Of a DNA stretch of 64,000 nt, positions 1 through 64,000 are shown piece by piece. Source of the stretch: Obelidium mucronatum (lineage: Eukaryota > Chytridiomycota > Chytridiomycetes > Chytridiales > Chytriomycetaceae); assembly GCA_025765595.1 (NCBI GenBank), contig JAIVFH010000036.1, forward strand, positions 124,001-188,000, read 5' to 3'. The notes under the pieces are model-generated. The model was not told the DNA's origin and ran no database searches. It was given only the letters and a program-made list of their open reading frames with translations. The position numbers were made by a program, and so were the translations under genes. The first letter of the stretch is position 1. Each line of letters begins with the position of its first letter.

Positions 1-2907
1 TTCGCTTCCATTGCAGCCAAGTTTTGATGTGTTTCTTGGATTTTCTCAGTCAAGATTCGAACCTTTTCTTCAGCTTTTTGTTGCTCCTTCTTGATTAAAT
101 CTTCTGTGGCTTTGTCTTTTGCCAGGTTGGCCTCCTTAGCTTCTTTCTTGAGCTCAGCTATTTCTTGATCCAACTTCGCTTGGAGGGCTGCCAATTCACC
201 ACCAAGAACCAACCCTGCACTTGTTTGATCGAATTGCTTATGGTTGTCCACGATCTCAGTTTGCAACTTTGTGGATTGTGCCGGTTTGTGGATAAATTTC
301 TTTAAGAGTTCGAGTCCATCGTGTGCTGTGTTGATACGTGTGTATTCTGCCCCTTGATTCAGAAACTTTGCATAAACAGATTTTTTGAGCTGCTCTTCGC
401 GCGCAACAGCTTTCTTCATTTCAATTTCCGATTGCATCAAATCCCAGCGTGTTGTTGCAATTGTAACGTTGGTGCAAAACCTGTCTCCACAGAGTTCCTT
501 GAAAATGTTGATGAATTTCGCTGATGATGCCCCAAGTCTAGGAGTAACAATATTATGAACATAAATAATCCCAGTCAAAAGATCTTTCCTTTGAAACGCA
601 AAGGTCAAGTATCTTGATATCTCTTGCAACACATCAACGTCCGACTGGAACTTTCTTCCTTCTCCACCAGAATCATCAAAGCCGGGCGTGTCGAGGATCT
701 GAAATTCAACCCCATCAATTAGAGCAGTATAGGCGGTTATTTCAGATGTTTCGGATTCAAGGGCATCCCCAATGATGATATCTTCACATCCTGTGAGTTG
801 CTTGACAAGGGTGCTCTTTCCACTGCCTGTAGACCCCATTACAGCCACGATTTTTGGTCCTTGGTTTGAATTTTTTTAAGGGAGACGCAAATGATCAGCA
901 TAAGCATCTTACCTGTGTTCATACTAGAAGTATTGCCCTGATTGCCTGATTGATTGTTTAACGGATCTGCTGACTTCTCTTGTGCAAGGCGCTCAGAAGA
1001 ATGGAGGGCTATGACTTTTGTGGCTATTAACTTCTCGTCGTTGGCTTGGTAGCCATTGTCTAGGGCGCGATTCTCCCAAGATAAAGCATCAACCTCGTTC
1101 TTATCTACACCTCTTCCCTTTTTATACAGATAGCCAATCATGTATTGTGCCTGAGAAAGGACTTCAGTTGTGTTGAATAGCAGAGCCAAGGTAACAAACT
1201 GACATCTGCAAACTCAAGTTTAGCGGCCCTCTCGTACCATTCAAAAGCTTGAAGATAGTTCTGTTCAGTTCCGTAGCCAAGGTAATACAGATGACCCAGT
1301 CGGCATTGAGACTGCGACATCGCCATCGAATGTTCACCCAGCAAATAATCCTGGGAAGCAGCTTTCAATGACCATTCAATGGCTCTGGCGAAATCCTTCT
1401 GGTCGCTGTAAATTCGACCCAATATGTCTTGTGCTTGAATATCGCCTTTTTCTGCGGCTTCTGTGAAAAGCCTGATGGCGGACTCCAGATCTTTTTTTTC
1501 GCTTACTTTTCCGTGCTCAAACATTAAGCCCAGCCGCACTTTCGCCTATGCTACTTGTTCAATTCCTACACGAAGAAATCAGTTCTCTTATTTACCCCCG
1601 TGTGTCCAGCCTGAGCAGCCTTCTCATAGTAAGCCTTGGCTTTTCCGTAGTTATGACCTGTAAGACCACGTGCTTTCTCATACAAAAATGCGAGATTGAA
1701 CTGTGCCTAGAATCCAGAATTGCAATTAAATCAAGTTCCTGGGCATATGCTGATCGGGCAAGTAATACCTGGCGCTCGTCCTGGTCAGCCGCCAGAGTAT
1801 ACCATTTGAACGCTTCTGAGTATGACTGCTGAGTTCCTTGACCTCGATCGTACATAACGGCCAGATTGTTTTGTGCCTGTTGAACATTCATCAGAATCTT
1901 CAATTCTCAATTGAACGACATACCTCTGAATGACCTTGTTTTGCAGCCTCCAAGTACCAATGTAGCGCTTGTTTATCGTCTGCAGTTGGACTGCCAAAAG
2001 AGGAATCAAACTTGAGCCCCAGCTTAAATTGACTTGCGGCATCACCTCCATTTGCCTCATCAACCAACGCTTGAAGAGGATCTAGAGTAGTTGTGGAGAT
2101 TTTTGGACTTGGAAGAGAATTTTTTAACTTGGTCATTTCGATCGGCTGGGAAGTTTCCTGATAGATGGTGTCTCCGACTATGAACCCAACAAAGCTCTTC
2201 CTCCATTGGCATGGAGTGTTTCCAACAACAATTATGATATATGGGATTTTCAGTGTGAGAGTTATGTATTTGAATTCGCGACGGCAGTTTTCGGATGCAA
2301 GATACTGGTCGGACAGACAGATTATTGCGAACTTTGAAGCGAGTATTGAATCACATAAATCCTCAAAAAGACGTTTTCCAAGTTGAAGCCTGTCCACATC
2401 CAGCCAAGTAGAATATCCATCATTCGACAAATCTCGCGCCAATTGTCGTGGATCACATGGTCCGTTGTTTGCTTGTGCTCCATCCAGTTCGTTCTTGTCG
2501 TGGGCTTCTTTTGAGTTTCGCCAGCAATAGCTCATGAAAATAGTCCATGGTATTGATCTTCTGGTGTGTACGGGTTGCAAAGTGATAGTTGTAGCAGGCA
2601 AATTGCTGGCAGTTGGAGTTGTCGGCTCGGGAAGGTGTGATGAAATACTGAGAGACGTTGGTGAACCCACAGATGTAAAATATGCCTTTGAAAGAAACTC
2701 ATTTCTTGCAGCAACTAAGGGGTTGGTTTCTTCAGTGTTAGCCTTCATTTGATGTGCGCACTCTTTGAGCTGGTTGTTGTAGATATTAATTCTATTCCAG
2801 TCCTCTGTGTTGTCAATTTTAGTTATCAAGTCACTGCGCTCTCCTTGCAGGGCCTGACGCTCATTGTATAGCTTCTCGAGCTTTTTGTTAATATCACTCG
2901 GCTCCAT
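1..2907 (-). CDS. TIR - Sel1-repeat - P-loop GTPase protein (3' end beyond window)
   Basis: Model of six exons: 2907-1924, 1876-1769, 1706-1596, 1545-1204, 1150-913, 859-1, with introns of 47-62 nt that all keep frame; at least 880 residues, C-terminus off the window. Order: coiled-coil-like N-terminus (about 1-60), TIR domain (about 120-255, starting WTIFMSYCWR), about seven Sel1 repeats (about 285-575), then a G domain (from about 595) with P-loop GSTGSGKST, switch DTPGFDD and a TRWD motif, followed by a Glu/Lys-rich coiled coil. In the TIR domain the Glu of SENCRREF (E211) sits where NADase TIRs carry their catalytic Glu. The G domain resembles AIG1/GIMAP-like G1 GTPases. Sensor-like modular proteins of this kind act in immunity or self-recognition in other lineages; that role here is inference. 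It is divergent from the glutamine synthetase gene, 181 bp away. Confidence 0.85.
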
Positions 2908-3088
2908 GTGAAGAGTGCTTAGTTCGTTGGACGGTGACTACTGAAAAAAAAAAAAAAAGATCTACGGCCGCTGCACAAAACTCGCCTTCTTTGCACAAAA
3001 GATTGTCACAGACGGATTGACAAGTGTTTGTCGGCCTGTGGAAATCAACATCAATAAATTTCTCAGTTCTAAAATAAAGCACTTCAGA
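2908..3088. promoter_or_regulatory. divergent intergenic region between the TIR gene and the GS-like gene
   Basis: 181 bp separate the two start codons. It contains an A-run at 2943-2957. No clear TATA box or operator was recognised; both promoters must lie here by position. Confidence 0.5.
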
Positions 3089-4679
3089 ATGGAGGAAGCA
3101 CTCACTCAACACTCACATGTCAAGTTGCAAGGCTGTGACATTGACGGATTGCCTAGAGGCAAACTAGTTCAGATGCAAAAGTTTCAAAAGTCCAAGGACG
3201 GAATGGGTGCGTCGAGAATCATGTGTGTCTGAAGTGATGCTGAGGTTTTTTGCATCCCCAATCCAGGATTCTGCAACGTGGTCTTTGCATGGGACTCGCA
3301 TGATGTTGTATACAGCTCCAGAGATGTTGCAATGGCAGATGAAGAGAGTAAGTTGGGTTTCTGCTTTTGTTGACGCTTGGCTAATGATTCGAACTTTGCC
3401 AGGCGGTTATCCTGATATTATCGCGATTCCCGATTTGTCTTCTTTCCGGCAAATTCCGTGGGAAAGGAACCTTCCGCTGTTTTTGGTCGACTTTCATGAC
3501 CCGCGTTCCTCCCTGCCGCTGCCAATGTGCCCTCGCGGATTACTAAAGCGTATTGTCCAGGAAGGAATCAGCGACTTGAATGTAGTTGCAAATGTGGGCG
3601 TCGAATATGAGTTCTTTAACTTCAAAGGTTAGTTGGGTGTCTTACTGTTTAGTGATATGACTTTGGGCACTTAATCCTTATCAGAAACACCTGAGTCGAT
3701 TGCCGAGAAAAACGGAACAAATTTGACGAAACTTACTCCTGGAATGTTTGGATACTCTGTTACGCGTCCGGTCATTAACAGCGACTATTTCCATGGCATC
3801 TTGGATGCCTGTAACGCCATGAATATTCCTCTTGAATGCTACCACACTGAAACAGGTCCTGGAGTCTATGAAGCCGCTATCCAGTATTCTGACCCAGTCA
3901 CGCTCTGCGACAATGCACATCTTTTCAAAACAGTTGTAAAATCTGTGGGACTGAAACATGGAATCATGCCGACTTTTATGGCAAAGCCCCATAATAATTT
4001 GCCTGGATGTAGTGGCCACACACATGTCTCTATTCGCGCAGTGGACCTTCCAGGGAATTTGTTTGATCCAGCCGTTGCCAAGTTCTGGGGTCTCAGAGAA
4101 GGAGAAACACCCGACGACGGTATCATCTCGATTGAAAAAACTTCTCATGTTCTACAATGGTTCCTGGCGGGAGTTTTGGAAGGCCTGCCTTCCGTGATGC
4201 CAATTTTCGCACCAACCATCAACAGCTACAAACGCTTGGTTGAAAACTATTGGGCTCCCATTACTGTATCGTACGGTGTTGAAAATAGAACAACCTCCAT
4301 TCGCTTAATCACACCACCGACTTGTCCCCCTTCAGCTACGAGACTTGAAATTCGAGTTCCTGGTGCAGATGCAAACCCGTACTTGACTGTTGCCGCTATC
4401 CTTGCCTGTGGATACGATGGAATTAAAAGAAAATTGGCACTGCCGATGCCACCAGCCGAAGTTGTGCAGAAGCAGCCAGGAGGTCGTTCTGGAGAAAGGA
4501 GATTGGCTAGAAACTTGAAGGAAGCTTATGAGGAAATGGCCAAACCAGATTCAATGGCGAGAAGAGTGCTTGGAAATGGATTCGTTGATCACTACGTGGG
4601 AACTAGAACCCATGAGTGGAGGGTTTGGGAGAGAGCAGTGACAAACTGGGAAGTATCCAGATACTTTGAAGTGATTTGA
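3089..4679 (+). CDS. glutamine synthetase-like ligase (lengsin/PuuA/FluG-type)
   Basis: Exons 3089-3206, 3267-3347, 3403-3627 and 3685-4679 join to 472 residues. The N-terminal beta-grasp part reads MGFCNVVFAWDSHDVVYSS. The catalytic domain shows the glutamate/metal site (NVGVEYEFF), the ATP-site loop (MAKPHNNLPGCSGHTHVSI) and the C-terminal block NRTTSIRL...RLEIRVPGADANPYL. Length and motifs fit the GS-I-like ligases that act on glutamate and an amine (gamma-glutamyl-amide synthesis) rather than the shorter eukaryotic GS-II used for ammonia assimilation. The amine substrate cannot be told from sequence. Start ATG 3089 is the only one that leads into the conserved N-terminal domain. Confidence 0.88.
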
Positions 4680-4794
4680 ACATGAGTGTAAATGTAATGG
4701 AGATTTTGGAATAAACAGATGATTGATGTGAAGCGGTTACACTTCTGGGTCACCTGAAATTCAAAACATTGACAAAACCAGACTCATCATCCCA

Positions 4795-5756
4795 ATGATG
4801 TCGAATGACAATTCAAACGAAGATAGCCCCACACACCCAATTGTATTCTACAATTATGGAAAAGGCGATTATATTCCACGACCTGGATCCCTTCTTGCAG
4901 TCGCGCCAATTGTGAAGGAGTTGAGACACACTTTCAAGCCCACAAACCATTCCACTCACGTTCCACCCAACCCTTTCTCTTTTTATTTTTTTTTTGTTGC
5001 AGACGCATCATCCACATCAACAAATCGGCAGGACGCATCCACCGTGAACCAAGCGACGCGAAAATCCACTACAAAATCCACCACCTCAGCCACACACTCA
5101 CCAACGCGCATTTCGCGTTTGAATACGGAAAGAATCCGCCACTCGTAGATGCACTCAACAACCCCATGCATTTCTTCATGACTGGCCGTGTGGCAACGAG
5201 CTCATTACACACTGGACATGTCATGGACTATGGAAAACATCCCGTATTGGCAGAACTGAATATTAAAACTTATCAAGTGAATGCATTCCACGCCTTGTTG
5301 CGCGGTTTGGCGGAGAAAGTTGGTGGAGCTGGAAACGGTCAACACCACGTGAGTGTGTTGGTGGAAGATGGGGCGATTCACTTTAGCACGTTTTACAACA
5401 TTGAAAGAGATAAGCAGAGTTGAGTTTTCCTTTTATTTTTACTTTATTTTTTTTTTTGGTTATCGTTGCTGCGTTATTCAAATATTTTTTTTTACTTGAT
5501 AGTTCCAATCCACAACGCGTTGTGGGAAAGCGGCGACTTTGATTTTTACACGTTCGAAAAGGAGCCAAAGCTCATGAACGAACTTCATCCAGGATCCTCA
5601 GTGATTGTTGGATTCACAGTTCGCTTGTTTGACGCCAAGGAGCACAAGAATTGCGTGGGATTCACGCCCGAGTTTGTGTGTTTGTTGTGTGAAGACTTTG
5701 ACGCCGAAGCGGAAGCAGAAGAAGATGAAGAGAGATGCAGTGAGCCAGTTTATTGA
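4795..5756 (+). CDS. conserved-looking protein of unknown function
   Basis: Exons 4795-4919, 5003-5418 and 5503-5756 give 264 residues; both introns use a GTTGAG donor and a T-rich acceptor. I do not recognise a family. The protein is soluble-looking, with no signal peptide or membrane helix, His-rich in the middle (IHYKIHHLSH), a central Gly-rich turn (EKVGGAGNGQHH) and an acidic tail (about residues 243-258). A second in-frame Met follows immediately (4798). The gene sits head-to-tail between the GS-like gene and Ump1 with gaps of 115 and 66 bp. Confidence 0.65.
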
Positions 5757-5822
5757 AAGGTGGTCGAAATGTGTCAAAGTTGAATGAAGTGTTTATTTGA
5801 AAGTGTTGTTGGTTATTTAAAA

Positions 5823-6471
5823 ATGTCTTTCCGAATTGTTCCCTCAGTCCAACAAGCGAGTCTCACCAAGGCAGCCGTCGGTGCTGACTCCCACTCCCAC
5901 TACAAAGTACACGATACTATGCGCAATGGCTTGCACACCGTTCGTTCGAATGTTATCGGCGGCCACCCCTTGGAGGCCCACTTGGAAAATGTAAGCAGAG
6001 GGGGCCGCGTCATGACCGTAATTCACGAGCTAAAAATAATTTCACGCAACAACAACTCCCTGCTCATATCCGGTTTTCCTCTATTTGCCTCTTAAATTCC
6101 TTGTTGTGTTGTGCATTCGGATAGTGGGATGTTACTCAGCAGCAGTTGAAGCTGGACATGGCTCGTAGCGTATACGGTCTGCACCAGCCACTGAGAATTC
6201 AAATGGAACAGCACATTGTTAGCCAGGTATTTAGAAAGCACATGTCTTTTGATGACTGCAGACATACTAAAAACCAATCCATTAAATCTTAAAGCCCAAA
6301 CGCATTCCAGTCTTGAAGCAGTCAAACTTGGCACACGATATTCTGACTGGAAAAGATTCTACAATCGAGTTTGAAGATTTCTTGGGAGAATCTGATCCTT
6401 CCATGTTCTTGCTTGACGTTCATGGTGCCGCCGAGAGAACTCTGGGAATGACCAAAGGAGCACCATTGTAA
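5823..6471 (+). CDS. UMP1: proteasome maturation factor Ump1/POMP
   Basis: Exons 5823-5990, 6125-6226 and 6295-6471 give 148 residues, close to the usual 140-150. The conserved core is visible: a region ending in NVIGGHPLEAHLEN, then QQLKLDMARSVYGLHQPLRIQMEQHIV, and a C-terminal FLDVH-like block. Ump1 is the short-lived chaperone that holds half-proteasomes together until 20S dimerisation and is then the first substrate degraded. It is convergent with GPN2, whose stop is 107 bp away. Another proteasome gene (SEM1) lies 12 kb downstream, but no operon-like link is implied. Confidence 0.92.
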
Positions 6472-6577
6472 AAAAAAAACCAACCCAACAAAGCAAACCC
6501 ATTTGACTCAGTGTTTTGATGTCTTTTTACAAGAAATAAAGAAGAAAATCGCGCTGAAATTCCTTGCTGTTTTGTTT

Positions 6578-7374
6578 TTATTCTGGACTGGTTTCTTCCA
6601 AATCAGGCCCAACATATCTTTCCTGTACATCCTGTATCTCTTCATAATACTTCAAATAATTACTGCTACCAATCGCCCATAACATGCTTCCCTCCTCCTC
6701 CTCCTTCCCAAAGTACCCATTCGCTCTATCCAGCTGATCCACCAGCCTCTTGACACTCGCTTTATCCTCCACACACAGCGTCGTATACCCAACTAACCCA
6801 AACTCTTCCACCAGCTCACAAACCGCCGCATTCAGTTTCCGAAACCGCTCAGTTGCACCGTTTTGTTCATTCAGGCTTTCCAGCAGATAATTCAAGTCTT
6901 GAACTTCAGTATAAAAATCCAAGTTGAACTGCAGTTTCCCATACGTTTGAATGAGGTCGATTTTGGAGAGGACGTTGATGTGGGGTTGGGAGAGGTGGAG
7001 CATTGTTTTTAGACTGAGGAGGAGACTGGAGATGTATTTGGAGGGATCTGTGCAGAGGTGGGCGTCTACCATGTGGACGATACAAAGCTGTGTGTGTTTT
7101 TTTTTTTTTTTTTTTTTTTTTTTGGTGTTGGGAATGGCGTTTTTAAAAATTTGTTGTTAATTGAGTTTTTTACTCAACTCTGAAATCGTGCTTTTCCAGT
7201 ACTTGAAGAATATTACGCATTGCATTGTTATGTGTATACAACTCGACTTGTCCTAATAGAATTATGAGGTGAAGTGTGAGCGGAAGGTTGAAAAAATATG
7301 GGTTTTTTTTTCCGTTACCAGGACAATCAAAGACCAGATACTTATCTACAAGGAAGCAGTCACATCAACGAATT

Positions 7375-7413
<39 letters not shown>

Positions 7414-7925
7414 AAAGCAAGATAAAAGTGGACGGTACCCTTCACATCGTCCAGCCGTTTCAGCAACCAATCCAGATTCTTTTCCAAGTATTCCATGCAA
7501 TAAATAAGACCACCATTCGGACCAAGATTGTATTCTCCCATGACATCTTCGAGAGTGATCAATTCTGAAATGTCGACATCGCATTTGTAACTGTGTGTAT
7601 GCATGGGTGTGTGTGTGTTTCCAAGATTACCAAAATGTTGGCATTTGCCCAACAAAAAGTAGAGGGACATACGGCAATCCATCGTTCGCCGGATCCAGAT
7701 TTATGACAGCGAAATCTCGTTTCGTAAGACTAAAGAATTGTTGAAGGCCGTTGCAAGCTGTTGTCTTCCCACTTCCTAGAAACGAGCCGACAAAAAAGGT
7801 TAAATAGATGTCGACTTCCAAGCACAGAAAGGCGAATGCTTTCTTCCTCTCTTCCTATCTTATAGAAGTTGAATCCAGTCCTTACCTGGTGCCCCAAGCA
7901 ATACGCATCCAAACTTGCTACTCAT
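6578..7925 (-). CDS. GPN2: GPN-loop GTPase 2 (RNA polymerase II/III assembly)
   Basis: Six exons (7925-7886, 7775-7673, 7590-7439, 7345-7319, 7252-7179, 7087-6578) give 301 residues. The P-loop GAPGSGKTT spans intron 1. The DPAND block, the diagnostic GPN loop ([15 protein letters not shown]), DCPGQVEL and the NVLSKIDL guanine motif all follow in order and match Gpn2 better than Gpn1 or Gpn3. Gpn proteins act in the cytosol in assembly and nuclear import of RNA polymerases. Exon 4 is a 27-nt microexon coding the DCPG switch. Introns 3 and 5 contain long poly-T tracts in the sense strand (A-run at about 7376-7411 and T-run at about 7099-7122 of the + strand). Confidence 0.92.
7376..7411. repeat. 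poly-A/T homopolymer inside GPN2 intron 3
   Basis: About 35 uninterrupted A on the + strand, so poly-U in the GPN2 pre-mRNA, upstream of the 3' splice site at 7346. It probably serves as an extended polypyrimidine tract. Its exact length is the kind of value sequencing often gets wrong. Confidence 0.9.
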
Positions 7926-7990
7926 TTGTTTTGTTTGTACTTTTTATCGCTTTTCTTTTTCACCCTTTAAAAAAAAAATAAAAAAAAAAG
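7926..7990. promoter_or_regulatory. compact divergent promoter, GPN2 / MIC10
   Basis: Only 65 bp separate the two start codons, so the core promoter and both 5' untranslated regions must be very short or overlap the coding regions. It is T-rich on one side and A-rich on the other. No TATA box was identified. Confidence 0.5.
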
Positions 7991-8705
7991 ATGTCTGTTG
8001 TTCCCAGTGGATCTCAAGAAGAACTCAGCAGAAAGGTAATAGCCTTGTTTGTTGTGTGTGTGCGTTTGTGTGTGTGACGGAGGGAGAGAGGGGACCGGGG
8101 GTTTGGCTTTGCTTCAGAAAAGCAACAGTCCGAAGCCGTAAGGAGGGATTGTGTGCCATGATCCTAAACCCCTCTTGCGTTGTTTTCCCTTGTTTAGATG
8201 GACCAGTGTCTGTCCAACACTGCGCTTTCAGCTGGACTCGGTCTCTCTGGAGGAATCATTGCCTCTGTTCTGTTCTTCAGACGTAAGTTAATGTACAAAA
8301 TGCTTCATGACCTGTCGATGGTTTGGTTGGAAGGTGGATTCGAATGATCGGTTGGGCTGGATTCATTTTTTTGTGAGCGATTGCAACGGAGGACTGGACA
8401 GGATGTCGTTGGGAAGCACGTGGGGCGGAAGGGGTTGTGTTTCATACAAAAACGGCGATTCTATGCTTGAGTGCTACAACGTTGGATGATTAAAACCGAA
8501 ACCCTATTACAAAAATACAGGCAAGACATGGCCTATTGCTTTTGGTACCGGAGTTGGAGTTGGATTTGCTGGCGACGACTGTTCTCGCTCCTTCAACCCA
8601 CAATTTACTCTTGCACACCGACTCCAAGCTTTGGAAGGATTTGTGCCAAAGGAAGTTTCATCTTTAATCCCCAGCGATGTTTCCGCTGTCTTTGAAAAGA
8701 AGTAA
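7991..8705 (+). CDS. MIC10: MICOS subunit Mic10
   Basis: Exons 7991-8035, 8198-8282 and 8521-8705 give 104 residues. Two hydrophobic hairpin helices are present, each with glycine-rich packing motifs: ALSAGLGLSGGIIASVLFF and WPIAFGTGVGVGFAG, separated by the positively charged loop RRK. This is the hallmark of Mic10, the inner-membrane protein that bends cristae junctions and oligomerises through those glycines. The length is typical (90-110). Its start lies 66 bp from the GPN2 start on the opposite strand, so the two share a small divergent promoter containing poly-A runs. Confidence 0.87.
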
Positions 8706-8850
8706 GAAATTGGTTTCTTCTGTAAAACAAACAAACCACAAGCAATAAAAGCGGTTACTTTTCGCTGTTTGATATATTCCATCCCTTTTTCTATGATGGA
8801 AAGTGTCACGTTGAATTAACAGCGGTTTTCACGAAAGTTCATAATAAAAA

Positions 8851-9933
8851 ATGAGCAACGATATCAGCAACGCCTTTCAGGAGAGCCTCAAGAACTTCAA
8901 CAGCAACAAGCAGCAGAGCAGCGGCACGGGCGGACTGGGCGGCCTGTTTGGCGGCAGCAGCAGCGGCGGCGGCGCATCGGGCGGCGCCGGGACGGGCGGC
9001 GGGGCGCTGGATTCGCTGATGGGCGGCGTGCGCTCGGCGACGCAGAACATTTCGTCGTCGCTGGGAATGTCGAACCGCGAGCCGGCGGAGCCCGAGTTCT
9101 GCGGGCTGACGTCGTGGCAGGTGCGCTTCTGTTCGCGGTGACTCCGACAGCGGATCTAACTCGCGCTGCGCAGCGCTTCGTGGGCTTTGCCGCTACCTTT
9201 GCAATGGCCGCGTTCTGCTTCATGGTGTCGCTGTTCTCGCTGCCCCTCATGGTACAGTGCAGGCCGTGCTTTACACTCGAGTCTCATTCGAGTCTCATTC
9301 AACCCTTCGCAGATCATCTCGCCGTCTAAATTCGTGACGCCGTTTACTTTCGGATCTCGTACGTAGCCGTCTTTGTTTCTTTCGACTGGCTGACTGTTTG
9401 TGCTTGCATCTTCTCTTCTTCAAAGTTCTTGCCATCTGCAGCTTTGCCCTCATTAAAGGTCCCAGAGCTTATATCAAAGAAGCATTCAGCAAAGAGAGAC
9501 TTTCATGGACTGTTTGCTACTTTGGGTCTTTGATTCTGACCCTGTATTTTTCGTTGTTTGTACGTTATCCATGTCGCACTTGAATCATGTGTCAAGCTTT
9601 CTCTAACTGCGAAAAACACGTAAAAAATCAACAACCTACGCACAGCTCAAGAGTTATTTGCTGACAATTGTTGCTGTAGTGATTCAAATTTTCACACTGG
9701 GAAAGTTCTTTGGATCCTATGCGCCCAGCATGTGTGAGTATTGCGCGCATGTTTTTAGTTGTTTTCAAAGATTGCTAACGAAACCAAAATACGACGAATT
9801 TGTTGTATTGATAGCCAATCTATCTGTAAGTAAGCTATTAATAAGAAGTGTTTGTGCATGTAGCTAATTCCTTCTTGTGCAGATGATGTCCATGTTTGGA
9901 GGAGGCGGTGGCGGCGTTTCGTTGCCAGTGTAA
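8851..9933 (+). CDS. SFT2: Sft2-family Golgi membrane protein
   Basis: Model of seven exons (8851-9120, 9174-9251, 9313-9358, 9426-9559, 9646-9733, 9815-9825, 9883-9933), 225 residues. A Gly/Ser-rich cytosolic N-terminus is followed by FCGLTSWQ and four membrane helices, with the family landmarks PSKF, SFALIKGPRAYIK and LTLYFSLF. Sft2/Got1-like proteins act in endosome-to-Golgi vesicle fusion. Exon 6 is only 11 nt; leaving it out puts the last exon out of frame, while including it restores the usual short tail ending LPV. The N-terminal exon is very GC-rich compared with the rest. Confidence 0.85.
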
Positions 9934-10080
9934 AAAAAAGCCATTTATTTTTCTAAATTTTTCGCGTTTTTTCGCCTCCTCGATTCTTTGGCACCCTCGC
10001 ACGCATTCTTCAGCCGAGTCTTGTCTTTCGCGCGTTCGCCGTATTCTTAGTCTTCTTTGTCTTCTTTGTCTCGCAGCCGA

Positions 10081-12055
10081 ATGCTCCGCAGCACCTCGCC
10101 GGACGCGTCCGTGGCGCCGCCGCAGCCGCAGCAGCCGCAGCCACCGGCCGACGCCGCCGACGAAGCGCGCTTCGCCCAGCCACGCGTGCGCGTGCGCCGC
10201 CTGCCCGACGGCGCCGCCGCGAAGCGCCGCCGCAACGACGGCGACTCGAAGGGTGCGTCGCGTGGGTGTCTCTGTGCATGACTCACCATCCCCCCACAAC
10301 AACATAATAAACCACAGACCCCAAGTTCTGCGTGTCTGACCAGCAAATCATTCTCGCCGGCGAACGCTTCCAAATCGTGTACAGACGCCCGCCCGTGAGC
10401 ATTCCTAAACTAGCACTAAACTAACCTAAACTGAACTAACCTGACCTAAACTAAATCTAACAACCTAGATCTCCTATGCAGACCTTATTACTTATGCCAT
10501 TGCTCAAAACGGCCAGCGAAAACTTAAGCTTAACGCTATTTATAATTTTCTGACTTCCACATTCGGTTACTTCAAACACAATCCTCAAAAACGCGGATGG
10601 GAGGTAATGATTCCTCTAGTGAATTACTTTTGTTTACACCATATCCTCTTTTTTTTTTTTTTTTTTTGGATTTTTCCTCCTTTTCTTGTCCTAATTTTTC
10701 GACCATTTGTTTAGAATTCTATACGGCACAACCTGTCCATGAAATCAAAATGCCGCTTCCGTAAAATAAAGGAAGATTCGGACTCTGAAAAAGGCTGCTT
10801 CTGGAGCCTTAACCCAAACGAGCCATTTCTCCGAGAATCGATCGATAATGCATGGGAAACTGTGCTGAAACTCGAAAGTTGGCCTGGGATTGCCTACTAC
10901 AGGCTTTCTCCTGAAGAATGCTCCTCAGAGGCACCTCTACTACCGCCTACCCTCTTCTCTGAGGATAGCAAGAGATTCTATAACGACTTGTATATGTTTG
11001 ATGAATTTGGCGGCTTTGGAAAGTTTTCCGTGATTGATGCAGCCGGAACTGCTTCTGGCAGTTTATCATCATCTTCTGCTGCTTTTGCCTTGCGACAAAT
11101 ACCTCACGGCTATATACACGGGTTTTTGCCGCTTCCACCACCACCCTTCCACAATACTACTGTTGCCACGGGTGGGGATGTTTTGTGTACCGGGGCAACT
11201 GCCCTTACTATTGGAAATGCTGGCAGTGGTCCAGAAAAGGCGTCCAAGAGTGCTTTGAAACACATTCAAAAGCTGGCCAGCTCATTATCAGCCTTGTCTT
11301 CCAGCACAAGTCGGCCCTTTGAATCACAATCCTCCGTTCTTCACGAACGATCCGGTTTAGTACCTCTTATGAGAAGTGCTTCAGATAGTCAAGTGTTTGC
11401 AACTACTCAGTTCCGTAGTGATGGACAGTGTGGTTTGGCTGGGGCGTGGCCTTCTTCCGATGATGATTCAGATGGAGATATGGACGACCACGACATGGAT
11501 GAAAGCGACAGCAATTTCGGATCTCACGAAGCTTCCCAAAGTAGATTTTTCAGCAGGAGTAGCAGTAACAGTCAACTGCTACCAAGCCATTCTTCCAGAC
11601 AGCCCTTCAGCCAAGAACAGCAACATTATGCAAATCGTCCGGAAAATAATAACTGGATGGAGTTTGTATATAGCTCTTCAAACTCTCACCACCACTCGTC
11701 CCACAACTGCCAGAAACACCAGCATCAAAATAATGTTCATTACTCCCATTTGGGGTGCAAGATTATGGCTGCTTGTGGTGGATACATGACGCCAGTGACG
11801 TCAACTGTAACGACAACGGCGACAACGTCATCGTCCTCGTCCGAGTATATGTTTGACCTGTTTAATGAAGGCACAGAAGCAGCAGAAACAGAGCCATCTC
11901 TGTTGTTTGGATCTCCTGAACAAAACAGTGATAAGTTCTTTTCTGCAACTCCACTCATTCACATGTCTTCTGTGGACATTGAGCGGCTTATTGCTGATCC
12001 TTCCGTTTCTGCAACGATGGGGGACAGTGAGCCCAGCGGATTTCTCTTTTTATAA
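10081..12055 (+). CDS. forkhead-box transcription factor
   Basis: Exons 10081-10252, 10318-10394, 10469-10603 and 10715-12055 give 574 residues. The forkhead domain (about residues 82-170) starts at RPPISYADLITYAIAQ, contains recognition helix 3 with the near-invariant WENSIRHNLSMK, and ends in GCFWSLNP. It should bind RYAAAYA-type DNA sites in the nucleus. The remainder is low-complexity: a GC-rich Pro/Ala start, then Ser-, His-, Asn- and Asp/Glu-rich segments typical of activation regions. Fungal forkheads of this sort regulate cell cycle or development; the specific orthologue (Fkh1/2, Hcm1, Fhl1) cannot be assigned, and no FHA domain is seen. Confidence 0.9.
10395..10468 (+). other. forkhead intron 2 with tandem branch-site-like repeats
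   Basis: The 74-nt intron is built almost wholly of CTAAAC/CTAACC/CTGACC units (about eight copies) between a GTGAGC donor and a CCTAG acceptor. Several units match the fungal branch-point consensus CTRAC/CTRAY. Confidence 0.8.
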
Positions 12056-12300
12056 GTTTCTATTTATTATAATTTTCCTTTTTAAAAACCTTTTTCAACC
12101 TCGTCTATTTAAGTATGGTTTGGCTTATTCCTTGTATTATTGGTTTTTCCTCTTTTGGCTATTTATTTGAATCCTTCCCGTATTTATTATTGTGTGGCCG
12201 TTGTTACTTTAAATTTTATAGAATTTTGTGTGAAGACTTAAATTAAAAATTATATTAGAGTTTTTTATTTATTAATAATATAATTATTTTTTTAAAAACT
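12056..12300. other. convergent 3' intergenic region
   Basis: AT-rich spacer between the stops of the forkhead and RPGRIP1L genes. It contains several AATAAA-like and TTTATT motifs, probably 3' processing signals for both strands; nothing else seen. Confidence 0.5.
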
Positions 12301-15300
12301 TTACTCAAGACATTCCGATAGAACTGAAACACCCTTCACCACCACCACCAAAGTACCCATCAAAATATCACCATTCGAATCCCAAATCTGTAACTCCTTC
12401 TCCAAAGAATTTTTACGCCCATTTTGGTCATGTTGTTGTGCTTCTGATGCCAGTTCCAGTAAATCCAGTTTCGCATACGCGATATCCTCGCATTCTGCGT
12501 CGGGGTCTGATGAATCCTCTGTTGGTTCAGAAACGACTGTGAACAGGATTGTGTGGTCTCGTGGGTTTCGCGAGTTTAATAGTTTGGTGAGTTCGTATCT
12601 TGAATCTTCGTTTTTGAAGGGGTGTAGGGGGAAAGCTGTTGTCGGGGGAAAAAAAATGATTAATAAAAATAAAAAATAGAATTAAGGATAAATAAAAGCG
12701 GGTTTTTGCTGTACTCACTTTTCGAATAATTGAGAGCATGTGCTCCACTTTCTTGATCCCGTTCGACGGAATGCGTTTCAAGCTCTTCAGCAGGGAAATC
12801 CAAAAACTCGAAACTGACAAAGAATTGTGAAACGTTACGGAGCAGGCGTTGGGTTTTGGGGGATTGTTGTTTAAAGTATAGGTTTTTGATTTTGAGCGTA
12901 AGGTTTGTTTTGTGGCTGTTTTTGCTGGTGCTGCTGGACGACGAAGAGGAAGAGGCAGTGGACGCTGTGTCGTCACTGTTGTTGGAATGTGAGATTTGGT
13001 TGTTGGATGTGTCGTCGGTTGTTGATGTGGATGACTTTTCTTCTTCTTCTTTTTCGGATGATGATGATGATTCTGTTATTGATGAAGTCACAGAGTCATG
13101 TTTCTTCTTTTCTTTTGAGAATAGATTCCGTTCTGCGTCAGATAGAATAGAGGATGATTTGCTTTCTTTAGAGGCAGAACTTGATTCAGAAGGAGAGAGA
13201 GATTCATTGCTCTTTCCTTTCATTTTGGAATGTTTTGGTGTGTCGGAGGAGGAGGAGGAGGTAGGAGGTGGTGACGACGACGAGTTATTGGATGCTTCGG
13301 ACTCATTATTACTTTTGTTTTCATCGGCACTTTTAAACGATTCTACGGAGCTGTTATTGGAGGATGATTTGGAGCTTGATGAGTTTTCTTCCTTGTGTTT
13401 GGAACTGAGTGAGAGTTTAGTTTACAGACAGCAACAACCAACGGATAAAAAAAGTGTTACAGAATCTAATTTTTGTACCTGTGTTTTGGTGGCATTTTCG
13501 GTTTTGGCGTGACTGAACCACTAAAATGATTTGATTGAGTTGCATCACCCCCAATTTTTTCTTTATCGCTAGAGTTACCTTTTGTCGGAGTCATCACTTT
13601 CATCTGAAGATGAAGTTGATTTTGTCGTTTCCGCTGAAGAATCCTTCTTTAAGGAGGATTTTGATTTTTTGGCTTCTTTTTCACCCGATTCAGATCCAGA
13701 GTGTGCCGAGCTCGCCCCACCACTTTCTTTGGACCCAGATTCACCATCCGAAGATGAAGATTCAGAGGATTCGTTGATTTTGAGCGCAGACTTTGATTTT
13801 TTTAGGGATTGTTTGCTTCCTGCTGATTTGTGTTCATTCAATGATTTGTGAGATGACTTTCTGGAGCCATGTCGTTCCTCTTCCTCTTCCTCGCCATCTT
13901 TTTTCTTGTGGGAAGTTTCCTCTTTCAAAGATTTGTGAGATGATTTGTGAGAGCCAGAATGCTTTTCCTCTTTGTCTTCCTTCAAAGACTTGTGGGATGA
14001 CTTATGAGAGGCAGAATGTTTCTCCTCTTTATCTTCCTTCAAAGACTTGTGTGATGACTTGTGGGAGGCAGGGTGCTTTTCTTCGTGATCCTCTTTCAGT
14101 GATTTGTGGGATGACTTGTGTGATGAAGAGTGCTTTTCCTCTTTCAAAGACTTGTGGGATGAAAGATGATCTTTACTGCTTTTTTTGATGCTATGCTTTG
14201 ATGCATGTGGTTGTTCGTCTTGAACGTCTTCGAGTGATCGATGCGGGGACGTCCTGCGAGAGGACTTGCGAGAAATGGGTTTATCTTCTTCCTTGAGAGA
14301 TTTATGTGATTGTTTGCGCGAGCCCATGTTTTCTTTACTGCTGTGTCTCTGTTCATCCTTTTCGTCGTGAAGCTTGTCTTTACTCTTTTTATGAAGATCT
14401 GCAGATGATTTTTTCTTTTCACTGTCGTGGAGAGCGTCTTTGCTGCGTCTATCTATGGTGTCTTTGCTTTTTCGTACGTCGTGATGGGATTTTTTCTCGT
14501 TGTGGTGGTCATCGTCCCGCTCATCGATTGCAGACATGGCAGATACCTCTGAAGGAGCCGAATGCTTCGGATCATTAGTACTTGAAGTTACCACAGAGTC
14601 TCTATCGCCTGTTGTTGACGTGTCGTTGGATGGCCGTGACGGTTTGGACTCATCATCTTCATCTGACATTTGACGTCGTTTATACTGCTTCCGTTTATCT
14701 TCGTCAGAAGCTTTGTATTTGTTCATTGTCTCAGACTCTGCATCTGTATGGCTGGCAGCATCGTGGCTCTTGCTCTCAGTATCATCATCATCATCACCGT
14801 TATCCTGACTATGTACTGCCTTATTAGAGCGGCCATTTGACGAAGCAACGTGCTCGTCAAGTTGAGATATCAGTGGGACAATGTTTAATTTGTATGGCTT
14901 GGACCATTCAAGACTGACGGTGATCTTACTCTTGCTGTTTCCAAATCCATCCGACAAAAAGTACTCATCATAGATTTTCTCACCCAAGGCAAGAGAAAGA
15001 AGTGGAATTGCTACAGATCCATACTCAAAGTCTTCTATTCCGTCATTATCATCAAGCACCATGATATGGAGAGACCCCGTGCGCAAATAGCGATCCAAGT
15101 CTGACGTCATTGGCAACGGCAGGATCCGCAAGAAGTTTATCATGGGACTCGTGCTGTTTCGAATGGTTTCCGTTACCATTGTTTCGTGAATGTAGAATTG
15201 GAAGCTCGCAAATACAGCGGGGACTCTTCCTGGTGGTTGACGGAGGTGTGTGCAATTGATGATTCGAATCACCAAGTCGTTTGTATCTGAACGTGGACGG

Positions 15301-18203
15301 AAGCGGCGACTGGAAACTTCCTTGTCGCTAACTGTGAGTAAGTTCAGAGCGACTGTGCGTTCCTTGTATGACCGGATTGCCTGTGCCATTGGTAGTCGGA
15401 CTCGAAGTCCAAAGTCGATTTTACCAATGATGGTTCTTTCGTCGTGTGTACTAATGAGGTCGGCGTAATAACGGAGTCGGTCGGTTCGGTCTGGATCTGT
15501 CAGCTCTTTCATGACCATTGAGCAAGTTGCAACATTGTGGAAGTCCAGACCATTAGACACACTAAAATACATGACGGTGCTTTTCGACTGAAGATATTGA
15601 AGGAAAAAGTCGTCTGTGTACACCTTGTACTTGGATGTGAAGTTGAATACTGGCTTTTGACCCAACCCCATCGGTGAGACTTGTGTCTCAAACTCAAAGA
15701 AGTCATAGTGAATAAATGTAGTGAGTTTTGCTGAGTCTTCCATATCGATTCCAAGCTTTCGAATGTAGTATAAACCGTCATCACTGATGAGAGCAGATTC
15801 AATATGGATTTCAATCATGTTTTGACCTAGAAGCTGGTTAGCATCTAAATACCAAGACAAAAGCCAAAATCACCAGTCGCCAGCTCCACAACATCATCGT
15901 CATCATCATCTTTTGGTCTTTCGATTTCGCCAGGTATTTTGGCTGTTCCATAGACAATGCTCTTCAGCTGCCCTTCCAAATGAGCAATTTTGTTTGCACG
16001 GAGGTCAAGCAGCCGGGAATCTTCCTCCAGACGAAGTTCTTTTGATTGACTTTTAACACGCTTCCTCAAACCGTATATATAATTTACCATATCCATTCTT
16101 CAAGGCCTCCATTTTTCTGTTGAGCTCCTCGCATTCCAGCTTGTAATCCTTGTTGATGTGCTCCTGTAAATACAGCAATTTTCGTATTTTCTCAAGCTCA
16201 TGAATGCAATCCGCATATTGAACTCTCAGCTCTTGCAATAGTTCTTTATCCTGTGGTATTTTTCAATATCGTGGACGAGACACTAAAATTTAACATACAG
16301 CATACAGCTCTTCTGCCTCCATCAAAAAATCGAGCGAGATTCCTCTTTCTCTTCTCAGCCTCACAATAGAAAGGGCTTCTTCAATTTCCGAAATATCAAT
16401 TTCACCATCCTTGCAGAAGAAATTCATTTTTTCTCGCAGTTCGTCGAGCTCCTGTTGGATTTCAAACATGTGACGATCCGCATCATGTTTCTCATCTCGA
16501 ATCTCACGTAAATGTTCTGAAGTAAAGGTATTTTAACGAAAAATTCAAAAGTCTTAGACCAAACCTTTCAAAGTCTCATTTTCCTCATGGATTGCTCTCT
16601 TCTCGTCCAAATGATACGCGAGATCTTTAATATGCTTTCGTAAATTTTCTCTAAGCTCTTCAATTTCGTTCTGATATTCTTCTTCTCGGTCACGATTGAA
16701 TTGAGCATCAAGCAAGTTGGCCTGCTCTTGCTCGAGCAGTCTCTTTTCTTCTCGAAGGTCATGAATCAATTCCAATAGCTGAAAATATAACAGGTTATTC
16801 TGTGGGTTTTGGGTAAAATCTGCACAAAACCTCTTCGTTTTCATGTCTGTCCGAACTAATTTTCTTCAATTCGTGTTCCATGTCAACACAACGCCGTCTC
16901 TCTTCTTTTAAATCTTCATTTAACTCATCAGAAACCCTCAACGCTTCTTGATGGGCTTCTAGCATAGCTCTGAACCTTTCGTCAAGAGTGTCAAACTTTC
17001 CGGCTATTTCACGTTCTCGCTTTCTAGATTCCGTGAGTTCAAGTTGAAGGGCTGCTCGTTCAATGTCATGCTGATGCTGATCTCTGCATCGAAAAGAAGT
17101 CAGATTCTTTTTATCCTTGAACCCATGTTCGACTTAACTTGTCCATTGCTTCACTTGTTCTTGAAGCGTCCTGTCTCAGTTTTTCCAGCTCCGCGTCCGC
17201 TTCGCTTAATTTTAACCGGAGCATTCCATTCATCTCCTCTCTGACTTCTGGTTAGATATCTATCTTATAAAAAATGAAAGTTCAAGTACATACAATTTCT
17301 CCAGTTCTTCTTGTGAATGATGGTTGACAGGTTCTGGCGAAGGATTATTTGAAGGTTTTGCGGATGCCATGCTGGAAATAAAAGTTTCAGGTGCAAAACA
17401 AGAAGAATCGCCAACCGTACCCTCCGGGCTTGGACTTAAGAACCAGTCCTGGCTGGAGTCTTTTCTTTTGAGATGCCTGCCGTTATAGGATAGGATTTGT
17501 TATTTTGCTGCATACGTCACAACTAGTTGACGCACCCCTTGAATCCTCGGAGGAATATGGTCATATGGCGTTCGTTTGCGCGTTTCTGCTTCATGAAGAG
17601 TTCGAAAGTATTGCATCTGAAACCAATTTGGCATTAATTTGGTGAGGTCTTGGGTTCTTTCTTTACCTTATTCCGTGTCACGGTATTCTCCTTAGTGACT
17701 TCTTTGAGCTGCAGTCTCAAATCTTCAATTAAGTCATAGGCTTCTTCAATATTTTTGAATTCCCCTTTTATGTGGCCGCAAAATATATGTCAGTAGCAAT
17801 ATATAGGAATAAACACAGACCAACCTTTAATTGGTTTCGCTTTTCCGACTTTGCTATGTTCAGGACCATCGCCTGCCATTACTTCTTTGTTTCGAATGAG
17901 GTCTTCTGATAATCGTTGTACTTTTGTTGTGAGTCTTAACAGCAGAGTAAGAATCCCAAACAAAGCAAACTTCATTGAAACAAAAGAGATCAATACTTTT
18001 TTGCCCGATCGTCCTGCACATTAAGCTTCTTTTTTAGGGCCAAGTTCTCTGCCTTCAATGCATACAACTCGTCCTCAGCATGTTTGTCTGATGAGGAACC
18101 TTTCAGTAACGACGCGTTCCTGGGGATCTATCACCCGGCACGTACCTAATGCGCGTCCGCTCAAGCCGCCCATCGCAGCCGAGTGCGATCTAGCCATAGT
18201 CAT
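12301..18203 (-). CDS. RPGRIP1L: RPGRIP1L-type ciliary transition-zone protein
   Basis: A long gene with well over ten short introns (about 48-110 nt) and roughly 1,600 residues. From the ATG at 18203: an N-terminal stretch with the RPGRIP1-like block YDHIPPRIQ, then a coiled coil covering most of 17370-15900. Next come two C2 domains around 15860-14900; the first contains FTSKYKVYTDDFFLQYL and RLPMAQAIRSYKERT, both close to vertebrate RPGRIP1L. A long Ser/Lys/His-rich insert follows (about 14850-12900). The C-terminal C2-like domain (ILFTVVSEPTED, ECEDIAYAKLDL) ends at TAA 12303-12301. RPGRIP1L anchors the ciliary gate together with NPHP and MKS proteins, so the organism should build a flagellum. 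Frame is kept across every junction I checked, including the three in the insert. Confidence 0.9.
13900..14170 (-). repeat. SHKSLKED tandem repeat within the RPGRIP1L insert
   Basis: At least four imperfect protein repeats of about 19 residues (57 nt), each with a core KSSHKSLKED followed by xEEKHSAS. The copies are nearly identical, indicating recent expansion. More degenerate SHKSLKE-like units lie further towards the N-terminus of the protein (about 14170-14340). Confidence 0.9.
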
Positions 18204-18271
18204 TGGCGTTGATTTGTTGAATTATTTTACTTTATTTGAATAGATTGAAACTCACAAATAAACGCAATAAA
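18204..18271. promoter_or_regulatory. 68-bp divergent promoter, RPGRIP1L / SEM1
   Basis: The two start codons are separated by 68 bp of AT-rich sequence. All shared regulatory sequence must be in this gap, in 5' coding sequence or in first introns. No X-box (RFX site) was recognised by eye. Confidence 0.5.
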
Positions 18272-18559
18272 ATGTCTTCAGGAAAACAACGCATGGACGA
18301 AGACCTCGCGGCCACGCCAGACTCGATGGCCACGGACGCCGCCCTTCCGGCTCAGTACTCTGCCGGCCAGAGCGATCGACTGGATAAGGTTTGGACAGTT
18401 AAAGCTGCGGACTGACGAGTAACCACACCCACCACAGCAGCAGGACAAGCTTGCCGACCAGGACTTCTTCAACAGTAAGTTGTGCGGTGTTTTGCGATGC
18501 TTGCTTACTGGGCCTTACTAGAATTCGACGACGATATGGACGACGAGACGTTCTTCTAA
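18272..18559 (+). CDS. SEM1: 26S proteasome subunit Sem1/DSS1 (Rpn15)
   Basis: Exons 18272-18388, 18438-18474 and 18522-18559 give 63 residues. The acidic, Trp-poor protein ends in DQDFFNKFDDDMDDETFF, close to the conserved DSS1 core, which normally carries W/F aromatic positions inside Asp/Glu runs. Sem1 is a small disordered subunit of the proteasome lid and also of TREX-2 and BRCA2-type complexes. The acceptor of exon 2 is a NAGNAG-type CAGCAGCAG, so one Gln may be included or skipped. Confidence 0.85.
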
Positions 18560-18619
18560 GCATAAGTGTGAATAAATGTGGATATCGCGATTCATTGTTT
18601 CGAATGGGCTTCTGCACTG

Positions 18620-20717
18620 CTACAAATTAGCCGTAACCTTGCACTTTGGCAACATTTGTCGAATCGAAGCAACGGCAGAGTTGCCCACCCCACTGCAGCG
18701 ATCCATGTTCCAAACATCCATCCCAAAAGCATCGATACCGTCTTTCAGGCCCTGGGCCTGTGCTTCTCTCTTTGCGTTTGCAAAGGCCAGCACACCAGCC
18801 CCTGAAACTCCACACCCAGAAACATTCAGCTCCTGCAGCTTACGGTACCCATAGACTTTTAATGATTCCATGGTTTTATCAGTGATTCTTGAGTTGGAAC
18901 TAACATCCAAGGAGGACAGGCAATTCATTTCAGTTTGCAATTGAAGGAACTGAACCATCCCAGCGTCGCTGATTTGAGGACAAAAACTGAGGTTCAAGCG
19001 TTTCAAAAACTTGCATCGGGTTCCGATTTTAACTAGGGAAGCGTTGGTGATATTTGCTGATGTGGGAAACTCTGATTTCAGAAAGCATGTTTAGTTTTTG
19101 TCTAAAAATTTGAGAACGTTGAGTAACAAACCTATAACTTCCAAATTGGGACACAATGCTGTAAGTGCATTTACAGCAATATCCTCCACAAACTTGCAGG
19201 CTGCAATTCGAATTGATTTTAGGCCCGTACATTCCTTAGCAATCAGCAAAAGAGAGTTGCTCAATGTATTCCCTCCTTGTGGAATGAAATTGAATGTCAA
19301 ACCCGTGGCATCGATTGACTCGAGATTTTTACAATGCAAGGCAATCGCTTCCAGAGAGCGCTGAGTCGCCATTTCCAATTTGGCCAAATTGATGCTGACA
19401 AGAAGTGGGAAACACCGTGCAGCATTGCAGACCAGCTTATCTGAAAGCTTGGTGTTTCCAGATAAATCCAGCAGCTTGAGGGAAAATATTGGACCTGCTT
19501 TAACACCGTGGGGCTGGTCATTAAGTTGCTGCTTATGAGCCAGGAGTGTTTTGATGACAGGACCCAAAGCTCCATCAGTCAACTGAGCACATTCAGAAAC
19601 AACCAGTTCCTCCAACGTTCGACATTTTTCCAAAAGCACTGCCAGGCAGTCATCCGTGATCCCAGTTCCACTTAAATTCAATCTTCTGATACTCTCAGTC
19701 GAACCAGAACGGATCGCCGAAACAATGGATTCAGGAACAACTTTTCTATTGAATGTCAACTCAAATAAAGAAAGTTGTGATCGAGAATTCGCGATGGCCT
19801 TGAGTCCAGTTTTGGTCACTTTGGAGCAGTTTTGGAGGACAATAGAACGAACTTGATCGCGCCCACGCATTAGAAGAGACGCGATAGTAACATCTGTTAC
19901 TTTGCTCCAATGCCGAGAGACATCCAAGTCGCGCCATAGAAACTTGTTGTTGCTGAGCATGGCACGAATCTGAGACGACAGCCGAAGACATTTCGTTATT
20001 TCCTTAAGTGGAAGGTATTCAAAGATTTCTTGAATGATTTCAAAGGGAATGGAGTGGGTTCCAAAGTTGTGGATTATGGAAGGAAGTGGGGGAGGCAAAG
20101 TTTGCACTTCGGTTTCGATTGGATCGTCTGTTGCGGCAACAGTGCCATCAACATTTGGCAACGGATCTTTTTCAATCTTTCCCCGTTTCGAAGACGGGGG
20201 CGAAATATTCTCCTTCCGCTTTGCACGTTTAAGAGTAATTCCAAGTTTCGAAGCTAAATCCATATACAGCGTTTCAAGAGCCTTTCAAAAAAACCCAAGA
20301 AAGCAAGTCAGAAAAGACGAAATCCAAATCTAATTCTTTACCTTGCGGTCTTCATCTTTTGTATCAATCTTTGACAGACCGATTCTGCAGATCTTGAATG
20401 CAGGTTCGGACATGTTTTTCTTTTTGAAGATTGTTGCTGCGCGAAGGTATCCAATGGCTAATTCTGGCGATAGCTTGACAGCAGCCATTGCGTCATCGAG
20501 GGCCTGGTCTGTTTTGCCGAGTCTGTTGTTTTGTTTTGTTTTACTTGTTGTTCTATGAACCGTTGAAGTGGCCCTACTTTGCAAGGAGTTGAGCACGGAC
20601 GTCGAAGAGAGCTGCAGTGGGCGCTAAAGCAATCGCCTTTGAAAAGAGGGCCACGGCTTTGATTGTGTCGCCGCTTTGAAGCGCAAGAGAAGCAGCGGCA
20701 ATATTTGTTTCGGACAT
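18620..20717 (-). CDS. TPR - F-box - LRR protein, Dia2/Pof3-like
   Basis: Four exons. N-terminal TPRs read from MSETNIAAASLALQSGDT through LGKTDQALDDAMAAVKLSP. A Lys/Arg-rich linker, probably a nuclear localisation signal (KRAKRKE, SSKRGK), follows. The F-box starts at IPFEIIQEIFEYLPLKEITKC, and then leucine-rich repeats of the FBXL/AMN1 type run to the stop at 18620 (for example LNLSGTGITDDCL, LDLSGNTKLSD, LNVSGCGVSGAG). The TPR-F-box-LRR order is that of yeast Dia2 and fission-yeast Pof3. These are SCF substrate receptors that ride with replisomes and drive ubiquitination of CMG helicase at termination. Assignment rests on architecture. Confidence 0.85.
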
Positions 20718-20790
20718 TCTTTGTCAAAAATAATTATCAAACGGATTACAGTCGTAAGAAAAATCCGGAACTAGATTCAATCATTCAGCT

Positions 20791-22567
20791 TTATTTCTTG
20801 ATGAAATGATAACATTCATTCAACAAACACTCGCTACTCAAAGCATGCACTTCGTGAAGAACATATCCTGAAACTTTGTTTGGCCTGAGCGCAATGAGTC
20901 TCCACTCACCCTCTCCTTCAACACGGTCCACAAGTGCCTTCAGAAGCATTGATTCCGTCCAGCTACATGGAACCACGACAATCCAATCTGCTGCTTCACC
21001 GTTTATTACTGTGTGTTTCACACGTATTTGAACGGTTTGTGATTCATTGTTGGTGATGAAGCTGGGTTCTCGAGAAACCATCAGTTTATGAAGGTTTGTT
21101 TTTCCTCCTTCTTCTCCTGATGTAACTAGATATATATCTCGATTCGCGGAAAGACTGCTGGAAACAAATGCTTCGTGATTAATTTCTGGCTCATGCATCT
21201 TGATGCGAGGGGGATCACTATCAGTAGTAGTTGTAATCCGTAATTCAGGGTAATCCGCCCGAGATTTAGAAGAGACGGTTTTGACGCGATGGCGTCGGCC
21301 ACTTTGTTGCTTTTTAAGTGCATGTATGCTTGGAGCTGGTTCCGTTGATATAGCACGATCAGAAGTACAAGGTTCCACGTTGTCCGTTGATTTGAGAGGT
21401 GAAGGTGGGGGAAAGTGGTCCAAGGATTGATCGGATTCAGGCGGGGGACAAATTAACGTTCTTCCTCGTCCTCCAAATGGCGTATACTTGATTTTCTTGT
21501 CGCCGTTGTATTCCTCTTCATGAAAGTCGCGTACAACGAAAGGAACTAATATCAAAAAAAAAAATTATTGATCCAACGAAAGTATCCCATATTAAAAGAG
21601 CTGATTCATGCTAGTATAGAAGGCAAACCCTAACCTCCTTCTGGATGCAAGTCTTTGAGTTCGTAAGGAAAGAATCCGTCCATAATATCTTTCATCAAGA
21701 GTTTCGCAGAAGGGTCTTTATAGTCTCTAAAAGCGCCATTTTGAAGAATGATTCCGTTTTTGTAAAGTGAAAGGGTAAGTTTTTCAGGCGTCTTGCAGAT
21801 GGATTTGACATTAGATCAAAAAACAAAGGTAAAAAACAGAAATACCTTTAGACGACTCGTTCCGTCTACAACCGTTACAATAGATATACCCTCTCCAGCT
21901 ATTTGATTGAGTTCCTTTATCCGTTGGAGAAAGATTCGTATGTCATAAGGAAACCCACTGCTGTTGACACTATCGCCATCCCCAGGAAAAATGTACTCTG
22001 TTGCACGATTGAGTAACAAATTCGCAGCGTTATTTTCACATGGATATAAGAATGAAGCTTCGCTCGACATTGTGGACGCGGAGCAGGCTCTACCCTCTAT
22101 CGCGTTGACTTTGGAACACAGAAACTCGAATCTAAATTCAAGGGATTCCACCTACATCTCGATTAAATAAATAATTACATATTTATATAACCAAACATAT
22201 ACATTTCACAAGAGAAAACTTACAGTTTTTGCAAGATCATTTTGACATTTGACAGCATCAGTTAACTTGGCGTCTTTTTGCCTTAACTCGATTTTCAAAC
22301 GAGAGCACGTCGATTCCAGTAGATCTAATCTTGTTTGAAGAAGGGATAGAGATAGGTCTCCTTGTATGTGGTCTGTGTTTCTGGGGGGGGAGGTTGGAGG
22401 TTGGTTAACAAACGAGTCAGTTTAAATATCCTAAATATCCATCTGCTTGATAATCACTTCAAGCCCTTCAGTTTTCTGGCAGCTGGTAACTCATTATGTT
22501 GTGTGTCAGCCGAACAGGCAGATTGAGGTCGCGTCTTGTGGAGCAATGGTGGCAGGGATTTCTTCAT
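20791..22567 (-). CDS. UBXN11: UBXN11-like SEP-domain protein
   Basis: Five exons. A coiled-coil N-terminus (DHIQGDLSLSLLQTRLDLLE) is followed by a helical segment (PYDIRIFLQRIKELNQIAGEG) that resembles the one before the SEP domain in animal UBXN11. The SEP domain reads LTLSLYKNGIILQNGAFRDY, DIMDGFFPYELKDLHPEGVPF and VRDFHEEEY across an intron. The last 80 residues may be a divergent UBX beta-grasp fold. SEP/UBX proteins are p97/Cdc48 cofactors. UBXN11 is, as far as I know, largely confined to organisms with cilia, which fits the RPGRIP1L gene next door. Exon 1 uses a weak GTGATT donor, so the start at 22567 is the least certain point. Confidence 0.8.
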
Positions 22568-22701
22568 GCAGTAAGTTATAATAATTATAATGACAAAAAA
22601 AAAGGCTGGGGGGATAATAGTACGTGAAAAAAAAAGAACAAAAAACGGAAGCTTAGATATCATTAGTCACACAAAAATCTACCTTAAAAAAATCGAAAAA
22701 A

Positions 22702-23432
22702 ATGAACGAGGAGGATTTGGACCCAAAACCCTTCTTATCAAGCAAAACATTAACGGAAGAGCCGGAAAAGCTTCGACCAAGTAAAGTCCGCTCCATATGG
22801 GCTATTGAGTGGTCCATATGGTTTCTAATTGGAGCAGCTTTCGCCATCGTGAGTGGTCCAAGCTATGAAACCCCTTAAATTGTATTTTTTAAAAAAAACT
22901 GTAGTGGTTCAGTGGCTACAGAGCAGTATTTAAGCTCATCAGTGCTAGCGATCCAGTAACCATTCTCCACATTGTTGGTGGATCCGTGTTCACGTTTGCT
23001 TGTGTGTGGAATCTTGCTCATCCACCAAGCCACGGAACACTTTACCGAACGGTCCACATTATCGTGGGCCGATCCGCTATTCTTACTTATGTAGTGTTAT
23101 TTGTTGTGGGAGCCATCAAGGTCTGGAATGGCTCGTACAGCAAAAGATTTGCGATCGGCCTTACAATTGGGGGAGCAATCTCCATTGTGTCCATGACAAT
23201 TGCTTTGATTGCCATAACCCGCAAACCACGAACCGCTCTCCATGTGACTGTCCACCGTTTTGCCATGACCATGATGTTTTTCGGCGGATGTCTGATTCCT
23301 GCTGTGGTCAACTTTCCCCGCCAGTTTTCTACCAGATCAGAGAACAGTACATTTGCATTTTATGGGTGGATTTTTCCTCTTGTGGTTGGGCTTCTCCATT
23401 TGTGGGCCGTCAAGCGCAAATCTGTGGTGTAA
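22702..23432 (+). CDS. multi-pass membrane protein, DUF2306-like
   Basis: Exons 22702-22848 and 22905-23432 give 224 residues. After a hydrophilic 35-residue N-terminus come about six hydrophobic helices. Paired histidines at LHIVGGSVF, HRTVHIIVGR-like (TVHIIVGR) and VHRFAM lie at helix ends, as in DUF2306-type predicted membrane proteins, where they could bind heme or metal. The function of that family is unknown to me. The C-terminus AVKRKSVV is basic and cytosolic by the positive-inside rule. Confidence 0.65.
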
Positions 23433-23603
23433 AAATCTGTCGTGTAAAAAACAAAAAAGTGTGAAAGCGTGAGAGAGCAATAAATTGGACGCAGTTGTAA
23501 GACGCTGTAGCTTGTATACTCTTAGTGCTTTGACTTTTTTTATTCAACTGCCTTCATAATAATAATAACGTAAAAATATAGAATGCTCCTTTTTTGTTTG
23601 TGC

Positions 23604-24920
23604 TTACATCTCTTCTATCCCATTGTGATCGTCAACATCGCCATCATCATCATCATCATCATCATCGCCATCTTCGATTTTAATTTCATTGTCCCTGCTA
23701 TCATCACTGTCACCACCACCACCAATGCCATCACCGCCACCATCATCACCTCCTCCGTCCCATAAATCAGCCGACAAATTGTCCTCTTCCTCCTCAAGAC
23801 TCTTGATGAGTTCAGCAGCAGCCTTTTCACGGCCCTTTTCCAGCGCCTTGTTCAAGTTGGCAAAGAATACGGATGCATGCAGCCTGAAGGGCGCTCCTGG
23901 TGGTTGTCGTTTCAAGCCCGGATTTGCGCCTTCGTCAAAACCCCACACGAAGCGCGGCACCAGCACAAACGGCATCTCCGCCAGATCGCGCACGCCCGGG
24001 GCCGGCACGACGGCGTCGGTCTTTGTGATGTACGTGACGGCGTACAGCGGCACGCACTGGGCCGAGTTGTACACGACGTACTCCGGGTACCCGGCGGCGG
24101 CGGCCCACGCGACCGAGTCGAAGCAGCGGTCGCCGCACGTGCGGCCTGGCAGCGCCTTGCGCGGCTCTCTGGCGCGGCCCGGCGTCGGGCGGCTGAACAC
24201 GCAGTCGCCGAGCAGCACGAGACACACGAAGAGCGTCGCCTTGCCGCGCACGTACGCGAGCGCCTTGCGCGGGTCGTCGGCAAAGTAAAGCCCGGCGCCG
24301 TGCAGCCCTGTGGCGCTGGCGAGCCGCGCGTCGAGGCCGTCGGCCAGCACGGATTCGGCCGCGCCGCGGCTGCCGTGGAAGAGCAGCGCGCAGTTGTCCG
24401 CAAAGTCACAGCCGGCGCTGCACGGCGCGCGCTGGTGCTTTGCGTCGAACGCCGCGTGCGCCGCGAGCATGAGCGCGGCTTGGCGTGCGGCCAGTCCGCA
24501 CTCGCCCAGTGTTTGCGCGCTGCGCGTTTTGAGCACGCGCAGCTGCCGCCGCCGCGCCTCGAACTGCGCCAGCAGCCCCGCATTTGTCACGCGCTCGATC
24601 GTGAAGAACTGCAGCTGTCCCAGGATCGGCGCGAGCAGCTCCGCGACAAGAAACTCAAACTCCGCGGACTCAGGCGCCACGAGCTCGCGCAGGAACGGCT
24701 CCGGGTACGCGAGCGCGCGGTCCAGCGACGCCAAGTGGTCCGGGTGCAACGCAAACGTGCTTGCTGCTGGCGGCAAGTCCGCCGGCGGCTGCGCGTAGAT
24801 GGGCGGCGGCGAAGTTGGCCGTGGTGGCATTCGTGGCTGTGCGGCAGCTTGTTGTCGGAGCCGTTGCTGGTGCTGTTGCTGGAGCTGGGCAAGAATAGCT
24901 GCCTGACCTGCTTGAAGCAT
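23604..24920 (-). CDS. PARP-type ADP-ribosyltransferase with acidic tail
   Basis: Single exon, 438 residues. Gln/Pro-rich N-terminus (1-60), then a PARP catalytic fold with the complete H-Y-E triad: His182 in NCALLFHGSR, Tyr212 in GAGLYFADDPRKALAY, Glu280 in EYVVYNSAQCVPLYAV. The Glu suggests capacity for glutamate-linked or polymer ADP-ribosylation rather than the H-Y-I/L pattern of typical mono-ARTs, although Glu alone does not prove it. There is no WGR, zinc finger, BRCT or PARP regulatory domain. The last 90 residues are Gly/Asp-rich and very acidic. About residues 55-300 are extremely GC-rich in DNA. It is a paralogue of the PARP part of the gene at 56016-58436. Confidence 0.87.
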   Translation of the reverse strand: MLQAGQAAILAQLQQQHQQRLRQQAAAQPRMPPRPTSPPPIYAQPPADLPPAASTFALHPDHLASLDRALAYPEPFLRELVAPESAEFEFLVAELLAPILGQLQFFTIERVTNAGLLAQFEARRRQLRVLKTRSAQTLGECGLAARQAALMLAAHAAFDAKHQRAPCSAGCDFADNCALLFHGSRGAAESVLADGLDARLASATGLHGAGLYFADDPRKALAYVRGKATLFVCLVLLGDCVFSRPTPGRAREPRKALPGRTCGDRCFDSVAWAAAAGYPEYVVYNSAQCVPLYAVTYITKTDAVVPAPGVRDLAEMPFVLVPRFVWGFDEGANPGLKRQPPGAPFRLHASVFFANLNKALEKGREKAAAELIKSLEEEEDNLSADLWDGGGDDGGGDGIGGGGDSDDSRDNEIKIEDGDDDDDDDDGDVDDHNGIEEM

Positions 24921-25036
24921 TGAATTTTTCAGGTTTTTTTTTTAAATTTTTTTTATGAATCGGCGCATACCGACCGCCTCCCTGAACTTCAAAGTCATGC
25001 ACAGCAACCACCCCATGCGTCCGAAACACACCTTCT
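24921..25036. other. short spacer upstream of the PARP gene
   Basis: Contains T-runs near 24936-24953. The minus strand keeps a short open, protein-like stretch here (about 24960-25030) that could be a 3' exon of the gene at 25037-25631, but no convincing splice pair was found. Confidence 0.3.
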
Positions 25037-25631
25037 TTAACTCAAAGAACTCTCCCCACAAGCGCACGCAACGCCCTCAACGTCATTGTCAAAGGAAACC
25101 TTCTTCGCTACTCTCTTCTTGACATCACCCGCCGCCAAATCAAACAAAACGCATGCACCACAAGCCGGTTCTTTAACGCGTTGCTTCGTGACACAGGCAG
25201 TTGCCACCTCCGACTCCCTGGGGATCCCGCAAAGTCGGGGATGAAACTCATACACAAGTTTTTTTAGAATCACCGTCACCATGTGCAGACACTGAAACGG
25301 ATGAATGGGAGCGGACGAGTTGATGCTCCCACCACCACTCAGCAGACGTAGTACGTACGCAACCGCCCCATACTCCCATTGCGCAACCTTTTCCCCAAAA
25401 TAATACAACTCGGCATCGGACCAGGTTCCCGTTTGGGGAAAGGACTTTTCCCCGTTGATTCAGGTTGCTTTCGCGAGTCCTGCTGTTGATTTTCATCGAT
25501 TCGAGAGATGTGCGATTGACGCCGTGGTTACTTGTTGTTATTGCGCGGCTGCTGTTGTTGGATTTGAGGGACAGTGGGGTGTCGCTGCGCGATGAGGCGG
25601 CGGCGGTGGAGGTTGGTGAAGCAGCAGACAT
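25037..25631 (-). CDS. putative gene of unknown function, splice model unresolved
   Basis: Two open segments in different frames suggest a two-exon gene. The 5' one starts at ATG 25631 (Ser/Thr-rich, MSAASPTSTAAASSRS). The 3' one ends at 25037 and contains TWSDAELYYFGEKVAQWEYG, PIHPFQCLHMVTVILKKLVY and a Cys-containing end (ACGACVLFDL, CACGESS). The join would fall between about 25430 and 25520, but candidate sites (GTCAAT donor, GGGGAAAAG acceptor) are weak. The protein matches nothing I recognise. It could instead be one exon of a longer gene. Confidence 0.4.
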
Positions 25632-26147
25632 AGGTTATCCCTCTCGCGAATATCAAACAACAGTGGGGAACGCGTTGAACGCGTGTATTGAATGGGTGTG
25701 AATCGATTCTGTTGCTTGTCAAGGTGAGGGTTGTTGGGTTTGGGAAGGTTGTAGTATCAGTAGTTCTTTTTTAAATAAAGTTGTTGTTGTTGAAGGTATT
25801 ATCTGTCTAGTCTATCGAACATAACCCAAAATCGTAATCCCTTAAAGCGTGCTCAGCTTTTTTCTCATCTGCATATAAAATCTGAATTCACATCTTCATT
25901 CGGTCTTCAAGTTTTCAGACCCGGAACTCAGGACATTTTGATTCAGTTTAAGCTCTTCAGAATTATCGGCCGCATTGCGTTCTCGTGCGCCAGCAATACT
26001 TTTGGGGAATCAGCGCGTATAGAGGATACCGAATTTGTCATAGAGACTTTGAATAGGCAATCTGAAGCGTTGGTCGCTGTCTGCTTTACATGTTGTTATT
26101 TTTTTTTCGGGATCAACACAAGAACTTTTAGCTGAACTTTTTGAAAC
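25632..26147. other. intergenic region, no supported gene
   Basis: 516 bp between a divergent pair of starts. It contains a short open frame (25938-26135) without recognisable features and a TTG/GTT-rich stretch near 25780. No RNA gene or repeat seen. Confidence 0.5.
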
Positions 26148-26828
26148 ATGGCGAATGAGGATTACGCGGAACTTGAGCTCGGTCCAGACGGCCAATTCAT
26201 CATACCAAAGAAGGCATCCAAAACAGTCAACTACAGTTGGCAGGAAGGATACGTTTCACCGTTCCTAGCTACAACACCTGAAGCGTTGGACCAACTCATC
26301 AACGCAATCGATCAAATAGCAGGTCCAACCACCTCCTTCAAGTCGGTTGTGGATCTCGGGTCAGGAAAGGGAGATATTTTGTTTGCGTTGGCAGCAGCAG
26401 CTTCTTCGGGCGGCAAACTGGAAAGGAGACTTGTTGGGCCTTTTGTTGGAGTTGAGTTGGATGCAGTCTTGGTAGCAGAGTCCAGAGAAGCAGCTTCAAA
26501 GCTGGGTCGAGAAAAGGAGATGGAATTCATGTTTGTTCGGGGTGATTTGGTTTCGAAACAAGTGTTTTGGGATGATCATCACACGCTAAGGGCGAATGAC
26601 CATGAGATAACCGTTGACAGGATATGTGAAAGTGCGGAAATAATCACAGTCTTTTTGCTGCCTGCTGCGATAGCGAAAATTATACCACTGTTGCGTCAGT
26701 TAATTGAGGCGGGGAAGGTTGTTATTTCTGTTCTTTGGACAATTGAGTATTCTGGACAATCTTTGGAGGAATACCGCGATTTATCCATTAATGCGGGCGA
26801 GATAAAAGTATATCGTCGAATGAAATGA
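26148..26828 (+). CDS. FAM173-like protein lysine methyltransferase
   Basis: Intronless, 226 residues. A substrate-gating segment YVSPFLATTPEALDQLI matches the (V/A)PFxPTP block of the ANTKMT/ATPSCKMT (FAM173) family. It is followed by SAM motif I VVDLGSGKGDILFALA, the acidic loop GVELDAVLVAESREAA, and the late motif TVFLLPAAIAKIIPLL. Animal relatives methylate lysines of mitochondrial ADP/ATP carrier or ATP-synthase c subunit. The N-terminus here is acidic rather than an obvious targeting peptide. The substrate is not predictable. Confidence 0.8.
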   Translation: MANEDYAELELGPDGQFIIPKKASKTVNYSWQEGYVSPFLATTPEALDQLINAIDQIAGPTTSFKSVVDLGSGKGDILFALAAAASSGGKLERRLVGPFVGVELDAVLVAESREAASKLGREKEMEFMFVRGDLVSKQVFWDDHHTLRANDHEITVDRICESAEIITVFLLPAAIAKIIPLLRQLIEAGKVVISVLWTIEYSGQSLEEYRDLSINAGEIKVYRRMK

Positions 26829-26855
26829 TACCAAGCAGCCGTTTTGACGTTGTAT

Positions 26856-27377
26856 TCAAAAGAAACGACTGAAGATTATATAGAACAGTACCAAAACAAC
26901 AAAAGCCATCAACCAACACATCCAGAAACCATTGGGACTTTTAGCTATTTGACCCAATCGTTTTATCGTATTGCCAAGTATATCCCCCGTCTTGTCAAAG
27001 TCCCCCTCCATGTCATTGAGCATTTTGTTTTGGTAGTTGACTTCATCTCCGATTTGAAGAGATATCTATTGCAAAAGAAAAAAAATAGATATTTTAGAAT
27101 GAAGATGGGGAAGTAGCTAGGAGCGTCATTGTGTGTGCATTGTCCTTTGTGATGTCCTCCAAAAGCATCGAAGCATCGCAAACAAATCGACAAAATATTT
27201 AACACAAACCTCTTTTAGGACAGACATCTTGGCCGACAGTTGATCGACATGGTCATCATTCTGGGACATGAGTGCATTTTCCCCGCCACCAGAGTAACCT
27301 CCATATCCTCCGTTACCGGCATTGTTGCTGTGGCCACCATAGGGTGAGTTTGATCCAACGGGTCGTCGATAAGACAT
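26856..27377 (-). CDS. BET1: Bet1-type Qc-SNARE
   Basis: Exons 27377-27210 and 27065-26856 give 125 residues. A Gly/Tyr/Asn-rich N-terminus precedes a SNARE helix (HVDQLSAKMSVLKE, ISLQIGDEVNYQNKMLNDME, DFDKTGDILGNTIKRL) with the central Gln, then a C-terminal anchor (MCWLMAFVVLVLFYIIF). Bet1 works in ER-to-Golgi vesicle fusion. It is convergent with the methyltransferase gene (27 bp between stops). Intron 1 splits the SNARE helix between VLKE and ISLQ. Confidence 0.92.
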
Positions 27378-27480
27378 GGCTATGTGAAAGTGGTGGTTGA
27401 CGTGGAAAAATCCCAGAATTGGTTTTTAAAAATAAATATAGTTATTTATTTCAATAAACCAGACAAGCTTCCAAACTGCA

Positions 27481-27777
27481 ATGAACGATTTATCACTGCA
27501 TCAGCTGCAAAAAGTCATGGCGCAACTAAGCTCGCTAGAAGGTCTTCGACAGCAGGCGCAAGAAATATACCAGGCTCTGAGTTTCGCCAATTCGTTGAGT
27601 GTGTTTCTCTCGCTCGAGCTGACCATGCAAGCAATCGTTATTGTGGTCACACTTTTGCTTGTGAGACTGCTGGTTGGATTTGTCCGGTCGACAGTCCGGA
27701 CCGTTGTGTGGACATTGAAGATGGCAGTGTTGGTTCTATGTGCAGCCGTTGCCGTCAAGTACTTTTACGCAGCATAA
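27481..27777 (+). CDS. small membrane protein, unknown (Apq12-like topology)
   Basis: Intronless, 98 residues: an amphipathic N-terminal half (LHQLQKVMAQLSSLEGLRQQ) followed by two close hydrophobic stretches (about 45-68 and 77-97). Size and layout recall fungal Apq12-type nuclear-envelope proteins, but no diagnostic motif is visible, so this is only a suggestion. It lies 103 bp from the Bet1 start and 84 bp from DIS3L2. Confidence 0.55.
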   Translation: MNDLSLHQLQKVMAQLSSLEGLRQQAQEIYQALSFANSLSVFLSLELTMQAIVIVVTLLLVRLLVGFVRSTVRTVVWTLKMAVLVLCAAVAVKYFYAA

Positions 27778-27861
27778 CATTAACGCGGGAAACACGCTAT
27801 TTATTATAAAGACGCGATTATTGTTGCTATTATTACTTTCCACATAAAAAACACATTTGAA

Positions 27862-30800
27862 ATGAGTGACTCTGAGGAAGTGCTCGACTTTGCCACACTC
27901 GGACAGCCCCCGCCACCCGCGCGCGCGCCCGCACCCGCCGCCGCCAAGCCCAAGAAGCCGCGCCACAAGCCGCGCAAGCCCGACGCGCCGCCCGCCGACG
28001 CGCCGCCGTCGCCCGCGCCTGCGCCTGCGCCCGCGCTGCAGATCCGCTGGACGCCGAAGCCGCCAAAGACGGCGCTGCCGGCGGCGCCCGAAGCCGCGAG
28101 TGCGGCGGCGAGTGCGGCGAATGCGCGCGCGGCCTTTGTCGCGTCGCTGTCGTCGGGCGCAGAGTCGCCGCAGCGCGGCCGCTCGCGGCTGCAGGAGCCG
28201 CAGCAACAACACCAAAAACACCAGGCCACCCCGCAGCGCCAACGACAGCAGAACTCGCCGGCCGGCCTTCCGCCAAAGTACCAACAGACCCCTGCCAGTG
28301 CTGCTGAATCAGATGCCCGCAGCAACAGTCAATTCAAAACCCCAAGTGGAAAAAAGAATAACAGTCAGTCTGACAATCGTAGCGGCTCTCGTCCTGGCAA
28401 CGCGTTCACTCCAAACCAATCCGTAACCCCTAACCGAAACGGTAGCGGAACTCCCTCGCGTTTTAATACTCCTGGAGGCAATTTCACTCCTGGCGGAAAT
28501 TCTAGCAGAAGAGGAAACATTTTTGATGAGTTGAGTTCTTTTGTTGCTTGTTATAGTTTCGTGTGGGCGCTTGCAACTTCTAAAGTACAATCTCTCTCGC
28601 TTAATAGCTACATGCCGATTGAAAAAGTGGAAGAAGGCTTAAAAAACAAGACTCTTCACCAAGGGTTGCTTCGAATTAATAAGCGTTCCTTCTTTGATGC
28701 TTACGTAACCGCAGAAGGATTCACAGACGATATTTATATTCCGGGAAAATTTAAGCGGAACCGTGCTTTTGATGGAGATATGGTTGTTGTCCAAATTTTG
28801 GAAGGTGCAGAATTGTCGAAAGAATTGGAAAGAGAAGAACGAGAAGCTGTCGGGAAAAAAGCACAGGAGGACGAGCGAAGACGAAACGTTATGATTGAAG
28901 AAGACGATGGCGGTATCCTTGTTGGTGACGATGAGCGAGTGATTCTGGATGACACTAAAGGTTAGTCACTTCTCCACACTTTTTAAGACTTGACTAATGT
29001 CTCCACCTTACGAAGCTGAAAGCCGGTTTTATGGGAAGGTTGTTTACATTATGGACAAGAAGGAAGCGCATATGGTTATTGGTACATTAAGCGTTGACAA
29101 CCCTGGTCAACGGGGAAATGCCCCTCCTCTCACTGGTCCAGTTAGCAGCTCTGTCAACACTATCTGGTTTCGTCCTGTATGTCTTGTTTTTTGGGACCCT
29201 TTTTCCATTTTTCTAAAACAATCAACAGAATGATCAGCGTGTTCCCTTTATCGTGGTTCCAGTTGAACACGTCCCGATTGAATTTTTAAAGACACCCGGA
29301 GAATTCAATGACACTCTCTGGAAAGTTTCCATTTCAAAATGGCCTGCACATTGTCAATATCCGTACGGAAAAGTTGGTGGCATGATGGGACTTCGAGGAG
29401 AGATTCCCGTTGAGACTGAATCTCTGCTTCTGGAAAATGGAATCACCTGGAGTGACTTTTCCGAAGAAGTTCTGGCTTGTCTTCCACCAACAGTGCGTAC
29501 CTTTTGTAATCTCTGTGTTCACCTTGTCAAAGTTTTAATTCATTTGGGATAAACAGCCTTGGGCTATCCCTGACTCCGAGTATGCAATTCGAAAAGACTT
29601 TCGATCGACTCGAATTTTCTCTGTGGATCCTTTGACCGCACGTGACTTGGATGATGCATTAAGCGTTGTTCCTTTGGCTGATGGAACGTTCGAAGTCGGT
29701 GTTCACATTGCAGATGTATCTCATTTTGTGGATATCAACACCGAGCTGGACAAGGAGGCGCAAAACCGCTCTACAACAGTATACTTGACCCAAAAGGTGG
29801 GGTTGAAGTCATTTTTTTTATTCAGTCTTTTGATATTAAACGGTCGAAAACAGGCAATCCCAATGTTGCCACGACTATTGTGTGAAGAATTATGTAGTTT
29901 GAATCCTGGAGTTGAACGTCTTGCTTTTTCGGTTACTTGGTTAATGGACAAGGACGCAAACATTTTAAGGGAACCGTGGTTTGGGAAGTCTGTCATCAAG
30001 TCGTGTGCAAAACTCAGTTATGACCATGCGCAAGCTCTTATTGAAGGAAAAGACTGGACCGGTTTACCAGCAGTGGAAATCACTGGAGGGTACACAATTG
30101 ATGATGTGAGAGAAGACACTCTCCGTTTGTATGAATTTAGTACCAAGATGCGAGCTCGGCGGTATGAAGGAGGTGCTTTGTCAATCAATAGTTTCAAATT
30201 GTGGTTTTCCTTGGACAATACGGGGAACCCAATTAATACTGGAGTTTATGAGCTGAAAGATAGTAACAGAATGATTGAAGAGGTATTTTTATTTTCATTT
30301 ACATTTTTTGTTCAACTATTTACTTACTGTGAATTCCTGTTAAGTTCATGCTTTTAGCCAACATGGCGGTAGCTAAAAAGATCAGCGGTGCTTTCTCCAC
30401 TTCCGCCATCCTCCGTCGTCATGAAGCTCCAAAGCCAAGGCCTTTGAAACAGTTTATCGAATTTGCTGCTGACATTGGATACACGATTGACGCCACAACA
30501 TCCCAGACATTTCAATCCAGTTTTGACGCCATTGAGTCGCAGGACGTCCAAAACGTTCTCCGTCAACTCGCCATCAAACCTATGCAACGCGCCAAATATT
30601 TCTGCACTGGGCTTCTTGAATCCGACTACTGGGGCCACTATGCCCTCAACGTCCCCCTCTACACCCACTTCACTTCCCCTATCCGCAGATACTGTGACTT
30701 GATAGTCCACCGCCAACTCCAAGCGGCACTCAAAGCCGAAGAAACAAAAGTCCTGCCAGAAGAAGTAGAACCGCACGACACTGATAGCGTGGGACACTTT

Positions 30801-31952
30801 GCACAGACCTGCAACGACAGGAAATTCAGCTCCAAAGATGCGCAAGACGCGTCTCAGCGGTTATACCTATGCGTGTATTTACACGCTCTGAGTCAAACAC
30901 CGTCCCGAGGAATCCCATTGACTGGATTGGAGGCGATCCTGGGCCGCGACAAGCGAGGAGTTCTTGTGGAAGCGTTGGTGTACCGAGTTGCTGAACGAAG
31001 CTTTGATGTGATTGTTGAGAGGTATGGAGTTGAGAAGCGGTGTTGGGTTGAGGAGAGTGGGGCAATGTATGGAGTTTCGTTTGAGAAGGGGGCGCCAGCG
31101 GCGAGGGATGGTGGATCGGGAGGTCATGGAGATGGGAAAGTGTTGAGTGTTTATTGGAAGGTTGGGTATGTTCAGAAGAGTGACCATGTGGCGGGCGTCG
31201 AAGCTGTTTCCAAGGCTTTGGAGCAGTTGGAAGTGAAGGATGATGAGGATGATGATGTGGTTGAGGTGGGGGATTCCAAGAGGGACAAGAAGAAAAAGAG
31301 GCAGAAGCAGAAGAAGAATGCGGAGAAACTGGTTGTACAGGACATTGAGGAAGATGATGGAGCGTCGGGTTGGGAAACGGATGAAAATGTGCCGGTTTCC
31401 TCTATTACCACCACCGCCACCACCACCACCACCCCGAAAAAGAAGAAGGAGCAAGTGGATGTGAAACCTGTTTCCAAACCACCTGTTGAAGCTGTGGCTG
31501 AGGCTGTAGTGTCAACTCCTTCTTCTGGGAAGGCGGGTGATTGGGATTGTGGTAACTGTAAAGTATCAAACTTTGCAAGGCGAGACAAGTGCTTCCGTTG
31601 CCATTGTCCAAAGAATGCTGGATCTGGTGGTGTAGAAAGTCCAGCTGCTGGTGGTGGCGGCGGTCGCTTCAATAATCGTTTTGGCGGCAGTCAAGCTGGA
31701 ACTCCTCGAAAGTCCAGAAAGAGAGCTGATATGGACCATGCCAACATTATCACGCAAAAGATTCGCATTTTTGATCGTATCGCGGTGGTTCTCGTTCCAG
31801 ACATTTCACGCAGTCCTCCTGAAGTGAAGGTATATTTGATCCACCCCGATGCTGTTGCACAACACAAAGAAGCTCTGATTGATGAACGCGTCGTCAGTTA
31901 TGATGCGAATTCTAACGTGTCTTGCCCTGCTGTGGAGGATGAGGCGCATTGA
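27862..31952 (+). CDS. DIS3L2: DIS3L2-type 3'-5' exoribonuclease with C-terminal RanBP2 zinc finger
   Basis: Six exons (27862-28960, 29016-29176, 29229-29492, 29557-29796, 29854-30282, 30345-31952) give 1,266 residues. A GC-rich Pro/Ala N-terminus is followed by cold-shock domains, then the RNB domain with its catalytic Asp cluster intact (SVDPLTARDLDDAL) and signatures shared with animal DIS3L2 (AIPMLPRLLCEELCSLNP, EEFMLLANMAVAKKI, FTSPIRRYCDLIVHR). The yeast relative Ssd1 has lost these Asp residues, so this copy should be active on U-tailed RNA. No PIN domain is seen, as expected for DIS3L2. Near the C-terminus (31543-31605) is an added RanBP2-type zinc finger, WDCGNCKVSNFARRDKCFRC. Confidence 0.9.
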
Positions 31953-32129
31953 TTTGTTATTTTTCGGGTTTAAAATATTCTCTTTTGAGATCCAACTTTT
32001 GTATTTTGTACTTGTTATATATAATAACTCTTAAAAAAAATCCAGTATATGGTTGTTTTTAATAAAAACCAAAAGAATAACAAAAACAAAACAAGGGGAA
32101 AATTATTTCTGACCCACCACTCAACAAAT
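31953..32129. other. convergent 3' spacer
   Basis: AT-rich, with ATATATAATAA-like sequence at about 32017-32029 and an A-run at 32033-32040. Likely polyadenylation signals only. Confidence 0.4.
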
Positions 32130-34980
32130 TCACACTCCCCGTCGCGTCACAACAGCAGCCTCTTTATCATCATCCTCTTCATCTTCACTTTCATCCTCTT
32201 CTTCGCCATCCGTTTCCTCGCTTTCACTATCTCCCTCAGTTTCTTCCTCCTCAATCAACCCCGCCGCCTTTTTCCGCTTCTGTTTTGCCGCGATTTCCTT
32301 CATTCGCAATTGCATCAACGCAAACTCGATCGCTTCATTGCTAGTTTGCGGAACGGTTCGGATCTCCTCGGGTCTCGGCATCATGGAGGTCTGCGGCGGC
32401 TGTGGCGGCTGTGGCGGCGGCGGCAGTGGGACTTGTGGTGGTGCTCCTGCCGGCGGCGGCGGCGACGAAAGCTGCTGCATGTGCTGTTGTTGCTGGATCT
32501 GGGAAGGACTGACTTGATGGTATTGTTGCTGTTGTTGTTGTTTTTGCTTTTGCTGTTGGTGGTGGGCAGCACTGTTGCGTCTACCAACAGCACCACCAGC
32601 ACCACCAGCACCACCACCGCTTCCAACACTGAGGCCAGGTTGTAAAAGACCAGGGCTACCAGCGGCGTCGATGCGATCTTCAAAGTTCAATTGCGTGTTG
32701 TTGCTTGGTGTTGCACTCTTGTGGCTGCTGCTGTTGTTGATGTTGTTGTTGTTGCTCGTCGTTGTTGTTGCTGTTGTGGTTGTGGTTGTGGTTGTTGCTG
32801 TTGTCCCCATAGTGTTGTAAGCTAACGGCAGGATATTGCCAAGTGGGCTCGTGTTGGGACTTGCTCCGCCCCCGCTTCCACCTCCAATTGAGGAGGTGAA
32901 TCTGTCCATGAGAGAATGCTTTGGTGGGGACATGAGAGGTGCTGTTCCAGGCGCGCTACCAATGTTGTAGCGGGATAATGATGATGCGGATAACTGTTGT
33001 TGTTGGTGTTGTTGGTGTTGTTGTGGTTGTTGTTGTTGTTGTTGTGTTTGTAATGGCTGAGGCTTCTCTTTTCTGATTGACGGCTTTGCTGTAAGTTGGA
33101 CTAATGGAGTACTTGACTGTTGTGAGTAGAAGGATGACGGCGGTGGAGATTGAGATGGGGCCGTATGATCATCAGAGACATGCGCTTCTCGAGCAGATGG
33201 CTTTCTGTTGATTTGGCGGGATGGCTCAGAGACAACGGTGTGGTCTATACTAAAGTCGAGGAGAGGTTTTGATGGCATGTTCCTGCCATTTGTTGGAGCA
33301 GCTGCAAGTGGGGCTGAAGCGCCAGACATGTTGCTATTGACTGAGGGTCGCGCCACTTTGCGATCAAGACTTTTGAACGGACGCGGTGTGTCATCAATCT
33401 CAAGCGAATTGGCTGAAGTGATTACTTCTGCGGATTGGGGTGGCGGTGGTTGCTGTTGCGATTGCTGATGCAAGCGAATTTTCTGCAACTGGACATTGCG
33501 ATCCAAACTACGAGAATTGATGTTGGCTTCAATGGATGATGTCGGCAGGAGTCTTCTTTCCATTCGGGATAATTCAATTGATCCCCGCTCATGCGGAACA
33601 GGTATCGATTGTCGCTGCTGGGACGGAGGCGATGGAATAGATGACGAGGACGCAGGATCAAAGAAGGAATCTTCGGAGATGGGTGGTTTCATATCCAGAT
33701 TGGTTGGAGTTTGATGGGTTGCTAAAACGGAGCGCCGTTCCAAACTCTTTCTGGCACGTTCCAAGCTGAGGTATCCTAAATCTATTACATCGTCATCACC
33801 TCCACGCTTTCGAGAAGTTGAATAATCTGGCTCCGAGGGATGGGTCAGATCTCTGGGCAGATTGGGCGGTGAAAGAGCATCACTTGTTCTACTTCGGCGA
33901 TTAATTGAAAAATATGACAGCACACCATTCTCCGGGCGTTGAGGGCTTGTAGGAAAAACAACGGGTGTCGTTGAATTGTAAGACTCGTTTGCATCGTCAT
34001 TTCGTTCATGATCTCCCCACCGAATAAGAGATCCAGGCGTGCCAGGTAAAACTTGGACACCACTTCCCAAATCCACATGAGGAGCAGAAAGCAGCCCAAT
34101 AGTTGACGACGAAGGCAGAGACACGGGCAAGGCTGTTTTGGGCGCCCCCTGTCTTGACATTGACAATGGCCCAGATAAATTTGCGAATGGGGAGCGAGTG
34201 GCAGGGGGGGATCCAGGACTCGAATGCATATCAGGAGAGGCAGTGGCGGGTGATTTTGAAGCAACCATAAAGTTTGATATGTTGAGTACAGCCGCATCCC
34301 CGGCACGCCTTTCCGGCGCTCCAGCAACTGGAGGCCGATGTTTGCCCCTCCTGAACTTCATTCCAACAAAGGCAAGACCGGCAGCAATCGCAATGACGGC
34401 AATCGAAATGACGGCAATGACGGGACCCGACAGCGATGATGAAGGGGACGCAGCCGATTCGCTAGGGACCTGCGAGGTTGACGGCGGCTGAATGCCAGCG
34501 TTGTTTGCATTGCCTCCTGGAGTCGCGGCCGTGGATTGCGGCGGCGGCGACAGCGAGGGAGACAGTGACGGTTGTTGCTGTGGTTGTTGCTCTAAACAAA
34601 AGCCAGCCGATCAGCGACGCAAAGAAAAGAAAAGAAAAGGAAACGCAGAGAAACACACCGCACACGGCGCGCACAGCGCACGCGGCGCCGTCGGCCTCGA
34701 CAGCCGTCGGCCGCACGCCGCCGTCGCCCAGCGCAGCGGACGCCAGCGCCACGGGGAAGCCGACGGGCGCGCCGCCGCAGCGGAACACCGACGTCTGGCC
34801 GAACGTCGCGGCGCACGGCGCGCCGTCGCCCGCCGGCGCGCCCTGCAGCGCAACCCCCGCGCCGAACGTCACCGCCACGCTGCGCGTCTGCGCGGGCGAC
34901 ACTGTGACGTTGACCCAGTTGAACCCCAGCAGCGGCGCCTCGCTGGTCGTGATCGTGGCGCAGCAGCTGCTTGTGCTCAT
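32130..34980 (-). CDS. single-pass membrane protein with long low-complexity cytosolic tail
   Basis: Exons 34980-34659 and 34591-32130 give 927 residues. The GC-rich N-terminal part (1-107) has Cys spaced like a small extracellular domain (CCATITTSEAP ... CAATFGQTSVFRCGG ... CAVRAVC). A Pro/Ser/Gln spacer and one membrane helix (SGPVIAVISIAVIAIAAGLAFVG) followed by KFRRGKHR come next. The remaining 740 residues are Ser/Pro/Gln/Thr-rich, with poly-Q, poly-T and an acidic end. The layout recalls fungal cell-wall sensors (Wsc/Mid2-like), but no WSC domain and no clear signal peptide are seen. The hydrophobic stretch upstream of 34980 has no ATG. Confidence 0.75.
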
Positions 34981-35474
34981 TGGTGCTTTGGTTTGGTTTC
35001 GCTTCAAGTGTTTACTCAAAGATAAAAAAGAATGAAGCCAATAACAACCCAATGCTAAAAATAATACTGTGCACTGCACTGCTCTGCGCTTAACTACATT
35101 ACACTACACTACACTACACGACACTGCCCTCGATAAATTCGCCGTCTTTGCGATCATCGATCGTACTGCAGTCCCAGCCTTCCACGACCACCTACCCAGA
35201 GGAACATGACAAGCACCAGTGGTGTGAATCGGGATAACTACTGACTAAAAAGTGTTTAAATAATAATATCGTCGCTTCTTGATTTGGGAAAGCTGTTTTT
35301 TTAAAAGTTGACTTTGGAGAATATCCGCCCGCCGGCGAGCAATTCCAAGCCTAGGTTGGTTTGGACACGCTCCAGTGAAGTGACTGTGACTGTTGATCTT
35401 ACAAGTTCTGCGTCACCAGAAACCAATTTGGTGTCAAACAAACAAACAAAATCGAATCCAAAAAAAAAATACGC
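34981..35474. promoter_or_regulatory. 494-bp divergent promoter region
   Basis: Between the membrane-protein gene and the fatty-acid hydroxylase. It contains a short repeat of CACTACACTA units (35094-35121) and AT-rich stretches around 35255-35310. No open frame is supported. Confidence 0.45.
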
Positions 35475-36900
35475 ATGCCTGCTGCCGACGAAGTCTACAC
35501 AATGGAGCAGGTGGAGGCCCACTGCACTGCCAAATCAGTGTGGGTTACATACAAAGGAAAGGGTGAGTGCTAGAGTGGAGGGGTGGTTTTGGGTGTGTGT
35601 TTGAGAGTGATGGGCAATGTGTTTGGATCTTACAAATTGGGTACTCATTGTCAACTCTCTTTGCCGCCTCTTTCCACCATCAGTCTACGACGTTACTGAG
35701 GTATAGCATAGCTTGGTTTCCATGATCGCATCTCATCAGTCGATTCTGTAGTTTGCCGTTGACCATCCAGGAGGTGCCGACTTGGTCCTTCAGCATGCAG
35801 GAACTGACATTGAAGAAGTTTTGGGAGATGAAGACTCGCATTCACACTCTGCCGCAGCTTATGAAATGCTTGATGAATACTGCATTGGAGTTTTGTCCGA
35901 TGATGGAATGAAGAAACGTCATGGTGTTTCCATGAAGCACACCGAAGAGGTTCAGAAGGGAGTGGCTTTAGGGATGGCGAAAAAATCAGACAAGTTCATT
36001 GATCCTACTAAGCCAATGTTGGCACAAGTTATCTTCAGCAAGTGGTCAAAGGACTTTTACGTTGAGCAGGTGCTGTCAATAGAATCTCCAAAAAAAACAG
36101 GTGGTCCATCGTCACTGACATCACAACTAAAAATACAGGTGCATCTTCCTCGCCAAGTGAAAGGATCTGCTCCTCTCTTTGGAAACTGGCTTGAATTCTT
36201 GTCCCTCGCTCCGTGGTATGTCATTCCCATCGTCTACATTCCAATCAGTTTGTACAACATCTACTACGCTGTTACGGAGCTGGGTCAACCTCTGTTCAAT
36301 GTTCCAATCTACTTTTCCGTTGGTTTGCTGTTGTGGACCTTTATTGAGTACTCTCTGCATCGGTTTGCATTTCATGTGGACGCTTTTCTTCCAGACCACC
36401 AGATTGCATTTACTTTGCACTTTTTGTTGCATGGAATTCACCACTTTTTGCCTATGGACAAGTATGAGCGATCATTACGTATTGTTGCTGTCGCTTTTTT
36501 GACTTATTGTTTTGTCTTTCTTAGACTGAGACTAGTGATGCCGCCAGCCCTTGGTCTTACACTATCTCTTCCAGTTTATAAAGCCGTGTTGGCGATTTTC
36601 CCGACGGGAATCAACCACCTTGTTATCGCTGGAGCTTACTGCGGATTCATGATGTACGACATGGTCCACTGTGAGTGCTGAATTGATTCTTTTCCCCTTT
36701 TCTTCTTCTTTTTTTTTCAATTACTTACTCTTGGATTTCTTTTTTTTTTTAAAGATCACTTGCATCACGCACGGCCGTTCACTGCTCACTTGCGTGCAAT
36801 GAAGACGTATCACTTGGACCACCACTACAAAAATGCGAATTTGGGTTATGGAATCACATCCAAGTTGTGGGATTACGTTTTCCAGACTGAACTGAAGTGA
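35475..36900 (+). CDS. SCS7: fatty-acid 2-hydroxylase (cytochrome b5 fusion)
   Basis: Six exons (35475-35562, 35684-35700, 35752-36069, 36139-36461, 36525-36670, 36755-36900) give 345 residues. The N-terminal cytochrome b5 domain carries the heme HPGG motif (FAVDHPGGADLV) and a second His in DSHSHSAAA. The C-terminal di-iron hydroxylase has membrane helices and the His clusters HRFAFH, HFLLHGIHH, HHARP and HLDHHYK. Scs7/FA2H adds the 2-hydroxyl to very long acyl chains of ceramide in the ER. Exon 2 is a 17-nt microexon. The intron at 36462-36524 has no in-frame stop, but its removal restores the conserved LRLVMPPA. Confidence 0.93.
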
Positions 36901-37038
36901 TTTTTGAATGGCGAAAGGGGGGGAGGGAGCAGTACTTCTTGTGTGATTTTTAAATAAATTCTTTTTTTTTTGCCTTTTTTTGATTTTTTTTTTTTCTTGA
37001 GAAAAAGTTTATTATTCACTCACAAAAAAATATCATAC

Positions 37039-37323
37039 ATGACCACTCCAACGCCCGGCGGCCGAGATGCCCATGTCAAAGAGGTATACATCTATTTAAA
37101 GTTTCTGGAAAGTGTTTGGGGCTGACAAAACCAAACACACCACAAATTGCCAAACCCGAAAATGAAAAAGCTGTCCGGGAAACTGCTCACAATGAAGTTC
37201 ATGCAACGATCCCATCAAGCAGAAGTACGAGCAAAACTCGAACAAGACCAGCAAAAGACGATATCTGAATCTCATTGGGTCATTTATTCAGACACTGTGG
37301 ATCGAGAGTCGTCTGTCGCGTAC

Positions 37324-37361
<38 letters not shown>

Positions 37362-37908
37362 TTTTCCCAACACGCCCAAAAACAAGGGCAGTTGGTGAGC
37401 AATAGAACTGAAAAAAGGCTCAAACACATGCATTTTTTTCCCCAGGACGAAACGGTTTGAAATTGATCAAAGCTACATGTCATTCACGGATACCCCGTTA
37501 GTCGGACGGAAATCCTTCAAAAACTTCAACAAAGATATTGAGGTGTGTGTGTGTGTGTGGGTGTGGGTGTGTGTGTGTTTTTCTTCTCCCCATTTACTCA
37601 ACACTTGCAAGTTTTCCTTTTAGAGTCTAGCCCAATCTCAAGAGCTACAACAACGGCTCAACAAGTCAGAAAAGGTGGACGCAAGGGAATCTCTGTCAGA
37701 TAAAGAGCTTGCAGGTCGATACAAAAGTTTGTCAACAGTAGGGGGACAGGTGGAATCGGGGAAACCGAAAACTAAGGGGAAGAAGAGAAAGTCGGTTGGT
37801 GGGGAAGGGGTACCTGGAATACCTGCTGGTGGTACCAATGATACTGAAGGCGACGAACATGGATCTTCGCAGCGGTTCAAGTTTTTGAAACCGTCTGTTG
37901 ATGAATAA
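37039..37908 (+). CDS. MPP6: M-phase phosphoprotein 6 / exosome cofactor
   Basis: Exons 37039-37083, 37171-37319, 37446-37542 and 37624-37908 give 191 residues. The family signature LSGKLLTMKFMQR is followed by a conserved SYMSFTDTPLVGRKSFKNFNKDIE, which aligns with the GRMSFRGFNPEVE block of human MPP6, and DKELAGRYKSL. Mpp6 bridges the nuclear RNA exosome to Mtr4 and binds U-rich RNA. Intron 2 holds a 35-nt T-run (37326-37360), and intron 3 begins inside a GT-repeat. This and DIS3L2 are the two RNA-decay genes of the window. Confidence 0.88.
37326..37360. repeat. 35-nt poly-T in MPP6 intron 2
   Basis: Uninterrupted T-run a few bases after the 5' splice site and about 85 nt before the 3' splice site, so it is not a normal polypyrimidine tract position. 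Confidence 0.9.
37543..37579. repeat. GT microsatellite at the start of MPP6 intron 3
   Basis: About 18 imperfect GT units. The first unit doubles as the 5' splice site, so donor choice may be slippery. Confidence 0.85.
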
Positions 37909-38046
37909 AAAACTGCCGATAAACTGTATCGAAACATTTCTCAATCACAAACACGTAATTCAACAGCATTGCATATTGAGTTAATATAAAATTGCCATCA
38001 TATTGTTATGGTCGCGGTTGCCACGATTTTCCCACATTGTCCGCGC

Positions 38047-38108
38047 GTGTGGTGGAGCCCTTTTGCGCACTTTGCAGTTCCACACCCCATCAAAAAACTG
38101 CATAAAAA
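38047..38108 (+). promoter_or_regulatory. promoter block of E2/F-box gene copy 1
   Basis: Three short blocks are shared, in order, with the region upstream of copy 2 (59996-60066): GTGTGGTGGAG, then CACTTTGCAGTTCCACA (last base varies), then the TATA-like AACTGCATAAAAAG, which lies about 60 nt before the ATG. The sequences between them differ, so the blocks look functionally kept. Confidence 0.6.
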
Positions 38109-38164
38109 GCCAAATGTGCAGCACTTCATCACAAAACACAACAGCTCCTCACAATTAGCAAGCA

Positions 38165-40359
38165 ATGCCAGCTCAGACTACTGCTACCCAGCCAACGACC
38201 CCAACCACCCGTAGAATTATGCGCGAGTTGCGTGAGCTGGAAGCAAGCCCCCTCCCAGGAATTACAGTCCATGTCAACGACAACGACATGACTTCTCTGT
38301 GTGTGAAGATGGTTCCTCAGGAAGGGGCGTACGAAGGCCTTCCACTGCACTTGAAGGCCGACTTGTCTGGATACCCATCCGGCAGCCCAAAAGTCGTCTT
38401 GAACACTCCCATGAAGCATCCAAACGTGTTTCCTGGATGGGAGGAGGGAGGAGCGTACATCTGCTGTGACATCTTGAAGGGGAAACTGGTGACGGATTCT
38501 CAGGGACGCGTCTCGGGATACTCTCCAGCCTACTCTCTGGGAACTATCCTGTTGCAGCTCATGAGCTTCTTTTCAGCAAAGAATATTGAACAGGATTATG
38601 AGGGGATGAGAACAAACAACGCTGGTAATTCCCAGCGTGGAAATTTGGCGCGGATCATCAACCAATACAGCTGCAAGTGCTGTGGATATGTGGGCTCTCG
38701 GCTCGTTGCGATTGAATACGTTCAAAACTCTCCCCCCTCCAGTCCTGCCTCTTCTACAGCAGGATCAACAGCATTGGAAATGCGATCAAGATGCCAGTGC
38801 AAAATCGTACACACCTGTGGACGCTTCAAAAACTCTGGAGACAAGACACCAATGCACGCTCCAAACTTGTCAATCAAATATACCATGAAGGAGGCACCGG
38901 TTGACGAGACAGCAGTCGAGACACAAAAACGCGCGAGCTTGGCGGCAGCAACACTTGGGGCTTTGCCGATTGAACTGATTTTGGAGATTGCAAGCCACAT
39001 GTCCATGGAGGACTTGATAAAACTTGGTCGGTCTTCAGCCGACTTTGCCCAAATTATCCAAAACTTCAACTTGATCACCAAACACGATCAAAAGTGTTTC
39101 TATTACAAAACCAACACGCAGGAATCTACCTTGGGTACATATCACATCTCTTTTCTCTTTTTATCAAATTAAATTAATCGTGTTCGCCAGGTGTGGGTGT
39201 TTGGGTTGCTTCTGCTGGTCGGAACCGCGACATGAAACCTGTTGACTTTGACCTTCTCAGTCACGAAGCCTTCGTCAATGAAAAGGTTCGGCAAACCGTT
39301 TGGGGACAGAGCTTTACCCACTTCTTGCCGCTTGCTTTGACTCCAGAGCATTTCGAAAAGGCTCTGCCGTTGCTCAGATCTACGCTCATGGAACTCGACT
39401 TTGGTAGAGGAGCGGTGCGTAGTTTTAGTCCAGACATTGCGCTCCATGTCTTGTCCAAACTCATGAATCTGATGGTTGTGGACTTGATGAAAACTTGCGA
39501 CGCGGATTCTACTTTCACTCAGTCGCTGGCACCGAAATACGAATACATCAACGGAAGATATGAGATGGTGGTTCCTGTGCCAGCCAAAACAAAGCTGATT
39601 GCTTCAGAGAAGGCTCTGATTGGATACTCTCAGCTTCTCCATCTTCTTCTTTCGTACTGCAACCGATACCCAGATTTGGTCACCTACGCAGAGAACCGGT
39701 TGGCCACGTTTTTGGTCAACAAAAACAGTCGAGGCAAGCGCGAATGTCCCAACCTTGGAGAGTTCATTATCCTTCTCTTCTGTCAGGACAAGTACACTTG
39801 GAAGCAGCTGGCAGTGCCTATTTTCCGTGAAGCTTCTATCCGCAACGTGGTATGGATGTTGGATCCAAAACACGGAAACAAGCCATCCTTGTGTCTTGTT
39901 GAAGGCGCTCAGGTCTCGGATTTCCGACTCAAGGAGACCTTTTCTGCGCAGCAAACGTCACTGCGACTTCTCATGTTCCAGGTTTTGTTCATGCGCCGGC
40001 TCGGAATCTCGTCAAAATCGTCATCTGAATTGTTGGCGGAGCTGAATGGAAGCTATGGCTACCCGCACCCGTCTCTGGCGACCAAAATCGTGCAAGACAT
40101 CAAGGGGATTTACAAGGTGGATTCGTTCGATGCTTTTCTTTCGTGCATTGAAATTCCGGTGCCTTCCAAAGCATACTTTTGCGACTTGTTGAAGGAGTCG
40201 ATTTCGTTGTCACTTAAGCGAAAGTATCACGAATGCCGGTACTCTTGGGATCAGTTGAAGGTGTTGAGAATGGAGGCGGATCCCAGCTACCCACAGTCAC
40301 AGCAGCTGAAGCAGAATGTGGGCGAATTCCAAAGAAACTTGAGCTTTTTTAAATTTTGA
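38165..40359 (+). CDS. ubiquitin-conjugating (E2) fold fused to F-box, copy 1
   Basis: Exons 38165-39134 and 39191-40359 give 712 residues. Residues about 15-148 form an E2/UBC fold: RRIMRELREL start, the HPN-type motif at KHPNVFPGW, the active-site-like block AYICCDIL (C100 aligned with the catalytic Cys) and GYSPAYSLGTILLQLMSFF. A Cys-rich linker follows (CKCC at 170-173, CQC and TC at 210-218), possibly zinc-binding. An F-box (about 264-310) starts LGALPIELILEIASHMSMEDL. The last 388 residues are helical-looking and match nothing I know. An E2 joined to an F-box could place conjugating activity directly in an SCF-type complex; this is inference. Copy 2 is at 60116-62332. Confidence 0.85.
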
Positions 40360-40483
40360 GAGTATACAATAAATATTAACTTTTATATTAGACTTTTTTT
40401 GTTCAGGTTGATAAGCCATTATTCCTTTGAGTTTTCTAGATATTGGGCTTTCCAATTTTGGCCACACTCAACTTGCCACAAAA

Positions 40484-42249
40484 ATGGCGCTGATATCAAT
40501 GCCTTCCCCCGAAGAACCAAAGCTCAAGCGGCGACTTGAAGCTCGTCATCTTGAAATGATTGCAATTGGGGGAGCCATTGGAACCGGTCTTCTCCTCCGA
40601 TCCGGAACCGCTATTTCGTCATCCGGCCCTGTCGGTGCTTTACTGTGTTTCGCAATCGTTGGACTGCAAGTAAGAAATAAATCCTTCCTACAACAACGTC
40701 CGTATGAATGCCAACAGATTCTTTCTTGTCGCTGGGAAGGTTTTTGGAGTGTCGGCTGGAATCGGAGAAATGGCGACCCTTCTTCCGATTGACGGTGGAT
40801 TTTCTCAGTTCCCTTCACGATTCGTACATCCTTCCCTTGGGTTTGCTACAGGGTAACGATGAAAAGCTGGTTGGTTTTTTTCGAAGGTTCTTTCTGACAG
40901 TTTTCCCCAGGTGGATGTATTTCATTACTTGGGTCTTGACCATTGCTGCTGAAATGGCTGGTGTTGCTGGATTAATGAGCTTCTGGGTGTCTACCTCGAC
41001 AATTCAACCTTGGATTTGGTCACTTGCGTATTTGGCACCTTTGGCATTTCTGAACCTGTTTCCAGTGAAGGGATTCGCAGAAGTCGAATTCGTGCTATGT
41101 ATCCTAAAAATAGCGTCTATTGTTGTATTCCTCGTCATTGGTTTGGTTGTCTGGTTTGGGGCCAATGACACACATCGGCCGCTGTGGTTCACAAACTGGG
41201 CGCCAGCCATGAAGGGGGACAATTCGGTCGATCTCTTTCTAAGAATTGCGAAAAACTTTACAACTGCATTTTTTGCATACGGAGGGACCGAGCTTGTGGG
41301 GTTAACTGCTGGAGAAGCCGTTAATCCCCGGAAGTCTGTTCCTCGAGCGATAAATGGAACATTTATACGTATTTTAATATTCTACCTGGGATCGTTGCTT
41401 GTCGTTGGTCTGATTTTGCCACCGGACAGTACGTTCCTGCTCGCTCCTGACGTGACAAAGTCTCCCTTTGTTTACGCCTTCAAATCAGTTGGCATTCTTC
41501 CTGCCGCAGACATTATGAACGCCATTATCATTGTTGCTGCTGTATCCGCTGCAAATTCTTCCATCTATGCGTGTGCGAGGACGTTGATGCGTCTTGCGGA
41601 TGAAGGGAGCGCTCACCGCATCTTCTCTAAGGTTACAAAAGGCGGTGTTCCAATCAATGCCGTCATTCTATGTATATTTGTATCTCTTGGGTCGATTGGA
41701 ATAGCCTACTCTGCTGGCCCCAACGGATCAGTACACGTCTTCAACTGGCTGGCTGGTTTCATTTCGTACGGGGTCATGATTGCCTGGATGGTCATGTCAT
41801 TTACTCATATTCGATTCAGAAACGGGTATCTGGCTCAAGGAAGGAAAGTGGAAGAGTTGCCATATATAGCGCCCTACTTTCCATACGTGGATTACATTTC
41901 GTTATACATTGGTACAGTTGTGACTATATGTTGGGTGTTTTCCTCGCTTTATACCAATGGGAAGCCGCGAGACGAGTTTTTTAACCTTCCTTGGTTAATG
42001 GCCAATTCATGGTTGTACTGTGGAGTGCCTCTTTCTTTCGGGTTGCTGTTTGGACATGGCCTCATTTACCACCGGAAAGCGATAGGAGAGGCCAATGTGT
42101 GGTGGGCGTTGGTGCGATATGATGAAATGGACTTTGACACGGGGCGTGTCAAGGAAACTGAAGCAGAGTTGGAGGAAATCGAGTTGACCCACAAGCGTCC
42201 TCATGGAATGAAAGAATGGGGACGGAGAGTTTTGTACAAACTATTTTGA
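40484..42249 (+). CDS. amino-acid permease, YAT/APC family
   Basis: Exons 40484-40669, 40740-40852 and 40911-42249 give 545 residues with about 12 membrane helices. Family landmarks: KRRLEARHLEMIAIGGAIGTGLLLRSG at helix 1 (unwound GAIGTG substrate site), GEMATLLPIDGGF, FAYGGTELVGLTAGEAVNPRKSVPRAI at helix 6, and SSIYACARTLMRLADEGSAHRIF. This is the plasma-membrane proton-coupled transporter family of fungi (TC 2.A.3.10); the amino-acid preference is not readable from sequence. It follows E2/F-box copy 1 head-to-tail by 124 bp. Confidence 0.92.
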
Positions 42250-42466
42250 AGGAAACCGAAAAAATATATATATAAAGATAAAGTCTATTTTGTTTGATCT
42301 GTTGCATTTCGGCTGATTTCGGAACCTTGTTCTTTACAACACACGGAGGGATTCGGGGCTCTGATACGAGTAGATCCGTTAACTTTTTGTATTCCGAATG
42401 AATCACTTGTGTGGCACTTTTTGGCCATGAGCAAAGAATCTGAAAATAGATAAAAAATTTGGCCAA

Positions 42467-44113
42467 ATGGCTTCCACGAACTTGCAGCAAATGATACAAC
42501 AAAGCGCGAAACATCTTCAGACGCAAGTGTCTCTGAAACAAATGGTTGAATTTGGTGATTATCGGCTGCTTGTATTCCTTCTGCTCTATGCTCACTGGAT
42601 TGGATAGGTCGTGCACCCTCACAAAACACTATACTACGGTCTGCACAGTTTCTTCATCACGAACTACCAATCCGCTTAGCCAGGAGAGTCGTTGAGCTTG
42701 AGAACCTACCCTACAACTTGTCGAAAATGCAGTCTGTTCAGAAAGTGGCCAACTGGTATTCACAGAGCTACAACGACCTTATCAATTTTCCATCGCCAGA
42801 AGAGTTTGGAATCCCTAAATCTATGCTGAGAGATATTTCTGCGCGGGAAGAAGAAGGCGTCTCGAAAACAGATACCGAAGGTTTGGATCGAATGAGTCAC
42901 ATCGAATCTGATTTCTATTCTTATCCATTCTTCTCTCTTTCTCTCTCTCTTTTTTATATGAATCAATACAGCAAGAAAACAAGTAGAAAAGAAACTTCCT
43001 CCAGAAGTCATTGCGTACAACTCAAAGTTTGTTGACTGTATCGAGAATATCAAGAAACGACACGATCCAGTTGCCATCACTATGGCGCAAGGAATACAAG
43101 AACTGAAACAGATTTGGAAAGAAACCAAGTCAAATCCAATCTTGACTCCATCTGCAAAACCGTATGATATCACATCCAGCGCTTTTCGTGTCACACGTCC
43201 TTCCATGTATCCACCCAACGTCATGAAAAATGCACAGGCAGTTCAGAATCTGCTCCCCACGGATCTGCAATCTTTTTTGGATCGATTCTACATGTCCAGA
43301 ATCGGAATTCGTATGTTGATTGGACAGCATGTTGCACTCTCGAAAGCATCTATGGAAGGAGCCGTATCATCTGACTATGTTGGAATCATTTGTACTAACA
43401 CTTCTATCCGAGACATTGTTACCCAAGCCGCTGATAATGCACAGTCTGTTTTACAAGTATAAAATCCACCACAATTGATTTTATTCCGAATTGTCTTTTT
43501 TAACTGAGCAAACTTTTCTTCTTCAGGATTCATTTGGTGTATTCAGCCCTCCCGAAATCAAACTAGTTATTGCAGGCAGTAGCAAGGTTGATGCTGCGGT
43601 CAACGACATTGAGTTCATGTATGTGCCTTCTCACCTGCACCACATGCTCTTTGAGCTCCTCAAGAACTCTCTCCGCGCCATCGTTGAAACTCATGGTTTG
43701 GATGCGGATGGTGACTATCCTGCAATCAAAGTCATTGTAGCACAAGGCAAAGAAGACATTACCATCAAAATTTCAGACGAAGGTGGAGGTATTCCAAGAA
43801 GTGGGATGCCTTTGATTTGGACATATTTGTACACAACTGCTGAACAGCAAGGTATGGGAGATGAAGGAATGTCACATGGCGGCGATCATAGAGCACCAAT
43901 GGCTGGGTGAGTTGATTCCTTTTATTCGTAACATCTTTTCGCTGTGTTGCTGAATGATGGCTTTGTAGTTTCGGATACGGTCTTCCTCTGAGTCGACTTT
44001 ATGCACGCTACTTTGGCGGGGATTTGAAATTGATCAGTATGGATGGTTACGGAACAGATGCATATTTGCACTTGAATCGCTTGAGTGATAGTGAGGAGCC
44101 TTTGCCGTATTGA
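42467..44113 (+). CDS. mitochondrial PDK/BCKDK-family protein kinase
   Basis: Exons 42467-42554, 42608-42880, 42972-43456, 43527-43906 and 43969-44113 give 456 residues. The PDK N-domain is clear ([46 protein letters not shown]). The GHKL ATPase domain has the N-box [21 protein letters not shown]1 [11 protein letters not shown] and G2 [18 protein letters not shown]. These kinases phosphorylate and inactivate pyruvate or branched-chain dehydrogenase E1-alpha in the matrix. The N-terminus [18 protein letters not shown] is a plausible amphipathic targeting helix. Exon 1 was found by its PDK-like SLKQMVEFG and the clean join to the next exon. Confidence 0.93.
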
Positions 44114-45624
44114 TAATTCTGTGCAAAGAAATAAAATTATTAAACACTGAATTAACTGTGGCGCAAACCTTTAAGACAAACGGATCGCTACTGGTACTGA
44201 AATGCTCCAAAGTCCTCTGAGAATCATCCTGATGACTCGACTTATATCAACGGCTGTGAACATGGCACATTGGTCTAAATTTGGAACATCCTACAAAACT
44301 AACTGCGACCCAATCCGCATCACAAAAACTACTCCATGTCGCTTTTGTTTGATGCTGTGAAGGCAATACTTGAAGTTGCTGTGTGCATGGACGCTCGTAT
44401 CAAAACGTTTGGCAGCAATCAACACTGGTCAGCACATAAAATAGCATATATGTATCCAAAAATCGAATGGACACCCCGCCGAGCTCTTACATTGACCTGC
44501 CGCTGCCGATGTATGAACTGCAAGAACTCTTCAAACTTGTGTTGGTCTTGACGTCAAAAATCCCTATCAGCCAGCATTCACCACTAGTTGACCAACTTCC
44601 CACCACTCAATGAGTTCTATGAAAGAAATATAGCGGATATTCGTCATTTGCGGAAATTCGTCAGTTTGTGGCCAGCGGTTTAGCTCGGTATCCTCCAGAA
44701 ACGCATCATCGACCAAAATCAATCTCTAGCACAGATAATCTGAAAGGAAACAATATTGCGAATAGTTCGAATTACTTTTGGATAATGTCCTCGTTCAGAT
44801 TTAGCTGTGGCTTTGTTGGGTGGACACGGCAGAACTCTCCTCTGTCTGCTGGTTATGATTCCACTTGCTGAAGACAGAGTCTCGTTCCAGAAGCTTAAAA
44901 ATGAATGCAATATAAGTATGTCAGGGCGTTGTCGATTTGCTGGTGGAAGCGCGTTTTCGCGATGGTGAAACGAGTTGAACTGGAGCAGCCTATCCGCCAG
45001 CACAGCAGTTTCAGCATTATCGGGTCTTTTTGGGCAAACGAGTCTTTGCGCATTGTCTGCAGAGTGTTGTTTGGAAATCTCTCTGGAAAGGCAAGTTTTC
45101 AGCTGGTTTTGTTTCTTCCCCTTCTTCTCTTCTCGCCTTCCACTCTCCTCTTTTCTTCACGCTACACCTATCCTATTTTATTAGCTCTTTTGCTTGTAGT
45201 CTTTTTTTCTATCGTGTTTGTATCCTGTTCTTTGGTCGCCACTCCACCGTCAACTTAACACCGCAGTGGGAACCCTGATAATTATTCAATATATTATCTA
45301 ACTAGATAGCTTTACCCCTCCTTCTTACCCCTCCTTCTCCTCCTGGCTCTTTTGTCCTGCTTCAATAATCGAAGCAGGAGTTTTGACCTTAAATCATTAT
45401 TCATTTACTGTCTCTTAAATACCCACCCCTTGTCTTTCTTATTTTCAGGGCTCCCTTTCACATCTTCTTTTGTTTTGTTTCTCTTTGAACGCGTTTATTC
45501 TCACACAACTTTGTCTTCACTAACATGCTACTATTGGACATCCCCCACACTACTTCGATACTTTCCATCCATCTATCTCTATCATTGCCTTTGATAATTA
45601 ACAAAGCTTCTTACCTTCTTTAGA
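44114..45624. other. gene-poor region, possible decayed gene and CT-rich leader
   Basis: No intact gene recognised. Two coding-like segments occur: 44467-44613 (ATG to stop, 48 residues, MDTPPSSYIDLPLPMYELQE) and 44643-44871 (FAEIRQFVASGLARYPPE and onward), interrupted by stops. They may be remnants of one gene, or exons of a gene I cannot reconstruct. From about 45100 to 45620 the + strand is strongly C/T-rich, as in many fungal promoters and 5' leaders, and probably belongs to the kinase gene at 45625. Confidence 0.4.
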
Positions 45625-47136
45625 ATGAACACTATGTTGACTCAGTGCGGCCTCCGGGCTCAGTTCACTGCAACAAAGTTCAGTCATCCAACTCCAAGGA
45701 AGGAGCAAGTATTGTGGTTTCACCCGACCACTTACTTCGCCACTTGGAGTGAGAGAATTAGAAAGGACGTCACGCCTTTCATCAACGTTCGTGACTTGGT
45801 AAGCAGAGGCCTCATCGTTTCTGTCCCGTGATACTTACCAACCCAACCCCCCACACACCCACTCCAGCCGCGCTTCTGCGACGACAAGCCGCGCGTTTCC
45901 CACCTGCGCTACATCGCAGGTCTGAGAAACGCGACCGCGACAGCCGCCACGGTGCGCATGGCGGCCGTGTCCGTTGCCAGCGGCCCTCCACCGCCGCAGT
46001 CCGCCACCGCCGCCTCCGCCACCCCCGCATCCGCCACCCCCGGCGCGCTGCCGTCGCTGCCGTCGCGCGCGCCCAGCCGGGCCCCCGCCACCCTGCCGTC
46101 GCTGGGCTTGCCGCCACTGCCGCTGCCCTCCCACGCCCGCTCGCCGCAAGACCTGGCGCGCGCCGCCGTGGCCCAAGCCGTCCTCCACAGCAGCCAATTC
46201 TTTGGCTTGGGAGGGCGATTTGCAATTGAAGGGGTGACTGGTTGCGGCGGCAACGGCGCCGTCCTGAAGGTGTTGGACAACTTTGATGGCACCTATAAAG
46301 CCATCAAGGTTGTCTACAAGAGCCAGTGGGACGTGGCGGGACAGTGGCCAGACGAGATCCTGGTCATGGTAGAAATCGGACGCCGCCTCCCATTCTCTCC
46401 AATCGTGACATTGGAAGATGCGTGGGAGGACCCATCCAACTTCTACATCATCATGGAGTTGTTTGGGGCGTGGTCGGTTTCACCAAGCCTGGCCCCCATC
46501 GACATCCCTGCCACTCCATTCCATCAAGCACCACTGTCGATTCCATTCTTGATGGGATCCGGTGACTTGCATGGATTTGTCCAGGAGTTGGTGGGGAACC
46601 TGGGGAACCTGTCGCCGGCGATTTGCAAGGGTCTCGTGCGCCAGTGTGGGCAAGGGCTCCACGATCTCCACTGTATGCAAGCCTACCATGGAGACGTAAA
46701 ACTCTCCAACTATCTGGTGCGATACAGTGGAGGGTTGATTGAAGTTGTGCTGAGTGACTTGGGTCACTGCAAGCAAACTTCCATCCACCCAACCTTCTAT
46801 GGAACTCCGCTCCTCACGGCGCCAGAGTTCTTGGGAGGATATTCTCGCCATATTCCGAAAGATGGTTGTGCGGCGGACGTGTTTGCACTTGGGCTGGTGT
46901 TTTTCCAGCTCTTGTTTTCAAACTTGTTCCCCTCCATCATGATGAATATTGCAACGGGGTCCATTGGATATATGCAAGTTGCTGCTAGTGGTGGAGCTTC
47001 TGGAAGCTTGCCACTGGACAACTTGGGTCAATTCTTGGATCCTGAAGCTTTGCATCTGTTGCAAGGGATGCTGATGATCAACCCTTGCGACAGGTTCAAC
47101 ATGGCGCAAGTAATGGCCCATCCATGCTTAAACTAA
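45625..47136 (+). CDS. protein kinase with variant HGD/DLG motifs
   Basis: Exons 45625-45798 and 45868-47136 give 480 residues. The N-terminal 120 residues are Ala/Pro/Ser-rich and encoded by GC-rich DNA. The kinase domain starts near FGLGGRFAIEGVTGCGGNGAVLKV. It keeps the VAIK-type Lys (YKAIKVVYK), an alpha-C Glu (ILVMVEIGRRL), HGDVKLSNYLV in place of HRDxKxxN, SDLGHCK in place of DFG, and APE (LTAPEFLGG), followed by DVFALGLVFFQLLFS. All catalytic residues (K, E, D, N, D) are present, so activity is likely. HGD/HGN-type loops occur in a few distinct kinase groups. I cannot name the family. Confidence 0.82.
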
Positions 47137-47343
47137 AAGCTGGAAGGCAGTGTACTGTGGTGTGTGAATTGATGTGGTGCTGTGTATTTAAATGAGTGGT
47201 TGACTGCTCAATAATAAAGATTTTAAAGATTGTTATTAAGCTGTGTATATTTTTTAAGTTAATAAACCGGAACGGCTTCCGGCTTCCGGTGGCTTCAAAT
47301 TTCATGCAACATCCAAGACTACAAAAAATTCACGCATCGAAGA

Positions 47344-49851
47344 ATGAACTCAGTCAAACTGCTGAATCTTCTTGCTCTGCTGCTCGCAGCAACTCCAACA
47401 AATGTCGGCGCCATCCCTGCAGGACCAGTCACCTCCTTTGAACGTTTACCAACAAACGGCCAATTCCGAATCCTGACAGAAACCACGACAACGCTACTCA
47501 GCATTCTCGCTGGAGATACTGTTCGCCTTCAAACTGTAAAGAGAGGCGACGCATTCACTGAGCCAGGAAAACCCTCCATTGTCATCAAGACCAAGTGGGA
47601 GGATGATGTGACATCCACTGTCGACGAAACCAATGACAAGGAAATAACAGTATCTTGGGTGAATAAGAAGGAAGGAAGTAATGCGCGCTATACAGTGCAC
47701 ATTCCAAAAGCGCCTGCCGCACTCAAGGTTGCCATTACGGGTACCAATGGAAACGCTGTTTACGAGGAATCTTTGCCGATTGATATTGGAGTTAACTATA
47801 CGTCTCAGTATTTGACTCACGGTGGGGAGGAGCAGTTTTTCGGTGGAGGAATGCAGAATGGTCGATTCACACACAAGTTCAATACCATCAAGGTAAAACA
47901 CCACCCGTTTCCCTCCACACTTTCCACTCCCCCTATCTGTATCATATATATTTAAGAGAAAAAACCTTTTTTCTTTGTGCCACAAAAAAAAAAAAAAAAA
48001 AAATAGGTGGAACGCTCCGACAACTGGGACGACAAGGGAACCCCCAACTCCTCCCCCTTCTACATGTCCACCAAAGGATACGGAATCTTTCGAAACACAT
48101 TCAGTCCCGGAACCTACGATTTCACCACCACAAAGGCACCCAACGGCGTCGTCACGACACACGCGGAACCACGATTCGACGCCTACATTTTCCTATCCCC
48201 GTCTTTGAAGGGAATCCTTGACCCGTTCACGCAAGTCACGGGGCGTCCGTTTTTGCCGCCAATGTATGGGTTGGAGTTGGGAGACAGTGATTGTTATCTG
48301 CATAACGCGAACCGTGGGGAGCGACGCACGCTTTCGTATACGACTGAAATCGCGGATGGGTATGTTGAGAATGATATGCCTGTTGGTTGGTTGCTTGTGA
48401 ATGATGGGTATGGGTGTGGGTATGAGGATTTACCGGAGACGGCGGCGATGCTTGCGAGTAGGAATATTTCGATGGGGTTATGGACTGAATTTGATTTGAC
48501 CAATCAGCCGTATGAAGTGCAGGAGGGGCAAGTGAGAGTACGCAAGTTGGATGAAAAGTGGATTGGGGAAGGGTATGAATTTGCGTTGAGTGGGTGTGAG
48601 ATTGCGTATAATGGAATCGAGGATTACAGTGACGCTCGAGGGTAATTATATTTTTTTCTGTTCCTTCCCTCAACCATAAAAAAAACTGACCCTGCATTTC
48701 CCTTCCCCTACCTACCACTCTACACAAATAGATTCGTCTGGACAGTCGAAGGCTGGGCCGGAACCCAACGATGCAGCGTAATGTGGAGCGGCGACCAAAA
48801 AGGAACCTGGGAAAACATCCGCGTCCACATCCCCACCTTCCAAGGCGCCGGACTCAGCGCGCAAGCCTGGACATCCGGCGACATTGACGGAATCTGGACC
48901 GGCAGCGCAATCACATACACGCGAGACCTCCAACACAAGGCGTTTGCACCCGTCGTCATGTCCATGAGCGGGTGGGCGCCGTTTGATAAGCAACCGTGGC
49001 GGTATGGGGAGCCGTACACGTCTATAAACCGCAAATATTTGAAACTGCGGCAGTCGTTGCTTCCGTACTTTTATAGTTTTGCGGCTGAGGCGTATTTTAA
49101 AGGTATCCCACCTATCCGGGCGTTGGTGTTGGAATACCCAAATGACCCTGTCACCTGGACGACGGCTGTTCAATACGAATTCTTGTTTGGCACACAATTT
49201 CTTGTGGCGCCCGTATACACGGAAGGAGCTGTCGTCCGCAACGGGATCTACCTGCCTGAAGGAACTTGGTTCGATTATTGGCGAGGAGGCGTCAGGTACC
49301 ATGGAAACCAAGTTCTGAATGGGTTCCCAGCTCCGTTGGACACATTGCCCTTGTTTGTCAAGGCCGGTAGTATTATCCCAATGTGGGGTAACGTGAATTC
49401 GTTCCGTGAGGTGGATAAAGAGAGGGATGATTTGATTCTGGACTTGTACCCAGCGAGTGGGGCTTTTGAGTTTGACTTGTATGAGGATGATATGGTGACT
49501 CGGAAGCATCGCGTTGGAGAGTATTCGTATCAAAAGTTTACAATGACTAGCAGTGGTGATGACAAGGTGGAGTTTGACATTGGGCAAGTTGTTGGAGAGT
49601 ATACTGGTAAACCGGCAATTCGTGGATACAAGTTGAAAGTGCATGCGGATTTGGTGTTCACTCAGACGGTGGAAAACACTGTTGATGTGAAGAACGTAGA
49701 ATGTAACATTGTGGATGCAGTTATTAGTCTGGAAAAGGACAATGTTATCTTGGTTCGCATTCCACGCTTTGCCACCAGCGAGTCAAAGCACATTGTCTTG
49801 TCCATGAGACCAAGGGCTGTCGTCGGCAACAACTTTGTTTTCCAAAATTGA
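47344..49851 (+). CDS. secreted glycoside hydrolase family 31 (alpha-glucosyltransferase-like)
   Basis: Exons 47344-47892, 48007-48641 and 48732-49851 give 767 residues. The N-terminal signal peptide is MNSVKLLNLLALLLAATPTNVGA, so the protein is probably secreted or wall-bound. The GH31 barrel contains RKLDEKWIGEGYEFAL with the nucleophile Asp, GIEDYSDARGFVWTVEGWAG, MWSGDQKGTWE and TSGDIDGIWTGS with the acid/base Asp. These resemble bacterial 6-alpha-glucosyltransferase/isomaltosyltransferase-type GH31 enzymes more than ordinary fungal maltases, whose nucleophile motif is WxDMNE. The substrate is an alpha-glucan or oligosaccharide. Intron 1 ends in an A-run just before the AG. Confidence 0.88.
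47893..48006 (+). other. intron with poly-A abutting the 3' splice site
   Basis: The 114-nt intron of the GH31 gene ends with about 21 A followed by TAG, instead of the usual pyrimidine tract; a TTTTTTCTTT tract lies further upstream. Frame requires its removal, since it contains in-frame stops. Confidence 0.8.
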
Positions 49852-50168
49852 AATATTGTAAGTTACGGGGACTCAAGTTTCCTTAAGTTTGAAATTCTAA
49901 AAGCAAAGTAAGAGGACTCCAATAAAGGGTTTATTGATTCAAGATTATTTTGGAGGTTGAATCCAAAAATTCACAGAATTTATCTACAAGCATCAAAATA
50001 ATGAGGCTGCTTGAACCAAAACAAAAGAAAAATGACTGAGAGAGTTTGTGGAGGACACGGGAGAGAGAGAGAGAGTAACGGGTCAACAAATTTGTCCATA
50101 GCGGGCAAACAAAGATAAAAAAAACAACAATAACAAGACCAACAAAACACCCTTCAGCGTGCCACATT
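49852..50168. other. convergent 3' spacer
   Basis: 317 bp between the GH31 and CBS-PB1 stops. It contains AATAAA at 49921, a GA-repeat at about 50059-50076 and A-rich sequence; no gene seen. Confidence 0.5.
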
Positions 50169-52328
50169 TTAGTAGTATCTTGGGCTATACAAGCGTGACA
50201 CGGCAAATGCAGCCACGACAACAATCCCCGCACTAATGGCAACATTCACACTCAACGGCGCATCCTTCAAGAAAGCAACAAACCCTTCCTCCCTCTTTGG
50301 CGCTTCTCCTCCAACAGCTGCTGCTGCGGCAGCGGCAGGAGCCGACGATGACGACACGACCACCTCCCTCTTCAAATTCACGTCATCACTCGCCCCCACA
50401 ATACACCTCACATTCAATTTCTCACCCAACCGTCTCGACATTCCAATCGCTTCCTCCAAATCCGAGTCCCCACTCAAGAGAACCCAATCACCATCATCGT
50501 CTTCATAACTCAATTTCACGGAATCTTCGTCGGCCGTGTTTGCCAGATTTAACCGACCAATTGCAATTGCTTTGAGGTCCGACAGGGAAATTCCAGTCAT
50601 GACGTGGAAACGTACAACTTTGGATTGCTTTGGATCAGTCAGCTTGATTCCGACTCGAGATGGATCGTCATAGACGGATGTGCTTGCAGTCGGGCTGACG
50701 GTCCCATTGTTTGTGAGGGACGGGTTGTATGCTGGTTGTTGAATGTAGTTGTTGTTGTTGTTGTTGGGTCCGAGGCCAGGCATATGGTTTCTGTGCAGAT
50801 TTTCAGGGCTTCCCAATTGTTGAGATTGTTGAGACTGGTAAGAAATTGCACTTGTACTCATGAAAGAGTTGTTGTAACTCTGGGGTATTTCAGATTGGTG
50901 CGGAATAGGGGATCGAACTTGAGCTGGAATGGTTTGACGCTGCGAGCCTCCGTATGGGCTGGGTGCTGTCACATAGCTGTTTCGAGTGCTGTTTGGTCCG
51001 CTCGGGTTTTGTGCAGTGTAGAATGTATTGATTGTGGAAGGAGTAGAGTAGCGCTGCGGATTTCCTTGAGGTTGGGAAAAGGACGAGTGGTGGTCATCCG
51101 AAAATGCTTCGGAGCCAGCATTGGATTCACTGTCGACAGTGGACCATGTTGAGTTCCAAAAATTGTTCCAGAGCGGACCCGATGGTTCCGCAGCATTGTA
51201 AGAAACACTTTGGTCCTTGTTTTCAGTATTGATCTAAAAGAGATGTTGTATTAGCAACCAGCGCTAGTCACCCAAAAAAAGAAGCGATTTCTAACCATAT
51301 AGTCAAGCATGGACATGGTCAGGGTAAGCACATCGACAAGACCGATAGGCGTGTTACCATCGCAGACTGGAAGATGCAGGTAGTGACCAGCTGTAGGAAG
51401 ATATATTTGGTTGTGTGCGTGAGATACAAAACAAGACACAAGGTCTAAATATACAAAAAAAAAACACACACCATGCAACATCTTGAGGGCGTCGAGGATG
51501 GAGGTTGACGCCGGACCCGACTTTGGATTGGGTGTCTAATGACATTAAATGGTTAAGCGTTGGGAGGGACACGACAGGGCAAGCAAGACACACCATGATC
51601 GCAGACACACTCGTCTCGGCGGCATTTAGCCCCGCGCCCACGACCTTGTTCACAATGTCCTTCGTGGTCAGGATGCCCAGCAGCTGCAGACCCGCCGGGC
51701 TGTTCTCGACGACCAGCACGCCAGTTTCGTGGCCGTCGCGCATGACCTCGGCGGCGGCCTGGATCGAGGCGCCGGGCGCGACGAGCGGCACGGGCCCCTT
51801 CTTGGCGAGCACGGCGGCCAGGTCCGGACAGCCGCGCACGGCGTCGACCTTGCGGCCGAGCTCGTCGAGCTTGTCGAAGACGCACTTGGTGATGTCGAGC
51901 ACGCCGACGACGTTCGTGCCGTCGGCGGAGGCGTCCGAGTCGGCGTCCGAGTCGTCGTCCGCGCCGCCGCCGCCGCCGTCGTCCGCCGCGGAGATCACGG
52001 GCAGGTGGCGGAAGCGGCGGCCGACCATCACGCCGAGCGCGTCGTTGCGCGGGCCGCTCTCGAACACGGCGACCGGGTCGCGCGTCATCGCCGCTGCGAC
52101 CGTCGTTGTGCGCGGGTCGCGCGCCGCCGCCACCACGCGGTACACCACGTCCTTGTCCGTCAGGATGCCGCTGAGCTGTCCGAGCGAGTTGACCGCGAGC
52201 ACGCAGTCCATGCGCTTCGACGCCATCAGCCGCGCAGCCTGCACGATCAGCGCACTCTCGATCACCTGGATGGCTGCGGACGGATGCAGCGAGGCCACCG
52301 TTCCCTTGGTCTTTCGCACTGGCGCCAT
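50169..52328 (-). CDS. CBS-PB1 protein with C-terminal membrane anchor
   Basis: Four exons from ATG 52328. Two pairs of CBS motifs are present in the GC-rich first exon and the short exons that follow (for example MDCVLAVNSLGQLSGILTDKD, GVLVVENSPAGLQLLGILTTKD, AGHYLHLPVCDGNTPIGLVD). A Ser/Asn/Gln-rich linker leads to a PB1 domain (VVRFHVMTGISLSDLKAIAIG, LSYEDDDGDWVLLSGDSDLEEAI), and a tail helix (SVNVAISAGIVVVAAFAVSRLYS) ends 5 residues from the C-terminus. CBS pairs bind adenine nucleotides; PB1 mediates protein pairing. The order CBS-PB1-tail anchor occurs in fungal Mug70-like proteins. The tail suggests attachment to ER or mitochondrial outer membrane. Confidence 0.88.
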
Positions 52329-52730
52329 TTGCTGCTGCTGTTTCTTCGGAAAAATTGTGTTTTCGTGGTAGTGCACACTTTCACTTTCAAAATGCTTCCG
52401 CAAATTGCCCTCTTTACTTGTTTGCTTGGATTACAAGAATCATGGGAAATCAAATCAACGAGACAACTTTTCTCGTAATAAGTAAGACGATCGGTCGGTA
52501 TTGGTTCGACATTTCATATCTTTTTACATCTTTCAAGTATAATGTTGACTGACCGTACGAAAGAAATTAAAAATAAACAAAGAAGAGAGATTCAAGGAAA
52601 ATCAACTTTCGACTTGATCAAAATGGTTTAATTTAGTTTGTTTTTACTTACGGTAGATTATCTTTTATTCTCACTACTGTATTGCGGGTATTCTCTTTAT
52701 TTTGCAGATAAGCTTTTCCCTTTTTGTGAA
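52329..52730. promoter_or_regulatory. divergent promoter region, CBS-PB1 / ARG5,6
   Basis: 402 bp between start codons, AT-rich except at the CBS-PB1 end. No uORF peptide of the arginine-attenuator type was identified. TGACTGAC-like sequence at about 52545-52552 recalls Gcn4/CPC1 sites (TGACTC), but weakly. Confidence 0.4.
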
Positions 52731-55873
<3,143 letters not shown>

Positions 55874-56015
55874 AAAAAAAATACAGTTGTTTTTTTGGGG
55901 GGGAACACTTGAAGAATAAATTGTTTGAAGCTAACGCTTTTATTTTTTTAATTTTTTTTTATTCAAGTGCAAAAATACAAGTGAATGAAAGCAGCAATGA
56001 AAACAAAAAAACAAA
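55874..56015. other. convergent 3' spacer
   Basis: AT-rich, with AATAAA at about 55915 and T-runs. Probable 3' processing signals for ARG5,6 and the PARP-Deltex gene. Confidence 0.4.
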
Positions 56016-58436
56016 TCAACAAACTCCACGATCCTTCAACTCATCTTCCACCCTCCACAAATAAGTCTCGTCTGGATACCCATACGCCAACACTCCCCCC
56101 GAAACACTCGTCTTGTGATGAATATTCCAAACAAGCGTATTCTCCCGCCCCGTAGTCGCGCTTTTCCCTACCCGAAAGCAAAGCCTCCGATCCCACGCCG
56201 TCTTCATCAACCCCACCACTTTCCGTCCTTCAACAGTATCGGGAAAGTACGTGGTTCGATTCAAATGGTGTTCCGGCCCACGCACATCATACGATACAAT
56301 CAAGGCCCCCGCTGTTGTTGGGAATCCCGGGAGTTTGAGATTGGGGCTCGGGGTGATTGTCATTGTGCCGTTGGGACAAGTTCCAATCTCGGTGCCGTCA
56401 ACGACATTGCAGTAAGGACATTTGATCCACGAATGAGAGACGCCCGACATTGTGGTTCCAGTGTGAGATAGAGTTTTGTGGCATGTTGGACAGAGCTTGT
56501 GGGTGCATTGGGTTAGAGTAATCATGTTTTCAACAGTCTCGGTGCAAATTTCACAGTTGGTTGGTTCTTCTTGTTTGTTGAGGTCATTGTCTTTGGTTGG
56601 GATTTGAGGAACTGGCATATTTTCGACTGGGGAAAGAATTTCATTGGATGTTGTGTGTGTGGTTGTAATATCAGGGAGCAGGCATGGACTTGAAGTAAGA
56701 TCAATAGCGTCAGTGGTATCGAGAATTGAATCAATTGCTTCCGCTGGAATGATTGGGGCTTTTCTTTTGGTGGTTGGGATATCTGTTTTGCACGTGAAAG
56801 CAACGGTCAATAAATAAGATTATGCATACAACAAATAAAACCATTTCCAACCATCTTCATCGTCAATAACTACAGTGGGCATCTTACGCTTTCGAGAACG
56901 AGGAGAATATGTATCAGAAACAACAAGTACAGGATCATCTAAAAGACTGGTCAGAGACGTGGGCTTTCGGTTTGTAACTCTCTTGGCGGCATCAACATCA
57001 TCATCATCATCGCTGTCCAATATCACAAAGGCTCCGCTTCCAATGGATTGCCTCAAATTAACAGACTTGGATACAGCTACTACAGAATTAGGTTTCGGGC
57101 GGATGGCTTGGACAGGCTTTTCAGATCCGCACCGAATACAATCCAAGAAGTCATCGTCGTTCAATGAAGGGCAATATGTGCATTTCCACTGCGGTCCAGT
57201 TGGGGTTTGCGGTTTTGGGGGCGAATTCAGCACTTCATCCAAAATGACAGCAGTCTTTGATCGCGGTTTAGCAACAGGGTCGGGGAGAATATCTGCAGAC
57301 ATGGCGTTGAATATGTGCGCCGCGTATAATTTCCACGTAGAGATGCTTGGAATTGGTGGTGAACACCGCCAAGCAAATGGGGGTATTGGACATGGTCCCG
57401 GAGTATAAGCAGCTGGTGTATAAGTCACGGCATAAACAGGAACGCATTGATGAGAGTTATAAATAACGTATTCGTTTGCACCGGCGGGACCGGCTGGCTG
57501 AGCCACGATTGAATCAAAGAACAGATCATTCTTGTTTCGCTTTTGCGCGTCCACTTTGAGAGGCTCACGAACGGCCGAGCGAATGTGGCCGCCGTTATCG
57601 ACAAACAGACAATCGCCAAGAAGGACTTGGAAGATGAAGATGGTCGCGTTTGCATCATAGCCCATGGACTTCCTCGGGTCATCGGCAAAGTAGATTCCGC
57701 GACCCAGCAGGCCGCCGTTGCCCATGCGGCAGTCGAGTCCCTGCGCAAGCACGTCGGCCACAGGCGCGCGCGAGCAGTGGAACAGCAGCGCGCAGTTGTC
57801 CGCGTACTCGGGGAAGTCCGGCGGGGCGCCGGCGCGGGCGTGGTCGTCGAAGTTCGCGTCGGCCTGCGCGCGCAGCGCCACGGCGGCGTTGTCGAGGCCC
57901 AGGCGCCGCAGCGCCTTGGCGGAGCGCGTCTTCAGCCGCAGCAGCTCGGCGCGCCGCGCGCTGAACTGCGCCGCCAGCGCCGGGTTCGTCACGCGCTCGA
58001 CGCCCGCCGCCCGCACGCCGAACCCGCCGAGCAGCGCTTCGACCGCTGCGAGCTCGGCGCCACCCGCCGCCGTGCGCATGAACGGCGCCTGCGACGCCTG
58101 CACGTGCGCCGCCGCCGTCGCGCGCTCGTGGTTCGGCGGGAACAGCGGCCCGCGTGGCGCGTCCACTTCTAGCGCGCTGGGCGGCCGCGCGCCGGCGAAG
58201 GCGGGCGCGGGCGGCGGCGGTGGCGCGGGCGGTGGCGGCGCGTGTCCGAGTCCAAACAACGGGTTGAATGCCGCGCCAAACGCGTTCAGCAGCTGTGCGT
58301 TTCCGCCCGGAGGCATCATGTTCAACTGCATCGCTTGCGTCAACATGGTCGAATATGTCGCGGCCGTCGAAGGAGCAGCTGGCTGCCTGGGTCGGCGGGG
58401 GCGGGGGCCGTGGGGCGCCTTCTTTGCCTTGGTCAT
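56016..58436 (-). CDS. PARP - RanBP2 zinc finger - RING - Deltex C-terminal (DTC) fusion
   Basis: Exons 58436-56852 and 56782-56016, joined by a 69-nt intron (GTTGGA donor, TATTGAC branch site, AACAG acceptor), give 783 residues in one frame. Pro/Ala-rich N-terminus. PARP catalytic domain (about 145-345) with triad His220 (ALLFHCSR), Tyr249 (GRGIYFADDPRK), Glu322 (NEYVIYNSHQC). RanBP2-type finger (WKCTYC...CIRC, Cys 419/422/433/436). C3HC4 RING (Cys605/608, Cys621-His623, Cys626/629, Cys650/653). DTC domain (about 659-783) with GTCPNGTMTI, LPGFPTTAGALIVSYDV, YFPDTVEGRKVVGLM, WNIHHKTSVSGG and GYPDETYL. In animals Deltex ligases bind NAD+/ADP-ribose through DTC and DTX3L partners PARP9; here both parts are one polypeptide. 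Confidence 0.88.
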
Positions 58437-58531
58437 TTATTTTGTTTTTGAATCTCGAGAAAGTATTCCATTACAAAATAGTAGCATCTCGAAGTTTTAT
58501 TTCCCATAAGAATGCTTTATTTTCACTCTAT

Positions 58532-59833
58532 TTACTCAGAGAGAACGTGCTGTTGTGTGAACCAAATCGTGAATCCAAGAAGAACAAGCAGCGGAACACA
58601 CATGACCAACAAGGCATCACCCATTCCCAAAACGCCATACCCAAACGTTGCGATCACAACGACGACCACACAAACGACAATTCTGGCAACAAGCTGGACT
58701 ACAAACAATCTGCAAAACCCGGTCATCATTCCAGCCACAAGATTCAATGTCACCAGATAAACGCTCAAAGCCCACGCAAGCAACTGAACGGCAGTTTCAC
58801 TCGACAGCATATGCTCATGGTGGCTTAACGATGTTTGAAGCGTCAATGCAGTCGCAGACGCGACAATCGCAATTGCCGAATGCAACACATAATGGAAATA
58901 CCCACACAGCCGCAATTTCCCAGGATTCTTTGCCATCAACGACCCAAAAGGAATCGTGAAATACAACCACCACATGATAAACAAAATGACAATGTTCCCA
59001 GAGGCGATTTTGATGGCTTCCATTGAAATCAGACCCGTTTCATTGGTTTCTTGAACTCCGCGACTCAGACTCAAAAAACTCTCTCCCACGACAATAATCG
59101 TAAAAGCTCCATATCGATCTCCTAAATGAATGGGATGTCGCGCAGGCGCTGGTGTGTACACTTCCGACAAGAAGGGAAAGTAAAACTCGCAAAACATGAG
59201 GACAACAAAGGAACCCGCTGTCCACTCAAACTCAGTTGGAAGATAGATGAACGAAATATACCATCCAACTTGAACAAGAGTCGTCAAGAACATCATTCGT
59301 AAGTTGTACACTCGGTTCTTAGAATCTTCAATTGCAGCCCTCCCCAAAAAGAAGAGAATGTAAAAGACGCGCAAGAAAATAAAACCGTATAACTCTTGCT
59401 TAAAATTAAACAGGGTAAACGAGGGCTGAAGCCCTGTTCCTATTGCCAACGTTCCCAGGATTTGACCAAGAGTCCCAAACCGGAATAACGCGTCATCTGG
59501 ATCATACGCGGAGAGAAACCAACTGAAATCCATCCAAGTCATCCAAGTACTAGAAAACGAGGCAAAAAACATGAAGGTTGCCATTTGCACATTTCCTTGT
59601 TCCAGAAGCATCTTGGAGAACTGCTCTGAAGTTATTGATACGGCTACAACGAGTGTGAGATCAAACAAAAGCTCTAATGGTGTTGAGCTGCGATTTTGTT
59701 CCAGGGGGTCTCGATTCACAAGTGGCCGGTAAACCCGTGTCCCATGAAGAATGATATCATCATGAGCGCCGTCAGAGACTGCGTGCGTTGGGAGCAGCGG
59801 AGTTTTAACAGACGGTGTGACTGGATCTGGCAT
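58532..59833 (-). CDS. LtrA-family membrane protein
   Basis: Intronless, 433 residues, about 10-12 membrane helices. The low-temperature-requirement A signature is clear: STPLELLFDLTLVVAVS near the start and LGDRYGAFTIIVVGESFLSLSRGVQ in the middle. LtrA proteins occur in bacteria and fungi; their transport or other activity is not established. It lies 282 bp from the second E2/F-box gene, divergently transcribed, and 95 bp upstream of the start of the PARP-Deltex gene in tandem. Confidence 0.88.
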   Translation of the reverse strand: MPDPVTPSVKTPLLPTHAVSDGAHDDIILHGTRVYRPLVNRDPLEQNRSSTPLELLFDLTLVVAVSITSEQFSKMLLEQGNVQMATFMFFASFSSTWMTWMDFSWFLSAYDPDDALFRFGTLGQILGTLAIGTGLQPSFTLFNFKQELYGFIFLRVFYILFFLGRAAIEDSKNRVYNLRMMFLTTLVQVGWYISFIYLPTEFEWTAGSFVVLMFCEFYFPFLSEVYTPAPARHPIHLGDRYGAFTIIVVGESFLSLSRGVQETNETGLISMEAIKIASGNIVILFIMWWLYFTIPFGSLMAKNPGKLRLCGYFHYVLHSAIAIVASATALTLQTSLSHHEHMLSSETAVQLLAWALSVYLVTLNLVAGMMTGFCRLFVVQLVARIVVCVVVVVIATFGYGVLGMGDALLVMCVPLLVLLGFTIWFTQQHVLSE

Positions 59834-59995
59834 GAAGTAAGTAACCGCGAATCTTTTGTTTCATAATCAAAGACAATTTGGTCGTGTTTTTCAGGCTCTT
59901 CAAGTACTCTCACAGAAACGTGTCGACATCGAGGAAAATCTTGATTATATCCTCCTCCAATCACAAAATGCGGTTTGGTCACGAAATGTTCGGGT

Positions 59996-60066
59996 GTGTG
60001 GTGGAGTGTTCTTGCGCACTTTGCAGTTCCACAACCAGCCACAACCCAGCAAGAACTGCATAAAAA
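59996..60066 (+). promoter_or_regulatory. promoter block of E2/F-box gene copy 2
   Basis: Carries the same three ordered blocks as copy 1 (GTGTGGTGGAG; CACTTTGCAGTTCCACA; AACTGCATAAAAAG), with the TATA-like block about 50-60 nt before the ATG. Sequence between LtrA and these blocks is unrelated to copy 1. Confidence 0.6.
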
Positions 60067-60115
60067 GGCAAATAGGTAGCTTTTCAACACAACAGCTGCA
60101 CACGATTAGTAAGCA

Positions 60116-62332
60116 ATGCCAGCTCAGACTACTGCTAAGCAGCCAACGACTCCAACCACCCGTAGAATTATGCGCGAGTTGCGTGAGCTGGAAGCAAGCC
60201 CCCTCCCAGGAATTACCGTCCATGTCAACGACAACGACATGACTTCTCTGTGTGTGAAGATGGTTCCTCAGGAAGGGGCGTACGAAGGCCTTCCTCTGCA
60301 CTTGAAAGCCGACTTGTCTGGATACCCATCCGGCAGTCCAAAAGTCGTCTTGAACACTCCCATAAAGCATCCAAACGTGTTTCCTGGATGGGAGCTGGGA
60401 GGGGCGTATATATGCTGTGATATTCTGAACGGGAAGCTGGTGACGGATTCTAAGGGACGCGTCTCGGGATACTCTCCAGCCTACTCTCTGGGAACTATCC
60501 TGTTGCAGCTCATGAGCTTCTTTTCAGCAAGGAATATTGAACAGGATTATGAAGGGTTGAAAACAAACAACGCTGGCAATTCCCAGCGCGGAAATTTGGA
60601 GCAAATTATCCACCATTACAGCTGCAAGAGCTGTGGATATCTGGGCTCTCAGTATGTTGCGATTGAGTATTTTCAAAACGTTTCACCCGTCAGTCCGGCC
60701 ACTTCTGCAAGAAAGGTGAAACCAAAAACAATCCAAGTGGGAGAAAGATGCCAGTGCAAAATCGCACACACTTGTGGACGCTTCAAAAAATCGGCGGACA
60801 AGAGCCCAATACGCACTCCAAAATTGTCAATCAAATATACCGTGAAGGAGGCACCGGTTGACGAGACAGCGGCTGAGACACAAAAACGTACGAGCTTGGC
60901 GGCAGCAACACTTGGGGCTTTGCCAATTGAACTGATTTTGGAGATTGCAAGCCACATGTCCATGGAGGACTTGATCAAACTTGGTCGGTCTTCAGCCGAC
61001 TTTGCCCAAATTATCCAAAACTTCAACTTGATCACCAAACACGATCAAAAATGTTTCTATTACAAAACAAACGCACAGGAATCCATATTGGGTACATATC
61101 ACCTTTTTTTTTCTCCCTTGGCTGTTTTTTTTTTAATTAAATTAAATTAATCGTGTTCGTTAGGTGTGGGTGTGTGGGTGGCTTCTGCTGGTCGGAACCG
61201 CGACATGAAACCTGTTGACTTTGACCTTCTCAGTCACGAAGCCTTCGTCAATGAAAAGGTGCGCCAAACCGTTTGGGGACAGAGCTTTACCCACTTCTTG
61301 CCGCTTGCTTTGACTCCAGAGCATTTCGAAAAGGCTCTGCCGTTGCTCAGATCTACGCTCATGGAACTCGACTTTGGTAGAGGAGCGGTGCGTAGTTTTA
61401 GTCCAGACATTGCTCTCCATGTCTTGTCCAAACTCATGAATCTGATGGTTGTGGATTTGATGAAGACTTGTGACGCAGATTCTACTTTCACTCAGTCGCT
61501 GGCACCGAAATACGAATACATCAACGGAAGATTTGAGATTGTGGTTCCTGTGCCGGCCAAAACAAAGCTGATTGCTTCAGAGAAGGCTCTGATTGGATAC
61601 TCTCAGCTTCTCCATCTTCTTCTTTCGTACTGCAACCGATACCCAGATTTGGTCACCTACGCAGAGAACCGGTTGGCCAGGTTTTTGGTCAACAAAAACA
61701 GTCGAGGCAAGCGCGAATGTCCCAACCTTGGAGAGTTCATTATCCTTCTCTTCTGTCAGGACAAGTACACTTGGAAGCAGCTGGCAGTGCCTATTTTCCG
61801 TGAAGCTTCTATCCGCAACGTGGTATGGATGTTGGATCCAAAACACGGAAACAAGCCATCCTTGTGTCTTGTTGAAGGCGCTCAGGTCTCGGATTTCCGA
61901 CTGAAGGAGACTTTTTCTGCGCAGCAAACGTCACTGCGACTTCTCATGTTCCAGGTTTTGTTCATGCGCCGGCTCGGAATCTCGTCAAAATCGTCATCTG
62001 AATTGTTGGCTGAGCTGAATGGAAGCTATGGCTACCCGCACCCGTCTCTGGCCACCAAAATCGTGCAAGACATCAAGGGGATTTACAAGGTGGTTTCTTT
62101 CGATGCCTTTCTTTCGTGCATTGAAATTCCGGTACCTTCCAAAGCATACTTTTGCGACTTGTTGAAGGAGTCGATTTCGTTGTCACTTAAGCGAAAGTAT
62201 CACGAATGCCGGTACTCTTGGGATCAGTTGAAGGTGTTGAGAATGGAGGCGGATCCCAGCTACCCACAGTCACAGCAGCTGAAGCAGAGCGTGGGCGAAT
62301 TCCAAAGAAACTTGAGCTTTTTTAAATCTTGA
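60116..62332 (+). CDS. ubiquitin-conjugating (E2) fold fused to F-box, copy 2
   Basis: Exons 60116-61091 and 61164-62332 give 714 residues, with the same intron position and architecture as 38165-40359. The E2 part keeps KHPNVFPGW and AYICCDIL. The linker is the most changed region (CKSCGYLGSQY; a Lys-rich KVKPKTIQVGE replaces a Ser/Ala stretch). The F-box is identical over most of its length. The 388-residue C-terminal part differs at only six positions by eye (for example RFEIVV against RYEMVV, KVVSF against KVDSF). Both copies are open and keep splice sites, so both look functional. The first few bases after the stop, including AATAAA, are also shared. Confidence 0.85.
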
Positions 62333-62473
62333 GAGTATACAATAAACACATGTAACTTATTATCTCGCAGTATTGATAAAATTTTTTTTTATTTTCATGT
62401 TTTTTTCCAGCAAAAAAAAAAAAAAAACATCACACTCCATTAAAACCCAAACTCCTGCTGCAAATTCCACTTC

Positions 62474-64000
62474 TTATTTCCATTCCACATACATTGATCT
62501 GTCAGAAGTGAAAAATCTATGACGCGCTTCTTTCTCTGGCAAAACTCCATTCTTTGCGCCTACGGGAACGCGCACACGGCGAGGAACAACACTATTCACT
62601 TCACGGAAGCCAACTCCATCCTTTCCAAAAGCTTCCTTCAACCATTCTTCAAACAAAGGCCACAAATCAAATAAACATATCTGCGGAGTGCTCAACATTG
62701 TTGTTGTATAAAATGGGGTACCGTTATCAAATAATTTCGCAGCCTTTTCTTCCGTCAACTTCAAGTAGCGTGGGCGAATGCGAAGATCAGATGTCAACTT
62801 GGTAGTAGTAATCCAATTCATGAAGAGTGTGATCAACACTGAATTGGGATTCAAAACGCGATTACAGAGGGGAAGAAAGGTTCGTTTAACGGCAGTGAGT
62901 CCTACGTAATTCTGATCAGAGATATTTGATACCCAAATGCGGTCACACAGGAGGTTTTGTGCAGTCATAGAGGTTGCAAGATTCAGTGCATTTTGGCAAG
63001 AGAAATGAAATACGATCTTGTGCTTAGCAATCTTTGAAATGAAGGAGACCAACTGTTGACGAACATGAAAGAACAAACATCCGTACAAATCGTTTGACGA
63101 GCAACCGGCCTGTTTGCCAGATTCCAGCACTTGTTCTTGATTCCAGCCATCAAGCTTTTCGCAACTGTCAAACATATTGAACCCATGAATCGGATGGAAC
63201 AAGAATTTGTTGAGGGTGTTGTGGTGTGCGTTGAAGGAGCCAAAAGGAAGCAGGAGACCGAAATTTCGTTGTTCAAACCAAGCCAACCGTTCGTAAGGCA
63301 ATAGATCGAGCATAATTCTGTGCCGAAAATCAATTCTGTCCATTGTCATCATAAGGTCATGATACTTTTGCATTCCATCGTGAAGGCCGAGTGAATTCGA
63401 AGACATGCCCACCAACATGTGAAAAATACCGTCGAATCCGTTCCCAAGATGAATAACTGTTTTTCCAACGGTCCATTGTTTGGCATTAGGTCCAAGAGCC
63501 AAAAGCGGGAGCAATATCTCCTGAATTTTAGCCATTTGGCTGTCGGTCATGCAAACGGAATACCAAGTTGCAATAACAGCGTCCACGAGTTTCAAATTAT
63601 CTGGATGCGCAAGAAGAACAAGAAGTAGCAGATTTCTCGCAGCAGCCATAGGACCCCAGTCATTGACATGAATATTGAAGTTACAAAACTCGCTTCCACT
63701 CCGGAGTCCATTCACAGACATAATCACGTCACGAAAATCACCAGAGGCAGCAAACACAGCGCGAAATTCGGCAAATCCAACTTCCTCATCAGAGAGATTG
63801 AACACATCCACAGCCTCCATATTTCCCCACAAATATTCTGCAGATGCTTGCGAGAAAATTTGGTTGCGAGCACCAACAAGATTTGGCTCGTAGCCCTCAA
63901 CTTCCCATTGAGGCCTCCAAGTTGCACCTTGCGGACTTCTTTTACAATCGCCCTTGTGTAACGACCATTGAGTTTTCTGGCATTCCTTTGAGCAATAGGA
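62474..64000 (-). CDS. MYND zinc finger - DUF4470 protein (5' end beyond window)
   Basis: One open frame from 64000 to the stop at 62474; 508 residues visible. The first visible residues are the second half of a MYND finger (SYCSKECQKTQWSLHKGDCK), followed by WRPQWEVEGYEPNLV and the DUF4470 start (EYLWGNMEAVDVFNLSDEEVG). The rest is a conserved-looking helical region (NINVHVND-like segment NFNIHVNDWGPMAAARNLLLL, and FDGIFHMLVGM). Proteins of this MYND-DUF4470 type are numerous in chytrids and agarics; their function is unknown. It is convergent with E2/F-box copy 2 (141 bp apart). Confidence 0.85.
   Translation of the reverse strand, partial: SYCSKECQKTQWSLHKGDCKRSPQGATWRPQWEVEGYEPNLVGARNQIFSQASAEYLWGNMEAVDVFNLSDEEVGFAEFRAVFAASGDFRDVIMSVNGLRSGSEFCNFNIHVNDWGPMAAARNLLLLVLLAHPDNLKLVDAVIATWYSVCMTDSQMAKIQEILLPLLALGPNAKQWTVGKTVIHLGNGFDGIFHMLVGMSSNSLGLHDGMQKYHDLMMTMDRIDFRHRIMLDLLPYERLAWFEQRNFGLLLPFGSFNAHHNTLNKFLFHPIHGFNMFDSCEKLDGWNQEQVLESGKQAGCSSNDLYGCLFFHVRQQLVSFISKIAKHKIVFHFSCQNALNLATSMTAQNLLCDRIWVSNISDQNYVGLTAVKRTFLPLCNRVLNPNSVLITLFMNWITTTKLTSDLRIRPRYLKLTEEKAAKLFDNGTPFYTTTMLSTPQICLFDLWPLFEEWLKEAFGKDGVGFREVNSVVPRRVRVPVGAKNGVLPEKEARHRFFTSDRSMYVEWK

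Follow-up and report, generated by a model that had tools for sequence, protein, structure and literature searches.

Sequence analysis of a 64,000-nucleotide window from the chytrid fungus Obelidium mucronatum (Chytridiales, Chytriomycetaceae), part of a 320,266-base contig in a 48.3-Mb assembly, identified a real and conserved fusion of a PARP with a Deltex-type ubiquitin ligase, whose product most likely both writes ADP-ribose and ubiquitylates it by itself. Pfam PARP (PF00644) matches the first of two open reading frames (ORFs), 56820-58436 (-), at 40.8 bits against a cut-off of 26.7, and Pfam DTC matches the C terminus of the second, 56016-56810 (-), at 113-117.5 bits against a cut-off of 25. 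The first-pass annotation had placed both domains in one gene and had set PARP and DTC profile searches as a refutation test; both regions matched above cut-off and the fusion recurs in other species. The domain order that it gave, PARP, finger, RING and DTC, is real and conserved in other species. The gene and its features lie in the window as follows:

58436..56016 (-): whole gene (ORFs and splice join)
56852..58436 (-): exon 1 with the 69-nt intron choice, comprising the Pro-rich N terminus, PARP catalytic domain, RanBP2-like finger and part of the linker (ORF, Pfam PARP)
57417..58001 (-): ADP-ribosyltransferase (PARP) domain, aa 146-340, with H220, Y249 and E322 (Pfam over aa 212-339; triad by alignment)
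57129..57188 (-): RanBP2/NZF-type zinc finger signature, aa 417-436 (pattern match)
57009..57029 (-): SUMO-interaction-like motif FVILDSD, aa 470-476 (pattern count with shuffles)
56910..56930 (-): SUMO-interaction-like motif VLVVSDT, aa 503-509 (pattern count with shuffles)
56783..56851 (-): intron, 69-nt version, GTTGGA...ACAG, in frame, the form found in P0001
56783-56887 (-): intron, 105-nt version, GTAAGA...ACAG, in frame; acceptor 56783 common to both versions
56016..56782 (-): exon 2, comprising linker, RING, DTC and stop (ORF, Pfam)
56691..56705 (-): SUMO-interaction-like motif IDLTS, aa 555-559 (pattern count with shuffles)
56409..56555 (-): C3HC4 RING, aa 605-653 (eight ligands by eye; zf-C3HC4 just under cut-off)
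56022..56384 (-): Deltex C-terminal domain, aa 662-782, with H750, Y762 and E776 (Pfam; residues by alignment)
23604..24920 (-): paralogue of the PARP half, diverged, with 438 aa, the H-Y-E triad and an acidic C-terminal tail (ORF, alignment, tree)

The first ORF encodes 538 aa, and an in-frame stop lies between the PARP and DTC halves, so that splicing is required for one chain. A script limited to introns of 45-160 nt whose donor falls close to where the first ORF stops found 16 possible GT-AG joins, among which a simple donor score placed GTAAGA at 56887 best, ahead of GTTGGA at 56851. With either the 69-nt or the 105-nt intron the frame stays open through the end of the DTC, the two products differing by 12 linker residues. 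The single clean 69-nt intron of the first-pass annotation is in frame and is the form present in the public model P0001 (BDR26DRAFT_862293, Obelidium mucronatum; 100% match over 93% of the searched part), but the better-scoring 105-nt donor competes with it. P0001 begins at MGNGG, within the PARP domain, and the catalytic His is missing from this public model; it looks truncated, because the upstream ORF is open and by eye resembles Siphonaria P0010 and Podochytrium P0019. Retention of the intron would yield a PARP without the E3 part.

PARP-Deltex fusions are found in chytrids and in hexapods. The first two protein searches scored about 8000 candidates each, the first returning 29 proteins at E <= 1e-3. 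Chytrid proteins with both PARP and DTC come from Obelidium, Rhizoclosmatium, Physocladia (2), Entophlyctis and Chytriomyces (2), and hexapod ones from Bradysia coprophila (2), B. odoriphaga, Pseudolycoriella hygida and the springtail Folsomia candida; these five hexapod proteins sit on contigs of 3.6 to 64 Mb, which makes contamination unlikely. Further PARP+DTC proteins, from the sources jgi, lgn and ena, are probably environmental, and the domain order is the same in chytrids, sciarid gnats, the springtail and these probably environmental proteins. An early-fungal setting had been suggested for the fusion; the hexapod members rule out its confinement to early fungi. Siphonaria and Podochytrium models contain the PARP half. 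In the public model of Podochytrium sp. JEL0797 (P0021) a flavin monooxygenase (FMO) is joined to the family RING-DTC, probably through merging of gene models and possibly as a split gene or a real further fusion. The second Physocladia obscura copy (P0022) is a short fused copy and a candidate natural double pseudo-enzyme.

A profile search with alignment A1 returned five proteins, one of them new: Bradysia odoriphaga P0030, a PARP of the family without a DTC in its model. The third protein search gave 9 matches among 192 candidates and missed the known members P0003, P0011 and P0012, hence the distribution given here is a minimum. No relative was present among the 14 stretches matched when prokaryote contigs were scanned with the second ORF, or among the 11 matched in a viral scan with P0028. 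DNA motif scans matched one and zero viral and 35 prokaryotic stretches; among the 36 loci checked, the lone DTC match (L037, E 0.009) is taken as chance. The first-pass annotation knew of no described protein with this domain order. No PARP-DTC chain appears by title or abstract start among the literature matches listed, but the sequences themselves are already public with both Pfam domains annotated, several under the name 'E3 ubiquitin-protein ligase dtx3l'.

The catalytic residues of the PARP half are conserved across the family. In a sequence search the closest solved relative of this half is PARP12 (E 3e-5), followed by PARP3 and the tankyrases; the start of the domain at aa 146 was judged by eye from conserved relatives. 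Alignment confirms the complete H-Y-E triad that had been annotated (H220, Y249 and E322), and across 24 family PARP rows, counted with the paralogue and four DTC-less models and without the C16, C6 and P0028 PARPs, the His is present in 23/24 (the remaining row is truncated), the Tyr in 24/24 and the Glu in 23/24. Gly commonly sits after the catalytic His in PARPs; this residue is Cys in 20/24 family rows, the Obelidium protein among them, and Gly in the paralogue.

The second half has the organization of a Deltex ligase. The RING directly precedes the DTC, and its annotation as C3HC4 agrees with eight ligands identified by eye, but the zf-C3HC4 profile scores 20.2, just short of its cut-off of 21; the RINGs of the relatives P0002, P0007, P0013 and P0017 exceed that cut-off. 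The DTC is the sole match to this domain found in the Obelidium genome, and the closest solved relatives of this half in a sequence search are DTX2 (E 4.7e-27), then DTX1 and DTX3L. H750, Y762 and E776 align with DTX3L H707, Y719 and E733, and H750/E776 align with DTX2 H582/E608. DTX2 His582/Glu608 are reported to be required for ubiquitylating ADP-ribose or NAD+ at the 3′-OH (PMC7615817), and the ubiquitylation of single-stranded nucleic acids by DTX3L to depend on H707, Y719 and E733 (PMC11460948). The catalytic His is retained in 24/25 DTC rows of the family, as is the catalytic Glu (24/25). The position of DTX2 H594 / DTX3L Y719 is Tyr in 14/25 rows (chytrids except P0022, Obelidium included, as well as Folsomia, Bradysia P0016 and others), His in 10/25 (the remaining gnat rows and several probably environmental rows) and Asn in 1/25, a difference that may mark a shift in the choice between ADP-ribose and nucleic acid. 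All substitutions at the five PARP/DTC catalytic positions are confined to one protein, Physocladia P0022, in which the PARP Glu is changed to Q, the DTC His to E and the DTC Glu to Q. Such a double loss is what coupling of the two activities would predict, although as a single case it falls short of proof.

Between the two enzymatic halves, the linkers appear to differ in kind, with SUMO-binding-like motifs in chytrids and UBA domains in most hexapod members. The annotated RanBP2 finger at aa 417-436 fits the signature W-x-C-x2-C-x3-N-x6-C-x2-C, but Pfam PF00641 gives no match in the Obelidium protein and reaches 14.7 bits, under the cut-off of 27, in Rhizoclosmatium P0002. A loose finger pattern is present in 7/10 chytrid rows and missing from P0004, P0021 and P0022; in the P0010 and P0019 fingers Val replaces the usual Asn. 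SUMO-interaction-like motifs were counted in the linkers of 19 rows against two-residue shuffles, using a pattern written after the sequences had been seen. The Obelidium linker has three such motifs where 0.60 are expected in shuffles (fraction 0.008, pattern chosen post hoc). Among other chytrids, Physocladia P0003 has three (0.007) and P0022 none, Rhizoclosmatium two (0.060) and the Chytriomyces proteins two and two (0.11, 0.09); among probably environmental rows, P0015 has three (0.006), P0017 three (in none of the shuffles) and the other six 0-1. The five hexapod linkers contain 0-1 each. The script's pattern missed P0004 and P0018, and P0010, P0019 and P0025 (one motif each) were counted without a shuffle control. 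Because the pattern is post hoc and the fractions are uncorrected for multiple tests, SUMO targeting is a lead only. PF24932 UBA matches occur in 4/5 hexapod members at up to 56 bits (P0007), with none listed for P0016, and Chytriomyces P0005 combines the finger with a weak UBA match (18.0 against 22.4).

Phylogenetic analysis places the E3 half of the family apart from the canonical Deltex ligases compared. In the RING-DTC tree the family forms one clade of 25 rows (99/96), separate from human DTX1, DTX2 and DTX3L and from P0029 and P0028; a PARP match is present in the same model in 19 of these 25 rows, the rest being partial or unfused models. With DTX1/DTX2 as root, the canonical rows closest to the family are DTX3L and P0029 (96/87), those two pairing with each other at only 83/36; the E3 half may thus share ancestry with DTX3L. 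The fusion had been read as evidence that the link seen in PARP9-DTX3L is ancient or arose again in early fungi. Descent of PARP9-DTX3L from such a fused ancestor is not supported by these sequences, nor do they show descent in the opposite direction: the 783-aa Obelidium protein has no macrodomain match at E up to 1 and its RING-DTC belongs to a clade of its own, in a comparison that covers the DTX3L side of the pair. The nearness of DTX3L leaves some room for such an ancestor. P0028 (705 aa, source ena) matches PARP, RING and DTC, all over Pfam cut-offs, and probably represents a second, separate PARP-RING-DTC fusion; its canonical-looking Deltex DTC lies outside the family clade, its PARP is very distant in the tree, and by eye Ile stands in place of the triad Glu, making it an H-Y-I type PARP.

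Within the family, a concatenated tree built without P0022, the paralogue and two other Obelidium PARPs groups the chytrids as one clade of nine rows (97/97) and six hexapod rows with probably environmental rows (90/88), with P0015 adjoining the chytrids (89/90) and P0017 basal (80/54). In a PARP-only tree without outgroups, P0015 and P0017 group with the hexapods (98/94), and in a tree with long PARP outgroups the hexapods appeared nested in the chytrids, unlike in the concatenated tree. The patchy distribution, with sciarids and a springtail the only ones among the species-named animals found, suggests gene transfer. A 2026 study of chimeras of transferred genes in arthropods reports the greatest predicted number in Folsomia (PMC13389597); deltex, ubiquitin and ADP-ribosylation go unmentioned in the main text of that paper. 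Tentatively, and with considerable doubt about the whole, one could imagine a single chain that makes ADP-ribose marks and then adds ubiquitin to them, guided by SUMO in chytrids and by ubiquitin (through UBA) in hexapods, that moved by gene transfer between soil arthropods and either fungi or another soil-living organism, and that was fused again independently in the unrelated P0028 lineage.

About 31 kb from the fusion gene, the paralogue ORF contains no RING or DTC. It nests among chytrid PARPs, which makes a duplicate that has lost the E3 half the most likely explanation. Its place inside the chytrid PARPs disfavours its being the unfused ancestor. The branch is long, and the AU test does not reject a tree in which the paralogue and the PARP of the Obelidium fusion are sisters (p 0.102). 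The 2-kb bin 24001-26000, which holds the paralogue, has a GC content of 0.58, the other 31 bins ranging from 0.39 to 0.54. Elsewhere in the genome, near the end of contig C6, two inverted PARP copies with identical scores lie about 11 kb apart at 4927-5337 (-) and 16436-16846 (+) (L008 and L009), in a frame that by eye also takes in an upstream thioredoxin-like stretch. As the models of P0030 and the Obelidium paralogue lack a DTC, the PARP may also act alone, and matches in the Obelidium genome to the Macro, PARG and ADP-ribosyl-hydrolase families suggest that the marks could be removed.

On balance we lean towards a gene product that is a single-chain ADP-ribose writer joined to a Deltex E3 that ubiquitylates ADP-ribose. 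The PARP domain with its H-Y-E triad would put ADP-ribose on its own chain or on a target close by, where the DTC further along that chain would bind it, and the RING would bring E2~ubiquitin. The DTC His and Glu would then activate the ADP-ribose 3′-OH, leading to the joining of ubiquitin and a hybrid ADPr-ubiquitin mark, while the linker may help to pick the target, in chytrids through a RanBP2-like finger and motifs that resemble SUMO-binding ones, in most hexapod members through UBA. In its favour we count the conservation of both sets of catalytic residues, their joint loss in P0022, the recurrence of the domain order, the roles of DTX2 His582/Glu608, the tankyrase precedent, the apparently separate P0028 fusion and the presence in the genome of families that could remove the marks. 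We count against this mechanism the Cys after the catalytic His, the weak RING score, SUMO-like motifs that exceed shuffles in some chytrid rows only, and the existence of DTC-less PARPs. The PARP may also mark a target whose ADP-ribose the DTC merely reads, with ubiquitin passed to lysines for degradation, a reading that we regard as conceivable but rather unlikely. Ahmed et al. 2020 reportedly found that DTC domains recruit ADP-ribosylated proteins for ubiquitination, which favours this route, and UBA domains and SUMO-like motifs fit a degradation ligase; the His/Glu pair for ubiquitylating ADP-ribose itself is nevertheless kept in all but one of the 25 DTC rows.

It is improbable that the two activities act instead on ubiquitin, attaching ADP-ribose to its C terminus or ubiquitylating NAD+ as a self-limiting ligase. 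PARP9-DTX3L is reported to yield ubiquitin ADP-ribosylated at Gly76, lowering chain formation (PMC8424196). Such a ligase would give no reason for an H-Y-E PARP to be conserved alongside it. Modification of ubiquitin Gly76 is today attributed solely to the Deltex portion, which further counts against this explanation. That the locus holds two adjacent genes, or a PARP with alternative ends of which the fused chain is a minor form or artefact and intron retention gives PARP alone, is very unlikely: the stop inside the intron, the ambiguous donor and an in-frame ATG shortly 5′ of the RING, which could begin a separate DTX gene, all speak for it, yet other annotated genomes and probably environmental proteins carry the fusion too, three of the latter (P0008, P0018 and P0023) seem by eye to be encoded in one unspliced frame each, and no stop interrupts the linker frame between acceptor and RING. 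We give scarcely any credence to a catalytically dead PARP half with a scaffold role, as reported for some animal PARPs; the Cys in place of Gly would suit it, but H-Y-E is kept except in the degenerate P0022, where the DTC residues are lost as well.

If the fused protein is indeed a writer and ubiquitylator of ADP-ribose, it bears on two questions now being addressed in animals with separate proteins: whether ubiquitylation of ADP-ribose by Deltex ligases belongs to a dedicated pathway, and which PARP supplies them. That a natural fusion keeps both catalytic sets in two kingdoms, and that its one decayed copy has changes in both, speaks for selection on the coupled reaction. A single chain also permits single-mutant tests of writing and of ubiquitylation, at H220, E322, H750 and E776.

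To our knowledge, the pairing of a PARP with a Deltex ligase is known only as separate proteins. The human PARP9-DTX3L heterodimer resembles the fused family in that a PARP works together with a Deltex RING-DTC in a single unit. In its DTC pocket, Obelidium has a Tyr (Y762) that corresponds to DTX3L Y719, and among the human DTCs in the tree that of DTX3L lies closest. The human pair is nonetheless encoded by two genes, whereas the Obelidium protein is one chain with a RING-DTC in its own clade, in a comparison of the E3 halves; PARP9 has macrodomains and lacks the triad. DTX1-DTX4 and DTX3L share the RING followed by a C-terminal DTC and the catalytic His/Glu, but contain no PARP. By eye, the fused family differs from the DTX family in having no PNPG-containing insert and one residue fewer before IHHKT, and from DTX1/2/3L in having mostly C-P for Q-P and a longer RING loop. 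Tankyrase carries accessory domains other than those of the fused family. PARP fusions with UBCc, UBA, RWD and UIM domains have been described (PMC4245714, PMC2964712), although Deltex is absent from the available text of PMC2964712 and DTC from that of PMC4245714. Among these, the fungal clade 6A PARP-UBCc proteins similarly fuse a fungal PARP to a ubiquitin-pathway domain, but the partner is an E2-like UBCc and the PARPs lack the last triad Glu (PMC2964712, PMC4245714). The closest known working example is tankyrase with DTX2 and DTX3, which ubiquitylate tankyrase's ADP-ribose in cells: as proposed for the fused family, the ADP-ribose made by a PARP receives ubiquitin from a Deltex E3, here from separate proteins acting in trans (PMC12407064).
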